From: Candidatus Krumholzibacteriia bacterium
GTDB lineage: Bacteria; Krumholzibacteriota; Krumholzibacteriia; JAJRXK01
Length of the DNA: 41,916 nucleotides
NCBI GenBank assembly: GCA_035268685.1
Contig: DATFKK010000038.1
Location: forward strand, 1-41,916
Reading direction: 5' to 3'
The notes beneath the pieces are model-generated. The model was not told the DNA's origin. It did not search any database and worked only from the letters and a program-made list of their open reading frames with translations. Shown in pieces: positions 1-41,916 of this stretch. Within the stretch, counting starts at the first letter, position 1. The number at the start of each line of letters is the position of its first letter. The translations under genes were made by a program, and so were the position numbers.

Positions 1-999
1 CCACCACCGGACACCACTCCAGAAGCCGTGCAGCTCACGGTGGCGATCGACCTTCCCGAGACCCTGCGTACCCTCGCCGAGGGCTGGGCCGGCGAGCGGC
101 GCGCCCGGATCCGATGGGCCGACCCCGGCGACCGGGACGCCGCGACCCTGGCCGAGGTCGACGTGGTCACGGCGCGCGAACTCGCCGCCAGCGGCGCCCT
201 GCGCCCGTTTCCCGCGTCGGCCCCGGCCAGTGTGTGGCTGGGGGCGGCCGGCGTGGTCGACGACCGGACCTGGGGTCTGCCGTGGCGCGCGCGGATCACC
301 GCCCTGGCCGTCGACGGAGCGGCGAGCTGGCCTTCGTTGGCCCGCCGTGGTGAGCGCCTGGTGATCGTCGAGGGAACCGAGGTCGATGCCTTTCTCGCTC
401 TTGCCGCGGCGGACGGGGTGGGAATCGAGCCGGGCACCCCGCACGATGCGGACCTCACTTCGGACACCGCGGTCGAGGCCCTGGCCTTCCTGCGCCGGGT
501 GATGGCCCGGGCCACGGTCGTGCCGTCGACCGCGTCGTGGCCGCAGGACGCCACGGCGGCCGTACTCGCCTCGACGCATCGCGACGGCCTTCCCGCCGGT
601 CTCACCGTCCGTGCCCTGCCCGGGCCCGACGACACCGAGGACGGTCGCGTGATCGCCCGTCCGCGCGTCCTGGTCGTGCCCGTGGCGGGTGACCACGGAG
701 ATCTGGGAGTCCAGCTGGCCCGCTGGCTGGCCGCCCCGGGGCGGGCCGCGTTGTTGCACGAGAGCGCGGGGGAGGGCATCGCCCTGCATCGCGACGTCGA
801 CCCAGCGCGTGTGCGCTCGGGGGGCGATTGGCTCGCATTGAGACCCCAGGCCTGTCTGCCACCCACCCTGGGCCCCGACGCAGCGGCCTGGCAGGCCGCT
901 CTGCACGACGTCGTGGCGGCCGCGGTCGAGCGTCGTCGCACTCCGCGCGCTGCGCTCGAGGAGACCTGGAACCGGCGCCCACTCGACACCGATGGTTGA
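1..999 (+). CDS. solute-binding-protein-like protein (5' end off window)
   Basis: The frame is open from the first base, reading a Pro/Thr-rich linker (PPPDTTPEA) and then VQLTVAIDLPE. The GTG at 28 is therefore probably not the start, and a signal peptide or lipobox likely lies upstream of the window. The visible part (about 330 residues) has the cadence of an extracellular solute-binding protein of an ABC importer: an N-terminal strand, a 'VTARELAASGALRPF' segment like the path to the substrate cleft, and a C-terminal helix ending ALEETWNRRP like the last helix of sugar-binding proteins. The match is weak and no signature motif is complete. The stop overlaps the anmK start by 8 bases, so it belongs to the peptidoglycan-recycling operon. 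An importer component for muropeptides or amino sugars would fit, but that is inference. Confidence 0.5.
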   Translation, partial: PPPDTTPEAVQLTVAIDLPETLRTLAEGWAGERRARIRWADPGDRDAATLAEVDVVTARELAASGALRPFPASAPASVWLGAAGVVDDRTWGLPWRARITALAVDGAASWPSLARRGERLVIVEGTEVDAFLALAAADGVGIEPGTPHDADLTSDTAVEALAFLRRVMARATVVPSTASWPQDATAAVLASTHRDGLPAGLTVRALPGPDDTEDGRVIARPRVLVVPVAGDHGDLGVQLARWLAAPGRAALLHESAGEGIALHRDVDPARVRSGGDWLALRPQACLPPTLGPDAAAWQAALHDVVAAAVERRRTPRAALEETWNRRPLDTDG

Positions 1000-2164
1000 T
1001 CGTTCCTTCCGGGCGGCCGGTCTCATGATCGGCACCAGTCTCGACGGCGTGGACGCCGCGGTGGTGGAGTTCACCGCCGACCTGCGCGGCCATCGCCTGC
1101 TGGCCCACCGGACCTCGCCTCTGCGCGCTGCTGATCCGCAACGGCTGCGGGCCGTCGCGGCGGGTGCGGCGACCACCGCTTCCGAACTCAGCGCCCTGGG
1201 CTTCGCCCTGGTCGACGACCACGAACGTGCCCTGCGGCAGGTCTGTTCGGAAGCCGCGATCGATCCGGCCCGACTGGACTGGGCGGCGGCGCACGGAGTC
1301 ACCCTGTGGCACGCTCCCGCCGCACGTGGCGGGCACGGGTGGCAGCTCCTCCCCGGCCCCGCCCTCGCCGCGCGGCTCGGCTGCCCGGTGGTCCACGATT
1401 TCCGCAGCGCGGACCTCGCGCTCGGCGGTCACGGCGCGCCGCTGGCTCCGGTGGCCGACCGACTCCTGCGCGCGTCGTCCGACGAGGACCGCGTGGTCCT
1501 GAACCTGGGGGGCATTGCCAATCTGACTGCTCTGCCGGCCGGGGCCGAAGTGATCCTGGCCGCCGACGTCGGACCGGCGAACCTGCCGCTCGACGAGATG
1601 GTGCGACGTGCCGACCCCGAGGGTCCGGGCTACGACCGCGACGGCGCGCTCGCCGTGACGGGCCGTGTGGTGCCGGAGCTCGTCGCGGCGATCCTGGCCG
1701 AGGACTGGGTCCGCGCTCCGCTGCCCCGGAGCTGGGGGCGCGAGGAATTCGGTCCGCGTTGGGTCGACTCGATCGAGGCGCGCGCGCCCGGCACCGGCCT
1801 CGTCGATCGCCTCGCGTCGGTGATCGAGGCCGAGAGCCGTGCGCTCGCCTGGTTGCTCGACGAGGGTCTGGGTGGGTGGAAGCGGGCACACAGCGCCACG
1901 CACCTGCTGGTGACCGGCGGAGGGCGCCACAACCGGGCCGCGATGCGCGCGCTCGAACGGGCGCTGCCGGGTGTGGTGCTGGACGGGATCGAGGTCCTCG
2001 GCGAGGATGCCGACGCCAAGGAAGCCGTGGACTTCGCGCTGCTCGGTGGGCTCTGTGTGCAACGACGCGGCGCGGGTGTGGAATCGACCACGGGCGCGCG
2101 GGGCGACACCGTTCTCGGCAGCCTCGCGCCCGGACGAACCGGGATCAGGAGAACCGATGCGTGA
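992..2164 (+). CDS. anmK: anhydro-N-acetylmuramic acid kinase AnmK
   Basis: This kinase opens and phosphorylates 1,6-anhydro-MurNAc to MurNAc-6-phosphate in the cytoplasm, recycling the product of lytic transglycosylases. The 390-residue length fits the family. Visible motifs: MIGTSLDGVDAAVVEF near the N-terminus (family MSGTSLDGxD, the ATP/sugar site), VVLNLGGIANLTALP in the middle, DVGPANLPLDEM (family DxGPxN) and GGGRHNRAAM near the C-terminus (family GGGxxN). The ATG at 992 overlaps the upstream stop by 8 bases (ATGGTTGA), and the gene's own stop overlaps the next start by 8 bases, so translation is probably coupled. The neighbours, a SpoIID-type lytic enzyme and a NagZ-type hexosaminidase, act just before it in the same pathway. 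Confidence 0.95.
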   Translation: MVDRSFRAAGLMIGTSLDGVDAAVVEFTADLRGHRLLAHRTSPLRAADPQRLRAVAAGAATTASELSALGFALVDDHERALRQVCSEAAIDPARLDWAAAHGVTLWHAPAARGGHGWQLLPGPALAARLGCPVVHDFRSADLALGGHGAPLAPVADRLLRASSDEDRVVLNLGGIANLTALPAGAEVILAADVGPANLPLDEMVRRADPEGPGYDRDGALAVTGRVVPELVAAILAEDWVRAPLPRSWGREEFGPRWVDSIEARAPGTGLVDRLASVIEAESRALAWLLDEGLGGWKRAHSATHLLVTGGGRHNRAAMRALERALPGVVLDGIEVLGEDADAKEAVDFALLGGLCVQRRGAGVESTTGARGDTVLGSLAPGRTGIRRTDA

Positions 2165-3455
2165 ACGGATCCGTCGAGTCCTGGTGGTACTGTGGCTGGT
2201 GGCCTGGACCAGTGCCTGCGCGGCGCCCCCGGCCGACGGCATCGTATCCGATCCCTCGGACTTCGAGCCCGACCGCGGGCGGACCGACGTCCGCGTGGCT
2301 CTGGCCTTCGCGGCTCCGTCGGTGACCTTCGAGGCGACGGGCGACGTGCGGGTGTTCGCGGAGGGCGATCGCTGGCGCGGATCCGCCGGTGCCTACCACG
2401 CCACGGTCCGTGCGGGTGAACTGGTCCTGACCGCCCCGTCGGGCGGACGGGTCGAAGCGAAGTCGACGATCGATCTGCGGGCCGCCGACCCTGCGCCGTG
2501 GCGCTTCGACGGCGATCGCTTCGCAGGTTCGCTCACCGTACGGCGCAACGACGACGGCACCGTGAGTCTGGTCAACACGCTCCCCGTCGAGACCTACCTG
2601 CGCGGCGTGGTGCCGTGGGAGATCGGTCGCCCCGGCGAGGACGCGCGCGCGGCCGTCGAGGCCCAGGCCGTCGCGGCGCGCACCTACACCTACGCGCGTC
2701 TCGGACGCTGGGAAGAGTACGGTTTCGACCTCCACGCCGACGTCCGCGACCAGGTGTACCGCGGTCTCAGCGGTACGGCGCCGATCTGCGACGAAGCCAT
2801 TCGGGCCACCGCGCACCGGGTCGCGGTGCGCGACGGCGCGTTGATCCGGGCCTACTACAGCTCGACCAGCGGTGGGCACACCGCCACGCTCGTCGACGTC
2901 TGGCACCGCGAGGGCGCACCCTACCTGATCGGCAAGCGGGACGCGGATGCCCGGGGGCGCAGTTGGTGTCGGACGTCGCCGCACTTCCGGTGGACCGAGT
3001 CGTGGTCGGCGAAGGAACTGGGCGACATCGTTCGCGAGCACCTGTCCTCCGAACTCGATCGATCTCTCGCACCCGAGGACATCGGCGTGCTGCAACGGAT
3101 CGACGTCGTCGCGCGCGACCACTCGGGGCGGGTGCAGCGTCTGGCCGTGGTCACCGACGTCGACCGCTTCGAGATCTGGGGCGATCGGATCCGCTGGGTG
3201 CTGCGACCGGTCGGGTCGCGCTACGGGATCCTCCGCAGCACGTTGTTCACCGTGGAGAACGTCGAGCGCGACGGTCGTCTGGTGGGGGTGGTGCTGCGCG
3301 GTGGCGGATTCGGTCATGGCGTGGGCATGTGTCAGACCGGAGCCCTGGCCCGCGCCCGTGCCGGTCAGGGCGCAGGCACGATCCTGCGCGCGTACTACGA
3401 AGGGATCGACGTCGTCGACGTGCGTTCGCTCGACGGGTGGAAGCTCGCACGGTGA
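2157..3455 (+). CDS. SpoIID/LytB-domain lipoprotein, probable lytic transglycosylase
   Basis: The start is ATG 2157, with an AGGAGA ribosome site about 6 bases upstream and an 8-base overlap with anmK; an in-frame upstream extension is only anmK shadow. The 432-residue product begins MRERIRRVLVVLWLVAWTSAC, a lipoprotein signal with Cys21 as the acylated residue. The SpoIID domain is clear: LPVETYLRGVVPWEIG with the catalytic-type Glu155, AVEAQAVAARTYTYARLG, YYSSTSGGHT and GFGHGVGMCQTGALARA. SpoIID-type enzymes cleave glycan strands stripped of peptides and leave anhydro-MurNAc ends, the substrate type that NagZ and AnmK then process. The envelope location and the gene order agree. This organism need not sporulate, since SpoIID-domain proteins are widespread in non-sporeformers. 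Confidence 0.9.
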   Translation: MRERIRRVLVVLWLVAWTSACAAPPADGIVSDPSDFEPDRGRTDVRVALAFAAPSVTFEATGDVRVFAEGDRWRGSAGAYHATVRAGELVLTAPSGGRVEAKSTIDLRAADPAPWRFDGDRFAGSLTVRRNDDGTVSLVNTLPVETYLRGVVPWEIGRPGEDARAAVEAQAVAARTYTYARLGRWEEYGFDLHADVRDQVYRGLSGTAPICDEAIRATAHRVAVRDGALIRAYYSSTSGGHTATLVDVWHREGAPYLIGKRDADARGRSWCRTSPHFRWTESWSAKELGDIVREHLSSELDRSLAPEDIGVLQRIDVVARDHSGRVQRLAVVTDVDRFEIWGDRIRWVLRPVGSRYGILRSTLFTVENVERDGRLVGVVLRGGGFGHGVGMCQTGALARARAGQGAGTILRAYYEGIDVVDVRSLDGWKLAR

Positions 3456-4837
3456 GCGACCCGCGTCCGGCGCTGGTGGGCCTCTCCGGCCCCGCACTCG
3501 ACGACGACGAACGCGACCTGCTGGCGCGCCTGCGACCGCAGGGCGTGTTGTTGTTCGAACGCAACGCGACCGACGAGCAGCAATTGCGGGCGTTGACCCA
3601 CGAAGTCGACGCCCGGTTGCGTGACGCAGGGGTCGACACGCCCCTCGTGGCGTCGGACACCGAGGGCGGGATCGTCTTCCCGTTGCACCGCGTGCTGGAT
3701 CCCGGCCCCGGTGCGACCACCCTGGGCTGGATCGATCGGACCGAACTGACCGAGACCGTCCACGCCGACCGCGGGGCACGACTGCGGGCGTCGGGAGTGA
3801 ACCTGGTACTCGCGCCGGTCGCCGACGTGGACGTGGCCGGTAATCCGGTGATCGGAACGCGTGCCTTCGGACGCGACCCGGAGCACGTCCGGCGTCACGT
3901 CGCCGCCGCCGTGCGCGGTCTGCACCGCGGCGGCGTCGCGTGTTGCGTGAAGCACTGGCCCGGCCACGGGGCCGCGCGGGTGGACAGTCATCTGGAACTC
4001 CCGGTTCTCGACCGCGACGACGCCGCGCTGCGTGCGGTCGACGCCCCGCCCTTCGAGGACGCCGTCGCCGCGGGTGTCGACGCCGTGATGACGGGACATC
4101 TCCGCGTGCCGGCATGGCAGTCCGTCGGGACCGGTCCGGTGAGCGTGGACCCGGCCGCCATCGCCCGGCTGCGCAGCACGCTCGGGTTCGACGGACCGTT
4201 GCTGGGCGATGCCATCGAGATGCAGGCGCTCGCCGGCTACGGCCCGGGCGCTCTGCGGTCGGCAGGACTCGACCTGGTCCTGTTCGCGGCACCGCTCGCA
4301 CGGATCGAGACCGCGGTGCGGGAGCTCGACCCCACTCCGGCGCACGCCTGGCACGTGCCCGCTGCGCCCCGGACCGAACCGGCGTCCGAGGTGCCCTGGG
4401 ACTTCGCTCTGCGCCGCGACGGGGAATGGCCGGTTCCGTCGCCGCGACGGTGGTGGGTGGTCGACGAAGCCGGTGGCGATCGCCTGCTCCGCGTTCCCGA
4501 CGACACGGCCGATCCGCTCGGTCACGGCCATGCCACCGGACACCGAGCGTGGGAGAACGCCCTCGCGCCGATCGCCGACCACGTCGACGTGATCACGATC
4601 GAGCGTCTGGCCGACCTCGAACCCACGAGCGACGAGGGCGTGGCCTTGCTCTCGGTCCGGTCCGGACGCTTCGACGATCTGTCCGATCGGATCGCCACGC
4701 TGCGGCCGGCGGCGTGGCTCCTGGGTGGTGCCGCGGCGATCGACGATCTGCGGGTGGGACCAGGAGTGGCGGCGGCTCGCTGCGCCGAGGTGCGGCCGCG
4801 TCTGCTGGAGCGTGTCCTGCGCAGCGGAGCCATTTGA
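3452..4837 (+). CDS. nagZ: glycoside hydrolase family 3 beta-N-acetylhexosaminidase (NagZ-type)
   Basis: The start is GTG 3452, inside a GTGA overlap with the spoIID-like stop. The 461-residue protein shows the NagZ signature KHWPGHG (residues 167-173) followed by VDSH (177-180), whose Asp-Ser-His supplies the mobile-loop acid/base His180, and DAVMTGHLRVP. LLGDAIEMQAL places the nucleophile Asp at 253. NagZ removes GlcNAc from GlcNAc-anhydroMurNAc or muropeptides, feeding AnmK. About 130 residues after the catalytic barrel (with segments such as WWVVDEAGGDRLLRVP) form a C-terminal extension; many single-domain NagZ enzymes are shorter, near 340 residues. No signal peptide is seen, so it is probably cytoplasmic. 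It is the last gene of the recycling operon. Confidence 0.9.
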   Translation: MSDPRPALVGLSGPALDDDERDLLARLRPQGVLLFERNATDEQQLRALTHEVDARLRDAGVDTPLVASDTEGGIVFPLHRVLDPGPGATTLGWIDRTELTETVHADRGARLRASGVNLVLAPVADVDVAGNPVIGTRAFGRDPEHVRRHVAAAVRGLHRGGVACCVKHWPGHGAARVDSHLELPVLDRDDAALRAVDAPPFEDAVAAGVDAVMTGHLRVPAWQSVGTGPVSVDPAAIARLRSTLGFDGPLLGDAIEMQALAGYGPGALRSAGLDLVLFAAPLARIETAVRELDPTPAHAWHVPAAPRTEPASEVPWDFALRRDGEWPVPSPRRWWVVDEAGGDRLLRVPDDTADPLGHGHATGHRAWENALAPIADHVDVITIERLADLEPTSDEGVALLSVRSGRFDDLSDRIATLRPAAWLLGGAAAIDDLRVGPGVAAARCAEVRPRLLERVLRSGAI

Positions 4838-4862
4838 CACGGTGGTTCGGCGTGACTACACT
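4834..4862 (+). promoter_or_regulatory. sigma-70-type promoter of tRNA-Asp
   Basis: TTGACA (4834-4839), a 17-base spacer and TACACT (4857-4862) form a near-consensus housekeeping promoter. The -35 box overlaps the nagZ stop codon. The expected start near 4869 lies 8 bases before the mature tRNA, so the 5' leader is very short. Confidence 0.85.
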
Positions 4863-4876
4863 GCTCGTCTGCTCGC

Positions 4877-4953
4877 GGGGGCGTAGTTCAGTTGGTCAGA
4901 ACGCCGGCCTGTCAAGCCGGAGGTCGCGAGTTCAAGTCTCGTCGCTCCCGCCA
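4877..4953 (+). tRNA. tRNA-Asp (anticodon GTC)
   Basis: A full cloverleaf can be drawn. The acceptor stem GGGGGCG (4877-4883) pairs with CGCTCCC (4943-4949); the D stem is GTTC/GAAC. The anticodon stem CCGGC/GCCGG encloses loop CTGTCAA with anticodon GTC at 4911-4913. The T arm GCGAG-TTCAAGT-CTCGT has one G-U pair. The discriminator is G4950 and CCA (4951-4953) is encoded. Loop bases T33 and TTCAAGT are normal. No long repeat suggests use as an integration site. Confidence 0.97.
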
Positions 4954-4964
4954 CGTCTTCGAAG

Positions 4965-4995
4965 CGGCTCTTCCCTCCGGGGAGGGGCCGTTTTT
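4965..4995 (+). terminator. intrinsic terminator after tRNA-Asp
   Basis: An 11-bp stem (4965-4975 with 4980-4990, including two G-U pairs) closes a TCCG tetraloop and is followed directly by TTTTT (4991-4995). It lies 12 bases after the tRNA CCA end. It is the clearest rho-independent terminator in the window. Confidence 0.92.
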
Positions 4996-5151
4996 CGTCG
5001 CGGAATCGTTCCGGGCAGGTGCTTCCGGAAGGCCGCGAATCGTGTTCGGGTTCACAGTTTCGCCGTCTGGCGGAATCCCGGACCCCGTGTTTACGTTTCG
5101 GCCTGAAGCAGGGCGCCCAATCCTCCACCGGGGCGTCGGTGCTTCCTGCGG

Positions 5152-5181
5152 GACCCTCCGGCCGGGATCGGCCGGAGGGTT
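5152..5181. other. strong stem-loop upstream of glgC
   Basis: ACCCTCCGGCC (5153-5163) pairs perfectly with GGCCGGAGGGT (5170-5180) around a 6-base loop; an outer G-T pair extends it. It is followed on the + strand by TCGTTCGTTCC rather than a T-run, so it is at best a weak terminator. A second termination point after the tRNA or a protein or RNA processing site are alternatives. Confidence 0.5.
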
Positions 5182-5290
5182 CGTTCGTTCCGGCGCCGTC
5201 CGCTTTGGCGTCGCCTGGCCGCTGTCGCGCTCGCCGGCACGCCGGGGCGACGCTCTCACGTGGATTCGTCCGGGATCGTGGTGTCCGCGG

Positions 5291-5319
5291 TTGGCACTGT
5301 CGATCCCGTGTCCTAGAGT
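5291..5319 (+). promoter_or_regulatory. putative glgC promoter
   Basis: TTGGCA (5291-5296), a 17-base spacer and TAGAGT (5314-5319) lie 70 bases before glgC. The -10 box sits in CTAGAGT, a form that recurs upstream of other genes in this window. Confidence 0.55.
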
Positions 5320-5388
5320 ACAGCCTGCTGGCGGTCGCCTTCTCCGGGCCCGGCTGCTGGTCACCGTGGTCCCCGGCCCCCGATCACC

Positions 5389-6654
5389 ATGGTCCGATCC
5401 CGCAGCGCTGGTGGTGTCCTCGCCGTCGTTCTCGCCGGTGGAGAGGGGCGTCGCCTGCTCCCCCTGACGCGGGACCGCAGCAAGCCGGCGGTTCCCTTCG
5501 CCGGTCGCTACCGCGTCATCGACTTCGTCCTGTCGAACCTCGTGAACTCGGGAGTCGACCGGATCTACGTGCTGACCCAGTACAAGGCGCAGTCGCTGAT
5601 CGAACACCTGCAGCGGGCGTGGATTCGCATGCAGGGGCGCGACTCCTTCCTGGTGGCCGTCCCGGCGCAGATGCAGACGGGATCGAGCTGGTACTGCGGA
5701 ACGGCGAATGCCGTGCACCAGAACCTGCACCTGCTTCGACGCTGCCCGGCCGAGGTGGTCGCGGTGTTCGGCGCCGACCACATCTACAAGATGAACGTGG
5801 AGCAGATGGTCGACTTCCATCACGCGCGCAAGGCGGCCGTGACGGTGGCCGCCCTGGCGGTGCCGGTGGAGCAGGCCACGTCGTTCGGGGTGATCGAGGT
5901 CGACGACAAGGCCCGGATCGTGGGCTTCCAGGAGAAACCGGAGAACCCGCGCCCGATCCCGGGCAACGAGAGCCACGCACTGGTGTCGATGGGCAACTAC
6001 CTGTTCGCCCCCGACGTCCTCGAGCACGCCCTGCTGCACGACGCCGACGACGCCGGCAGCGACAACGACTTCGGCCGTGACGTGCTTCCCTACCTGCTCG
6101 ACCGCGAGCCGATGTTCGCCTACGACTTCCGGCGCAACCGGATCCCGAGCGAGCGCGAGTTCGAACGCGCCTACTGGCGCGACATCGGGAGTATCGAGGC
6201 CTACTACGACGCGAACATGGACCTGCGCCGCGTGCAGCCGCGACTGAACCTGTACAACTGGGACTGGCCGATCCACACTGCGAGCTTCGCCGACCCCCCG
6301 GCCAAGTTCGTGTTCGACGAGTCGAACCGGCGGGGCATGGCGATCGATTCGATCCTCGCCGGCGGTTCGATCGTTGCCGGGGGTTACGTGCGCGACAGCG
6401 TGATCGGTCGCAACGTCTTCGTCGACGCCGGGGCCCGGGTGATCGAGTCGATCATCCAGGACAACGTCACCATTGCTCCGGGAGCCGAGATCGTCCGGGC
6501 GATCGTCGACAAGAACGCGCAGATCCCTGCGGGAGCGCAGATCAAGCCCGAGCACGATCCCGTCATCGCGGGGTCGATCGTCACGAACACCGGAATCACC
6601 GTCGTCCCCCGCGCCACGCATCCGCCGGAGCACGCAGACGCACGTGAACACTGA
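5389..6654 (+). CDS. glgC: glucose-1-phosphate adenylyltransferase GlgC
   Basis: The enzyme makes ADP-glucose from glucose-1-phosphate and ATP, the committed step of bacterial glycogen synthesis. The 421-residue length is normal. The nucleotidyltransferase part shows VVLAGGEGRRLLPLT, RSKPAVPFAGRYRVIDFVLSN, the GTANAV motif, VFGADHIYKM with the metal-binding Asp, VGFQEKP and SMGNYLF, then DFGRDVLP and YWRDIGSIEAYY. The C-terminal left-handed beta-helix appears as repeats such as GGSIVAGGYVRDSVIGRNVF. The start ATG 5389 gives the usual short lead before the GGxGxRL motif; the ribosome site is poor. It overlaps the next gene by 11 bases, linking ADP-glucose supply to an alpha-glucan-active GH57 enzyme. 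Confidence 0.96.
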   Translation: MVRSRSAGGVLAVVLAGGEGRRLLPLTRDRSKPAVPFAGRYRVIDFVLSNLVNSGVDRIYVLTQYKAQSLIEHLQRAWIRMQGRDSFLVAVPAQMQTGSSWYCGTANAVHQNLHLLRRCPAEVVAVFGADHIYKMNVEQMVDFHHARKAAVTVAALAVPVEQATSFGVIEVDDKARIVGFQEKPENPRPIPGNESHALVSMGNYLFAPDVLEHALLHDADDAGSDNDFGRDVLPYLLDREPMFAYDFRRNRIPSEREFERAYWRDIGSIEAYYDANMDLRRVQPRLNLYNWDWPIHTASFADPPAKFVFDESNRRGMAIDSILAGGSIVAGGYVRDSVIGRNVFVDAGARVIESIIQDNVTIAPGAEIVRAIVDKNAQIPAGAQIKPEHDPVIAGSIVTNTGITVVPRATHPPEHADAREH

Positions 6655-9202
6655 CAAGCGCGAAGCCACCGACCCCCGCGCGTGGTTCGTCTTCCACGGA
6701 CACTTCTACCAGCCTCCACGGGAGAACCCGTGGACCGACGAGGTCGAGCGCGAACCGAGCGCCCGGCCGTACCATGACTGGAACGCACGGATCGACGCCG
6801 AGTGCTACGCCGCGAACGCGGCGGCCCGGATCCACGACGAACGCGGACGCATCCTGCGGATCGTGAACAACTACGAGCACGTGTCGTTCAACTTCGGACC
6901 CACGCTGCTGCGGTGGATGGAGCGCAACGACCCGCAGACCCTGTGTCGGATCGTCGAGGCCGACCGGCGCAGTGCCGGGCGCAACGGTGGTCACGGGAAT
7001 GCGATCGCGCAGTGCTACAACCACATGATCCTGGCCCTGGCCGACCGGCACGACCAGCGCACCCAGATCCGGTGGGGCATGCGTGAGTTCGAGCACCGTT
7101 TCGGTCGTCGCGCCGAGGCCCTCTGGCTGGCCGAGACCGCGGCGAACCACGACGTCCTCGAGAGTCTGATCGAGGAGGGCCTGGTGTACGTGATCCTGGC
7201 CCCCTTGCAGGCCGGGCGCGTGCGAGCCGAGGGCCATTCGCGGTGGCACGACGTCCGGGGTGGAAGGGTCGATCCGTCGCGGCCGTATCGCTTCGTGCAT
7301 CGCGACGGATCGGAGCGTTCGATCGCCGTGTTCTTCTACGACGGGCCGCTGGCCCAGTCGGTGTCGTTCGGCGGGGCACTCGAAGACGGCAAGAATCTGG
7401 CCCGGGCCGCCGCACACGCCTACGACCCGGCCCGGGAGCACCCGCAGTTGGTCCACCTGGCGGTCGACGGCGAGACGGCCGGGCATCACGTCGGCTTCGG
7501 GAACCTGGCCCTGGTGTGGGCACTCGAGCTCGAGATCCCCGCCGAGGGGATGAGGGTGACCAACTACGGCGCCTTCCTGGCGGAGCACCCGCCGACCTGG
7601 GAGGTCGAGCTCGACGAAGGACCCTTCGGCGAGGGGACGAGCTGGAGTTGTGCCCACGGGGTGGGGCGGTGGATCCGTGACTGCAGTTGCCGGATCGATC
7701 CCGGTGCCCCCTCACAGCAGCGATGGCGCGGTCCGTTGCGCCGCGCGCTCGACCTGGTGCGCGACGGCGGCCGCGCGTTCTTCCTCGAGCGTTCCGCCGA
7801 GCTGCTCACCGATCCCTGGGAGGCTCGCGACGACTACGCGGCCCTGTTGCTCGACGACGATTCCGTGGCGCGTGAAGTCTTCTTCGAGCGGCACGCGAAG
7901 CGCGAGCTGGACGCCGAGGAACGGCAGCTCGTGCTGGGCCTGCTCGAGATGCAGCACCAGTGCATGCTCATGTACACGAGTTGCGGCTGGTTCTTCGACG
8001 ACATCGGAGGCCTCGAGACCGTGCAGATCCTTCGCTACGCCGGGAGGGCACTGGAGTTGTGGGAGGAGCTGGGCGGCACTTCGTGTCGTGCCGAGTTCGA
8101 GCGCGAACTGTCGAAGGCGCGCAGCAACGATCGCCGGCGTGGCACCGGTGCCGACGTCTTCCGTCGCGACGCGCTCGTCGTACGCGTGACGCCCGAGCGC
8201 GTGGTGGCGCATCTCGCCATGGCGTCCCTGTTGGCACCACCGCCGGAGGAGGGGCGGATCGCCCTGCACCGCTTCGAACGCCGATCCTTCCACCTGCGCG
8301 AACGCGGTGATCTTCGCCTCGTGACCGGTCACTTCACCCTGGAGCACGAGCGCACCGCGCACCGTGAAGATCTCCAGGTCGCGATGCTGCACACCGGCGC
8401 CCTGGACTTCGTGACCATGGTCGCCCCCTTCGCCCCCGAGGGCTTCGAGACGATGCAGCAGGCGTTGCACGACGCCTTCGAGGAGAGCGACGCCCAGTCC
8501 CTGCGCCGCGCGGTCGAGACGCTCGAGGGTGCACGCCGGTTCGGCGCCGCGGATCTGCTGGAGTCGGGACGACAGGACCTGCTCCAGCTGGTCTTCCAGG
8601 AGGTCATCGATCGGTTCAGTGCGGCCTATTCGGAGCTCTACGAAGAGAACCGCGAAGTCCTGCGGTCGCTGCACGAGATGGGCATGGAACTGCCCGAGGA
8701 GCTCCGGGCGGCCACGACCTTCACGCTGCGCAAGCAGTTCGAACGGGAGTTCCTGCAGCACGCCGACGACACCGACCCTCGCGCGCACGCCCGAGCGGTG
8801 AAGGTCGTACGCGACGCGCTGGCCCGGGACGTTCGTCTGGACTCGCCCGTCGCCCGCCGCCATCTGCAGCGGATGCTCGAGGAACGGGTGCGCGCCATGG
8901 GCGACGCACTGCGGGACGGCAACACCACCGTCGTCGAGGCGTCGTTGCAGCAGATCGACGATCTGTTGAGCACGGCCGAGAAGATGCGTCTGCAGCTCGA
9001 ACTGGGACCGGCGCAGCTGGCGTACCACGACGCCCTGCTCGATCCGGTGTCGGCGACGGTCCCGGGCACCGCGCTGATCCCGCGGCTGGATCGTCTGGGT
9101 GAGCGCCTGGGCTTCGCCGAGGGCGTCCTCGCCGGAGCGATCGCCCGAGCGGAAACGATGTCGAAGAAGACCGCCGTGGCCCGGCGCTCGTCGAAGGCCT
9201 GA
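6644..9202 (+). CDS. glycoside hydrolase family 57 protein with DUF3536-type C-terminus
   Basis: The start is GTG 6644, 11 bases inside glgC; the upstream open frame is glgC shadow. The 852-residue protein opens with WFVFHGHFYQPPRENPW (His18, His20), the first GH57 region. ALWLAETAANHDVLESL holds the nucleophile-type Glu164, and AVDGETAGHH holds the acid-type Asp275. GH57 enzymes are retaining amylases, 4-alpha-glucanotransferases or branching enzymes acting on alpha-glucans. The long C-terminal half (from about residue 430) is helical and Glu/Arg-rich, as in proteins annotated GH57 plus DUF3536. No signal peptide is seen, so a cytoplasmic role in glycogen metabolism with GlgC is likely. Exact substrate is unknown. 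Confidence 0.88.
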   Translation: MNTDKREATDPRAWFVFHGHFYQPPRENPWTDEVEREPSARPYHDWNARIDAECYAANAAARIHDERGRILRIVNNYEHVSFNFGPTLLRWMERNDPQTLCRIVEADRRSAGRNGGHGNAIAQCYNHMILALADRHDQRTQIRWGMREFEHRFGRRAEALWLAETAANHDVLESLIEEGLVYVILAPLQAGRVRAEGHSRWHDVRGGRVDPSRPYRFVHRDGSERSIAVFFYDGPLAQSVSFGGALEDGKNLARAAAHAYDPAREHPQLVHLAVDGETAGHHVGFGNLALVWALELEIPAEGMRVTNYGAFLAEHPPTWEVELDEGPFGEGTSWSCAHGVGRWIRDCSCRIDPGAPSQQRWRGPLRRALDLVRDGGRAFFLERSAELLTDPWEARDDYAALLLDDDSVAREVFFERHAKRELDAEERQLVLGLLEMQHQCMLMYTSCGWFFDDIGGLETVQILRYAGRALELWEELGGTSCRAEFERELSKARSNDRRRGTGADVFRRDALVVRVTPERVVAHLAMASLLAPPPEEGRIALHRFERRSFHLRERGDLRLVTGHFTLEHERTAHREDLQVAMLHTGALDFVTMVAPFAPEGFETMQQALHDAFEESDAQSLRRAVETLEGARRFGAADLLESGRQDLLQLVFQEVIDRFSAAYSELYEENREVLRSLHEMGMELPEELRAATTFTLRKQFEREFLQHADDTDPRAHARAVKVVRDALARDVRLDSPVARRHLQRMLEERVRAMGDALRDGNTTVVEASLQQIDDLLSTAEKMRLQLELGPAQLAYHDALLDPVSATVPGTALIPRLDRLGERLGFAEGVLAGAIARAETMSKKTAVARRSSKA

Positions 9203-9279
9203 ACAGCCGGCCCGGCGATTGCACACTCGACGGATGCCGCGTTCGAGCCGCACCCGGTGGCTCGCGGGGTGGAGTTCTC

Positions 9280-9957
9280 GTGCGTCGTCGAGTCGCGTTG
9301 ATCATCCTCTTGTCGTTGGTGGCGAGCGTCTGGCCACACACGGCCGATGCCGAACGCCGCGTGCGCGAGCCACGTACCCCACGCCAGGGCTGGATCCTGG
9401 GCCTCGTGGTGGGCGGTGCGAGCGGCAAGTTCACGGTGCAGGAGGGCGAACGCAGCGCCACGTCGAGCTGGGTCGGCGGAGGTCGGGTCCTGCGCGGCCG
9501 CGTGGGGTGGTTCGCGCGCAGCAACGTGTTGCTCACGGCTGAGTACGGCGTCTGGCGGCGCGCGGTGGGCAGCGCCGACAGTGCCGGGGTCGAGGAGGGG
9601 GCGAGCAGCGAGCCGGGCTGGACCGAGCCCACCGACCGCTACCTCGGCTCGGCAGTGCTCGCCGCCCAGCTCTACCCGCTCGACGCGGGGTTCTCGCTCG
9701 AGGCCGGCCTGGGCTACGGGCGGGTCGCTGCCGACGTCGACGACGACACCGGAACCACGCTGACCGGCGACGAGTGGGGTGTCCTGCTGCTCATGGGCGC
9801 GGGCTGGGAGTTCGCGATCGCCCACGACGTCTCGATCGCCCTGGGCGCCGACGTGGGCCGGATCGACGCCGGGAACGGCGTCTCGGGCAATTTCGTGCAC
9901 TTCACGGCCTCGTTCCACCTGCACCTGTCCGAGGGAATTCCCCGCGACTGGTTCTGA
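9280..9957 (+). CDS. putative outer-membrane beta-barrel protein
   Basis: A 225-residue protein starts at GTG 9280 after a GGTGGAG ribosome site. Residues 1-24 form a Sec signal peptide (RRR n-region, hydrophobic LIILLSLVASVW, cleavage probably after ADA). The rest alternates polar and hydrophobic residues in strands rich in Gly and aromatics, for example GWILGLVVGGASGKF and FSLEAGLGYGRV, typical of small 8-strand OmpW/OmpA-like barrels. It does not end in the usual terminal Phe strand: the last residues are GIPRDWF, still aromatic. Specific function unknown. It lies 77 bases after the GH57 gene and has no clear functional link to it. Confidence 0.7.
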   Translation: MRRRVALIILLSLVASVWPHTADAERRVREPRTPRQGWILGLVVGGASGKFTVQEGERSATSSWVGGGRVLRGRVGWFARSNVLLTAEYGVWRRAVGSADSAGVEEGASSEPGWTEPTDRYLGSAVLAAQLYPLDAGFSLEAGLGYGRVAADVDDDTGTTLTGDEWGVLLLMGAGWEFAIAHDVSIALGADVGRIDAGNGVSGNFVHFTASFHLHLSEGIPRDWF

Positions 9958-9964
9958 CCGGAGT

Positions 9965-9994
9965 TTGCGGGAGCTTTCGGCGCTCTGCTAGACT
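9965..9994 (+). promoter_or_regulatory. putative promoter of the desaturase gene
   Basis: TTGCGG (9965-9970), an 18-base spacer and TAGACT (9989-9994, in CTAGACT) end 34 bases before the desaturase ATG. The -35 box starts 8 bases after the preceding stop codon. Confidence 0.5.
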
Positions 9995-10028
9995 GTGACT
10001 CCCGTCGCACCCCCGGGGCCCGGACTCC

Positions 10029-11090
10029 ATGAGCGTCACATCGACCACACCGCAGGCCACGACGGCGCCGCCGCATCCCCGGCGACCGCGTCTGAAGTCG
10101 CGCAGCTACGCGCGCGCGGCGCGCGACCTGCGCCGCGAACTCGGCCGTGAACTCCCGCAGGACGAACTCAAGCGTCTGCACCGCCGTGATCCCGTGCGCC
10201 ACTTCGCGATCGTCGCGCGGCAGTTCCTCTTGTTGGGCGTGTGCATCGCCATCAGCGCGATGACGACCCACTGGTGGTTGTGGATCCCGGCCGCGGTGTT
10301 GCAGGGCTTCACCGTGTTCAACTTCACGGTCCTGCTGCACGAACAGGTGCACAACGCGATCTTCTCCAGGCGCCGTCCGCGGCCGAACGCCTTCCTGGGT
10401 TGGCTGTACGCCTTCCCCAGTGGGATCAGCTCGTCGCAGTTCTTCCGCTGGCACACCGATCACCACGAGAACCTGGGCAGCGACGTGGAAGACCCGAAAC
10501 GGGCGCACCTCTCGCCGAAGAAGCACACGCGCTGGTACAAGGCGCTGTACATGACGCCGGCGCTGTTCCCGATCTACTTCCGCGCGGCGAAGCAGGAGAC
10601 GGCCACCTACGAGCCCGCCCTGCAGCGGAGGATTGCGATCGAGCGGTCGTTGACCATCGTCGGTCATCTGGCGATCGCGGCGTCCCTGGTGGTGTTCGGA
10701 GGCTGGGCGCTGGCCGCGCGGGTGTACTTCGTGCCGTACTTCCTCGTGTTCCCGGTGGCCTTCACGCTGAACCGGCTGGGGCAGCACTACCGGATCGATC
10801 CCGACGATCCGCGCGAGTGGAGCACTCGTGTCGATGGCAACGCCTTCTGGCACTTCGTGTTCCTGTACTCGAACTTCCACCTCGAGCACCACTACTTCCA
10901 GAGCGTGCCGTTCTACAATCTGCCGGCGCTGAACCGGCTGCTGCGGCCGTACTTCGAGAAGCACGGGATCGAGAACCACGGCTACGGCGAGATCCTCTGG
11001 GACTGGTTCGTACGCAATCGGACGCCGCACCAGGACTGGGATCTGGAGGCCGAGACCTCGGCGCGGCCGCCGGCCACCACGGCGGCCTGA
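10029..11090 (+). CDS. membrane fatty acid desaturase
   Basis: The 353-residue protein carries the three histidine boxes of membrane di-iron desaturases: HEQVH (104-108), HTDHH (142-146) and HLEHH (284-288), plus QHYRID between boxes two and three. Hydrophobic segments flank them (about residues 65-105, and two near 210-250), as expected for four membrane passes. Such enzymes insert double bonds into acyl chains or hydroxylate related lipids in the inner membrane. The N-terminal 60 residues are basic and cytosolic. Its electron donor is not encoded next to it. ATG 10029 is the only good start. It converges on rpmB, with a perfect hairpin between the two. Confidence 0.88.
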   Translation: MSVTSTTPQATTAPPHPRRPRLKSRSYARAARDLRRELGRELPQDELKRLHRRDPVRHFAIVARQFLLLGVCIAISAMTTHWWLWIPAAVLQGFTVFNFTVLLHEQVHNAIFSRRRPRPNAFLGWLYAFPSGISSSQFFRWHTDHHENLGSDVEDPKRAHLSPKKHTRWYKALYMTPALFPIYFRAAKQETATYEPALQRRIAIERSLTIVGHLAIAASLVVFGGWALAARVYFVPYFLVFPVAFTLNRLGQHYRIDPDDPREWSTRVDGNAFWHFVFLYSNFHLEHHYFQSVPFYNLPALNRLLRPYFEKHGIENHGYGEILWDWFVRNRTPHQDWDLEAETSARPPATTAA

Positions 11091-11119
11091 GGGCCGGCCC
11101 GCTCGCTCCGGAACGCGAA

Positions 11120-11145
11120 GAGCCCCCGTCGACCGACGGGGGCTC
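11120..11145. terminator. bidirectional hairpin between desaturase and rpmB
   Basis: GAGCCCCCGTC (11120-11130) and GACGGGGGCTC (11135-11145) form a perfect 11-bp stem with loop GACC, between converging genes. Neither flank has a long T-run (AGCAATTTC on +, TTCGCGTTCC on -), so termination strength is uncertain, but position and symmetry suit a shared terminator. Confidence 0.7.
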
Positions 11146-11184
11146 AGCAATTTCACCGGACTTTCGCCGTTTCGCGGGCGACGG

Positions 11185-11421
11185 TCAGACCTTTTCGCCG
11201 CGGGCGCGGAGGTCGCGCAGCACGGCGTCGATTCCCCGCTTGGAAATGGTGCGGATACCGCGGGCGCTGACGGTCAGCGTGACCCACCGCTTCTCTTCGT
11301 GGCTCCAGAAGCGCTTCTTCTGCAGGTTCGGCAGGAAGCGGCGCTTGCTCACGTTGTGGGCGTGGCTGACGTTGTGGCCCGTGATCGGGGCCTTGCCGGT
11401 CACCTGGCAACGCTTCGACAT
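11185..11421 (-). CDS. rpmB: 50S ribosomal protein L28
   Basis: The 78-residue protein begins [21 protein letters not shown] and continues [14 protein letters not shown], the unmistakable L28 N-terminus, and has the usual L28 length. Cys5 is present, but the companion zinc-ribbon cysteines are not: only one Cys is seen, so this is the zinc-free form. The start is ATG at 11421 with AGGTCAGGA just upstream. The longer open frame above it is not real. It stands alone with its own promoter (11504-11531) rather than next to rpmG as in many bacteria. Confidence 0.96.
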
Positions 11422-11503
11422 GGTCCTGACCTCGCGGGGCACGGCCCGGGTGCGCCGGGCGGGGATGTTCCAGGCAGCGACGGGGTCGCGGCACAGACGG
11501 CAA

Positions 11504-11531
11504 AGTGTAGCGCATTCCGGCGCCGCAGCAA
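11504..11531 (-). promoter_or_regulatory. putative rpmB promoter
   Basis: Read on the minus strand, TTGCTG (11531-11526), a 16-base spacer and TACACT (11509-11504) precede rpmB by about 80 bases. The -10 box is identical to that of the tRNA-Asp promoter. The -35 box lies just past the stop of the upstream 144-residue gene. Confidence 0.55.
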
Positions 11532-11537
11532 GGGGGT

Positions 11538-11972
11538 TCAGCCCTCGAAGGGGTTCTTCGGCTTGCGGCGGGCGAAATCGCCGAAGTCCTTCTCCAGGTC
11601 CTCGGTGGGGTCCTCCTTCGGGCCGCTGCCGGGCATGGAGCCGAACATGCGCTCGAGGTTCTCCTGGTCGCTCTTCGAGCGCTGCTCCCACTCCTTCATC
11701 TCGCGCGAGATGCTGTCGTCGACGTCGTCGTCGCGCAGCTCGTCGAGCCGGGTGTGGTCGCCGACCCGGTAGCGGACCTCGAAGGGGCTCTTGATGGCCT
11801 CGAGCGCGCCGAACTCCTCGAGCCCGTGGGTGACCACGCGGATCTTGTCCTCGTGCCAGCGCAGGAGCGCGGCGATCTCGGCGTCGGTGGGCGGGTGGTT
11901 CTCGGTGTGATCGAGGACCCGGACGGCGGCCACCACCAGGTGGGCATGCGTGCGCGACGGAAGTTCGGCCAT
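11538..11972 (-). CDS. unknown 144-residue protein, winged-helix-like N-terminus
   Basis: No family was recognised. ATG 11972 follows a strong AGGAGGAG ribosome site. Residues 1-75 ([25 protein letters not shown], then a helix and [16 protein letters not shown]) look like a small winged helix-turn-helix: a helix, a '[10 protein letters not shown]' recognition-type pair and a beta wing. Residues 80-144 are highly charged with Met-rich patches ([20 protein letters not shown]) and probably form a helix and a disordered tail ending KPKNPFEG. It is soluble and lies 117 bases upstream of rpmB on the same strand, divergent from the GWxTD gene. A regulatory or translation-associated role is possible but unproven. 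Confidence 0.7.
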
Positions 11973-12045
11973 GGTCGGACTCCTCCTCTGTGGACTCGCG
12001 GGCCATGGTAACCCGCGGCGCCGGCGGCCGAAAGCCGGGTGCGGC

Positions 12046-12075
12046 TTGTGCCGGGGTGCGGGGCTGGTCTATCGT
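12046..12075 (+). promoter_or_regulatory. putative promoter of the GWxTD-protein gene
   Basis: TTGTGC (12046-12051), an 18-base spacer and TATCGT (12070-12075) end 38 bases before ATG 12114, in the divergent gap with the 144-residue gene. Confidence 0.45.
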
Positions 12076-12113
12076 GACCGCGTTCCCACCCCACGTTCCC
12101 TCAGCGGGAACCC

Positions 12114-14390
12114 ATGATGCTCGCGACTGCGTACATCCGGCCGACCCTGCTGTCCCTGGCCGTCGCGGTGGCCTGTGTGGCCCCCGCGCGGGCCAGCCTG
12201 TCGCTCGGCGATCACCCGCTGCCGATCGAGGGTGAGAGCCTCGGCGACCAGGCCCTCTTCGCACGCCTCGACAGTGTCCAGACCCTGTACGACCGGGCCG
12301 AGGAGGGCCGACGGGGTGATCTGGCCTACCGGCTGGGGCAGCTGTACCTGGCCACCGATCTGGCCAAGCACCGCCGTCGCGCTCTCGACCTGCTCGAAGA
12401 GGCCGCCCACGCGGGCACGAAGCGCTTCGAGGCGGCGAGTCTGCGGGCGGCGACGGCGCACCGCATGCGCTACACCGGCGACGCGCTCCGATGGATCGAG
12501 GACCTGGCGGCGACCAACGGCGACGACGCCCGCGCCTACACTCTCCTCGGGCGCTTCCACTACCTCGAGGCGCGTCGCCGCATGGACACCGAGCGCTTCG
12601 AGCTGGCCCGTCGATCCTTCGTCCGGGCGGTCCAGGCCGACAACACGAACGTGGAGGCCTGGTACGGCGTCGCGGTGTCCGCGGTCGCTCTGCGCGACCA
12701 CGATCTGGCCCTGCGCGCGGCCCACGCCCTCGGTCAGCTCGAGCCCCAGGCGGAGTCGAGTCTCTTCCTCGAGGGGCTGGCCAGCTACGGCCTCGACGAC
12801 ATGGACGGCGCCACCCGGGCCTTCACCGAAGCCCTCGATCGCTCCGACCCGGCCGTCGCCGCGGTGTTCGAGGCAGCTTCGGGCTTCCTCGACGCCGTGG
12901 ACCTGGCACGTCTGGCCGAACGTCGGTTCCCGCGGCAGATGGCGCGCCGGGCGCTGCAGAGGATCGGCGAGGATCCGCGCCCCGGAGAAGAGATCGACTG
13001 GGAGAAGGCCCTGACCGACTCGACGCTGCGCGCCGAGACGGTGCAGTTCTACTGGAACCAGCAGAACGATCGCCCGGCGCAGATCTTCAATCCCCAGCGC
13101 CTACGCTACTGGGCGCGGCTGGTCGAGGCCGACGTCCTGTTCGGCGATCCCGAGACCGGACTCCGCGGCTGGGACACGCCCATGGGCGACGCCCTGGTGC
13201 GCTGGGGGCGTCCCGAGAAGACCTACTACGATTCCGGAGGACCGGGAAGCGTGCTCAGCGACCTGTCGGCGCGGGGCTTCCGGTTCTCGCCCGGCGAGAC
13301 CATCCCGACGAACGTTCCGATCTGGGTGTGGGGATACGAGGAACGCGGCTTCGCCTTCAGCCTGGTCTTCACCGACGAGTCCCGCAACGCGCGCTGGACC
13401 TACGGCACCGACAGCGCCTACAACGCCCAGGTCATCCGCCGGCAGCAGCCGATCCATCTGCCGCAGCCCCCGGACCCGCCGACGCCCTTCCGCCTGGCGG
13501 TGAGCCGCGCCGTGTTCCCGCGTGGGGACGACTCGGCCGTCCTCGAGACCTACATCGGCCTGCGGCCCTCCGACCAGTTGGTGCTGGCGTCGTCGATCGA
13601 CCCCTCGGAGAACGGGGGCGAGGGTGTCGACTCCCTCGCCACGATCGAGTGGGCCGTGTACGACGAGCAGAACCGACGGCTGGACTACCGCAAGGAGGTC
13701 GTCGACGACGAGATGCGGCGTGACCTCCTGCACGATCGGGTGGGCTGGTCCGGGACCGGCGACGTGCTGGATCCCTACGTGGTCCCGATCGGTGCTCGTC
13801 TGCCCGCAGGACGGTATCGCGTCGCGGTCGAGGCGACCGGGCCCGACGGCGCCGGCCGTGACGCCCTGACGCTGGACGTGGAGATCCCGCCCAGCGAGCC
13901 GCCGTCGATCCTCGAGATGAGCGACCTGCAGCTCGCATCGGCGCTCGACGTGTTTCGTCCCGGATCGGGCGTACCTCTGCGCTACGTGAAGTTCCGGCAG
14001 GCGGTGATCCCCGCCCCGGACCTGCGGGTGCCCGCCGCGTCGAAGTCAATCGCGGTGTACTTCGAGGTTCGCAACCTCGGACTGGACGAGGCCGGTCTCA
14101 CCCGCTTCGACGTGACCTACGAGGTCTTCGCGAGCAGTCGCGAGGTTCGCAACCTCACGGTGCTGAGCGAAGACTTCCGGCGCGACGCCCTGGAGCGGAT
14201 CGAGCCCATGACCATGACCTTCCTCGAGGAGCGGACGGGAACCTCGCCCGAGGGTCTGGTCGTCAAGGGAACCCGCGTGGACGTCGCCGACCTCGGTGCG
14301 GGTGACTACGTTCTCGTGGTCACCCTGCGCGACCGGATCTCGAAGCGAGAGGTGAGCCGCGTGCTCCCCTTCCGCAAACGGGGCTCCTGA
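12114..14390 (+). CDS. TPR and GWxTD-domain secreted protein
   Basis: The 758-residue protein has a Sec signal peptide ([10 protein letters not shown] start, hydrophobic [13 protein letters not shown], cleavage near ARA). Residues 60-290 contain tetratricopeptide-like helix pairs ([39 protein letters not shown]). A GWxTD domain follows: [25 protein letters not shown] at about 332-355, with G352-W353-D354-T355, then [11 protein letters not shown]. The last residue of the family motif is Pro356 instead of Asp. Residues 480-758 are beta-rich repeats. The GWxTD family is common in Acidobacteria, Gemmatimonadota and FCB-related phyla, and its biochemical role is unknown. It is the first gene before the SpoIIE phosphatase (90-base gap). 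Confidence 0.85.
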
Positions 14391-14480
14391 TCGGGGTCGA
14401 CGGCTCCTTGCCGACGACCGTCCTTGCTGCTACCAAAGCGCCGACGCGTCCCGCGAGGGGGCGCGCGGAAGTGAGATTCG

Positions 14481-15710
14481 GTGACCGAACACACCTCTGC
14501 GGTCCGTCACAAGACCTTCTACCGCGAGCTCGAGGCCATCCTGCGTCAGATCGACGAGGAGCAGGGACTCGAGTCCATGCTCACCACCATCCTGTCGCGG
14601 ATCGGCGACCAGGTGCTGGGTGCGGAGACGGGGATCTCGTCGGGCCGTCTGTACCGACGCGACCACGGCGACTACGTCATCGTGCGCAGCTTCGGTGCCC
14701 GCGGTCGCGCGCTGCTGGGCGAGCGCGTGCCGTCGAGCTACCCGATCGTCACCGAGCTGAGCCACGAGCGCGTTACCTACACCTTTCCCGACGACGAGCG
14801 CTTCGACCACGACATCGAGGGCCGGCTGGGTGTGCAGACCTCGGCGGCCTTCGCGTTGGATCCCGACCGCGAGTACATCGCGGCCTTCGGGGTGGACGAG
14901 GGCGCCGACGTCAACGAGGTCATGCTCACCCTGAACACGCTGCGCTACGCGATCGCGCACCGGCTGAAGGAGCTGAGCCTCGAGGGGCAGATCCGAGAGG
15001 CCAAGGACATCCAGCTCAGCCTGTTGCCGCGGACCGCGCCGCCCTTCGAGGGATACGAGCTCGCCGGACTGTCGGAGCCGGCCGAGACCGTCGGCGGCGA
15101 CATCTACGACTTCCTCCCGGTGGGCGGACACCTCATGGGCGTGGCGTTGGGCGACGCCTCGGGGCACGGACTGCCCGCGGCTCTGCAGGCACGCGACGTG
15201 GTCACGGGTCTGCGCATGGGCGTGGAGAAGGACCTGAAGGTCGCTTCGGTCATCCAGCGGCTGAACCGCGTGATCCACCGGAGCGGCCTGACGAGCCGGT
15301 TCGTCAGTCTGCTCTACGGCGAGCTCGAGCCGAGCGGGAACTTCGTGTACGTCAATGCCGGGCACGATCCCGGCCTGCTGTTGCGGACCGACGGGCGGAC
15401 CGAGCAACTCCGGAGCACCGGAATCGTCATGGGTCCCCTGGCCGACGCCGAGTACCGCCGCGAGCTGGTCCACATGGATCCCGGAGACGTCCTGCTGCTG
15501 TACACCGACGGGATCGTCGAACGGACCCGGCCGGCCGACGACGAGGAGTTCGGCCTGGAACGGTTCGAGCAGGTCACGCGCCGTGCCCTGGCCGGCGGGG
15601 CCCCTCTGAGCGAAATTCCGGGAGAGATCCTGGCGGAGTTGCGTTCCTTCGGGGAGGGACAGCCCTGGTCGGACGACGTCACGCTGGTTCTGATTCGTCG
15701 TAACGCATGA
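14481..15710 (+). CDS. GAF-domain SpoIIE/PP2C-type serine phosphatase (RsbU-like)
   Basis: The 409-residue protein has a GAF-like sensor at about residues 20-170 and a linker helix (LSLEGQIREAKDIQLSLLP) typical before SpoIIE domains. The PPM phosphatase core then shows ETVGGDIYDF, GVALGDASGHGLPAAL (metal Asp), FVSLLYGEL, VNAGHDPGLLL and VLLLYTDGIVE, ending WSDDVTLVLIRR. Conserved metal Asp residues are all present. Such enzymes dephosphorylate anti-sigma-factor antagonists or similar phosphoserine proteins in partner-switching signalling. No partner STAS or anti-sigma gene is in the window. GTG 14481 is the start, with a weak purine stretch upstream. Confidence 0.92.
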   Translation: MTEHTSAVRHKTFYRELEAILRQIDEEQGLESMLTTILSRIGDQVLGAETGISSGRLYRRDHGDYVIVRSFGARGRALLGERVPSSYPIVTELSHERVTYTFPDDERFDHDIEGRLGVQTSAAFALDPDREYIAAFGVDEGADVNEVMLTLNTLRYAIAHRLKELSLEGQIREAKDIQLSLLPRTAPPFEGYELAGLSEPAETVGGDIYDFLPVGGHLMGVALGDASGHGLPAALQARDVVTGLRMGVEKDLKVASVIQRLNRVIHRSGLTSRFVSLLYGELEPSGNFVYVNAGHDPGLLLRTDGRTEQLRSTGIVMGPLADAEYRRELVHMDPGDVLLLYTDGIVERTRPADDEEFGLERFEQVTRRALAGGAPLSEIPGEILAELRSFGEGQPWSDDVTLVLIRRNA

Positions 15711-15773
15711 TATGGCAGTGGTTTGTGGTATCAATCGGCCCCAGGGGCGACGGCAGCCCTGGTCGATGTGCAT

Positions 15774-15816
15774 CACAACAGCGTTGTGGTCGGCGCGGGG
15801 CGCGTTGGCCTAGTTT
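15774..15816 (+). promoter_or_regulatory. palindrome and -10-like element before the hem operon
   Basis: CACAAC-AGC-GTTGTG (15774-15788) is an interrupted palindrome, overlapping TTGTGG (15784-15789). A TAGTTT in CTAGTTT follows at 15811-15816. The 21-base spacing is too long for a standard promoter, so activator dependence or a different -35 is needed. The palindrome is a candidate operator. Confidence 0.35.
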
Positions 15817-15883
15817 CTGACACGGTATCCCGGATGGGTGCGGGTACCGACGATCCCGTCGGGATCGTGAGGAGGCCCTCCGC

Positions 15884-16717
15884 GTGGAGTTCGGACAACT
15901 CTTGCCGTTCTGGGGTGCAACAGCTCTCTACGGAGTCTCGCTCGGGTTCTACGTCCAGTGGTTCCGGGCGGGCGCGGCGGCAGTGGGTCGGCGCGCGAGC
16001 GTCGCTCTCTGGGTGGCCGCCGGGACGCACCTCCTCGGACTCGCTCTGCTGGGCTTCGGGCGGGGCTTCGGCCCGCCGACGGGACTGGGCGAATCGCTTT
16101 CGCTCGTCGCGTTGTCCACGGTGCTGGTCTATCTGTACCTCGAGGCACGGGGCAACGAGCGGGGTCTCGGCCCCTTCGCCCTGGTGCTGGTGATCGCGTT
16201 CATGGTGAAGGCGAGCACGATCGGTCCGGCCCTCGAGGTCGAACCCCTGCTGCGCGAACATCTCTACGGTCCGCACGCCTCGGCGATCATCCTGGCCATG
16301 AGTGGCTTCGCGATCAGCGCCGTGCTGTCGGTCGCCTACCTGGCCCAGTACCGTCAGCTCCGCGACAAGAAGCCCGGTCTCCTGATGCGGCGGCTCCCGT
16401 CGCTGCAGGGGCTCGACGGCATGACGCGTCGCGCCACCCGCCTCGGCTTCGTCTTCCTGACCATCGGAATGGTGCTCGGCTCGCTGCTCGCCCATCGCGC
16501 CTGGGGCGAGTACTGGAGCTGGGACCCGAAGCAGTGCATCACGCTGCTCACCTGGTTGCTCTACGGCGCCGCCATGATGCTGCGACGCCGGCGCGACTGG
16601 CAGGGCGAAAGGGTCGCCGCGAGCAATCTGGTGGCATTCTCGTCGGTCGTCGTCGGGATCCTGATGATCTCCTGGTTCTTCGACTCGGCGCACAGATTCG
16701 GGGTGACGGCTTCGTGA
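15884..16717 (+). CDS. CcsA/HemX-like cytochrome c assembly membrane protein
   Basis: The 277-residue protein starts at GTG 15884 after a strong GAGGAGG site 8 bases away. It has about eight hydrophobic segments. Near the C-terminus is WGEYWSWDPKQCITLLTWLLY (key residues W207, W211, W213, D214), the tryptophan-rich haem-handling motif of the CcsA/CcmC/HemX superfamily, and HRFGVTAS closes the protein. Full CcsA works with CcsB to deliver haem to apocytochromes. HemX relatives encoded beside hemA instead modulate glutamyl-tRNA reductase. The GTGA overlap with hemA favours the HemX-type role, but sequence alone cannot decide it. Confidence 0.85.
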   Translation: MEFGQLLPFWGATALYGVSLGFYVQWFRAGAAAVGRRASVALWVAAGTHLLGLALLGFGRGFGPPTGLGESLSLVALSTVLVYLYLEARGNERGLGPFALVLVIAFMVKASTIGPALEVEPLLREHLYGPHASAIILAMSGFAISAVLSVAYLAQYRQLRDKKPGLLMRRLPSLQGLDGMTRRATRLGFVFLTIGMVLGSLLAHRAWGEYWSWDPKQCITLLTWLLYGAAMMLRRRRDWQGERVAASNLVAFSSVVVGILMISWFFDSAHRFGVTAS

Positions 16718-17982
16718 TCTGCATGCTCGGACAGAACCATCGTACCGCACCAGTCGAGTTGCGCGAGAAGCTCGCGGTGACGCCGGAGAAGCGTGACGCG
16801 CTGGCCGAGATGCTCATGTGCGACCGCTTCATCACCGAGAGCGCGGTGCTGTCGACCTGCAATCGCATGGAGGTCTACGCGGTCAGCGACGACCCCCATC
16901 GGGGCCGGGCGCGGATCGACGGCATGCTCGCCGAACTGCACGGCGTGTCGTCGAGCAGCTGGACCGACACCCTGTACTTCCGCGAGGAGGACGACGCCGT
17001 TCGTCATCTCTTCCGCGTGGCGAGCGGGCTCGACTCGATGGTGCTGGGTGAGGGTCAGATCCTGGCCCAGGTCCGCGACGCACACGATTGGGCGAAGGAC
17101 CACGCCCTGTCGCGCGAGGTCCTGCACCGGGCCTTCGACGAGGCCGTGGCCTGCGGCAAGCGCGTGCGCACCGACACGCAGATCAGCGAGGGGGCGGTGT
17201 CGGTCGCGTCGGCCGCCGTCAGCCTGTCGCGAAAGATCTTCGACGACCTGGCCGGTCAGTCCGTACTGCTGATCGGCGCCGGCGACACCGGAGCCCGCAC
17301 GGCGCGTCATCTCCAGATGTTCGGCGTGCGTGACCTGCGGGTGTGCAACCGCACCCGTTCACGGGCGGAGACCCTGGCCCACGAGTTGAACGCCTCGGTC
17401 GTGCCCTGGGACCAGCTCGACGACCACCTGAGCGAGGTCGGCATCGTGGTCACGGCCGTCCATTCGCCGGAGCCCGTGCTGACGGAGTCCCGTGTGAAGG
17501 CCGCCCTGAAGGAGGCCGGCCGGCGCACGCTGTTCGTGATCGACCTCGCGGTTCCCCGCAACGTGCACGCCGACGTGGCGAAGATCCCCGGCCTGTTCGT
17601 CTACGACGTCGACGATCTGCAGAAGCTGGTGCTCGACGACGAGGACAGCCGTCGTGCCGAGGCGCTGAAGGCCGAGGAGATCGTCGACGACCAGGTCCGT
17701 CACTTCGTGCAGTGGTATCGCGCTCGCGCCGCCGTGCCCACGCTGAACGATCTGCGCATGCAGCTCGAGTGCGTGCGCCAGGCCGAGGTCGAGGCGATCC
17801 GCAACAAGCTGGGCGACGACGCCGATCTCGAGCTCGTCGACCGGGTCACGCGTCGCCTGTTGAACAAGGTGCTGCACTGCCCGACCACCGAGCTCAAGCG
17901 CCGCGTCCTCGAGAGTGATCCCGACCAGCAGCTACGAGACTTCCGCTCCCTCTTCGGTCTGGAGCCGCGGGAGCGCGGGTGA
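16714..17982 (+). CDS. hemA: glutamyl-tRNA reductase HemA
   Basis: The enzyme reduces Glu-tRNA(Glu) to glutamate-1-semialdehyde with NADPH, the first step of C5 tetrapyrrole synthesis. The start is GTG 16714 (GTGA overlap), giving the expected ICMLGQNHRTAPVELREKL opening. The nucleophilic Cys49 lies in LSTCNRMEVY. Further motifs are SGLDSMVLGEGQILAQV, the Rossmann segment VLLIGAGDTGARTARHL and FVIDLAVPRNVHADV. The C-terminal dimerisation helix region ends in LLNKVLHCPTTELK. The 422-residue length is normal. The C5 pathway excludes dependence on ALA synthase. Confidence 0.96.
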   Translation: MICMLGQNHRTAPVELREKLAVTPEKRDALAEMLMCDRFITESAVLSTCNRMEVYAVSDDPHRGRARIDGMLAELHGVSSSSWTDTLYFREEDDAVRHLFRVASGLDSMVLGEGQILAQVRDAHDWAKDHALSREVLHRAFDEAVACGKRVRTDTQISEGAVSVASAAVSLSRKIFDDLAGQSVLLIGAGDTGARTARHLQMFGVRDLRVCNRTRSRAETLAHELNASVVPWDQLDDHLSEVGIVVTAVHSPEPVLTESRVKAALKEAGRRTLFVIDLAVPRNVHADVAKIPGLFVYDVDDLQKLVLDDEDSRRAEALKAEEIVDDQVRHFVQWYRARAAVPTLNDLRMQLECVRQAEVEAIRNKLGDDADLELVDRVTRRLLNKVLHCPTTELKRRVLESDPDQQLRDFRSLFGLEPRERG

Positions 17983-18740
17983 GTGCCCCGCTCGCCGGAC
18001 TGCGCGTCTGGCTGACCCGCCCCGAACCGCACGACACCGCCTCGGCCGTCGCATGGAGCGACCGCGGGGCCGACGTGGTGCTCGCACCGACCGTCGCGAT
18101 CGAACCGCGTGCACTCGACGACCACGATCGCGCGCGCATCGCGGCGCTGGACTCTCCCTGGATCGTCCTTCCCAGTCCCCGCGCGGTGGACAACCTGGCC
18201 CGGACACTCGGCGTTCGAGGGTCTGACGGAGCGGCATGGCCCGTCGCGGCGATCGGCGAGGCCACGGCGGACGCCGTACGCGACGCCGGCTTCGACCTGC
18301 GCTTCGTCGGCGCGCACGCCACGGGAGAGGCCTTCGCCCGCGAGCTCCTGGAGGTGAACGACGCACCGCGGGACTTCGTCCTCGCGAGCAGTGACCGCCG
18401 GCGTGAGGCGCTCGGCCGCGTGCTGCGGGGGGCGGGCCGGTCGGTGGTCGACGTGGTCGTCCATCGGACCGCGGTCCTCGATGGGGTGCCGGAGCCAGTA
18501 CGACCCGCGCTGGGTTCGCTGGACGTGGTCGCATTCTACAGTCCGTCGGCGGTGCAGTTCGTCGCCACCCTCGATGCGGAAGCGCGGGGGCACGTCACCG
18601 GCGCGGCGGCTGCCTGCATGGGATCGACGACGGCGGGCGCGGCACGGGAGGCCGGCTTCAAGACGGCGTTGGCCCCCGGCGCCCCGGGGGAGCCCGCGAT
18701 GCTCGACCTGGTGGCGGAGTGGCGACGGAGCCGTCGCTGA
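17979..18740 (+). CDS. hemD: uroporphyrinogen-III synthase HemD
   Basis: The 253-residue protein begins at GTG 17979 within a GTGA overlap with hemA. It has the weakly conserved but recognisable HemD features: GLRVWLTRPEP at the N-terminus, VAAIGEATADAVRDAGF, DVVAFYSPSAVQFV, and CMGSTTAGAAREAGF near the end, matching the two-lobed fold. It closes and isomerises hydroxymethylbilane to uroporphyrinogen III. HemC, which makes that substrate and usually lies between hemA and hemD, is absent from this operon. The C-terminus converges on the phosphoesterase gene. Confidence 0.85.
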   Translation: MSAPLAGLRVWLTRPEPHDTASAVAWSDRGADVVLAPTVAIEPRALDDHDRARIAALDSPWIVLPSPRAVDNLARTLGVRGSDGAAWPVAAIGEATADAVRDAGFDLRFVGAHATGEAFARELLEVNDAPRDFVLASSDRRREALGRVLRGAGRSVVDVVVHRTAVLDGVPEPVRPALGSLDVVAFYSPSAVQFVATLDAEARGHVTGAAAACMGSTTAGAAREAGFKTALAPGAPGEPAMLDLVAEWRRSRR

Positions 18741-18751
18741 CGGGAGCCGTC
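18722..18751. other. two tandem GACGG/CCGTC hairpins at the hemD 3' end
   Basis: GCGACGG-AG-CCGTCGC (18722-18737) and GACGG-GAG-CCGTC (18739-18751) are two similar small hairpins over the hemD stop, in the 23-base convergent gap. There is no T-run. They may help terminate transcription on both strands or simply reflect Arg/Ser codons. Confidence 0.3.
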
Positions 18752-18763
18752 GAGTTCGGAAGA

Positions 18764-19597
18764 TCAGAACCGTCCCCGGGCCCTCTCCTTCTGTGGAAGG
18801 ACCTCGAGGCAACTCGTCCACCAACCGGTCTCGATCGTCTCGACGAATTCGCGCGGCAATCGTTCGTCGCGCATCTCGCGGGCCAGGGCTTCGTGGTCGT
18901 ACTCCACGCGCCGGAACTCGACCCGGGGCCGAACGCGGGCTCCGTCGTCCACCGGGACCTCGATGCGTGCGTACCACACGGCGGGATCGCCGTCGTTCGC
19001 GGGGCGCCCGATGGCTCCCACGTTCACCAGCCCACGACCCGGATCGCCGGCCAGCATGCGGCTCCAGTGGAGACCGGTGTGCGTCACCAGGATCAGGTCT
19101 GCTTCGTGTTCGGCGAGCAGCCGTTCCACGAATCCCTCCGGTGTCGTCGACTCCCACAGGAACTCGTTCACGCGACGCGGTGATCCGTGGGCGCACAGGA
19201 CACGGAGTCCTCCCAGCCGTAGGCGGACGTGTCGGGGAAGGCTCCGCATCCAGCGGCGGTTCTCGTCACCGGTGTTCTCCAGCGTGTAGGCGTAGCTGAT
19301 ACGGGCGAAGTGCTCGTCCCGGGGGTCGGAGTATCCACACTGGCAATCCTCGAGTCCGTGGCCCACGCTGTCGTCGTAGTTGCCCTGCAGCACGACGATG
19401 CCGTCTTCGCGCAGTCGATCGGCGGAGTGGTCGGGGTGGGGACCGAAGCCGCCCACGTCACCCAGGCACAGCACCCGGTCGGCTCCCCAGTCCGCGGCAT
19501 CCGTGAGGACGGCGTCGAGGGCCCGGTGGTTGCTGTAGACCCCGCCGAAGACGGCGAGCCGTCGATGGTTCCCGGGCAGCGTCATCAGGTCCGACAC
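18764..19597 (-). CDS. metallophosphoesterase-fold protein with altered metal motif I
   Basis: The start is GTG 19597, with GGAGGG 6 bases upstream; it overlaps the radical SAM gene's end by 13 bases. The 277-residue product resembles calcineurin-type phosphoesterases of the YfcE/single-domain class: LCLGDVGGFGPHP (Asp47), VVLQGNYDDSVG (Asn73, Asp75), LCAHGSPR and LVTHTGLHWSR. Motif I, normally DxHxN, reads GVYSN (Gly19, Tyr21, Asn23), so the Asp and His that bind the first metal are both missing, and the usual GHTH is THTG. Either it is a non-hydrolytic relative or a subgroup with different metal ligands. Several Cys residues (EDCQCGYSDP) lie in an insertion. Confidence 0.75.
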   Translation of the reverse strand: MSDLMTLPGNHRRLAVFGGVYSNHRALDAVLTDAADWGADRVLCLGDVGGFGPHPDHSADRLREDGIVVLQGNYDDSVGHGLEDCQCGYSDPRDEHFARISYAYTLENTGDENRRWMRSLPRHVRLRLGGLRVLCAHGSPRRVNEFLWESTTPEGFVERLLAEHEADLILVTHTGLHWSRMLAGDPGRGLVNVGAIGRPANDGDPAVWYARIEVPVDDGARVRPRVEFRRVEYDHEALAREMRDERLPREFVETIETGWWTSCLEVLPQKERARGRF

Positions 19598-20562
19598 GAG
19601 AATCCCTCCAGGTGACACGTCGTGCAGGCCGAGTGGTTGAGTTCGATGGGGACGAAGGTCTCGTCGAGGTCGTCGGACATGCGCGCTCCGTCCTCTTCGA
19701 TCAGGATCGGGCAGGGGTACACTCCACGGGCCGTGACCGTGCGGCAACTCCCGCACTGCAGAACCCATTCCTCTCCTTCGTGCAGATCGTCGGGACGCAG
19801 GTAGCGGGAGTCTTCGCGGACCTCGTCCGCGACACCGCTCGTGGTCGTGCGGTCCCCGGATCGGGACGAGCGGCGGGCCTGCCGTCCGATGTCGAAGGGC
19901 GGGATGAACTTCACACGGGGACGTGTGAACCCGAGGTGCCGGAGGTGGTCGAGGAAGGCCTCGCGTCCGTCGCTCCGGTCGTAGACCGCGTGAACGGTCG
20001 TCACGGTGAACACGGGCAGGAGCCCGGCATCGACCAGACACCGCGCTCCTCGCATGATCGCGTGGTAGGTACCACGGCCCCGCACCGGGTCGTTCTCCTC
20101 GGGGGTGGTGCCATCGACGCTCACCCTCAACTCGAGCGAGTAGGCGCTCGCTTCCGAGAGCTCGTGGAGTCGCCGGGCCATGGGTGGGTCGATCAGGACC
20201 CCGTTGGTGAGTACGGAGAGCGGTGCCACGGCGAGCGCACGCTCGATCAGGAGCAGGATGTCCGGATGGAGGAAGGGCTCACCGCCCGTGAAGTAGAGTT
20301 CCTTGACGCCTTCGCGTTCGGCGCGCGCCAGACTCGAGAGCACGTCGTCGGTCGCCATCACCGGGTGGGAGTCGTTCTTCGGCCCGCAGGTGATGAAGCA
20401 GTGCGTACAGGCGAGATTGCACACGGTCCCCGTGACCTGCAGCCAGAGCACGTCGAGCCCCACGAAGTCGAGCACCGGACCCCGTGCCTCCCGGCTCGAC
20501 ACGGGGACGGCACGCCGGTCCGTCGATGTGCTGGTCGATGTCGTCGTGTTCGGGTCTTCCAT
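19585..20562 (-). CDS. radical SAM protein with SPASM-like C-terminus
   Basis: ATG 20562 is preferred, because AGGAAGG lies 9 bases upstream; ATG 20571 is an alternative. The 325-residue protein binds the SAM [4Fe-4S] cluster through C48-NLA-C52-TH-C55, followed by FITCGP, and has YFTGGEPFLHPDI and the LRVSVDGTTPEEND strand. The C-terminal 60 residues contain six further Cys (LQCGSC, VYPCP, SACTTC, FSC), typical of SPASM/twitch auxiliary-cluster domains found in peptide-modifying and other maturases. A Thr/Ser-rich N-terminal linker precedes the barrel. No precursor peptide was found nearby, so the substrate is unknown. It is encoded with a phosphoesterase-fold protein, a symporter-barrel fusion and a DUF2064 transferase. 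Confidence 0.88.
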   Translation of the reverse strand: MEDPNTTTSTSTSTDRRAVPVSSREARGPVLDFVGLDVLWLQVTGTVCNLACTHCFITCGPKNDSHPVMATDDVLSSLARAEREGVKELYFTGGEPFLHPDILLLIERALAVAPLSVLTNGVLIDPPMARRLHELSEASAYSLELRVSVDGTTPEENDPVRGRGTYHAIMRGARCLVDAGLLPVFTVTTVHAVYDRSDGREAFLDHLRHLGFTRPRVKFIPPFDIGRQARRSSRSGDRTTTSGVADEVREDSRYLRPDDLHEGEEWVLQCGSCRTVTARGVYPCPILIEEDGARMSDDLDETFVPIELNHSACTTCHLEGFSCRT

Positions 20563-20639
20563 CGCTTCCATCCTTCCTCTCGATTCGTGGAGACTCGATC
20601 TCGCGGTCCTGTTCCGGGATTCCGGTCGGGACGCGGGGG

Positions 20640-23138
20640 CTAGTAGTGGAGGTGCACGATGAACTCGATCCGATCGAGGACCGTCAGGTCGGGGTCGCCG
20701 AGTTCCCACCGCACGTACTCGGCGGTGAATCCCAGTAGCTCGTTCACGCGGGTCGCGACCCGTGCGGTGAGGAACCACTCCTCGAAATCCTCGGTGGAGT
20801 GATCCGCCGTCTGCCAGCTCGCTCCGACGTTCAGTCCGCGGACCTCGACCTCGTCGGAGTGCCAGATCGGCATCTCGAATCCTGCGAGCACGAAGTCGCG
20901 ATCGAGGGACGGCGTGCCGAGGTCTTCGATCTCCTCGTGCAGGAATTCCCCGAACACCCGGAGTTCTCGCCACTGCACCGTGAGTTCGGTTCCGAAGACG
21001 GTCTGATGCCCGGTCACGAGACCTTCGTCCGTCTCGACGGTGCGATCGAGGACCGATCGCTGCACGGAGACGCCGGGGCGGATCACCCAGTCACCGCTGC
21101 GCCAACTCGGCCGGATCCGCGCCCGCAGGGCGAGGGCCTCACGGATCGACGTGCTCACCTCCGGGTCGGGGGCATCCAGGATCAATCGCTCGCCGCGAGC
21201 CGCGGTGGTGAAGCTGCCGTTGAGACCGTCTTCGCCGGGGCTTCCCTGTAGCCAGATCTCCCAGCCGAGACCCTCCGACGGCCGCCGGTCCCAGTGGACC
21301 TGGAGGTTGAGATCCGGATCGAGCTTGTGACCGTTCAGGTAGGGAAGGTTCCCGAACCACGATCCGTCCCAGAACAGACCGAGCTGGTCGTAGACGAGGC
21401 CGGCGGCGACGTCGAGTTCTCCGTCTCGATGGGTCCACCGCGCGTAGGCTTGTTGCAGCCAGGTGTTCGACGGGCTGTAGGACCTCAGCTTCGTCTGCCG
21501 GAAGCGCAGTTCGGCCACGAAATCCCAGGCGTCCTGTTCGGCACGGCCCAGCAACCGGACGTTGTACACCTCGGTGGAGGGACGATCGAGGTCCCGCATC
21601 TTCGTCGTCAGACGGAGCATCGTCTGCCCGCCGAGATCGATCTCGGGTCCGTCGGCCCGTGCCGTCGGGACCGCGACGACGCCGACGAGCGCGATCAGCG
21701 CGGTGGTCGAGGCCAGGGCACGCGTCCGGGCGCGCGAGCGTGCGCGGTCGAGCAGGGCCCCGACCCCGAATCCTCCGAACACCAGGAGTGTCCCGACCAG
21801 ATTGGCTCCGAGCAGGGTGGCGTAGCTGCCCTCGCCCACGGCCCAACTCCCGGGAACGGCGTTCGTCGCGTGAAGGACGCCCATGCCCACGCCAGGCCAG
21901 AATCCCAGATGGAAGGCCCAGGGACCGGCCCAGGGCAGGGCGAACAGCAGGAAGGCCGGAGCGAGACCCAGGACCATCGTGCCACTGACCGTGGTCGCCT
22001 TGATGATCGCCGCGCCCGCGAACAGCGGCAGCGATCCGACGACGACGGCCCCCAGCATGGCCCAGCGTCCCAGTGCCACCGAGTCGCGCGCCACGATCCA
22101 ACGAAAGACCCGTGTCGAGACCGCGCGTTCGCCTCCGGCGCGGCCCGCGCCGCCCAGGTCCTGCACCAGCGCCTTCGCGACCGAACTGAGAGTCGAATCG
22201 AGCGTCGAACCCGCCGAGACCATCATGAGCACCGTCATCACCGCGGTCACGGCGATCCCGAAGGCCTGGGCGACCCGCAATGGAGCATCCTGGTCGGCCG
22301 CGATCCCCTCGATCCGGGCGTGGACCCCGACCAGTCCGAAGACGACGATGAACGTCGCCGCGACCAGACCTGCGAGCAGGTATCCCCGGAGCATGGTCCG
22401 CGGCCGGGTCAGGAACGCCCGGTCCGTCAGGACCGGGTCGTGGAAGGGGTAGCTGAAGGACTGGAGCACGGCGACGAGCAGGAGATCCACACCGCCGGCG
22501 AGTGTCCACGATCCCGATTCGAGGAGAGGGCCGGGGGTGCTGCGCGGAACCACCAGGGCCATCACGAAGACCAGCAGGAACAGTCCCAGACCCATCTGGA
22601 TCACGTCGGTGAGGATCGAACTCCGCAGACCTCCGCGCAGACTGTAGGCGAGGGTGATGGCAGTGAAGACGAGAGCCGCGAGAAGATACGACGCCGATCC
22701 ACTCGCGCCGAAGTACGAACCCACCACGGCCGTGTTCGACCAGACCTCGTTCATGAGACGGACGAGGACCACCAGGAGGAAGGCGAGACTCGCCATCCTG
22801 CCGTAGCGACCGGTGACGAACTCGGGCAGGCTCCGCGCGTCCGTGCAACGACGGATTCGCCAGATCACCACGCCCGCCACCGGGATCGAGAGATACCAAC
22901 CCGCGTAGGCCACGGCCCCGACGAGGCCGAAGCTCCGGCCGAGGTTGGCCGCGTTCGTGATCGACTTGGCGAAGATCCAGGAGATGACGATCGAGGCGAC
23001 CAGCACACCCAGGCCGATGTCGCGCCCCCGGCGGTCGCGGCCGCCGAAGAACTGATCGGGACTCGTCACACGTGGGGAGATCCGCCAGAGCACGGCGCCG
23101 AAGACGAGCATGGCGCCCCAGAGAACGATGTCGTGCAT
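20640..23138 (-). CDS. sodium:solute symporter continuous with an outer-membrane beta-barrel domain
   Basis: ATG 23138 follows a GAGGAAG site. Residues 1-470 are an SSS-family transporter: about 12-13 hydrophobic helices, YSLRGGLRSSILTDVIQMG and STLDSTLSSVAKALVQDL are family signatures. With no stop, the frame passes into a signal-peptide-like stretch (basic RARSRARTR, then a hydrophobic core, then PTARA, cleavage predicted between Ala495 and Asp496). The remaining 337 residues are porin-like: alternating strands such as LDVAAGLVYDQLG and a last strand FIVHLHY ending in Tyr, the C-terminal BAM signature. An in-frame GTG at codon 453 (21782-21780) could start a separate barrel gene, but its ribosome site is poor. 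True fusion with internal cleavage, a nested gene, or an assembly error are all possible. Confidence 0.8.
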   Translation of the reverse strand: MHDIVLWGAMLVFGAVLWRISPRVTSPDQFFGGRDRRGRDIGLGVLVASIVISWIFAKSITNAANLGRSFGLVGAVAYAGWYLSIPVAGVVIWRIRRCTDARSLPEFVTGRYGRMASLAFLLVVLVRLMNEVWSNTAVVGSYFGASGSASYLLAALVFTAITLAYSLRGGLRSSILTDVIQMGLGLFLLVFVMALVVPRSTPGPLLESGSWTLAGGVDLLLVAVLQSFSYPFHDPVLTDRAFLTRPRTMLRGYLLAGLVAATFIVVFGLVGVHARIEGIAADQDAPLRVAQAFGIAVTAVMTVLMMVSAGSTLDSTLSSVAKALVQDLGGAGRAGGERAVSTRVFRWIVARDSVALGRWAMLGAVVVGSLPLFAGAAIIKATTVSGTMVLGLAPAFLLFALPWAGPWAFHLGFWPGVGMGVLHATNAVPGSWAVGEGSYATLLGANLVGTLLVFGGFGVGALLDRARSRARTRALASTTALIALVGVVAVPTARADGPEIDLGGQTMLRLTTKMRDLDRPSTEVYNVRLLGRAEQDAWDFVAELRFRQTKLRSYSPSNTWLQQAYARWTHRDGELDVAAGLVYDQLGLFWDGSWFGNLPYLNGHKLDPDLNLQVHWDRRPSEGLGWEIWLQGSPGEDGLNGSFTTAARGERLILDAPDPEVSTSIREALALRARIRPSWRSGDWVIRPGVSVQRSVLDRTVETDEGLVTGHQTVFGTELTVQWRELRVFGEFLHEEIEDLGTPSLDRDFVLAGFEMPIWHSDEVEVRGLNVGASWQTADHSTEDFEEWFLTARVATRVNELLGFTAEYVRWELGDPDLTVLDRIEFIVHLHY

Positions 23139-23980
23139 CGGAGAGTTCTTCCTCGAGTCAGGGTCGCGGGACCCGGATCCCAGCGGCGTATCCGTTGGCG
23201 TCGGGCGGTCCACGGTCGACGGAGCGGGCTCGGGGCCCCGTCGTCCGGTGGTCCGCGACGCGATCCGGGTTGCCGCGCGATCGAGGAAGGAAGGGCGGTG
23301 CGTGCCGGTCGGGTGCGGCACCGCACGAGATCGGCGGGTGACAGGACCAGCGGATCGGAATAGCGCGAGCACAGATCGCGGAGGACGGTGTCGAAACGGT
23401 GGACGTCCTCGGGGCGATCGACGTCCGCGCGGGAGGGCAACCAACGGAGACGAGACCCGTGGTCCGCGGTCTCCGCCAGGGCACGGACGAAGTGCGGACG
23501 GAGGCGTGGTGTTCTCCACGGCAGGCCCCGGAGCCGATCGAGGTGCGCGTGCCGGATCGTCATGAGGTACAGGCCGCCGTCCGGGGCGGGCCCCTGTCGC
23601 AAGACGTCCCACGGGGCGCGCACGGCGCGCTCGAGATCGCGCGCCCGGAGCGAAGGGGTGTCCGTGACCACGGTCACGACCCGCTCGTAGCCCCGGACGA
23701 AGACTCGCTCCAGGGCATCGATCAGGCGGGCCTCGAAGTCCTCACCGCGCTGAGGGAGGGCGACGGTGCCGGCTGGTGCGGCCTCCGCGGGATCGAGCGA
23801 GACGAAGACCTCGGCGCCGGATCGTCCGCGCCGCACCGTCGAGATCGTCTTCCGGAGCATCGCTTCGCGGAGGGACGCCGCTCCACGTCGACCGAGCCCA
23901 CGGTGGAGGGTTCGGTCGGAACCGGTCCCGGCGAGCACCAGGATCGCGGTTCGGTTCGTCGCAGTGGAGCCGTCGGTCAA
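23066..23980 (-). CDS. DUF2064-family (TIGR04282-like) nucleotide-sugar transferase-like protein
   Basis: The domain begins TAILVLAGTGSDRT and continues REAMLRKTIS, PQRGEDFEARLIDALERVF, ERVVTVVTDTPSLRARDLERA and GPAPDGGLYLMTI, the CofC/MobA-like fold of DUF2064. TIGR04282 members were named for association with radical SAM proteins, which is the context here. Some substitutions are notable: the usual early KxPxxGxxKTRL lysine-rich motif is degenerate (GTGSDRTLHRGLG). No ATG or GTG suits; TTG 23980 just before the domain is the best start (304 residues). The last 90 residues are low-complexity, and 73 bases overlap the symporter gene, so the true C-terminus is uncertain. Confidence 0.7.
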   Translation of the reverse strand: MTDGSTATNRTAILVLAGTGSDRTLHRGLGRRGAASLREAMLRKTISTVRRGRSGAEVFVSLDPAEAAPAGTVALPQRGEDFEARLIDALERVFVRGYERVVTVVTDTPSLRARDLERAVRAPWDVLRQGPAPDGGLYLMTIRHAHLDRLRGLPWRTPRLRPHFVRALAETADHGSRLRWLPSRADVDRPEDVHRFDTVLRDLCSRYSDPLVLSPADLVRCRTRPARTALPSSIARQPGSRRGPPDDGAPSPLRRPWTARRQRIRRWDPGPATLTRGRTLRCTTSFSGAPCSSSAPCSGGSPHV

Positions 23981-24103
23981 GTGGAGTGCTCTCGGCGGAC
24001 GCGGGGTGCCGCGGTCGAAGGGGGACGACCTGGATCTACGACGCCCCGAGGTGCTCTGTGACCGGGGCTTCCTCGCGAGTGGTCCACGAAAGCCTGAATC
24101 CCG

Positions 24104-24133
24104 TTCAGCCCCGGCCGTCCCATCTGCTAGTCT
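24104..24133 (+). promoter_or_regulatory. putative promoter of the Ser/Thr kinase gene
   Basis: TTCAGC (24104-24109), an 18-base spacer and TAGTCT (24128-24133, in CTAGTCT) lie in the 239-base divergent gap between the DUF2064 gene and the kinase gene, 87 bases before the kinase ATG. The -35 is weak. Confidence 0.35.
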
Positions 24134-24219
24134 CCGACGAGGTCCGGTGACGCCCGCGCCCGGGTTTCCCGGTCCACGGCAACTCGACAACGCCTGCCCC
24201 CGGTCGGAGACGTGCATCC

Positions 24220-26913
24220 ATGGACGCGGAACGCTATCGGCGCGTCAAGTCCGTCCTGCTCGAGGCTCTCGAGCAGCCGGCGACTGCGCGGCCGGGCTTC
24301 CTCGCCGCCCGGTGCGGAGACGACGACGAGCTCCGCCGTGAGGTCGAGGAGCTTTTGGCGCAGGAGGAGTCCGACCACGCGATCCTCGACGAGGGCGTGC
24401 TCGGCGCCGGGACCCGTGGGCATCTGCGCGCCACGATCGATCAGCTGGGTGACGGTGTCGCCGTGCCCGAAGTGATCGGTCCGTACGCCATCGTCGGTGT
24501 TCTCGGCGAGGGCGGCATGGGCATGGTCTACCACGGCCGGCAGTCCGAGCCCGTCGCCCGCGACGTCGCGGTCAAGGTCCTCCGCCCGGGCCTCGACGGC
24601 CGCCGCGTGCTCGCCCGCTTCGAGTGGGAGCGCAAGGCGCTCGCCCGGCTGGACCATCCGAACATCGCGCGTGTGCTCGACGCAGGCACCGACGACGCCA
24701 CGCAACGCCCGTACGTCGCGCTGCCGCTGATCGAGGGCGAGACCATCACCGCGTACTGTGACACGGCGGATCTCTCGCTGGAGGTGCGGCTGCAACTCTT
24801 CCTGCGGGTCTGCCGCGCCGTCGAGCACGCCCACGCGCGGGGTGTCCTGCATCGCGACCTGAAGCCGGGCAACGTGCTCGTGCAGGAGATCGACGGTGAG
24901 GCGGTCCCCGCGGTGATCGACTTCGGGATCGCCAAGGCCCTCGACACCGACACCACCGGCATCGACGCGACGATGACGGTCGAGGGACAGCGCATCGGCA
25001 CTCCGGCCTACATGAGTCCGGAACAGCTCCACGGCGATCCCGGTTCGGCCGATGTCCGAACGGACGTGTACGCGCTGGGCGTGATCCTCTGGGAGATGCT
25101 CACCGGAGTCCACCCGTTCGGCGAGGCGGTCGAGTCGGTCACCCGGGCGCTGCAGGCCGGTCGCGAACCGACGGCGCTGGCTCCACCCTCGCGTGCTCCG
25201 ACCGTCGACACGGGAACCGTCGAGCGCTGGCGCCGTCGCCTGCGGGGGGACCTCGACACGATCTGTCTGCGGGCCGTCGAGTTCGATCGCACACGGCGCT
25301 ACGCGTCGGCCGCCCACCTCGCCGATGACGTCCAGCGCTTCCTCGAGGGTCGCCCGATCCTGGCGCGACCGGACTCGTTCACCTACCGCCTCGAGAAGTC
25401 GATGCGTCGTCATCCCGTGGTGACGACCGCCGTGGCCGGTGCGATCGCGGTCCTGCTCACCGGGGCGGGTCTGCTCGTTGTGAACGCGCAGCGTCTCGGC
25501 GTGGAACGCGATCGCGCGGTGGCTGCCGAGCACCGGGCCCGTGCCGAGGCGGAGCAGGCCCGTGCGATCTCGACCTTCCTGACCGAGCTGTTCACCGAGG
25601 TCGACCCCGTGAGCGGCGACGCCGCCGATCTCAGCGCGCGCGAGCTGCTCCGGCAGGGCGCACGGCGGGCACGGGTGGACCTCGCCGGTCAGCCCGAGCT
25701 GCGCGGGCCGCTGCTCAACACGATCGGCTTCGTGCACCACCAGCTGGGCCTCTACGCCACCGCCGAGACCCTTCTCGTCGACGCGATCGACGACCTGCAG
25801 GTTGTCGGGGATGCGCGCGGCGACTCGTTGACGATGGAAGCCTACCGGTCGTTGGCGGTCAACCTGCACGACCAGGGTCGCTACGCCGAGGGAGAGGCCG
25901 CCGCGCGCGAGGCCCTGGCCATCCACGATCGCCTGTACCCACGATCGAAGCCGAGCTACGCGGTCATCCTCAGTGACCTCGCGGTCGACGTGCAGGCGCA
26001 GGGGCGACTCGAGGAGGCGGTCGACCTCCTGAAGCAGGCGTTGGCGTTGCAGGAAGCCGCCGAGGATCCCCGCATCGGCGAGATCGCATGGACGCGGGGA
26101 ACGATCGGCTACGTGATCAGCAAGATGGACCGCATGGAGGAATCGGAGGAATGGCTGCGCTCGGCCTACGAGCTGTTCGTGACGCAGCCGGAGGACGAGC
26201 AGAACCCCTGGGAGCTCGTGTACCACCTGAACAACCTCGGCGGTGTGAACTCGCGTCTCGGGAACTACGAGGAGGCCCAGCCCTATCTACGGCGCGCACT
26301 CGAGGTGAGTCGCGAGATGCACGGCGACGACCACGCCGTGGTCGGTCGGGCCTATTCCATGCTCGGAACCGCGCATCTGCGAGCGGGTGACACCGACGTC
26401 GCCGCGCCCCTCGTCGAGAAGGGCTTGGAGGTCACGCTGCGCGCGGTCGGTCCCGACCACATGCTCACCAGTCGCGTGCTCGGGTCGGTCGTCGCATTGC
26501 GACGGGCGCAGGGTCGTTTCGACGATGCCGTGGTCCACGCACGCGAGGCGCACCGGATCCGGCGCGACGTGCTCGGCGAGGACCATCAGCTCTTCGCCGA
26601 CGTCCAGTTCCAGCTCGCCGAGTGTCTCCTCGACGTGGGGGACGCCACCGAAGCGCTCGTGTTGGTCGACTCCGCGCTCTCGACCTATCGCGCGGAGCGC
26701 GAACCGACCCACGCACGGATCCTCGAGCTGCGAACCCTGCGCGCGGGAGCACTGGACGCGCTGGGGCGCGATGCCGCGGCGGCCTCGGAGCTCGAGGGAC
26801 TGATCGACGACCTGGCGGCCCGTCACGGGGCGGACGACGACTGGACGCGACGAGCCGAGGAGCTGGCGCTGCGCGTCGGAGCCACCACCGCCGGAGGGTC
26901 CGACCCTCGCTGA
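24220..26913 (+). CDS. transmembrane Hanks-type Ser/Thr protein kinase with TPR sensor region
   Basis: The 897-residue protein has an N-terminal helical region (1-85, PATARPGFLAARCG) typical of this subfamily. The kinase domain (about 88-375) has the glycine loop GEGGMG (96-101), catalytic Lys119 in VAVKV, HRDLKPGN with Asp213, DFG at 234-236, and GTPAYMSPEQL. All catalytic residues are present. One membrane helix (about 399-421) follows, then a short coiled coil rich in Arg/Ala/Glu. Tetratricopeptide repeats run from about 470 to 870 (LLNTIGFVHHQLGLYATAETLL, YLNLHDQGRYAEGEAAARE-like units), probably in the periplasm. It probably phosphorylates cytoplasmic partners in response to protein binding at the TPRs. 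Confidence 0.93.
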   Translation: MDAERYRRVKSVLLEALEQPATARPGFLAARCGDDDELRREVEELLAQEESDHAILDEGVLGAGTRGHLRATIDQLGDGVAVPEVIGPYAIVGVLGEGGMGMVYHGRQSEPVARDVAVKVLRPGLDGRRVLARFEWERKALARLDHPNIARVLDAGTDDATQRPYVALPLIEGETITAYCDTADLSLEVRLQLFLRVCRAVEHAHARGVLHRDLKPGNVLVQEIDGEAVPAVIDFGIAKALDTDTTGIDATMTVEGQRIGTPAYMSPEQLHGDPGSADVRTDVYALGVILWEMLTGVHPFGEAVESVTRALQAGREPTALAPPSRAPTVDTGTVERWRRRLRGDLDTICLRAVEFDRTRRYASAAHLADDVQRFLEGRPILARPDSFTYRLEKSMRRHPVVTTAVAGAIAVLLTGAGLLVVNAQRLGVERDRAVAAEHRARAEAEQARAISTFLTELFTEVDPVSGDAADLSARELLRQGARRARVDLAGQPELRGPLLNTIGFVHHQLGLYATAETLLVDAIDDLQVVGDARGDSLTMEAYRSLAVNLHDQGRYAEGEAAAREALAIHDRLYPRSKPSYAVILSDLAVDVQAQGRLEEAVDLLKQALALQEAAEDPRIGEIAWTRGTIGYVISKMDRMEESEEWLRSAYELFVTQPEDEQNPWELVYHLNNLGGVNSRLGNYEEAQPYLRRALEVSREMHGDDHAVVGRAYSMLGTAHLRAGDTDVAAPLVEKGLEVTLRAVGPDHMLTSRVLGSVVALRRAQGRFDDAVVHAREAHRIRRDVLGEDHQLFADVQFQLAECLLDVGDATEALVLVDSALSTYRAEREPTHARILELRTLRAGALDALGRDAAAASELEGLIDDLAARHGADDDWTRRAEELALRVGATTAGGSDPR

Positions 26914-26973
26914 AGCGCCCGTGGCGCGACCTGTGCTTCCGGCGGCGCATTCCCATGGCGAGCACGGTCGGGA

Positions 26974-27003
26974 TCGACAACGAACGCCTCCCGCGCCTAG
27001 AGT
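26974..27003 (+). promoter_or_regulatory. putative promoter of the ClC gene
   Basis: TCGACA (26974-26979), an 18-base spacer and TAGAGT (26998-27003, in CTAGAGT) end 10 bases before ATG 27014. The short distance would give an almost leaderless transcript, with initiation near 27010. Confidence 0.4.
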
Positions 27004-27013
27004 GCGCCCGATC

Positions 27014-29083
27014 ATGAAGACTCCCCGGGCCTGGCTGTCCCAGCTCCGTCGCCGGCTCCTCGCCGGCACCGAGCGGCGCACTCCGAGCGAGAGCGCCCTG
27101 CTCGTGCTCATCCCCGTGGTGGGCGTGGTCGTGGGCTTCTCGTCGATCGGCATCGCACACCTGATCGCCCTTCTGCAGGAACCGCTCTGGGGCCACGGCA
27201 GCGATCTGCTGGCCGGGGCCATGCAAGCGAGCTGGCAGGAACGGGTGTTGATCCCGGCCGCGGGAGGACTCCTGCTCGGACTGCTCGGTCTGGCCCTGCG
27301 CGTGCGCATGCAGGGCCGTGGCACACCGGGGATCATCCAGGCGCTGGCGCTGCAGAACGGTGTGATCTCGCTGCGGCGCAACGCGCCGGGGACCGCGGGC
27401 GGGATCCTGACCGTGGCCTTCGGGGGCTCGCTCGGCCGCGAGGGCCCGATGATGGAATTCGGTGTGGCGGTCAGTTCCTGGATGGGACGCCGTCTGCACC
27501 TCGAGCCGCAGGACCTGCGGATCCTCGTCTGTGCGGCGGCCGCTGCGAGTCTGTCGGCGGCCTACAACGCGCCGATCGGGGCCTCGCTCTTCGCGCTCGA
27601 GGTCCTGATCGGAAGCCTGGCGCTGCCCGTGTTCGGACCGGTGGTGGTGGCGTCGATCATCTCGACGTTGATCGCGCGCAACGCCATGGGTTCGCTGCCG
27701 CGCTTCGTGGTGCCCGAGTACGAACTCGTGTCGGTCTACGAACTCGGCGGCTATCTCGTGCTGGGTCTGGTGGCCGGCGTGTTCTCGGCCGGCGTGATCC
27801 GGGCCGTCGGGTGGTGCGACAAGGGTGCCGGGCGCCTGCGATTGCCGCGCTTCCTCGCGCCGGCGATCGGATTCGCGCTGGTGGGCGGCATGGGCGTTTG
27901 GTTGCCCCACGTGTACGGCAACGGCTACGAGACCGTGAACCTGGCGCTCAACGAGCAGCTGCCGATCGAGCTGTTGATCGTGCTCCCCTTCGCCAAGTTG
28001 ATCGCCACCGTGCTCACGCGCTCGAGCGGCGGGGCGGGCGGAATGTTCACGCCGACACTCATGATGGGGGGCTTGCTGGGCGGTGCCTTCGGGACCGCGC
28101 TGCACTCCTTCTTTCCCGAGTCGACGGCCACCCCGGGAGCCTACGCCCTGGTGGGCATGGCCGCGGTGCTCGCCGGCACCACGCACGCGCCGCTCATGGC
28201 GATCCTGATGATCTTCGAGCAGACCGACTCGTACCAGATCATCCTGCCGCTGATGCTCGTCAGTACCATCAGTTATGCCACCGCCCGCCGGATCAAGCGC
28301 GAGTCGCTGTTCGTCGACGCGCTGAATCGACAAGGCGTGGACCTGCCGCGTGGTCCGGAAGAAGGCGTCATGAAGAGCCTGCGGGTGCGGAACGTCATGC
28401 ACGACGATCCGGAGGCGGTGCACCGTGCAGCCCGGTTCCAGACGATCGTCGAGGCCTTCCTGCGCCATCGCTTCAATCACTTGTACGTGATCGACGACGA
28501 CCATGCCTTCGTCGGCGCGATCCCGTTGCACGAGATCAAGGAGATGCTCGAGCACGCCGACACGTTGGAGGTGGTGGTCGCGCACGATCTCGTCGAGACC
28601 GACTTCGCGTTCGCCACTCCCGACGACACCCTGGCCACGACCATGGAGAAGTTCTGGTCGCAGAACTCCGAGCGTCTGCCCGTGCTGGCCGACACGAAGT
28701 CACGCCGGCTGGTCGGCTGGATCTCCAAGCGCGACCTGATCGGCGTGTACAAGCAGGAGATCCTGGGCGAGGGAAACCTCCTCAGCCGCCTGGGGCCGGT
28801 GGGGGATCGCGCGCGCGACCGTTTCGTCGAATTGCCCGAGGGATTCGAAGTCGCCAGCGTGCACGTTCCGCCCACCTATGCGGGCAGCACGCTGCGTGAC
28901 CTCGCGCCCCGGCGGACCTGGGGCTTCTACGTGCTGCAGATCACCCGGCGCGACCCGGAGCGCGGAGTGCGGGTCGTCGAGATGCCCGACGCGGACACCG
29001 TGCTGCAACCCGAGGACGAACTGGTCGTGGTGGGGCCGGTCGACGGGGTGCAGAGCTTCCGACGGTCGAGCCGGGAGGGGTGA
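27014..29083 (+). CDS. ClC-family chloride channel/transporter with CBS pair and RCK_C-like tail
   Basis: ATG 27014 starts a 689-residue protein; a longer upstream frame lacks support. The ClC core shows MQGRGTPGIIQAL (selectivity-filter loop; Ser of GSGIP replaced), the GREGP motif at 141-145 with gating Glu143, and GGAGGMFTPTLMMGG (GxFxP). Two CBS domains follow (about 455-575: VRNVMHDDPEAV, YVIDDDHAFVGAIPLHEI, LPVLADTKSRRLVGWISKRDL). A TrkA-C/RCK_C-like domain ends the protein (FEVASVHVPP...LQPEDELVVVGPVDG). CBS modules usually sense adenine nucleotides; the added RCK_C domain suggests a second ligand such as a cyclic dinucleotide. The gating Glu suggests H+/Cl- exchange. Confidence 0.92.
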   Translation: MKTPRAWLSQLRRRLLAGTERRTPSESALLVLIPVVGVVVGFSSIGIAHLIALLQEPLWGHGSDLLAGAMQASWQERVLIPAAGGLLLGLLGLALRVRMQGRGTPGIIQALALQNGVISLRRNAPGTAGGILTVAFGGSLGREGPMMEFGVAVSSWMGRRLHLEPQDLRILVCAAAAASLSAAYNAPIGASLFALEVLIGSLALPVFGPVVVASIISTLIARNAMGSLPRFVVPEYELVSVYELGGYLVLGLVAGVFSAGVIRAVGWCDKGAGRLRLPRFLAPAIGFALVGGMGVWLPHVYGNGYETVNLALNEQLPIELLIVLPFAKLIATVLTRSSGGAGGMFTPTLMMGGLLGGAFGTALHSFFPESTATPGAYALVGMAAVLAGTTHAPLMAILMIFEQTDSYQIILPLMLVSTISYATARRIKRESLFVDALNRQGVDLPRGPEEGVMKSLRVRNVMHDDPEAVHRAARFQTIVEAFLRHRFNHLYVIDDDHAFVGAIPLHEIKEMLEHADTLEVVVAHDLVETDFAFATPDDTLATTMEKFWSQNSERLPVLADTKSRRLVGWISKRDLIGVYKQEILGEGNLLSRLGPVGDRARDRFVELPEGFEVASVHVPPTYAGSTLRDLAPRRTWGFYVLQITRRDPERGVRVVEMPDADTVLQPEDELVVVGPVDGVQSFRRSSREG

Positions 29084-29286
29084 GGGGCGGCCCCGTGTCG
29101 ACGCATCGGGGCGACGGCGTGAGCAGGGCGCCGTGCGCCCGGCGAGGGTGATGGTGGACGGCTGCGGTGGACACCCTTCCCCGCCCTCGCGTCCTGCCGA
29201 CCCCCGGGCTTGCCGACCCTGCCCCGCGCACCGAACTTCTCGGCCTGCCGGTGCCGCCGGCGCTCCCCGCACCCGCGAGCCGTGGA

Positions 29287-30555
29287 ATGTCGTCGAGCCC
29301 GTCCCCTGCCGCTCCGCCGCGCCAGCCCAGCCACGGTGAGTTCGTCGCGATGATCGCGCTGCTGGTCTCGCTGGTGGCGCTGTCGATCGACGCCATGTTG
29401 CCCGCACTGCCGCGCATCGGGGCCGACCTGGGCGTGACGGACGCGAACCGGACCCAGCAGGTGATCACCACGCTCATGGTGGGCATGGCCTTCGGCCAGC
29501 TGCTCTACGGACCGATCTCCGACAGCACCGGCCGCAAGCCGATGGTGTTCTCGGGGTTGGTGGTCTTCGCGGTGGGCTGTCTTCTGTCGCTCTTCGCGCA
29601 GACCTTCACGACCATGCTCGTCGGACGCTTCCTACAAGGACTGGGCGTGGCCGGACCGCGCAGCGTGTCCATGGCCCTGATCCGCGATCTCTACGCCGGA
29701 CGCGCCATGGCCGAGATCATGTCGACGATCATGTCGGTGTTCATTCTCGTGCCGATCCTGGCTCCCTTCCTGGGGCAGGCCGTCCTCGCGGTGGCCGACT
29801 GGCGGGCGATCTTCGCCGTGTTCCTGCTGCTCGGGGTGGGCGTGGCCACCTGGTTCGCGCTGCGCCAGCCCGAGACGCTCACGCCGGCAAAGCGGCATCC
29901 GTTGTCGTTCGCAGAACTCGGGCGCAGTGCGGGGGTCGTGCTGCGGCAGCGATGTGCCATGGGGTTCACCGCGGCGGCCGGGGTGTCGTCGGGGGCGTTC
30001 ATCGGCTATTTGAGCTCGTCACAGCAGATCTTCGTCGGGATCTACGGCGTGGGTGACCTGTTCGCGTTGTACTTCGGAATGGTGGCGGCATCGATCGGCG
30101 TGGCCGCGTTGGTGAACCGTCGTCTGGTGTCGCGCCACGGCATGTTCCACCTCACGCGCCGGGCCCTGCAGGCGATCTCTGTGCTGTCGCTGGCGTACCT
30201 GGCGGTCACGCTGGCCCATGCGGGCATTCCGCCCTTCGTCACGCTCATGCTGTACCTGCTGGCGGCCTTCTTCTTCGTCGGCATCGTCTTCGGCAACATC
30301 AACGCCCTGGCCATGGAGACCCTGGGTGACGTGGCGGGCGTCGGGGCGGCACTCGTGGCGTCGCTGTCGCTTGCGATCGCGGTCGCGCTCGGCGGGGCGA
30401 TCGGGCAGATGCTCGACGGCACACTCGTGCCGTTCGTCGGCGGATACTCGGTGCTCAGCGTGACGGCGCTGGGCATCCTGCACTGGGCGGAGAGGGGGCG
30501 GCCGGAGTCGCGCACGTCGACGGTCGTGGCGGGAGTGGTGGAGGAGCAGGGGTAG
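29287..30555 (+). CDS. Bcr/CflA-family MFS multidrug exporter
   Basis: ATG 29287 gives a 422-residue, 12-helix protein with an N-terminus (MSSSPSPAAPPRQPSHGEF) of usual length; the alternative GTG 29167 adds 40 Pro-rich residues. The Bcr/CflA hallmarks are clear: SIDAMLPALPRIGADLGV in helix 1, FGQLLYGPISDSTGRKP (MFS motif A), and GRFLQGLGVAGPRSVSMALIRDLY in helix 4. Helix 5 has LVPILAPFLGQ. Such proteins export drugs or sulfonamide and bicyclomycin-like compounds by proton antiport. It stands between the ClC gene (203-base gap) and the FAD oxidoreductase operon with no obvious partner. The 295-base region after it holds nothing clear except a weak ACCCG/CGGGT repeat near 30797-30818. Confidence 0.88.
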   Translation: MSSSPSPAAPPRQPSHGEFVAMIALLVSLVALSIDAMLPALPRIGADLGVTDANRTQQVITTLMVGMAFGQLLYGPISDSTGRKPMVFSGLVVFAVGCLLSLFAQTFTTMLVGRFLQGLGVAGPRSVSMALIRDLYAGRAMAEIMSTIMSVFILVPILAPFLGQAVLAVADWRAIFAVFLLLGVGVATWFALRQPETLTPAKRHPLSFAELGRSAGVVLRQRCAMGFTAAAGVSSGAFIGYLSSSQQIFVGIYGVGDLFALYFGMVAASIGVAALVNRRLVSRHGMFHLTRRALQAISVLSLAYLAVTLAHAGIPPFVTLMLYLLAAFFFVGIVFGNINALAMETLGDVAGVGAALVASLSLAIAVALGGAIGQMLDGTLVPFVGGYSVLSVTALGILHWAERGRPESRTSTVVAGVVEEQG

Positions 30556-30850
30556 TGTACGGCGTCGCCGGAGCAGCTCTCCGACCCTGAAGTCCGAAGG
30601 TGACCTGCGCCGGGCACCGCGTGTGCGGCCGCGGACCAGGCGAAGATCTCCACGAAGACGTTGCATCGTCGAGTCCCGATGCCGGAATGCCCGCCCGCGG
30701 CCACGAGAGCGGCGGCTTCCGAACGCAGGTGACGCGACTCCACAGGGACGTGGGCGCGAGTGGCACGAGTCCCAGCGTCACGCCACTGCTGCCGACCCGT
30801 AGCCTTCCTTGCGGGTCCGATCCGGAAGTCACGTCGAGGGAGAGTCGTTC

Positions 30851-32134
30851 ATGCACGTCGCCATCGTCGGCAACGGAGTCACCGGTGTCACCGCCGCGCT
30901 CCGCGTTCGACGACACCAGCCGGACTGGAAGATCTCGATCGTCTCCGGCGAGAGCACCTACCACTACTCGCGCCCCGCGCTCATGTACGTCTACATGGGT
31001 CACATGCGGTACCAGGACACCAAGCCCTACGAAGACACGTTCTGGGGCGAGCAGAGAGTGGATCTCGTACGCGACTGGGTGGTCGGTATCGACCTCGAGC
31101 GCAATCGATTGGACCTGCAACGCAGCGGTCGCATGGACTTCGACAAGCTCCTGATCGCTACGGGGAGCAAGTCCAACCGGTTCGGTTGGCCGGGACAGGA
31201 TCTCCCGGGTGTCCAGGGATTGTACGACCTCATGGACCTGCGCCTCCTGCACGAGAACACGCGGAACTGCCGACGCGCCGTGATCGTGGGCGGCGGGTTG
31301 ATCGGGATCGAGCTCGCCGAGATGCTGCACACGCAGGGGATCGACGTGACGTTCCTCGTGCGCGAGCGCGACTACTGGGACAACGTGCTGCCGCGTGAAG
31401 AGGCACGCATGGTCAGCCGCCTCGTGCGCGAGCACGGCTTCGACCTGCGGTTGGAGACCCAGCTCCGGGAGATCGTCGCCGGCGAGGACGGCCGTGTGGC
31501 CTCGGTGGTGACCGATCAGGACGACGTGATCGCCTGTGAAGTCGTGGGTCTGACGGCGGGTGTCTCGCCGAACCTCGACCTCGTGCGCGACACCGGGATC
31601 GCGACGGGCCGCGGAATCATCGTCGACCCCTCCCTGCGGACCAACGTCGAGAACGTCTTCGCGGCCGGTGACTGTGCCGAAATCGACGACGGCACCGAAG
31701 GGCGTAATCTCATCCAGCAGGTGTGGTACACGGGCAAGGCACAGGGCGAGGTGGTGGGCGACGTGATCGCCGGACGAGAACGTCGATACGAGCCCGCAAC
31801 CTGGTACAACTCCGCGAAGTTCCTGGATCTCGAGTACCAGGTCTACGGGCGGGTGAACCTGAACGTCGACGGCGAGCAGAACCTCTACTGGGAGCACGAC
31901 GACGGGATGCACGCAGTGCGGATCGTCCACGTCGCCGGGAGCGTGACCGGTCTCAACTTCATGGGGATCCGATACCGACACCGGACCTGCGAGCAATGGA
32001 TCCGCGACGGACGAGACGTGGAGTACGTGCTCGACCACCTGCACGAGGGCAACTTCGATCCCGAGTTCTTCGTCCGGCACGAGTCCGAGATCCGCAGATC
32101 CCTCCGCGAGCAATTCCAGGGAGCAATGGCATGA
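30851..32134 (+). CDS. NAD(P)/FAD-dependent pyridine nucleotide-disulfide-type oxidoreductase
   Basis: ATG 30851, after a GAGGGAGAG site, starts a 427-residue flavoprotein. Motifs: the FAD-binding VAIVGNGVTGVTAALR at residues 3-18, the LLIATGSKSNRF strand, a second Rossmann motif RAVIVGGGLIGIELAEML for NAD(P)H, and NVFAAGDCAEI before the C-terminus. No redox-active CxxC lies near the flavin, so it is not a thioredoxin- or glutathione-reductase type; nitrite reductase large-subunit-like, rubredoxin/ferredoxin reductase-like or NADH:acceptor roles fit better. ATGA links its stop to the next gene, a membrane iron-sulfur protein. Together they could move electrons between NAD(P)H and a membrane pool. 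A peculiar early segment, ESTYHYSRPALMYVYMGHMRY, is rich in Tyr/Met. Confidence 0.9.
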   Translation: MHVAIVGNGVTGVTAALRVRRHQPDWKISIVSGESTYHYSRPALMYVYMGHMRYQDTKPYEDTFWGEQRVDLVRDWVVGIDLERNRLDLQRSGRMDFDKLLIATGSKSNRFGWPGQDLPGVQGLYDLMDLRLLHENTRNCRRAVIVGGGLIGIELAEMLHTQGIDVTFLVRERDYWDNVLPREEARMVSRLVREHGFDLRLETQLREIVAGEDGRVASVVTDQDDVIACEVVGLTAGVSPNLDLVRDTGIATGRGIIVDPSLRTNVENVFAAGDCAEIDDGTEGRNLIQQVWYTGKAQGEVVGDVIAGRERRYEPATWYNSAKFLDLEYQVYGRVNLNVDGEQNLYWEHDDGMHAVRIVHVAGSVTGLNFMGIRYRHRTCEQWIRDGRDVEYVLDHLHEGNFDPEFFVRHESEIRRSLREQFQGAMA

Positions 32135-33567
32135 TCGACGCGCGGATGCTTCAGCACGACTTCGACGAGGAGGCCGAAGGCTTCTCGCGACCGCCACGGA
32201 GGCAGAAGCCATCGCACGGGACCCTGGTGGGTCGGGTGGCGCTCGCGGCGATCGCCCTCGCGATCACCGAGCTCGTCCTCGGCGCCACGGCCGGCAGTCC
32301 GTGGGACCTTCCCGCGATGCTGGTGGCGGGGTGGACCGTTCTCGGTGCCGCGACGGCCGTGTACTTCTGGGACCGCTACCGGACCCAGTCCGAGGGAATT
32401 CGACACGACGGGGTGTTCTTCGATCACATCAGCGCGCGGGGGCTGTCCGCGTGGCTGTTGGGCGTAGGGCTGACCGGATTCTACGTGCTGCTGTACTGGT
32501 TCCCCGGGCAACTGTCGCGTGTCATCGACCTGGTCGATCCGCTGTCGCGGATGCTCACAGGGCAACCCGCCGACCAGTGGTTCCTCTACGGCTTCCTGTA
32601 CACGGTGGCCGTGCTCGTCTTCGGTGTGCGGATGTTCGGGAAGTACCGCCACAGCCGCTACCACCAGATCCGGACCGCTTCGGTCATGTTCTTCCAGCTC
32701 GGTTTCGCCTTTCTGCTTCCGCAGATCCTGAAGGCCTTCAACGAGCCGGAGTTCTACTTCACCTACTTCTGGCCGCTGAAGCCCGAGTACCTGTGGCCGG
32801 CGGGCGCCGGCATGGGATGGATCCTTGATTCCGGGCGTCTCGGCGTGTTCATGATCTTCTGGGGCGCGATCGCGACCTTCGTGCTCACGCCGATCCTCAC
32901 CTACCGCTACGGCAAACGATGGTACTGCTCGTGGGTGTGTGGCTGCGGTGGTCTGGCCGAGACGATGGGAGATCCGTTCCGCCAGCTCTCGAGCAAGAGT
33001 ACGCTCTCGTGGAAGGTCGAGCGAGCGATCATCTACCCGGTGCTCGCGCTGGTGACCGTGACCACCGTGTCGCTGTGGATCGACTTCGCGACGGAAGGCG
33101 GCCTCTTCGGGTCGTTGTCGTCGAGCCTGCGGGAGTGGTACGGGTTCTACATCGGGGCCCTGTTCGCCGGTGTGATCGGCGTGGGGTTCTACCCCATCCT
33201 GGGGAGCCGGGTGTGGTGTCGTTTCGGATGTCCCATGGCCGCGATCCTCGGCATCTTCCAGAAGTTCGCCTCGCGATTCCGGATCACGACCAATGGCGAC
33301 CAGTGCATGTCGTGCGGCAACTGCTCGACCTATTGTGAGATGGGAATCGACGTCAGGGCCTACGCGCAGCGGGGGGAGAACATCGTCCGGGCCTCGTGCG
33401 TCGGCTGTGGCGTCTGTGCCGCGGTCTGCCCCCGGGGTGTCCTGAAGCTCGAGAACGGCGGCGACGTCACCGCGCGCTATCCCGGGGCCGATCGCCCTCT
33501 GGACGAGTTCCTGACGAGTCTGCGCAACGATCCCAGCGCTGGCCGGTACGACAATGAGTCCCGATGA
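32131..33567 (+). CDS. NapH/CcoG-like membrane protein with two C-terminal 4Fe-4S clusters
   Basis: The start is ATG 32131 (ATGA overlap with the flavoprotein). The 478-residue protein has about six to seven membrane helices (from residue 35). Between them are Cys-rich loops: C266-SWV-C270-G-C272 and C363-RFG-C367-P. Two ferredoxin-type clusters follow: C392-MS-C395-GN-C398-STY-C402 and C423-VG-C426-GV-C429-AAV-C433-P. This arrangement matches NapH/NosR/CcoG/YccM-type quinol-linked electron carriers. Acidic and basic termini (DFDEEAEGF, DEFLTSLRNDP) lie outside the membrane. It probably passes electrons between the membrane quinone pool and a soluble flavoprotein or reductase. The next gene starts 14 bases before this stop. 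Confidence 0.92.
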   Translation: MIDARMLQHDFDEEAEGFSRPPRRQKPSHGTLVGRVALAAIALAITELVLGATAGSPWDLPAMLVAGWTVLGAATAVYFWDRYRTQSEGIRHDGVFFDHISARGLSAWLLGVGLTGFYVLLYWFPGQLSRVIDLVDPLSRMLTGQPADQWFLYGFLYTVAVLVFGVRMFGKYRHSRYHQIRTASVMFFQLGFAFLLPQILKAFNEPEFYFTYFWPLKPEYLWPAGAGMGWILDSGRLGVFMIFWGAIATFVLTPILTYRYGKRWYCSWVCGCGGLAETMGDPFRQLSSKSTLSWKVERAIIYPVLALVTVTTVSLWIDFATEGGLFGSLSSSLREWYGFYIGALFAGVIGVGFYPILGSRVWCRFGCPMAAILGIFQKFASRFRITTNGDQCMSCGNCSTYCEMGIDVRAYAQRGENIVRASCVGCGVCAAVCPRGVLKLENGGDVTARYPGADRPLDEFLTSLRNDPSAGRYDNESR

Positions 33568-34846
33568 TCGAGGCCGGTCGTCCGAGCACTCTGCCCACCG
33601 GGTCCGGCCTTCGACGGTCGTTCCTCCGGTGCACCGACTGCTCGACCCCTTCCTGCCGCGGACCGATCCCGGGGCGGTGCGATTCTGGAGATCGCTCTCC
33701 CGTCGGCTCGGGCGCGAAGAGATCACCGAGCACGATCTCTTCGCGCGTCTACCGTCCGACGGCCGGGGTGCCGATCGCGAGGTCGCGGCCTTCGCGGCGT
33801 GTCTGGTCGACGCCGACGCCTATCTCGACGACCTGCTCGAGTTCGTCCCCGGTGCCGCGGCCGGGGAGTTGGAGGTCCGGCCCGAGGTGCGCGCGATGCG
33901 GGACGCGCGCTCGCTGCTCCAGGCCTGCTTCCGCCACGGGGCGCCACGGATCCGCTTCGAGGCACAGCGGAAGCTCTACCTGGCCAGACTCCTGTTCGCG
34001 ATCGATCACTGGCCCTCGGTGCGTGACGGGCAGCGACACAAGGATCTGATCGCGGAGCACCTGGAACGCAATCTCCTCGGCGGTGCGGAGGTCGGCGGTG
34101 GCGTCGACGTCTGCTGCCGGTTCGTGCCCGATCGTGCGGGCGCCGGGAGACTGGAGAGGATCCACGCGTCCGGCGCCGATGCGCAGTGCTGGCACTTCCA
34201 GGTGCGGGTCCTCCCGGCGCGGCGCGGTGAGGAACCGATCGAGATCTTCCACCATCACGTGCGCTTCAAGCGTGATCCGATGACCTGCGCTCCGCACGAG
34301 ATGCCTTCGCGGAGTCCCGGTCCCGATACGCCCGGCCGATCCACCGCGCGCCGGCGCAGTGGGTCGATCGTGTCGAAGATGCTCGCCCGCGGTCTCGGCG
34401 ACCCCGGTGCGGTGCAGGACGTGCTGGGCGCATTGTTCATCGTGGGCAGCCACGCGCAGGCCTACGCCCTCGAGCGTCGCCTCGTCGATCTCTGTGGAGG
34501 CCCCCTGTGGATCCGCGATCGAACCGACACGCTGGTCGGCGAAGGCGATCGTGGTCTGCTGTCGGGCCGCTCGGCGCGGGGCTTCGAAGTGCTGAAGTAC
34601 ACGGCCGACCTCCTCGTCGCCGGGGTCGACGGGAGCACCTCCTATCACGTCGCGGCCGAGTTCCAGATCTACCCGGTCGAGTCCTATCTGGCGACGCTCC
34701 ACGACGACCACGGCGCCTCGCACCGGGCCTACAAACGGCGTCAGATCGCGGGGGACGTTCTCCCTCTCCTCTTTCCCGTGGCGATCTACGGACCCGAGGC
34801 CACCGTGAGCGCTCCGGTCCCGTCGGCAGACCACGCCGAGCACTGA
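33554..34846 (+). CDS. unknown protein with a divergent RelA/SpoT-like C-terminal domain
   Basis: ATG 33554 overlaps the preceding gene by 14 bases; 430 residues. The N-terminal half (about 1-260) is not recognised; it is Arg/Asp-rich and soluble. The C-terminal half resembles a (p)ppGpp synthetase-fold nucleotidyltransferase by motif order: SGSIVSKM (269-276; compare RxKSxxSixxK), VQDVLGALFIV (Asp289; compare DixGxRi), GFEVLKYTADLLV (compare GYxaxH), and AEFQIYPVE with Glu369 (compare vEiQiRT), then ASHRAYKRRQ (388-397; compare sHxxYK). The R following the Q-I and the tyrosine of GY are not conserved. It may be an alarmone-type enzyme with altered substrate, or an inactive relative. Function is unproven. 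Confidence 0.55.
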   Translation: MSPDDRGRSSEHSAHRVRPSTVVPPVHRLLDPFLPRTDPGAVRFWRSLSRRLGREEITEHDLFARLPSDGRGADREVAAFAACLVDADAYLDDLLEFVPGAAAGELEVRPEVRAMRDARSLLQACFRHGAPRIRFEAQRKLYLARLLFAIDHWPSVRDGQRHKDLIAEHLERNLLGGAEVGGGVDVCCRFVPDRAGAGRLERIHASGADAQCWHFQVRVLPARRGEEPIEIFHHHVRFKRDPMTCAPHEMPSRSPGPDTPGRSTARRRSGSIVSKMLARGLGDPGAVQDVLGALFIVGSHAQAYALERRLVDLCGGPLWIRDRTDTLVGEGDRGLLSGRSARGFEVLKYTADLLVAGVDGSTSYHVAAEFQIYPVESYLATLHDDHGASHRAYKRRQIAGDVLPLLFPVAIYGPEATVSAPVPSADHAEH

Positions 34847-34963
34847 GTCCGATGCCGACGAGCGCGCGTCCGACCGCAGCAGGCCGTGGAGCTGCGGGCC
34901 GAGGGTCCCGCCACCGACGCTCCCCGTGAAGAGCGCTGCTCCGGGGCAGTGCGGCGCGGACTC

Positions 34964-35004
34964 TTGAAGCGACACCTTTTGGTTATATAATGACACCTAA
35001 GGGT
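34964..35004 (+). promoter_or_regulatory. strong promoter with two matching operator-like dyads
   Basis: TTGAAG (34964-34969), a 16-base spacer and a perfect TATAAT (34986-34991) make this one of the best promoters here, in an AT-rich pocket. Two dyads of form ACC-N4-GGT occur at 34974-34983 and 34995-35004, each preceded by GAC; their centres are 21 bases (two helical turns) apart. One lies in the promoter spacer and one at the predicted start, so binding at both would block polymerase. The XRE protein encoded downstream is the obvious candidate repressor. Confidence 0.75.
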
Positions 35005-35013
35005 ATCGTTAAG

Positions 35014-35253
35014 ATGTCCGTGAATTCTTGGCCCCGGCGAGTCCGTGGCCCCCTGCCCCTGGCCCCCGAGGAGGATCCTTGGACGCACACGCACTCCCCA
35101 CTCCCGCCGAGATCGGCGACCGACACCGGCCTGCCCGCCGAGTTCTTCCTGCAAACGGTGCTCGCGGTGATGTCGCTGGTGCACGGGGTCGTGTTCTTCG
35201 TCCTCAACCGCTCGGAGGACGAAGACGGCATCCCGGAAGACGATCATGCGTGA
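35014..35253 (+). CDS. small single-pass membrane protein upstream of the XRE regulator
   Basis: ATG 35014 is chosen because AAGGG lies about 10 bases upstream and an earlier ATG (34990) overlaps the -10 box and cannot be in the transcript. The 79-residue product has a Pro/Arg-rich N-terminus, then a hydrophobic helix (PAEFFLQTVLAVMSLVHGVVFF, about residues 49-70) and an acidic tail ending NRSEDEDGIPEDDHA. Its end overlaps the regulator ATG by 8 bases. No family is known. Small membrane proteins paired with this kind of XRE regulator occur in many bacteria; a sensory or effector role regulated by the XRE protein is inferred. Confidence 0.55.
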   Translation: MSVNSWPRRVRGPLPLAPEEDPWTHTHSPLPPRSATDTGLPAEFFLQTVLAVMSLVHGVVFFVLNRSEDEDGIPEDDHA

Positions 35254-35455
35254 GGTCCGTCTCCGGAACCGTATTCGCGTCTTCCGCGCCGAGAAACGGT
35301 GGAGTCAGACCGATCTGGCCCAACGCATCGGCGTCTCCCGCAAGACGATCAGCACGATCGAGGTGGGGCGCTTCGTTCCGTCCACCATCATCGCGCTGCT
35401 GATCGCACGCGAGTTCGACACCACGGTCGAGGAACTCTTCTCGATCGAGGACTGA
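35246..35455 (+). CDS. XRE-family helix-turn-helix regulator
   Basis: A compact 69-residue protein consisting only of a Cro/XRE HTH: LRNRIRVFRAEKRWSQTDLA then RIGVSRKTISTIEVGRFVPS, ending DTTVEELFSIED. This is the short YgzD/Cro-like class with a complete five-helix domain and no ligand domain. It is co-transcribed with the micro membrane protein (8-base overlap) and probably binds the two ACC-N4-GGT dyads at its own promoter, giving autorepression. That binding is inferred. It converges on the GT2 gene, leaving an 87-base gap. Confidence 0.9.
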   Translation: MREVRLRNRIRVFRAEKRWSQTDLAQRIGVSRKTISTIEVGRFVPSTIIALLIAREFDTTVEELFSIED

Positions 35456-35542
35456 GACCCGATCTCCGCGAGGGCAGAACGTCATGAGGGCGCCAGGTCT
35501 CCCAAGCGGATTCGTCTTCACCGGGGCCTACCGGACCGGCCC

Positions 35543-37687
35543 TCATTCGAACTTCACGTCGTCCAGATAGAACGTGATCGGCCGCCCCTGACCCTCGAGT
35601 CGCCAGAAGAAGGGCGACTTGACCTGGGTCAGGTTTCGACCCTTCAACTCGATCGTGTAGCGCTGCCACTCGCGTGTCAACGCGACGCCTTTCAGGACCT
35701 CCCGGACGGTGTCGGGATAGAGTTTGCCGCGTCCCAGCAGACCGATGCCGAAGTCGATGATCTCGCCGCCCTCTGCGCCGCGTGCCCACAGCGTCAGGCG
35801 CTTGGCGCCCGTCAGGTCCAGGCCCCCCGGGCGATCGCCCCAGTCGTTGGCAGGATGCTGCCACACGACACCGACCCAGCCGTCCGGGCTCGAGTAGGTG
35901 ACTTCGAGGCAGGTCGGGCCGCTGTGCGGTGATTCGGTACACACCGGGTCCACGGTGAGTGCATCGAAGTTGCCCATCCATCCCGACGGTGCCCACAGGC
36001 CGCGACGGCCATCGGCGTAGACGGTCCGCGGCAGCCGGAAAAGGGGCAGGATCGTCTGCCGGACGTACTCGGTGATCGGTACCAGGAAGAGCGCGGCGAG
36101 GGTCAGCACGGGAAGTGCGACGGTGGCCATCAGCGTCGGGTCGAGCTCGCCGCCGAAGGCCGTGAGCGCGATCAACAGTGGGAACGCCGTGACGAACGAG
36201 ACCACGAGCACCAGGCTCTGCGCCCGGACGATGCCCCCGATCGACGTGCCGTGGGCACCCTTCGGCGTGATCACGAAGTCCTTCAGGCCGCGGTGCAGTC
36301 CCTCGGCCACGCCGATCCCCGCGTGCGCGAACAGCGGAAGACGCCACAGGGCCTGCACCGGGTAGGCGACGAACACGCGCAGGGCCTTCGAAGGGTCCCC
36401 CCCGCGGACGTAGTTGATCGCCGACGCGCTGTTGATCACCAGGAACGGGCTCTGCAACACCACGGACACGATGCCGAAGCCCAGCACACTTCGCGACACA
36501 TCGCCCGTCAGCACGAACAGGATCCAGAGCGGAAACAGCAACTGCGCGACCAGCCCGGGCAGGACGCTCGCGTTGGCGGCGAAGCGCAGGAAGAGCGACA
36601 GACGCATGTTCCACGGCAGGTCCGAACGCAACCATTCGACGAGGTGGAGCCTGGCCAGTTCGGTCCCGCCGGTGGCCCACCGGCGCTTCTGCTTCTGCTG
36701 TCCGGCGACGTGGGGAGGGCTCAGTTCGGTCGACACCATGGCTGGATCGTCGGGTGCGTAGTCGACCCACTTCCCCCGCCAGCCCTTGATCATCATCGTG
36801 ATCCCGGTGCTCCAGTCCTCGGCGACCCGGGCCTCGTTCCAGCCTCCGATCTCTTCGATCGCAGGCAGGCGCAGCAGGGCGCAGTGGCCGTTCATCGTCG
36901 GGATACCGTAGTGCGCGATGTAGCCCTCGGTGAAGCGGCGCGCCGCGTCACCGACGTGGCTGTCCGACCAGTTGATGATCGAGTCGCGGGGATTGCCGAT
37001 CCGGAACATGCCCTGCACGAAGCCGAGCTTCGGGTCGCGCACGAACTCGGTGGCCATCGGACGCAGCACTTTCGGTGCGAAGGTGTCGCCCACGTCCAGA
37101 AGGCCGACCAGGACGTCCTGCCCGCGAAGATCCTCCTCGATGATGCGCAAGCCACGGTTCAGGTTGCCGGCCTTGAATCCGACCGTGCCCTCCCGATGCA
37201 CGGCCTGCACGCGCGGATCGTCGGCGTAGATCCCCTGGACCTCCTGCCAACGGTCGTCGTCGCTGTTGTCGACGAACTGCACCGCGATCCGTTCGGAGGG
37301 ATAGTCGGCGTTCAGGACGGAATCGATGCTGCGAACCACGAGATCGGTCGGTTCGTTGCGTCCGGGCACCTGGACGATGATCCGGGGCAGCCGTTCTTCC
37401 TCGACCGGCTCGGGGGCTTCGACGATCGGCCGCGGCCCGCGCACGAGCGCGACGCCCGCGTAGACCCACAGGGGCGCGGCGACGAACACGTTGCCGAGCG
37501 CGACGATCACGGTCACCGCGACCATGAGCGCGATGACCGGAGAGTGGGCCTGCACGAGCAGGCCGCACAGCCACGCCCCCAGTGCGAGGTGGCCGACCAG
37601 GTAGACCAGGGCGAAGACGATCATCGCCGCGTGGACGCGCTTTCCAGGCGTGTCCAGGAGTCCGGATCCACGGAACGTGCTCACCAC
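35543..37687 (-). CDS. membrane glycosyltransferase family 2 (cellulose-synthase-like) with C-terminal jelly-roll-like domain
   Basis: GTG 37687 starts a 714-residue processive-type GT2. Two N-terminal helices (about 20-45, 50-82) precede the catalytic domain: VQFVDNSDDD (Asp140), LLDVGD (198-201, DxxD metal site), VAEDWSTGITMMI (Glu290-Asp291-Trp292, the catalytic-base region) and Q333-KRRW337, the QxxRW polymer-binding motif. Five or so helices follow (about 365-550). The last 140 residues are beta-rich with aromatics (GWVGVVWQHP, KRLTLWARGAEGG, WQRYTIELKG, ITFYLDDVKF), like a CBM11-type galactose-binding-fold domain, presumably outside the membrane. The product is probably an exported beta-glucan or related polysaccharide. 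A GCGCC-GGGA-GGCGC hairpin (37737-37750) lies in its leader. Confidence 0.87.
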   Translation of the reverse strand: MVSTFRGSGLLDTPGKRVHAAMIVFALVYLVGHLALGAWLCGLLVQAHSPVIALMVAVTVIVALGNVFVAAPLWVYAGVALVRGPRPIVEAPEPVEEERLPRIIVQVPGRNEPTDLVVRSIDSVLNADYPSERIAVQFVDNSDDDRWQEVQGIYADDPRVQAVHREGTVGFKAGNLNRGLRIIEEDLRGQDVLVGLLDVGDTFAPKVLRPMATEFVRDPKLGFVQGMFRIGNPRDSIINWSDSHVGDAARRFTEGYIAHYGIPTMNGHCALLRLPAIEEIGGWNEARVAEDWSTGITMMIKGWRGKWVDYAPDDPAMVSTELSPPHVAGQQKQKRRWATGGTELARLHLVEWLRSDLPWNMRLSLFLRFAANASVLPGLVAQLLFPLWILFVLTGDVSRSVLGFGIVSVVLQSPFLVINSASAINYVRGGDPSKALRVFVAYPVQALWRLPLFAHAGIGVAEGLHRGLKDFVITPKGAHGTSIGGIVRAQSLVLVVSFVTAFPLLIALTAFGGELDPTLMATVALPVLTLAALFLVPITEYVRQTILPLFRLPRTVYADGRRGLWAPSGWMGNFDALTVDPVCTESPHSGPTCLEVTYSSPDGWVGVVWQHPANDWGDRPGGLDLTGAKRLTLWARGAEGGEIIDFGIGLLGRGKLYPDTVREVLKGVALTREWQRYTIELKGRNLTQVKSPFFWRLEGQGRPITFYLDDVKFE

Positions 37688-37811
37688 TCGCGATTCGATT
37701 CCCTCGGGAGGAGGATCTCCCCGGCATCCGAACCTCGCGCCGGGAGGCGCAGGACGATAACAAGGAATCGACGGCGTTGCATGGCACGGGCGAAACTCTC
37801 GGCCGCACCTC

Positions 37812-38699
37812 TCAGTCGCCGATCACCATGCGCCGCGTGATCTCGGCATCGGCGGTCCGGATCCTCGCTTCGTACACGCCCGGAGGAAGCCGGTGACCCG
37901 CGTCGTCCGTTCCGTCCCAGCGGACGACGCCGTCGGCGCGGTCGGTGTCGTCACCGATCACCGTTGCCACCCGCCGGCCGTTCGCGTCGTGGACGTCGAT
38001 CCCGATGCCGCCGCCTTCGGGCAGGACGAAGTCGAATCCGTTGCTCGTCGCCGCCGGCCGCGACCCGGGAGGAGATGCGTCGACCGCAGGCAAGGCCATT
38101 CGGGCCGGGGTCCGCCGCGAGTCGACGTACAGGTCCGCGTTGGGGCCGTAGAAGATCCGCATCGAATCGTAGGCCAGGCCGAGGCTCTCGGCGGCCGGAC
38201 CGACCTCTCCACTCGAGGCGTTGTAGCTCGACAGCCTGGCCCCGACCAGTTCGATCGCCATGTAGACCCCCGGCGGGAACATGCGACGCCCGAGCGCGTC
38301 GCTCCCGCCGGTCGTCAGTTTCGGCAAGGGCTCGTACACGTGGAGGACGAACCGGCTGAACTCCTCTGCATTGCTCTGGGCCCTCAGGAGCTTGATCGAC
38401 GAGGAATCCCACGCCTTGCTCAGGAAGAGGTCCGCGCTGGAGATCGGACCGGCGGGTCCGCCGTCCGGCTCGATGGCACGACCGGTTCCCCACTGGAACG
38501 ACGTGATCTCGATCGTCCCCTCCTCGCCGGGGAAGGTCGCGTCACCGTCGATCGGTCCCTGGAAGCGCCCATCGAGATCGAGGAAGATCTGGGCGTGGGT
38601 CGCCGGCACGGCGGTCAGGAGGATCAGGACGACGAGAGCGAAGATGCGAAGCACGGGCGCCTCCATGGGGCGGGTGTGGGTGTCTCGGCGCGCACTCAT
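37812..38699 (-). CDS. Sec-secreted Hcp-like protein with FlgD-like C-terminal domain (copy A)
   Basis: ATG 38699 overlaps the stop of copy B (ATGA), the preferred start; ATG 38666 also gives a full signal peptide. The 295-residue protein has signal cleavage near Ala36-Gln37 (PATHA/QIFLDLDG). The mature N-terminal domain resembles Hcp, the type VI secretion tube protein family: DLDGRFQGPIDGD, IEITSFQWGTGRA, DLFLSKAWDSSSIKLL, and LGLAYDSMRIFYG. The C-terminus (GIGIDVHDANGRRVATV, VRWDGTDDAG, PPGVYEARI) is an FlgD/T9SS-type Ig domain. True Hcp proteins lack signal peptides, so a different job is implied, perhaps an envelope-anchored or secreted fibre. No other T6SS or T9SS gene is in the window. 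Confidence 0.78.
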   Translation of the reverse strand: MSARRDTHTRPMEAPVLRIFALVVLILLTAVPATHAQIFLDLDGRFQGPIDGDATFPGEEGTIEITSFQWGTGRAIEPDGGPAGPISSADLFLSKAWDSSSIKLLRAQSNAEEFSRFVLHVYEPLPKLTTGGSDALGRRMFPPGVYMAIELVGARLSSYNASSGEVGPAAESLGLAYDSMRIFYGPNADLYVDSRRTPARMALPAVDASPPGSRPAATSNGFDFVLPEGGGIGIDVHDANGRRVATVIGDDTDRADGVVRWDGTDDAGHRLPPGVYEARIRTADAEITRRMVIGD

Positions 38700-39517
38700 C
38701 GCATCACCGACATCTTGTGGGTGGTCAGCCAGGCGCCGGAGCGCATCTTCACGAGGTAGACCCCGCTGGCGACGGGACGTCCGACGCTGTCGCGTCCGTC
38801 CCAGGAGATGCTGCCCTCCGATCCGCGGGTCTCGCCCTCGAAGACCGTCACGACGTGCCGGCCGCGGAAGTCGAAGACATCGATGGCGACCGAGCCCTGT
38901 TCCGGCACCCGGAAGCGGAAGTCCGTCGCCCCCGACGTGGGATTCGGCATCGACGCCACCGCGACGTTCTCCGCGAGCGCGTCCGGCAGGACCGACGACG
39001 CTCCGCCGGTGTCGGTGTAGACTTCGCCGGTGTCGAAGTCCCTCCACTCGAATCCGGTGTAGGTGAGCGAAAGGGCCTCGACGGCGCGAGCTCCGTCCGC
39101 CGCCCCGGAAACGGACCAGGACGTGATACGGGCGTCGGTCAACGTGATACGCAGATAGAGCTGGGACCCTCCCACGTCGTCGGGGCGGAAGGCTTCCAGG
39201 AAGCACGTGGTCATGCGTTCGGCGTTCCCGAACGCCCGGAGGATCGGGATCGTCGCCACGTCGGTCTGCTTGGTGATCGACAACTCCGAGGTCTGACTGG
39301 GCCCACTGGGGAGTCCCGTCGAGGGATCGATCGGCACGAAGAACCCGACCTGGAAGCTGGTGGTGGCGATGGTGCCCGTGAGTGGCCCCAGGTCGACGTC
39401 GCCGTCGATGGGCCCCTGCGTCTCACCCGCCAGGCGGAGATACAGCTGAGCCGTCGCCGGCGGGGCGACGCCCAGAAGGAGCGCGGCGAGCAGCAAGAAG
39501 AAGACCGAGCGGGGCAT
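38696..39517 (-). CDS. Sec-secreted Hcp-like protein with FlgD-like C-terminal domain (copy B)
   Basis: ATG 39517 follows GGAGG by 5 bases. The 273-residue protein has a clean signal peptide (hydrophobic FFLLLAALLLGV, cleavage near Ala23-Gln24). The mature start QLYLRLAGETQGPIDGD parallels copy A (QIFLDLDGRFQGPIDGD). Hcp-like marks: IATTSFQVGFF, ELSITKQTDVATIPILRAF, LYLRITLTDARITSW and LSLTYTGFEW. The C-terminal sorting-type domain is clear: MPNPTSGATDFRFRVP, VAIDVFDFRGRHVVTV, ISWDGRDSVGRPVASGVYLV. That 'NP..G.t.i.f..p' opening is the usual T9SS type A/FlgD form. Copies A and B are probably ancient tandem duplicates that now diverge strongly. Co-transcribed, copy B first. Confidence 0.8.
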   Translation of the reverse strand: MPRSVFFLLLAALLLGVAPPATAQLYLRLAGETQGPIDGDVDLGPLTGTIATTSFQVGFFVPIDPSTGLPSGPSQTSELSITKQTDVATIPILRAFGNAERMTTCFLEAFRPDDVGGSQLYLRITLTDARITSWSVSGAADGARAVEALSLTYTGFEWRDFDTGEVYTDTGGASSVLPDALAENVAVASMPNPTSGATDFRFRVPEQGSVAIDVFDFRGRHVVTVFEGETRGSEGSISWDGRDSVGRPVASGVYLVKMRSGAWLTTHKMSVMR

Positions 39518-39598
39518 GAAAGCCTCCGGGCTTGGGTACGGGTTGCCCGGATCGAGTCCGGACGCGACGAGCGAGCGTACCGCATCGGTGAGGAAAGA

Positions 39599-39618
39599 AG
39601 GGCGACAAAAAACGCCCT
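39599..39618 (-). terminator. weak terminator-like hairpin after the serine hydrolase
   Basis: AGGGCG (39599-39604) and CGCCCT (39613-39618) enclose an A-rich 8-base loop. On the minus strand the stem is followed by TCTTTCC, moderately T-rich, about 70 bases beyond the hydrolase stop. The 6-bp stem and wrong-side A/T loop make it weak. Confidence 0.35.
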
Positions 39619-39688
39619 GCTGTCCGTCCCGGTCGCCGCGTCGCAGCACGACCCCCGGAGCAGGGATCGCCGTTCTCGAGCCGCGCGC

Positions 39689-41437
39689 TCACTCCTCCGG
39701 ACAGGCGCGTTGCGTTCCGACCACCAGACACCCGTCCTCGAAACGCAGGTCCACGGTACGCCACGGAGTCTCCTGCTGCACGGCGCGGTAACGGCCTTCG
39801 CCGACCGGAACCAGGGTGAACGACGGCCACGGGCCGCTCGCGTTCCCGCGATGGGTGCCGTCTTCGTTCCAGATCAGGTTCCAGTACTGGTTCCAGTTCG
39901 CGAATTCCGCGTAGACGAAGGTGGTCCACGGTCCGTACTGCGCGAGGCGCGAGCCCGGCGTGTTCTCGAAGGAGCCGATCACGTGCAGCTCCTCGAGATC
40001 GCCGATCTGCTCGATGCGCTGGAGGAACGGACGGGTGGCCTCGACGGCGTCCTCGTCGGGGCCGATCAACGTCGCAATGGCATCCTCTCGTCCTGCCTCC
40101 AGGCCTTCCATCGCCTCACGTACTCGTCCGTTCAATTCGCCGGCCCGGGCGCGTTGTGCATGGGTGGAATCGAACAGCAGGTCCAGGGTCGACTGACCCC
40201 AGAGCTTCGCGATCAACCGCGTGTCGTCGGCCGTCACCTCGAGCGATCCTTCGCCGAGGCGGTACGTCCCGACCCTCTCCGCTGCCACCTCCGGCCGCGC
40301 GTCGTCGGCGGGGTCGACGAGTGGCGGCATCGAGAAGGCGGGATCGAAGGCCGCGTCGAGCAGACGCCCACGCTGCCGGTCGGCCGGAACCGTCGACGTG
40401 TTGCCCTGGATGTAGACGAAGAACTCGATTTCGGGCAGCCAGACGTAGTCGGCCGAGAAGATCCGATTGCTGCCGCTGTGGGAGATCATCGTTCCCCACT
40501 CCGTGTCCCGTTCCACCCAACCATAGGCGTAGCCCTGGTCGACGACGCCCGTGGTCCAGCGGCGCGCGGTCTCGGCGTCGAGCGCTCCCTCGCCACGGAC
40601 CGTGTTCAACCATCGGTACATGTCGTCGACGGTGGTGTGGATTCCGCCGTTGGCGCGCAGGGGCCAGCCCGGCCCGTCGTCGCGCCATCCGCGTCCGTAC
40701 ACCCGGCCCCACGGCTCGCCCCTGTGGTAGCCCTTCGCGAGGCGGTCTTCGTTCCACGCGGGCAATACGTAGCCGGTGTCACGCATGCCGGCGGGCAGCA
40801 GGAGTTCCTCGCGCAGGAACTGTTCGTAGTCCTGCCCCGACACGCGCTCCACCACGATCCCCAGCAGCGAATACCCCATGTTCGAATAGCCGTAGTCCGT
40901 TCCCGGCGCGCGCGCGAGGGGTTCGGCCAGCGCGCGCGCGACGTAGGCGTCGGCTCCGATCGGATCTTCGTCGCTTCCGATGCCGCCGTGCAGGCCCGCG
41001 GTGTGCGTGAGGAGCTGGTGCAGGGTGATCGTGCGCTTGTCGGCGGGCACGTCGTCGAAGAAGCGATCGAGCGTGTCGTCGACCGACAGCTCGCCCCGCT
41101 GCTCGAGCAACAGGATCGCGGCCGCGGTCATCTGCTTGGTGATCGAGCCGTGGCTCTGGACCGTTTCGGGCGTACAGGGTCGGCGCGCCTCGCGATCGGC
41201 CAGCCCGTAGCCCGCCCGCAGGACGACCTCTCCCTCGTGGGCCACGAGGATCGACCCGGAGAACCCGAAGGCCTCCATGGCCGACAGGTAGCGGTCGATC
41301 CGCGCGCCGATGGTGGCGGCGTCGGGCGATGCGACGGTGGCTGGATCCCGCGGGCTCGCGACGGCCGCGCAACGGGCCAGTGGGGTCAGGGCGGCGGGGG
41401 AGCACAGCAGGACGAGCGTGAGAACGAAGTGGACCAT
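39689..41437 (-). CDS. secreted beta-lactamase-family (PF00144-type) serine hydrolase
   Basis: ATG 41437 follows AGGAG by 5 bases and yields a 582-residue protein with a Sec signal peptide (MVHFVLTLVLLCSPAALTPLA). The class C beta-lactamase/DD-peptidase fold is shown by GSITKQMTAAAILLL (SxxK with nucleophile Ser), DYGYSNMGYSLLG (YxN general-base Tyr) and a late HSGS motif in MISHSGSNRIF. Residues from about 400 (REAMEGLEAGREDAIATL, FVYAEFANWNQYW) form an additional lipocalin-like domain seen in esterase or peptidase members of this family. Probably a periplasmic esterase or D-peptidase rather than an antibiotic-destroying lactamase. Confidence 0.9.
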   Translation of the reverse strand: MVHFVLTLVLLCSPAALTPLARCAAVASPRDPATVASPDAATIGARIDRYLSAMEAFGFSGSILVAHEGEVVLRAGYGLADREARRPCTPETVQSHGSITKQMTAAAILLLEQRGELSVDDTLDRFFDDVPADKRTITLHQLLTHTAGLHGGIGSDEDPIGADAYVARALAEPLARAPGTDYGYSNMGYSLLGIVVERVSGQDYEQFLREELLLPAGMRDTGYVLPAWNEDRLAKGYHRGEPWGRVYGRGWRDDGPGWPLRANGGIHTTVDDMYRWLNTVRGEGALDAETARRWTTGVVDQGYAYGWVERDTEWGTMISHSGSNRIFSADYVWLPEIEFFVYIQGNTSTVPADRQRGRLLDAAFDPAFSMPPLVDPADDARPEVAAERVGTYRLGEGSLEVTADDTRLIAKLWGQSTLDLLFDSTHAQRARAGELNGRVREAMEGLEAGREDAIATLIGPDEDAVEATRPFLQRIEQIGDLEELHVIGSFENTPGSRLAQYGPWTTFVYAEFANWNQYWNLIWNEDGTHRGNASGPWPSFTLVPVGEGRYRAVQQETPWRTVDLRFEDGCLVVGTQRACPEE

Positions 41438-41507
41438 GGGACTCCTGGTTCGTGGGTGGCTGGGTCGCGTGCGGCGAAGCACACTTGCCCGGATTGTGAG
41501 CAATGCC

Positions 41508-41916
41508 CTACTCCGGGCCTTTCTTCCTCACCTCGATGGCCTCGACCGTGCCCTTGCCTTCGACTTCGCCGGTCGGCAGATCGATCGACGTGGGTGCCTC
41601 GTCACCGAGGATCCGGATGGTGGTCTCCTCCGTGAAACCGTCGCCCTCGATGTCGATCTGGTACGTCTGTCGACCCCCGCCGGTCTCGACACGGACGTCG
41701 CTGACGTCGCCGTGACCCCCATCGTGGAGCTGCTGCATGATCGCCGCACGGCGCTCCTCGTCGCTCGCACCCGAAACCTCGATCGCGAACACCTCGCGGC
41801 TCAGCTTCGCGAACAGGGATTCCTGGACCTCGGTGTGCAGTCGCTCGATCGTGACGTCGGCGTCGCGCAGGGCGACGAATCGCGACGCCAGGTCGGCGCG
41901 CAGGGCCTCGGTGTCG
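41508..41916 (-). CDS. unknown protein, 3' part only
   Basis: The frame is open to the window edge, so the start lies beyond 41916 and only about 135 C-terminal residues are seen. The upstream part is helical and charged (EALRADLASRFVALRDADVTIERL, EVQESLFAKLSREVF). The last 60 residues form a small beta-rich module (VSDVRVETGGG, TYQIDIEGDGF, IRILGDEAPTSIDLPTGEVEG) ending KKGPE. No family was recognised. It is co-directional with the serine hydrolase, 70 bases upstream of it, with no clear promoter in between, so they may share an operon. Confidence 0.65.
   Translation of the reverse strand, partial: DTEALRADLASRFVALRDADVTIERLHTEVQESLFAKLSREVFAIEVSGASDEERRAAIMQQLHDGGHGDVSDVRVETGGGRQTYQIDIEGDGFTEETTIRILGDEAPTSIDLPTGEVEGKGTVEAIEVRKKGPE

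Follow-up and report, generated by a model that had tools for sequence, protein, structure and literature searches.

Few enzymes that form carbon-arsenic bonds are known, and the late stages of arsenosugar and arsenolipid synthesis in bacteria are ill-defined. ArsS is an arsenic adenosylase and ArsL acts in arsinothricin synthesis (PMC12159101, PMC8552651); as described, ArsL carries only the three cysteines of a CX3CX2C motif and likely holds a single cluster (PMC8552651). We analyzed a window of 41,916 nucleotides from a 4.6 Mb draft genome (99% complete) of a Candidatus Krumholzibacteriia bacterium, in which a minus-strand cluster has as its core a radical SAM gene (rSAM) and a gene for a phosphoesterase-fold protein (MPE). 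That rSAM and MPE form a conserved module is well shown by the genome comparisons below. Full-text searches of the open-access literature, subscription journals lying outside their scope, returned no description of the pair, in keeping with the preliminary description, which knew of no pathway with this gene set. The module occurs mostly with an FAD oxidoreductase (FADox), an ArsM-like methyltransferase and a derived DUF2064 protein, and the proposal that it serves an ArsS-independent, arsenosugar-like pathway forming carbon-arsenic bonds stands, in our judgment, an even chance of being right. If it is, a module carried by one in three genomes of an Acidobacteriota class, in the place of ArsS and beside an ArsM-like gene, would open new ground in arsenic biogeochemistry, in radical SAM chemistry and in how the phosphoesterase fold is re-used, and an unnamed gene pair becomes a directly testable hypothesis on arsenic.

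The four genes of the cluster are tightly packed, as the preliminary description had stated, and their order, strand and overlaps were borne out by open reading frames, Pfam matches and homologues. The DUF2064 gene (23066..23980, minus strand, TTG start) overlaps by exactly 73 bases (23066-23138) with a single 832-aa frame, which we call the symporter-barrel (20640..23138, minus, ATG start); 68 bases further on lies rSAM (19585..20571, minus, ATG start), which overlaps MPE (18764..19597, minus, GTG start) by exactly 13 bases (19585-19597). The cluster ends convergent with a plus-strand hemD-like gene 23 bases away, and a promoter and terminator scan found nothing. Homologues of rSAM and MPE (63-69% identical) and of the symporter (64% identical) confirm that these frames are coding. 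Elsewhere in the window, an Hcp-domain (T6SS_HCP) protein at 38696-39649 (minus) looks secreted and ends in a FlgD/Por_Secre-type C-terminal tail, the next gene downstream (37812-39206) appears similar by eye, and at 30809-33567 (plus) a pyridine-nucleotide-disulphide oxidoreductase gene overlaps one for a membrane 4Fe-4S protein.

Among 84,980 species genomes scanned, 38 close rSAM loci (L006-L043; rSAM 41-64% identical) came to light, in metagenome-assembled genomes labelled Krumholzibacteriota, Myxococcota, Acidobacteriota, Deltaproteobacteria, Gemmataceae and unplaced bacteria. MPE lies immediately downstream of rSAM in 35 of them (the exceptions being L011, L024, and L039), and the paired loci span Krumholzibacteriota, Myxococcota, Acidobacteriota, and a planctomycete. 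The adjacency is thus more than chance, and the two genes constitute the core of the window cluster. The pair is retained even at a distant alphaproteobacterial locus (L047; rSAM 27%, MPE 30%). It is also adjacent, at 67-69% identity, in a genome of the same family (G003, matching Candidatus Krumholzibacteriota JAJDAC010000022.1), where no DUF2064 or symporter match was found within 16 kb around it. Myxococcota loci hold only the rSAM-MPE pair.

The rSAM protein passes the Pfam Radical_SAM model (74.9 bits), and both its CX3CX2C cysteines (C51, C55, C58) and five C-terminal cysteines (C273, C287, C316, C319, C326) are invariant across 47 aligned sequences. The earlier label of radical SAM/SPASM protein therefore stands in its first half, on Pfam and CX3CX2C, and not in its second: five invariant C-terminal cysteines fall short of the seven-cysteine SPASM signature and appear nearer to the shorter Twitch-like type. 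The best NCBIfam match is the Rv1681 family (NF049973; 100 bits, cut-off 380), followed by mycofactocin and peptide-maturase families, and the ArsS model (TIGR04167) gives 51.5 bits against a cut-off of 300 (orthologues, ~48-63 bits). With scores far under the curated cut-offs, assignment as ArsS, mycofactocin, MoaA or peptide maturase was ruled out.

MPE passes Pfam Metallophos_2 (35.7 bits, cut-off 27), and its AlphaFold2 model (pLDDT 95.4) has SapH (3qfm) as the nearest solved structure, with a TM score of 0.76 and 27% identity. It is a calcineurin-like metallophosphoesterase fold without the D-x-H of motif I that belongs to the two-metal site. More specifically, the D and H of motif I are replaced by G and Y (G-x-Y) in 46 of 46 sequences, and in motif V, compared with SapH, a G stands in place of the second His; these positions are the metal-1 ligands of the fold. 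The metal-2 ligands D43, N69, H133 and H169 are kept in all 46, which also share three new invariant cysteines (C81, C83, and C259). The protein had been described as a degenerate metallophosphoesterase; this is true of the metal-1 half and not of the metal-2 half, and degeneration confined to one half argues against simple decay.

Clustering of neighbouring open reading frames revealed, in Acidobacteriota, the order DUF2064, ArsM-like methyltransferase, rSAM, MPE, FADox. The ArsM-like protein reaches 347 bits with the arsinothricin ArsM model (cut-off 500) and 215 bits with the arsenite methyltransferase model (cut-off 263), and 20 of 20 such enzymes keep the cysteine positions that they have in common with canonical ArsM. 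The ArsM and TIGR04282 matches both lie under curated cut-offs, and homology to ArsM is by itself no proof of an arsenic substrate. Phosphate-type ABC transporter genes, possibly for arsenate uptake, are inserted in some of these clusters, e.g., L024, L161, and L162. Genes for a type III polyketide synthase, an ICMT methyltransferase and an acyl-AMP ligase, possibly a lipid partner, lie divergently beside the rSAM cluster in L030, L034, L104 and ~14 other Acidobacteriota loci. Ferrochelatase genes also occur near rSAM clusters in this phylum, and thioredoxin-like genes were seen near clusters of DUF2064, rSAM, MPE and FADox (L163:1872-2207, L160:2246-2581).

The DUF2064 protein, a TIGR04282-like transferase of GT-A fold, passes Pfam PF09837 (52.6 bits, cut-off 25.8) and scores 74.9 bits against TIGR04282, under the curated cut-off of 134. 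The motif FAKxPRPGxxKTRL is missing from the window copy and from 13 of 13 aligned Acidobacteriota cluster copies, and is retained in an ArsS-linked copy and in the window genome's own DUF2064 paralogue; the cluster-type protein is thus a derived type without KTRL. DUF2064 genes lie within 6 kb of rSAM-MPE in ~15 of the 38 close loci, so that the association of DUF2064/TIGR04282 with radical SAM genes put forward in the preliminary description extends, for the window-type rSAM, to other phyla. In the cluster locus of G207, DUF2064 shares bases with a gene resembling arsenate reductase (131 bits, cut-off 174).

Co-occurrence was measured among 148 genomes of one Acidobacteriota class (Holophagales UBA5704, the class of the L041 genome), of which 49 carry MPE. 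On raw counts that ignore shared ancestry, FADox is present in 43/49 MPE-positive versus 0/99 MPE-negative genomes (Fisher 4e-31), the ArsM-like gene in 32/49 versus 3/99 (9e-17), and ArsS over its cut-off in 1/49 versus 26/99 (2e-4). In this class, rSAM adjoins MPE in all 39 genomes with both listed, FADox lies within 3 kb in 36 of 43 genomes and the ArsM-like gene in 22 of 32; the latter gene is missing in 17 of the 49 MPE-positive genomes. Outside this class, FADox is frequently not linked to the cluster, and was found in 20 of 24 rSAM-positive genomes versus 0 of 27 rSAM-negative relatives of the window genome (again raw counts, with shared ancestry ignored). True ArsS was found neither in G003 nor in any of the 22 other rSAM-positive genomes tested outside the window genome. 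The mutual exclusion of MPE and ArsS could reflect clade structure.

Gene order places rSAM in the slot of ArsS. In G110, a genome without MPE, an ArsM-like gene that is 68% identical to the cluster type is followed by true ArsS and then by a gene fusing TIGR04282 with TIGR04283; at the corresponding place, related genomes carry in order TIGR04282, the same ArsM-like gene, rSAM, MPE and FADox. In the alphaproteobacterial locus L045, TIGR04282 and TIGR04283 flank a distant rSAM and an ArsM-like gene is close by, and in G003 a curated arsenosugar ArsM (AsSugarArsM) adjoins FADox. AsSugarArsM was dropped as a tracer in Acidobacteriota, being present in 1 of 148 genomes.

The window genome itself has its arsenic genes elsewhere: an ArsR-ArsM pair on contig C79 (L072) and a true ArsS on contig C100 (L117), both unlinked to the cluster, so that the adjacency of ArsS and arsenite methyltransferase that marks an arsenosugar cluster is not seen at the window locus. 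FADox was not found in this genome, nor TIGR04283 in the window. With ArsM unlinked, FADox absent and ArsS on C100, the module is not a simple ArsS replacement here; the module may run parallel to ArsS or use its own product, and may draw on the unlinked ArsM.

The preliminary description had seen an envelope transport pair importing a compound through both membranes. What it took for a pair is one fused 832-aa reading frame, which is not conserved with the pathway. Residues 1-469 (21732..23138, minus) form a sodium:solute symporter domain (Pfam SSF, PF00474, 28.6 bits, cut-off 22.8; TIGR00813, 43.6 bits) with a weak PDB match to DUR3 urea symporters. By hydropathy, the frame continues through an Arg-rich stretch, a hydrophobic segment and an AxA-like site (RARSRARTR...TARA|DG; 21654..21731, minus), which may be an internal signal peptide where the two parts are fused, into a 337-aa C-terminal domain (20640..21653, minus). 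That domain has zero cysteines and Tyr as its final residue, and may be an outer-membrane beta barrel (beta-moment z ~2); its single-sequence model is strand-rich at a pLDDT of only 37, and Pfam, PDB and plasmid comparisons gave no homologue. As no ATG, GTG or TTG is found near the junction, independent initiation of the C-terminal domain is not evident. A polyprotein cleaved by signal peptidase is a reasonable guess from the sequence; the fusion may also stem from a lost stop codon or an assembly error. Among the close rSAM loci, linkage to a symporter recurs only in L006, as a separate gene (64% identical) just upstream of rSAM and without the barrel, which recurs nowhere; the nearest plasmid symporter (Marinobacter pHP-187, 52% identical) lies in an unrelated, chemotaxis neighbourhood. 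The symporter-barrel was therefore ruled out as a defining part of the cluster and is better regarded as a local, lineage-specific addition and putative transporter. Lack of co-occurrence across genomes, which the preliminary description had named as grounds for abandoning the grouping, comes close to applying to this gene; rSAM, MPE and DUF2064 do co-occur.

The earlier import-and-modify model is upheld in part: the view that the genes belong together as chemistry holds for rSAM, MPE and DUF2064, and the import half, as it was worded, finds no support. Instead of the uptake and modification of a small phospho- or sugar-containing compound, the neighbourhoods point to organoarsenical biosynthesis, because they comprise the ArsM-like gene, the ArsS slot, one arsenate-reductase-like gene and phosphate-type ABC genes. 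As rSAM-MPE usually stands beside arsenic-methylating genes and almost never with ArsS, it probably takes part in an undescribed organoarsenic route, and position and exclusion together make it the best reading that the two genes replace the ArsS step or run alongside it. That the substrate is arsenic is a supposition that we would expect to be right about half the time. In such a route, an ArsM-type enzyme would methylate As(III), and rSAM, with its auxiliary Fe-S domain, would form the next C-As bond in place of ArsS, by way of a radical derived from SAM or lying on the substrate. MPE, with one metal site and invariant Cys, could hydrolyze or hold a phosphorylated or As-thiolate intermediate; DUF2064 might transfer a nucleotidyl or sugar unit, and the FAD enzyme might set the arsenic redox state. 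The set with an ArsS-like position is apparently undescribed in the open-access literature. We put forward more tentatively, as somewhat short of an even chance, that rSAM-MPE(-FADox) is a widespread second route to a sugar- or nucleoside-carbon-As bond that evolved independently of ArsS and yields a new organoarsenical class in Acidobacteriota, Myxococcota, Planctomycetota and Krumholzibacteriota, with the one-metal, Cys-bearing MPE as an essential partner.

Several of these observations admit other explanations. The ArsM-like enzyme might act on another metalloid or substrate, with rSAM, MPE and FADox making or using a cofactor or small metabolite in a biosynthetic or maturation system free of arsenic. 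Such a system would accord with the nearest curated rSAM families (Rv1681, at 100 bits and under its cut-off, then mycofactocin and peptide maturases), with several Myxococcota loci where the pair stands without ArsM or other arsenic genes, and with the ferrochelatase and type III polyketide synthase genes nearby in Acidobacteriota. We nonetheless consider it unlikely, given that the same ArsM-like gene adjoins true ArsS in G110, that the catalytic ArsM cysteines are kept, and that the module and ArsS exclude each other.

A module that detoxifies or degrades imported organoarsenicals or their kin, for example by removing adenosyl, sugar or phosphate groups, with the window symporter importing the substrate, appears improbable: its slot is that of the biosynthetic ArsS, beside a methyltransferase and a glycosyltransferase-like gene, and conservation of the core does not extend to the transporters, even though a symporter lies upstream of rSAM at two loci, that of the window and L006, phosphate-type ABC genes occur in several Acidobacteriota clusters, and MPE has a hydrolase fold. 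Marginally less probable still is that the functional unit here is rSAM-MPE only, with DUF2064 and the symporter-barrel as passengers. The pair in the same-family genome G003, standing without either gene within 16 kb, speaks for this, as do the single recurrence of the symporter and the absence of the barrel from the other close loci; the linkage of DUF2064 in ~15 other loci, the KTRL loss common to cluster-type and window copies, and the adjacent symporter in L006 speak against it.

The module has several partial counterparts among known systems. The Rv1681 family provides the top curated model over the core domain of rSAM, of which only part is matched, at 100 bits versus 380. SapH, an Ap4A hydrolase/phosphodiesterase of the calcineurin-like type, shares with MPE its fold and metal-2 ligands and differs from it in the G/Y of motif I, the G of motif V and the three invariant cysteines. 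Arsinothricin arsQML (PMC8552651) likewise combines ArsM, a radical SAM enzyme and a membrane transporter, and its ArsM model is the best-scoring one for the ArsM-like neighbour; in contrast, the window-type rSAM has five further invariant cysteines, and arsQML is without MPE, FADox, and DUF2064. Arsenosugar biosynthesis (ArsM, ArsS, TIGR04282, TIGR04283) differs in that the radical SAM enzyme of the module is not ArsS, that MPE and FADox are added, that the module DUF2064 is without KTRL, and that, in the case studied here, TIGR04283 is absent from the window and ArsM is unlinked; like that system, however, the module in related genomes comprises an ArsM-like gene, DUF2064/TIGR04282 and an rSAM in the position of ArsS.

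Follow-up and report, generated by a model that had tools for sequence, protein, structure and literature searches.

How can one open reading frame serve two proteins that would belong in different membranes? The question is raised by a gene on the minus strand of the window (the whole 41,916-nucleotide stretch of DNA analysed here), in which a symporter of the SSS family runs through a signal-peptide-like segment into a porin-like barrel. It is highly probable, in our judgement, that this is a conserved gene for a polyprotein that signal peptidase I would cut in two, giving a symporter for the inner membrane and a porin for the outer one. The parts of the gene are as follows.

20640..23138, minus strand: fused gene (SSS symporter, internal signal peptide and porin barrel), an uninterrupted frame of 832 codons plus stop; the same architecture occurs in a relative, L003 (4387-7056)
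23148..23154, minus strand: Shine-Dalgarno-like GAGGAAG, 10-16 nt 5' of the ATG at 23138, found by sequence inspection
21750..23138, minus strand: residues 1-463, predicted to be an SSS/SLC5 symporter with about 13 transmembrane segments (PF00474, TIGR00813, DUR3 structures, loop charges)
21717..21749, minus strand: basic n-region DRARSRARTRA, residues 464-474, predicted to be cytoplasmic (sequence, loop charges)
21669..21716, minus strand: hydrophobic core of the internal signal peptide, residues 475-490 (hydropathy peak at 474-492, score 1.94)
21654..21668, minus strand: PTARA, predicted signal peptidase I site A495/D496 (sequence; A-X-A or S-X-A in relatives)
20643..21653, minus strand: predicted porin-like 16-stranded barrel, residues 496-832 (AlphaFold2 pTM 0.75, Foldseek porin matches, relatives)

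The frame starts at ATG 23138, stops at 20640-20642 and encodes 832 amino acids with no internal stop. The GC content of the third codon position remained at 0.78-0.90 in a single frame over the entire ORF, junction included, and both halves are therefore coding in the same frame. The single uninterrupted symporter-barrel frame reported in the preliminary description, which did not give the strand, was thus confirmed. The probability of a stop-free stretch of 340 codons is approximately 0.001 from base composition alone; the conservation of the fusion in L003 is stronger evidence than this value. L003, on a contig of a different genome of lower GC content (G080), is one open frame of 897 codons with the same fusion, and its symporter and barrel are 58% and 49% identical, respectively, to those of the window. 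It was the only relative obtained when the whole collection was scanned with the barrel alone.

Residues 1-463 are, on the basis of sequence matches, a divergent SSS/SLC5 symporter, for which ion-coupled uptake is predicted. The Pfam SSF model (PF00474), which defines the SSS/SLC5 family, matched residues 38-197 above its cut-off (E = 8.8e-7; 28.6 bits against 22.8). The NCBIfam model sss (TIGR00813) matched residues 38-196 with E = 2e-11, yet below its curated cut-off. The nearest solved sequences were the DUR3 urea symporters (E = 3e-6, residues 32-195), and a profile alignment to an SSS paralogue from the same genome covered approximately 325 columns. The L003 symporter had no Pfam match at 0.001, and the subfamily is therefore divergent. 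Further, SAGSTLDSTL was kept in all five relatives and aligned with SLASSIDSLL of the SSS paralogue; this segment may contain the Ser/Thr residues of the Na2 site in helix 8 (S340/T341 of PutP).

The loops of the window symporter carry 24 K+R inside against 5 outside, and those of the five relatives 19-24 against 2-5. Hydropathy agreed with the loop charges on approximately 13 helices, with the N-terminus out and the C-terminus in; helix ends were set by hand. This suggests a periplasmic N-terminus and a cytoplasmic C-terminus, the usual 13-helix SSS arrangement, and because of the positive-inside bias we assign both the C-terminal end of the symporter and the n-region after it to the cytoplasm. 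The AlphaFold2 model of the full-length protein (five rows) was poor (pLDDT 35, pTM 0.27) and was not used, so that sequence matches and loop charges are the basis for the fold and topology of this half.

The segment that joins the halves, residues 464-495 (DRARSRARTRALASTTALIALVGVVAVPTARA), has the form of a signal peptide and can be parsed into DRARSRARTRA, LASTTALIALVGVVAV and PTARA. The basic stretch, hydrophobic core and PTARA that had been claimed for the join were all found by inspection and hydropathy analysis. Basic residues precede the core also in L003 (NKK) and in a third relative, L029 (RFRATK), and cleavage-type motifs occur at the same place (SSA/Q and AGA/E, respectively). In the window, L003 and L029, inspection and hydropathy thus located an internal n-region, a core and an AXA-type site after a putatively cytoplasmic C-terminus, as expected of a polyprotein. 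The segment between the halves of L003 is longer than that of the window and cannot be meaningfully aligned with it, although its character is the same: NKKIAATIIVLCIAIASGSSA is followed by the putative cut point, QETKEH and a Pro/Glu-rich linker. The genome of the window encodes signal peptidase I (PF10502, E = 1.5e-56). In the window, the core is separated from the first strand by only about 7 residues, a spacer of a few nanometres at most, and therefore an uncut barrel would be unable to reach the outer membrane. For this reason, we infer that cleavage would most simply allow both halves to function.

The C-terminal part, D496-Y832, comprises 337 amino acids and ends in the aromatic sequence HLHY. 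AlphaFold2 predicted 16 beta strands for this part (pLDDT 75, pTM 0.75), the barrel fold of a porin. When the model was compared with the PDB using Foldseek, the 50 matches listed were porins, porin-like outer-membrane channels or porin-scaffold designs, among which OmpT was best (E = 1.2e-11) and OprP had a TM score of 0.65. A C-terminal aromatic beta-signal was present, the aligned relatives ending in HLHY, HVYY, HAYF and HGYF. Residues 496-832 matched no Pfam, NCBIfam or PHROGs family above cut-off, and the barrel profile had no match among PDB sequences; porins were obtained only by the comparison of folds. The C-terminal part is thus predicted to be a porin-like barrel and a candidate outer-membrane channel. 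The 337-residue porin-like barrel with an aromatic end of the preliminary description is borne out by the sequence and by both programs, and its reservation that this part might not be predicted as a barrel no longer applies.

A related barrel family was observed in large genomes of the phylum of L003 (L016, 6217-7632; L017, 6903-8294; L018, 7203-8429; L019, 6370-7770), whose members share the motifs G-L-F-W-D-x-S and K-L-D-P. These weak relatives have no symporter of the present family alongside and were used for alignment depth only.

The preliminary description had proposed an alignment with homologues, and these turned out not always to be two genes: L003 is fused and L029 keeps the symporter with the signal peptide. 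In L029 (G284), the symporter runs in frame into RFRATKAGIVLAVGALLCAGSAGA, the putative cut point, EEQ and a stop, and no barrel follows it in any frame. It seems from this sequence that the partner has been lost and its signal peptide retained at the end of the symporter; the C-terminal tail is possibly cut without cargo. The L029 gene lies at 4042-5550, and its stop comes three residues past the predicted cleavage site of a complete signal peptide. In L015 (G171), each half has a gene of its own; the two genes are neighbours on the same strand, the barrel with its own signal peptide first and the symporter second, with a gap of some twenty nucleotides. The halves are therefore partners, and the barrel is normally exported. 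The order in the fusion, symporter and then barrel, is the reverse of this split order, which also occurs in L020 with a truncated barrel.

In an unrooted tree, L015 and L020 were grouped (98/97), L029 joined them (97/94) and the two full fusions lay opposite. One change on the L015/L020 branch therefore accounts for the distribution of the C-terminal signal peptide, and its direction could not be determined because the outgroup branch was too long. Three copies of the module are broken: in L020 (2490-4100) a truncated barrel precedes an intact symporter, in L030 (5018-5518), close to the end of a contig, the symporter has a large internal deletion, and in L031 (6572-7406) the symporter is split over frames.

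Full-length fusions were found only twice, in the window and in L003. The barrel and the symporter were not found in the other 79 of the 80 genomes examined from the class of the window, and symporter relatives occurred in 5 of 379 sampled genomes of the phylum of L003, all in one order. A scan of viral contigs gave no relatives. L003 comes from a metagenome-assembled genome, as the other relatives probably do. The fusion gene is thus patchy in distribution and has probably moved horizontally. Its neighbours in the window are the following genes.

23066..24217, minus strand: DUF2064/TIGR04282-like glycosyltransferase gene, upstream; a gene of this family also immediately precedes the L003 fusion
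19585..20571, minus strand: radical SAM gene, downstream; paired with a phosphoesterase gene in another genome (G003) too
18764..19582, minus strand: metallophosphoesterase gene after the radical SAM gene

The DUF2064-type gene upstream of the fusion is a conserved link. In both loci, its match to TIGR04282 was below the curated cut-off of that model, and the arsenosugar wording in the family name is annotation only. In the window, this gene and the first part of the fusion share 73 nt (23066-23138), read in different frames; in L003, the gene finishes before the fusion begins. The radical SAM and phosphoesterase genes were rejected as members of the module, since in G003, which belongs to the same family as the genome of the window, the pair occurs without a fusion nearby. 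The fusion therefore probably entered beside a resident pair, and the radical SAM gene is probably outside the ancestral module. Between the window (18764-20571) and L036 (7701-9442), which is from a same-family genome with no fusion alongside, the pair is conserved at 64-69% identity.

According to the polyprotein reading, a single mRNA frame would be translated at the inner membrane, where the SSS symporter would insert with its C-terminus in the cytoplasm. The segment behind it would serve as an internal signal peptide (N-in/C-out): with the basic stretch kept in the cytoplasm and the hydrophobic core passing outward through the membrane, PTARA would come to lie on the periplasmic side, where it would be open to signal peptidase I. 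Cleavage at A495/D496 would leave the symporter in the inner membrane and free the porin precursor into the periplasm, and the BAM machinery would insert the porin into the outer membrane. The two products would form, in equal numbers, a matched import route (porin and ion-coupled symporter) for one solute. The fusion in L003, the junction in L029 and the porin prediction support the cut polyprotein that had been proposed for this locus; we infer the cleavage itself, as well as the outer-membrane localisation, the 1:1 output and the shared substrate.

Under ALTERNATIVES we consider a nested start, a tethered protein and retention by chance. As a second explanation, a nested barrel gene initiated at an internal GTG had been offered. 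For such a gene, the shared segment would be the signal peptide, and the long frame would yield an extended symporter as well. The codon is present.

21780..21782, minus strand: GTG, codon 453, sole candidate for a nested start near the signal peptide; no clear Shine-Dalgarno sequence, no equivalent in L003

It lies in frame 22 codons ahead of the hydrophobic core, and a stand-alone barrel gene is viable, as indicated by L015. However, this sole in-frame ATG, GTG or TTG between residue 434 and the cleavage site is preceded by ATCTGGTCGGGACACTCCTG, in which there is no clear Shine-Dalgarno sequence, and it sits within the last conserved symporter helix. Further, no in-frame ATG, GTG or TTG occurs at codons 418-477 of L003, codon 478 being already inside the hydrophobic core, and a usable internal start is thus not kept in this relative. 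Whether or not the start is used, the long chain would still bear the barrel because there is no stop between the halves. We therefore regard the nested gene as unlikely.

Without cleavage, the product would be a trans-envelope protein, an inner-membrane symporter covalently tied to an outer-membrane barrel. The Pro/Glu-rich linker of L003, which extends for approximately 60 residues after the signal peptide, could in principle span the periplasm, but the spacer of the window is too short for a tether and each of the three junctions has a cleavage motif, which makes this arrangement very unlikely. The patchy distribution, the missing barrel of L029 and the truncated one of L020 are what a non-functional fusion kept by chance, with a misfolded or degraded barrel, might leave. 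Against this, the 49% identity extends across the whole barrel of two distant genomes and includes long invariant blocks such as GLFWDGSWFGNLPYLNG; the barrel has therefore been under selection in its fused form, and retention by chance is highly improbable. An assembly, binning or sequencing artefact, in which a lost stop or missing base merged two genes, might be suspected from the 202 contigs of the window genome, the metagenomic origin of L003 and the broken copies L020, L030 and L031, and is extremely improbable and already largely refuted, since two unrelated assemblies of different base composition share the fusion at the corresponding junction, L029 provides a third genome with the same symporter and signal peptide, the reading frame is native on both sides of the junction and the fused order is opposite to that of the separate genes.

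The cut polyprotein is thus the reading that we prefer, and it is likely that the gene represents a polyprotein family in which a symporter carries its own porin behind an internal signal peptide, and signal peptidase would free, in fixed proportion, the parts of a complete import route that takes one solute across both membranes. Such a fusion predicts the pairing of a porin with a symporter, which is normally hard to establish, and is a natural case in which to ask if signal peptidase is able to act on a signal peptide placed after a protein of 13 helices. It is also a warning for annotation that the end of a transporter gene can hide a porin. To our knowledge, one translation product for two proteins of different membranes is rare in bacteria, and we know of no description of a symporter-porin polyprotein; a literature search for such a fusion or a bacterial polyprotein precedent gave nothing usable.

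The N-terminal half resembles SSS/SLC5 symporters (PutP, vSGLT, DUR3; TC 2.A.21) in its SSF match, approximately 13 helices, loop-charge topology and alignment with the paralogue, and differs from them as part of a divergent subfamily in which a signal peptide and a porin follow at the C-terminus. A 13-helix SSS domain fused at its C-terminus to another domain is known from the sensor kinases CbrA and MxtR/CrbS (PMC7918813). Their partner is a cytoplasmic STAC/kinase part, whereas the window symporter is followed by a putative cleavage site and then by a predicted exported porin. The barrel is similar to 16-stranded porins (OmpT of Vibrio, OprP/OprO, Omp32, OmpK36) in its length, 16 predicted strands, Foldseek probability (1.00) and aromatic C-terminus; in contrast to these classical porins, with which it shares approximately 8-15% sequence identity, it belongs to no Pfam family and is the C-terminal part of a symporter. 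FbcH of Bradyrhizobium is a cytochrome b/c1 polyprotein that is cut by signal peptidase, and is likewise a polytopic inner-membrane protein that continues through an internal signal peptide into an exported partner. Both products of FbcH stay in one inner-membrane complex, whereas the second product of the window gene would reach the outer membrane. The fusion thus adds a symporter-porin example, well supported at the sequence level, to the polyproteins cut by signal peptidase.

What the first reader, a model, noticed from the sequence alone, without database searches (positions are those of the whole stretch)
37812..39517. Tandem Hcp-like proteins with Sec signals and FlgD/T9SS-like tails
Both products combine a cleavable signal peptide, an Hcp-type domain (tube protein of type VI secretion, normally signal-less and cytoplasm-loaded) and a C-terminal Ig domain used for surface sorting in FCB-like bacteria. 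The mature N-termini start alike (Q-hydrophobic-aromatic-L). This looks like the Hcp fold reused as an exported structural or adhesive protein, beside a polysaccharide synthase and a secreted hydrolase.
Basis: partly seen in the sequence, partly recalled or inferred. Interest (0 to 1): 0.8.

Follow-up and report, generated by a model that had tools for sequence, protein, structure and literature searches.

The report
Exported Hcp tube-fold proteins without T6SS
Two neighbouring genes encode the ring protein of a bacterial "harpoon" (type VI secretion), but here it carries an export signal and a surface-sorting tail, in a genome where the harpoon parts searched for are missing, so the ring fold appears to have been reused outside the cell.

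Summary
Two genes overlapping by 4 bp (B 38696-39517, A 37812-38699, minus strand) each encode a Sec-type signal peptide, an Hcp domain (PF05638, E 6e-18 and 9e-13) and a C-terminal Ig domain of FlgD / type IX secretion (T9SS) type. Predicted structures match solved Hcp at Z 20.3 and 19.8; B's tail matches the C-terminal domain of the T9SS sortase PorU (Z 9.3). The genome (99% complete) has no match to the T6SS sheath (TssC) or baseplate (TssK), but has the T9SS translocon SprA and 97 T9SS-tail matches. Among 80 genomes of the phylum the two kinds of Hcp separate: 7 with signal-less Hcp have T6SS genes, 4 with signal-bearing Hcp do not. Planctomycetota repeat this, with no tail or a short dockerin-like tail. 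Pooled: 0 of 12 genomes with signal-bearing Hcp have T6SS markers, against 14 of 15 with signal-less Hcp. The Hcp fold has thus been recruited, probably more than once, as a T6SS-independent exported protein. Whether it forms rings outside the cell, and what it binds, is untested. The link to the neighbouring polysaccharide synthase is not conserved. New variant of a known kind: one survey discarded PEP-CTERM-tailed Hcps without studying them.

The parts
38696..39517 (-). gene B: exported Hcp-fold protein, 273 aa
39449..39517 (-). B signal peptide, residues 1-23, possible cleavage ATA|Q
   Evidence: hydropathy and -3,-1 site
39044..39442 (-). B Hcp domain, residues 26-158
   Evidence: PF05638 E 6.2e-18; Z 20.3 to Hcp1 4hkh
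38699..38959 (-). B C-terminal Ig / T9SS sorting domain, about residues 187-273
   Evidence: TIGR04183 30.5 bits; Z 9.3 to PorU C-terminal domain
37812..38699 (-). gene A: exported Hcp-fold protein, 295 aa
38592..38699 (-). A signal peptide, residues 1-36, possible cleavage THA|Q (alternative start at residue 12)
38151..38585 (-). A Hcp domain, residues 39-183
   Evidence: PF05638 E 8.8e-13; Z 19.8 to Hcp1 4hkh
37815..38057 (-). A C-terminal FlgD-type Ig domain, about residues 215-295
   Evidence: FlgD_ig 29.4 bits; below the TIGR04183 cut-off
38696..38699 (-). ATGA overlap of B stop and A start
39599..39618 (-). terminator-like hairpin between the S12 hydrolase gene and B (weak)
   Evidence: 3 sites found, 2.0 expected

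Best explanation
A and B are a tandem pair of T6SS-independent, exported Hcp-fold proteins. They cross the inner membrane by Sec (inferred from the signal peptides), fold in the periplasm and cross the outer membrane through the T9SS, guided by the C-terminal Ig domain (inferred from the tail type and SprA in the genome), to be displayed on or released from the surface. The Hcp domain keeps the canonical fold and, in B, the length of the loop that stacks rings. Most likely it still forms hexameric rings or short stacks outside the cell, perhaps A/B mixed, as a surface layer or a holder of small cargo (inferred, about 50%). Shown: domain make-up, predicted fold, no TssC or TssK match, SprA present, recurrence elsewhere. 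Not shown: localisation, oligomer, ligand.
For: PF05638 and tail matches; fold Z 20.3 and 19.8, B tail Z 9.3 to PorU; no TssC or TssK in a 99.33% complete genome; SprA and 97 tail matches; same architecture in three more genomes of the phylum, also without TssC/TssK; signal-bearing Hcp in eight Planctomycetota genomes without TssC or TssK; pooled 0/12 vs 14/15; ungapped match of B to Hcp3 across the extended loop.
Against: No localisation, oligomer or ligand data. Signal peptides judged by hydropathy only. A's tail is below the T9SS domain cut-off. Only two T6SS markers were searched; draft genomes. PorU and other T9SS genes were not searched. Comparison loci were not drawn at random and ancestry was not corrected for.
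Confidence: 0.75

Rival explanations
1. The Hcp barrel is used as a monomeric binding module (for glycan, protein or a surface) displayed by the T9SS, with ring formation lost.
For: T9SS tails usually sit on surface enzymes and adhesins (general knowledge); A's loop regions differ from canonical Hcp; A has an insertion of low confidence in its Hcp domain.
Against: Core and, in B, the extended loop keep the register of canonical Hcp; no binding site is known.
Confidence: 0.4
2. An exported Hcp ring acts as a carrier or chaperone of a small secreted partner, as Hcp does for effectors inside the T6SS.
For: Known lumen binding of effectors by Hcp (PMC8262886).
Against: No conserved neighbour that could be a cargo: contexts differ in L050-L052.
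Confidence: 0.12
3. The pair is a remnant or spare part of a T6SS that is missing from the assembly.
For: Hcp is normally a T6SS part; the assembly is a draft of 202 contigs.
Against: No TssC or TssK match, while the same searches give E 1e-103 to 1e-133 in sister genomes with signal-less Hcp. Export of Hcp would remove it from the cytoplasm, where the T6SS tube is built (general knowledge). The architecture recurs in other genomes without T6SS markers.
Confidence: 0.03

Closest known systems
Hcp / TssD, inner tube protein of the T6SS (PF05638, TIGR03344)
   Same: Sequence family and predicted fold (Z about 20); extended loop kept in B.
   Different: Signal peptide, C-terminal Ig tail, and no TssC or TssK in the genome.
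T9SS type A cargo proteins (TIGR04183 / Por_Secre_tail)
   Same: Signal peptide plus C-terminal sorting domain (B above the cut-off), SprA in the genome.
   Different: Cargo domain is an Hcp fold; I found no report of Hcp as T9SS cargo. A's tail is below the cut-off.
Hcp genes with a PEP-CTERM sorting signal (removed from the Hcp survey PMC8262886)
   Same: Hcp domain with a C-terminal surface-sorting signal.
   Different: Other sorting system; those genes were filtered out of that survey, not described.
Evolved Hcp with C-terminal toxin domains (general knowledge)
   Same: Hcp with a C-terminal extension.
   Different: Those lack a signal peptide and leave by the T6SS; here the extension is a sorting-type Ig domain.

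Membership tests
T6SS_HCP domain family (PF05638) | profile score above the curated cut-off (23.5 bits) | tested here: met
   65.8 (B) and 49.1 (A) bits
T6SS_HCP domain family (PF05638) | Hcp beta-barrel fold | tested here: met
   predicted models, Z 20.3 and 19.8 to 4hkh
TssD, T6SS tube protein (TIGR03344) | score above the curated cut-off (58.9 bits) | tested here: not met
   54.2 (B) and 25.3 (A); relatives L051 and L052 pass with 60.5 and 62.2
TssD, T6SS tube protein (TIGR03344) | T6SS sheath and baseplate genes in the genome | tested here: not met
   no TssC or TssK; other T6SS genes not searched
TssD, T6SS tube protein (TIGR03344) | cytoplasmic, no signal peptide | tested here: not met
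   signal-peptide features, (hydropathy only)
TssD, T6SS tube protein (TIGR03344) | hexameric rings that stack into a tube | not testable with these tools
   single-chain prediction only
T9SS cargo | C-terminal sorting domain over the TIGR04183 cut-off (23 bits) | tested here: inconclusive
   B 30.5 meets it, A 16 does not (FlgD_ig 29.4 vs 27)
T9SS cargo | Sec signal peptide | tested here: met
   hydropathy and cleavage-site features; SignalP not available
T9SS cargo | T9SS translocon SprA in the genome | tested here: met
   TIGR04189, 463 bits vs 200;
T9SS cargo | SprA-dependent export and processing by the sortase PorU | not tested
   needs genetics; PorU was not searched in the genome

The most novel reading that the evidence does not exclude
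Bacteria without a T6SS export Hcp by Sec and a lineage-specific sorting tail and assemble it outside the cell into rings or tubes (surface layer, nanotube or cargo cage): a tube built extracellularly, independent of any contractile machine, that has arisen several times.
Probability: 0.3. Interest if true: 0.85.

Novelty: new variant of a known kind. Interest (0 to 1): 0.6.

Why it matters
Hcp is treated as a hallmark of the T6SS. Here it is an exported protein in genomes without T6SS markers, in two phyla, with tails that fit each lineage's sorting route. If it still forms rings, it would be an extracellular tube built without a contractile machine, and would show which Hcp features serve ring-building rather than injection. 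There is a practical point too: relatives in genomes without TssC or TssK pass NCBI's TssD cut-off, so Hcp alone is not a safe T6SS marker.

Tried and rejected
Viral contigs: no relative of B or of the Hcp-domain alignment. PHROGs: no match. Plasmids: two weak matches only, annotated as Hcp-family T6SS effectors. Operon link to the polysaccharide synthase and the S12 hydrolase: neighbours not conserved in L050-L052. Single origin of the signal-bearing Hcps: the tree needs 6 changes of the label, 5 forced by well-supported branches (few columns and some long branches, so rough; gains and losses are not separated). Literature: no paper found on Sec- or T9SS-exported Hcp. Naming the phylum: the records say only 'bacterium'; left open.

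Full report
What is there. On the minus strand, gene B (38696-39517) and gene A (37812-38699) overlap by the four bases ATGA. Both products start with a signal-peptide-like stretch (hydrophobic maxima 2.98 and 3.19, against 0.27-0.70 for three signal-less Hcps), continue with an Hcp domain (PF05638, E 6.2e-18 and 8.8e-13) and end in an Ig domain. B's tail passes the T9SS type A sorting cut-off; A's passes only FlgD_ig. A and B are 36% identical, so they look like an old tandem duplication.

Fold. AlphaFold2 with a six-sequence alignment gave mean pLDDT 74.9 (B) and 70.3 (A); most of the Hcp core is at 70-90, and a low-confidence linker precedes the tail. VIA-align scored them against E. coli Hcp1 (4hkh) at Z 20.3 (2.2 A, 147 residues) and Z 19.8 (2.1 A, 146 residues). 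Tubes of phages and extracellular injection systems follow at about Z 9-11. The tail of B matched the C-terminal domain of PorU (6za2, Z 9.3, 26% identity).

Genome. The 4.59 Mb draft (99.33% complete) holds only these two PF05638 matches, no TssC and no TssK. It has the T9SS translocon SprA (TIGR04189, 463 bits) and 97 T9SS-tail matches at E <= 0.01.

Phylum. Of 80 genomes held, 11 have PF05638. Seven carry Hcps without a signal (in G051 the gene is cut by the contig end, so its N-terminus is not seen). All seven have TssK and six have TssC, which lies close to hcp on the same contig in five. Four (G000, G035, G037, G038) carry signal + Hcp + tail, and none has TssC or TssK. All 12 genomes of the phylum that were tested have SprA. 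The other three genomes of the window's family have no Hcp, so the trait is patchy.

Beyond the phylum. A scan of named genome contigs found the three phylum relatives and one Planctomycetota protein, L053, with a signal peptide and a short dockerin-like end (the dockerin match is below Pfam's cut-off). In 392 Planctomycetota genomes, 87 have PF05638. Among the loci examined, eight genomes have proteins with a signal-like N-terminus: L053, L119, L096, L097, L098, L090 and, less surely, L091 and L111. None of the eight has TssC or TssK; of eight comparison genomes with signal-less Hcp, seven have TssC. Pooled with the phylum: 0/12 versus 14/15, Fisher p 7.5e-7. The loci were not chosen at random and ancestry was not corrected for, so the number is a guide only.

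Origins. In a tree of 83 Hcp domains the window pair and the three phylum relatives group together (96/87). The signal-bearing label needs 6 changes, 5 of them forced by well-supported branches. This suggests several recruitments, though gains and losses cannot be told apart.

Mechanism. Sec export is inferred from the N-termini, and outer-membrane passage by T9SS from the tails and SprA. Tail type follows lineage: T9SS-type where SprA exists; dockerin-like or none in Planctomycetota, where none of six tested genomes has SprA. The Hcp core keeps its register with Hcp3 and EvpC, including the extended loop in B, so ring formation is plausible but untested. An adhesive or structural use is a guess. 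The neighbouring polysaccharide synthase and S12 hydrolase are not conserved neighbours.

Prior knowledge. A large Hcp survey removed Hcp genes with PEP-CTERM signals before building its tree (PMC8262886), so exported Hcps have been seen but, as far as the held literature shows, not studied. I found no paper on an Hcp with a T9SS-type tail. Hence 'new variant of a known kind'.

Noticed in passing
L111:608-1828 (-), G435:C225: A 407-aa protein with a signal-like start, a tail-fibre-like stretch (GRVGIGTTSPASALDVAGTI) and two Hcp stretches, in a Planctomycetota genome without TssC or TssK.
   Followed up: partly
L058 (G454:C20): A high-scoring signal-less Hcp in a genome where neither TssC nor TssK was found.
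   Followed up: no
L051, L052, L053, L119: Signal-bearing Hcps in genomes without T6SS markers pass NCBI's TssD cut-off and would be named T6SS tube proteins.
   Followed up: yes
L084 (G188:C111) 1987-3638: Three signal-less Hcp genes in a row in a T6SS-positive Planctomycetota genome, one on a very long branch.
   Followed up: no
window 35543-37687 (-): Family 2 glycosyltransferase (polysaccharide synthase-like) with about 150 further C-terminal residues outside the Pfam match.
   Followed up: no
window 24220-26913 (+): Ser/Thr protein kinase fused to TPR repeats, followed by a CLC channel with CBS and TrkA-C domains (26921-29083).
   Followed up: no
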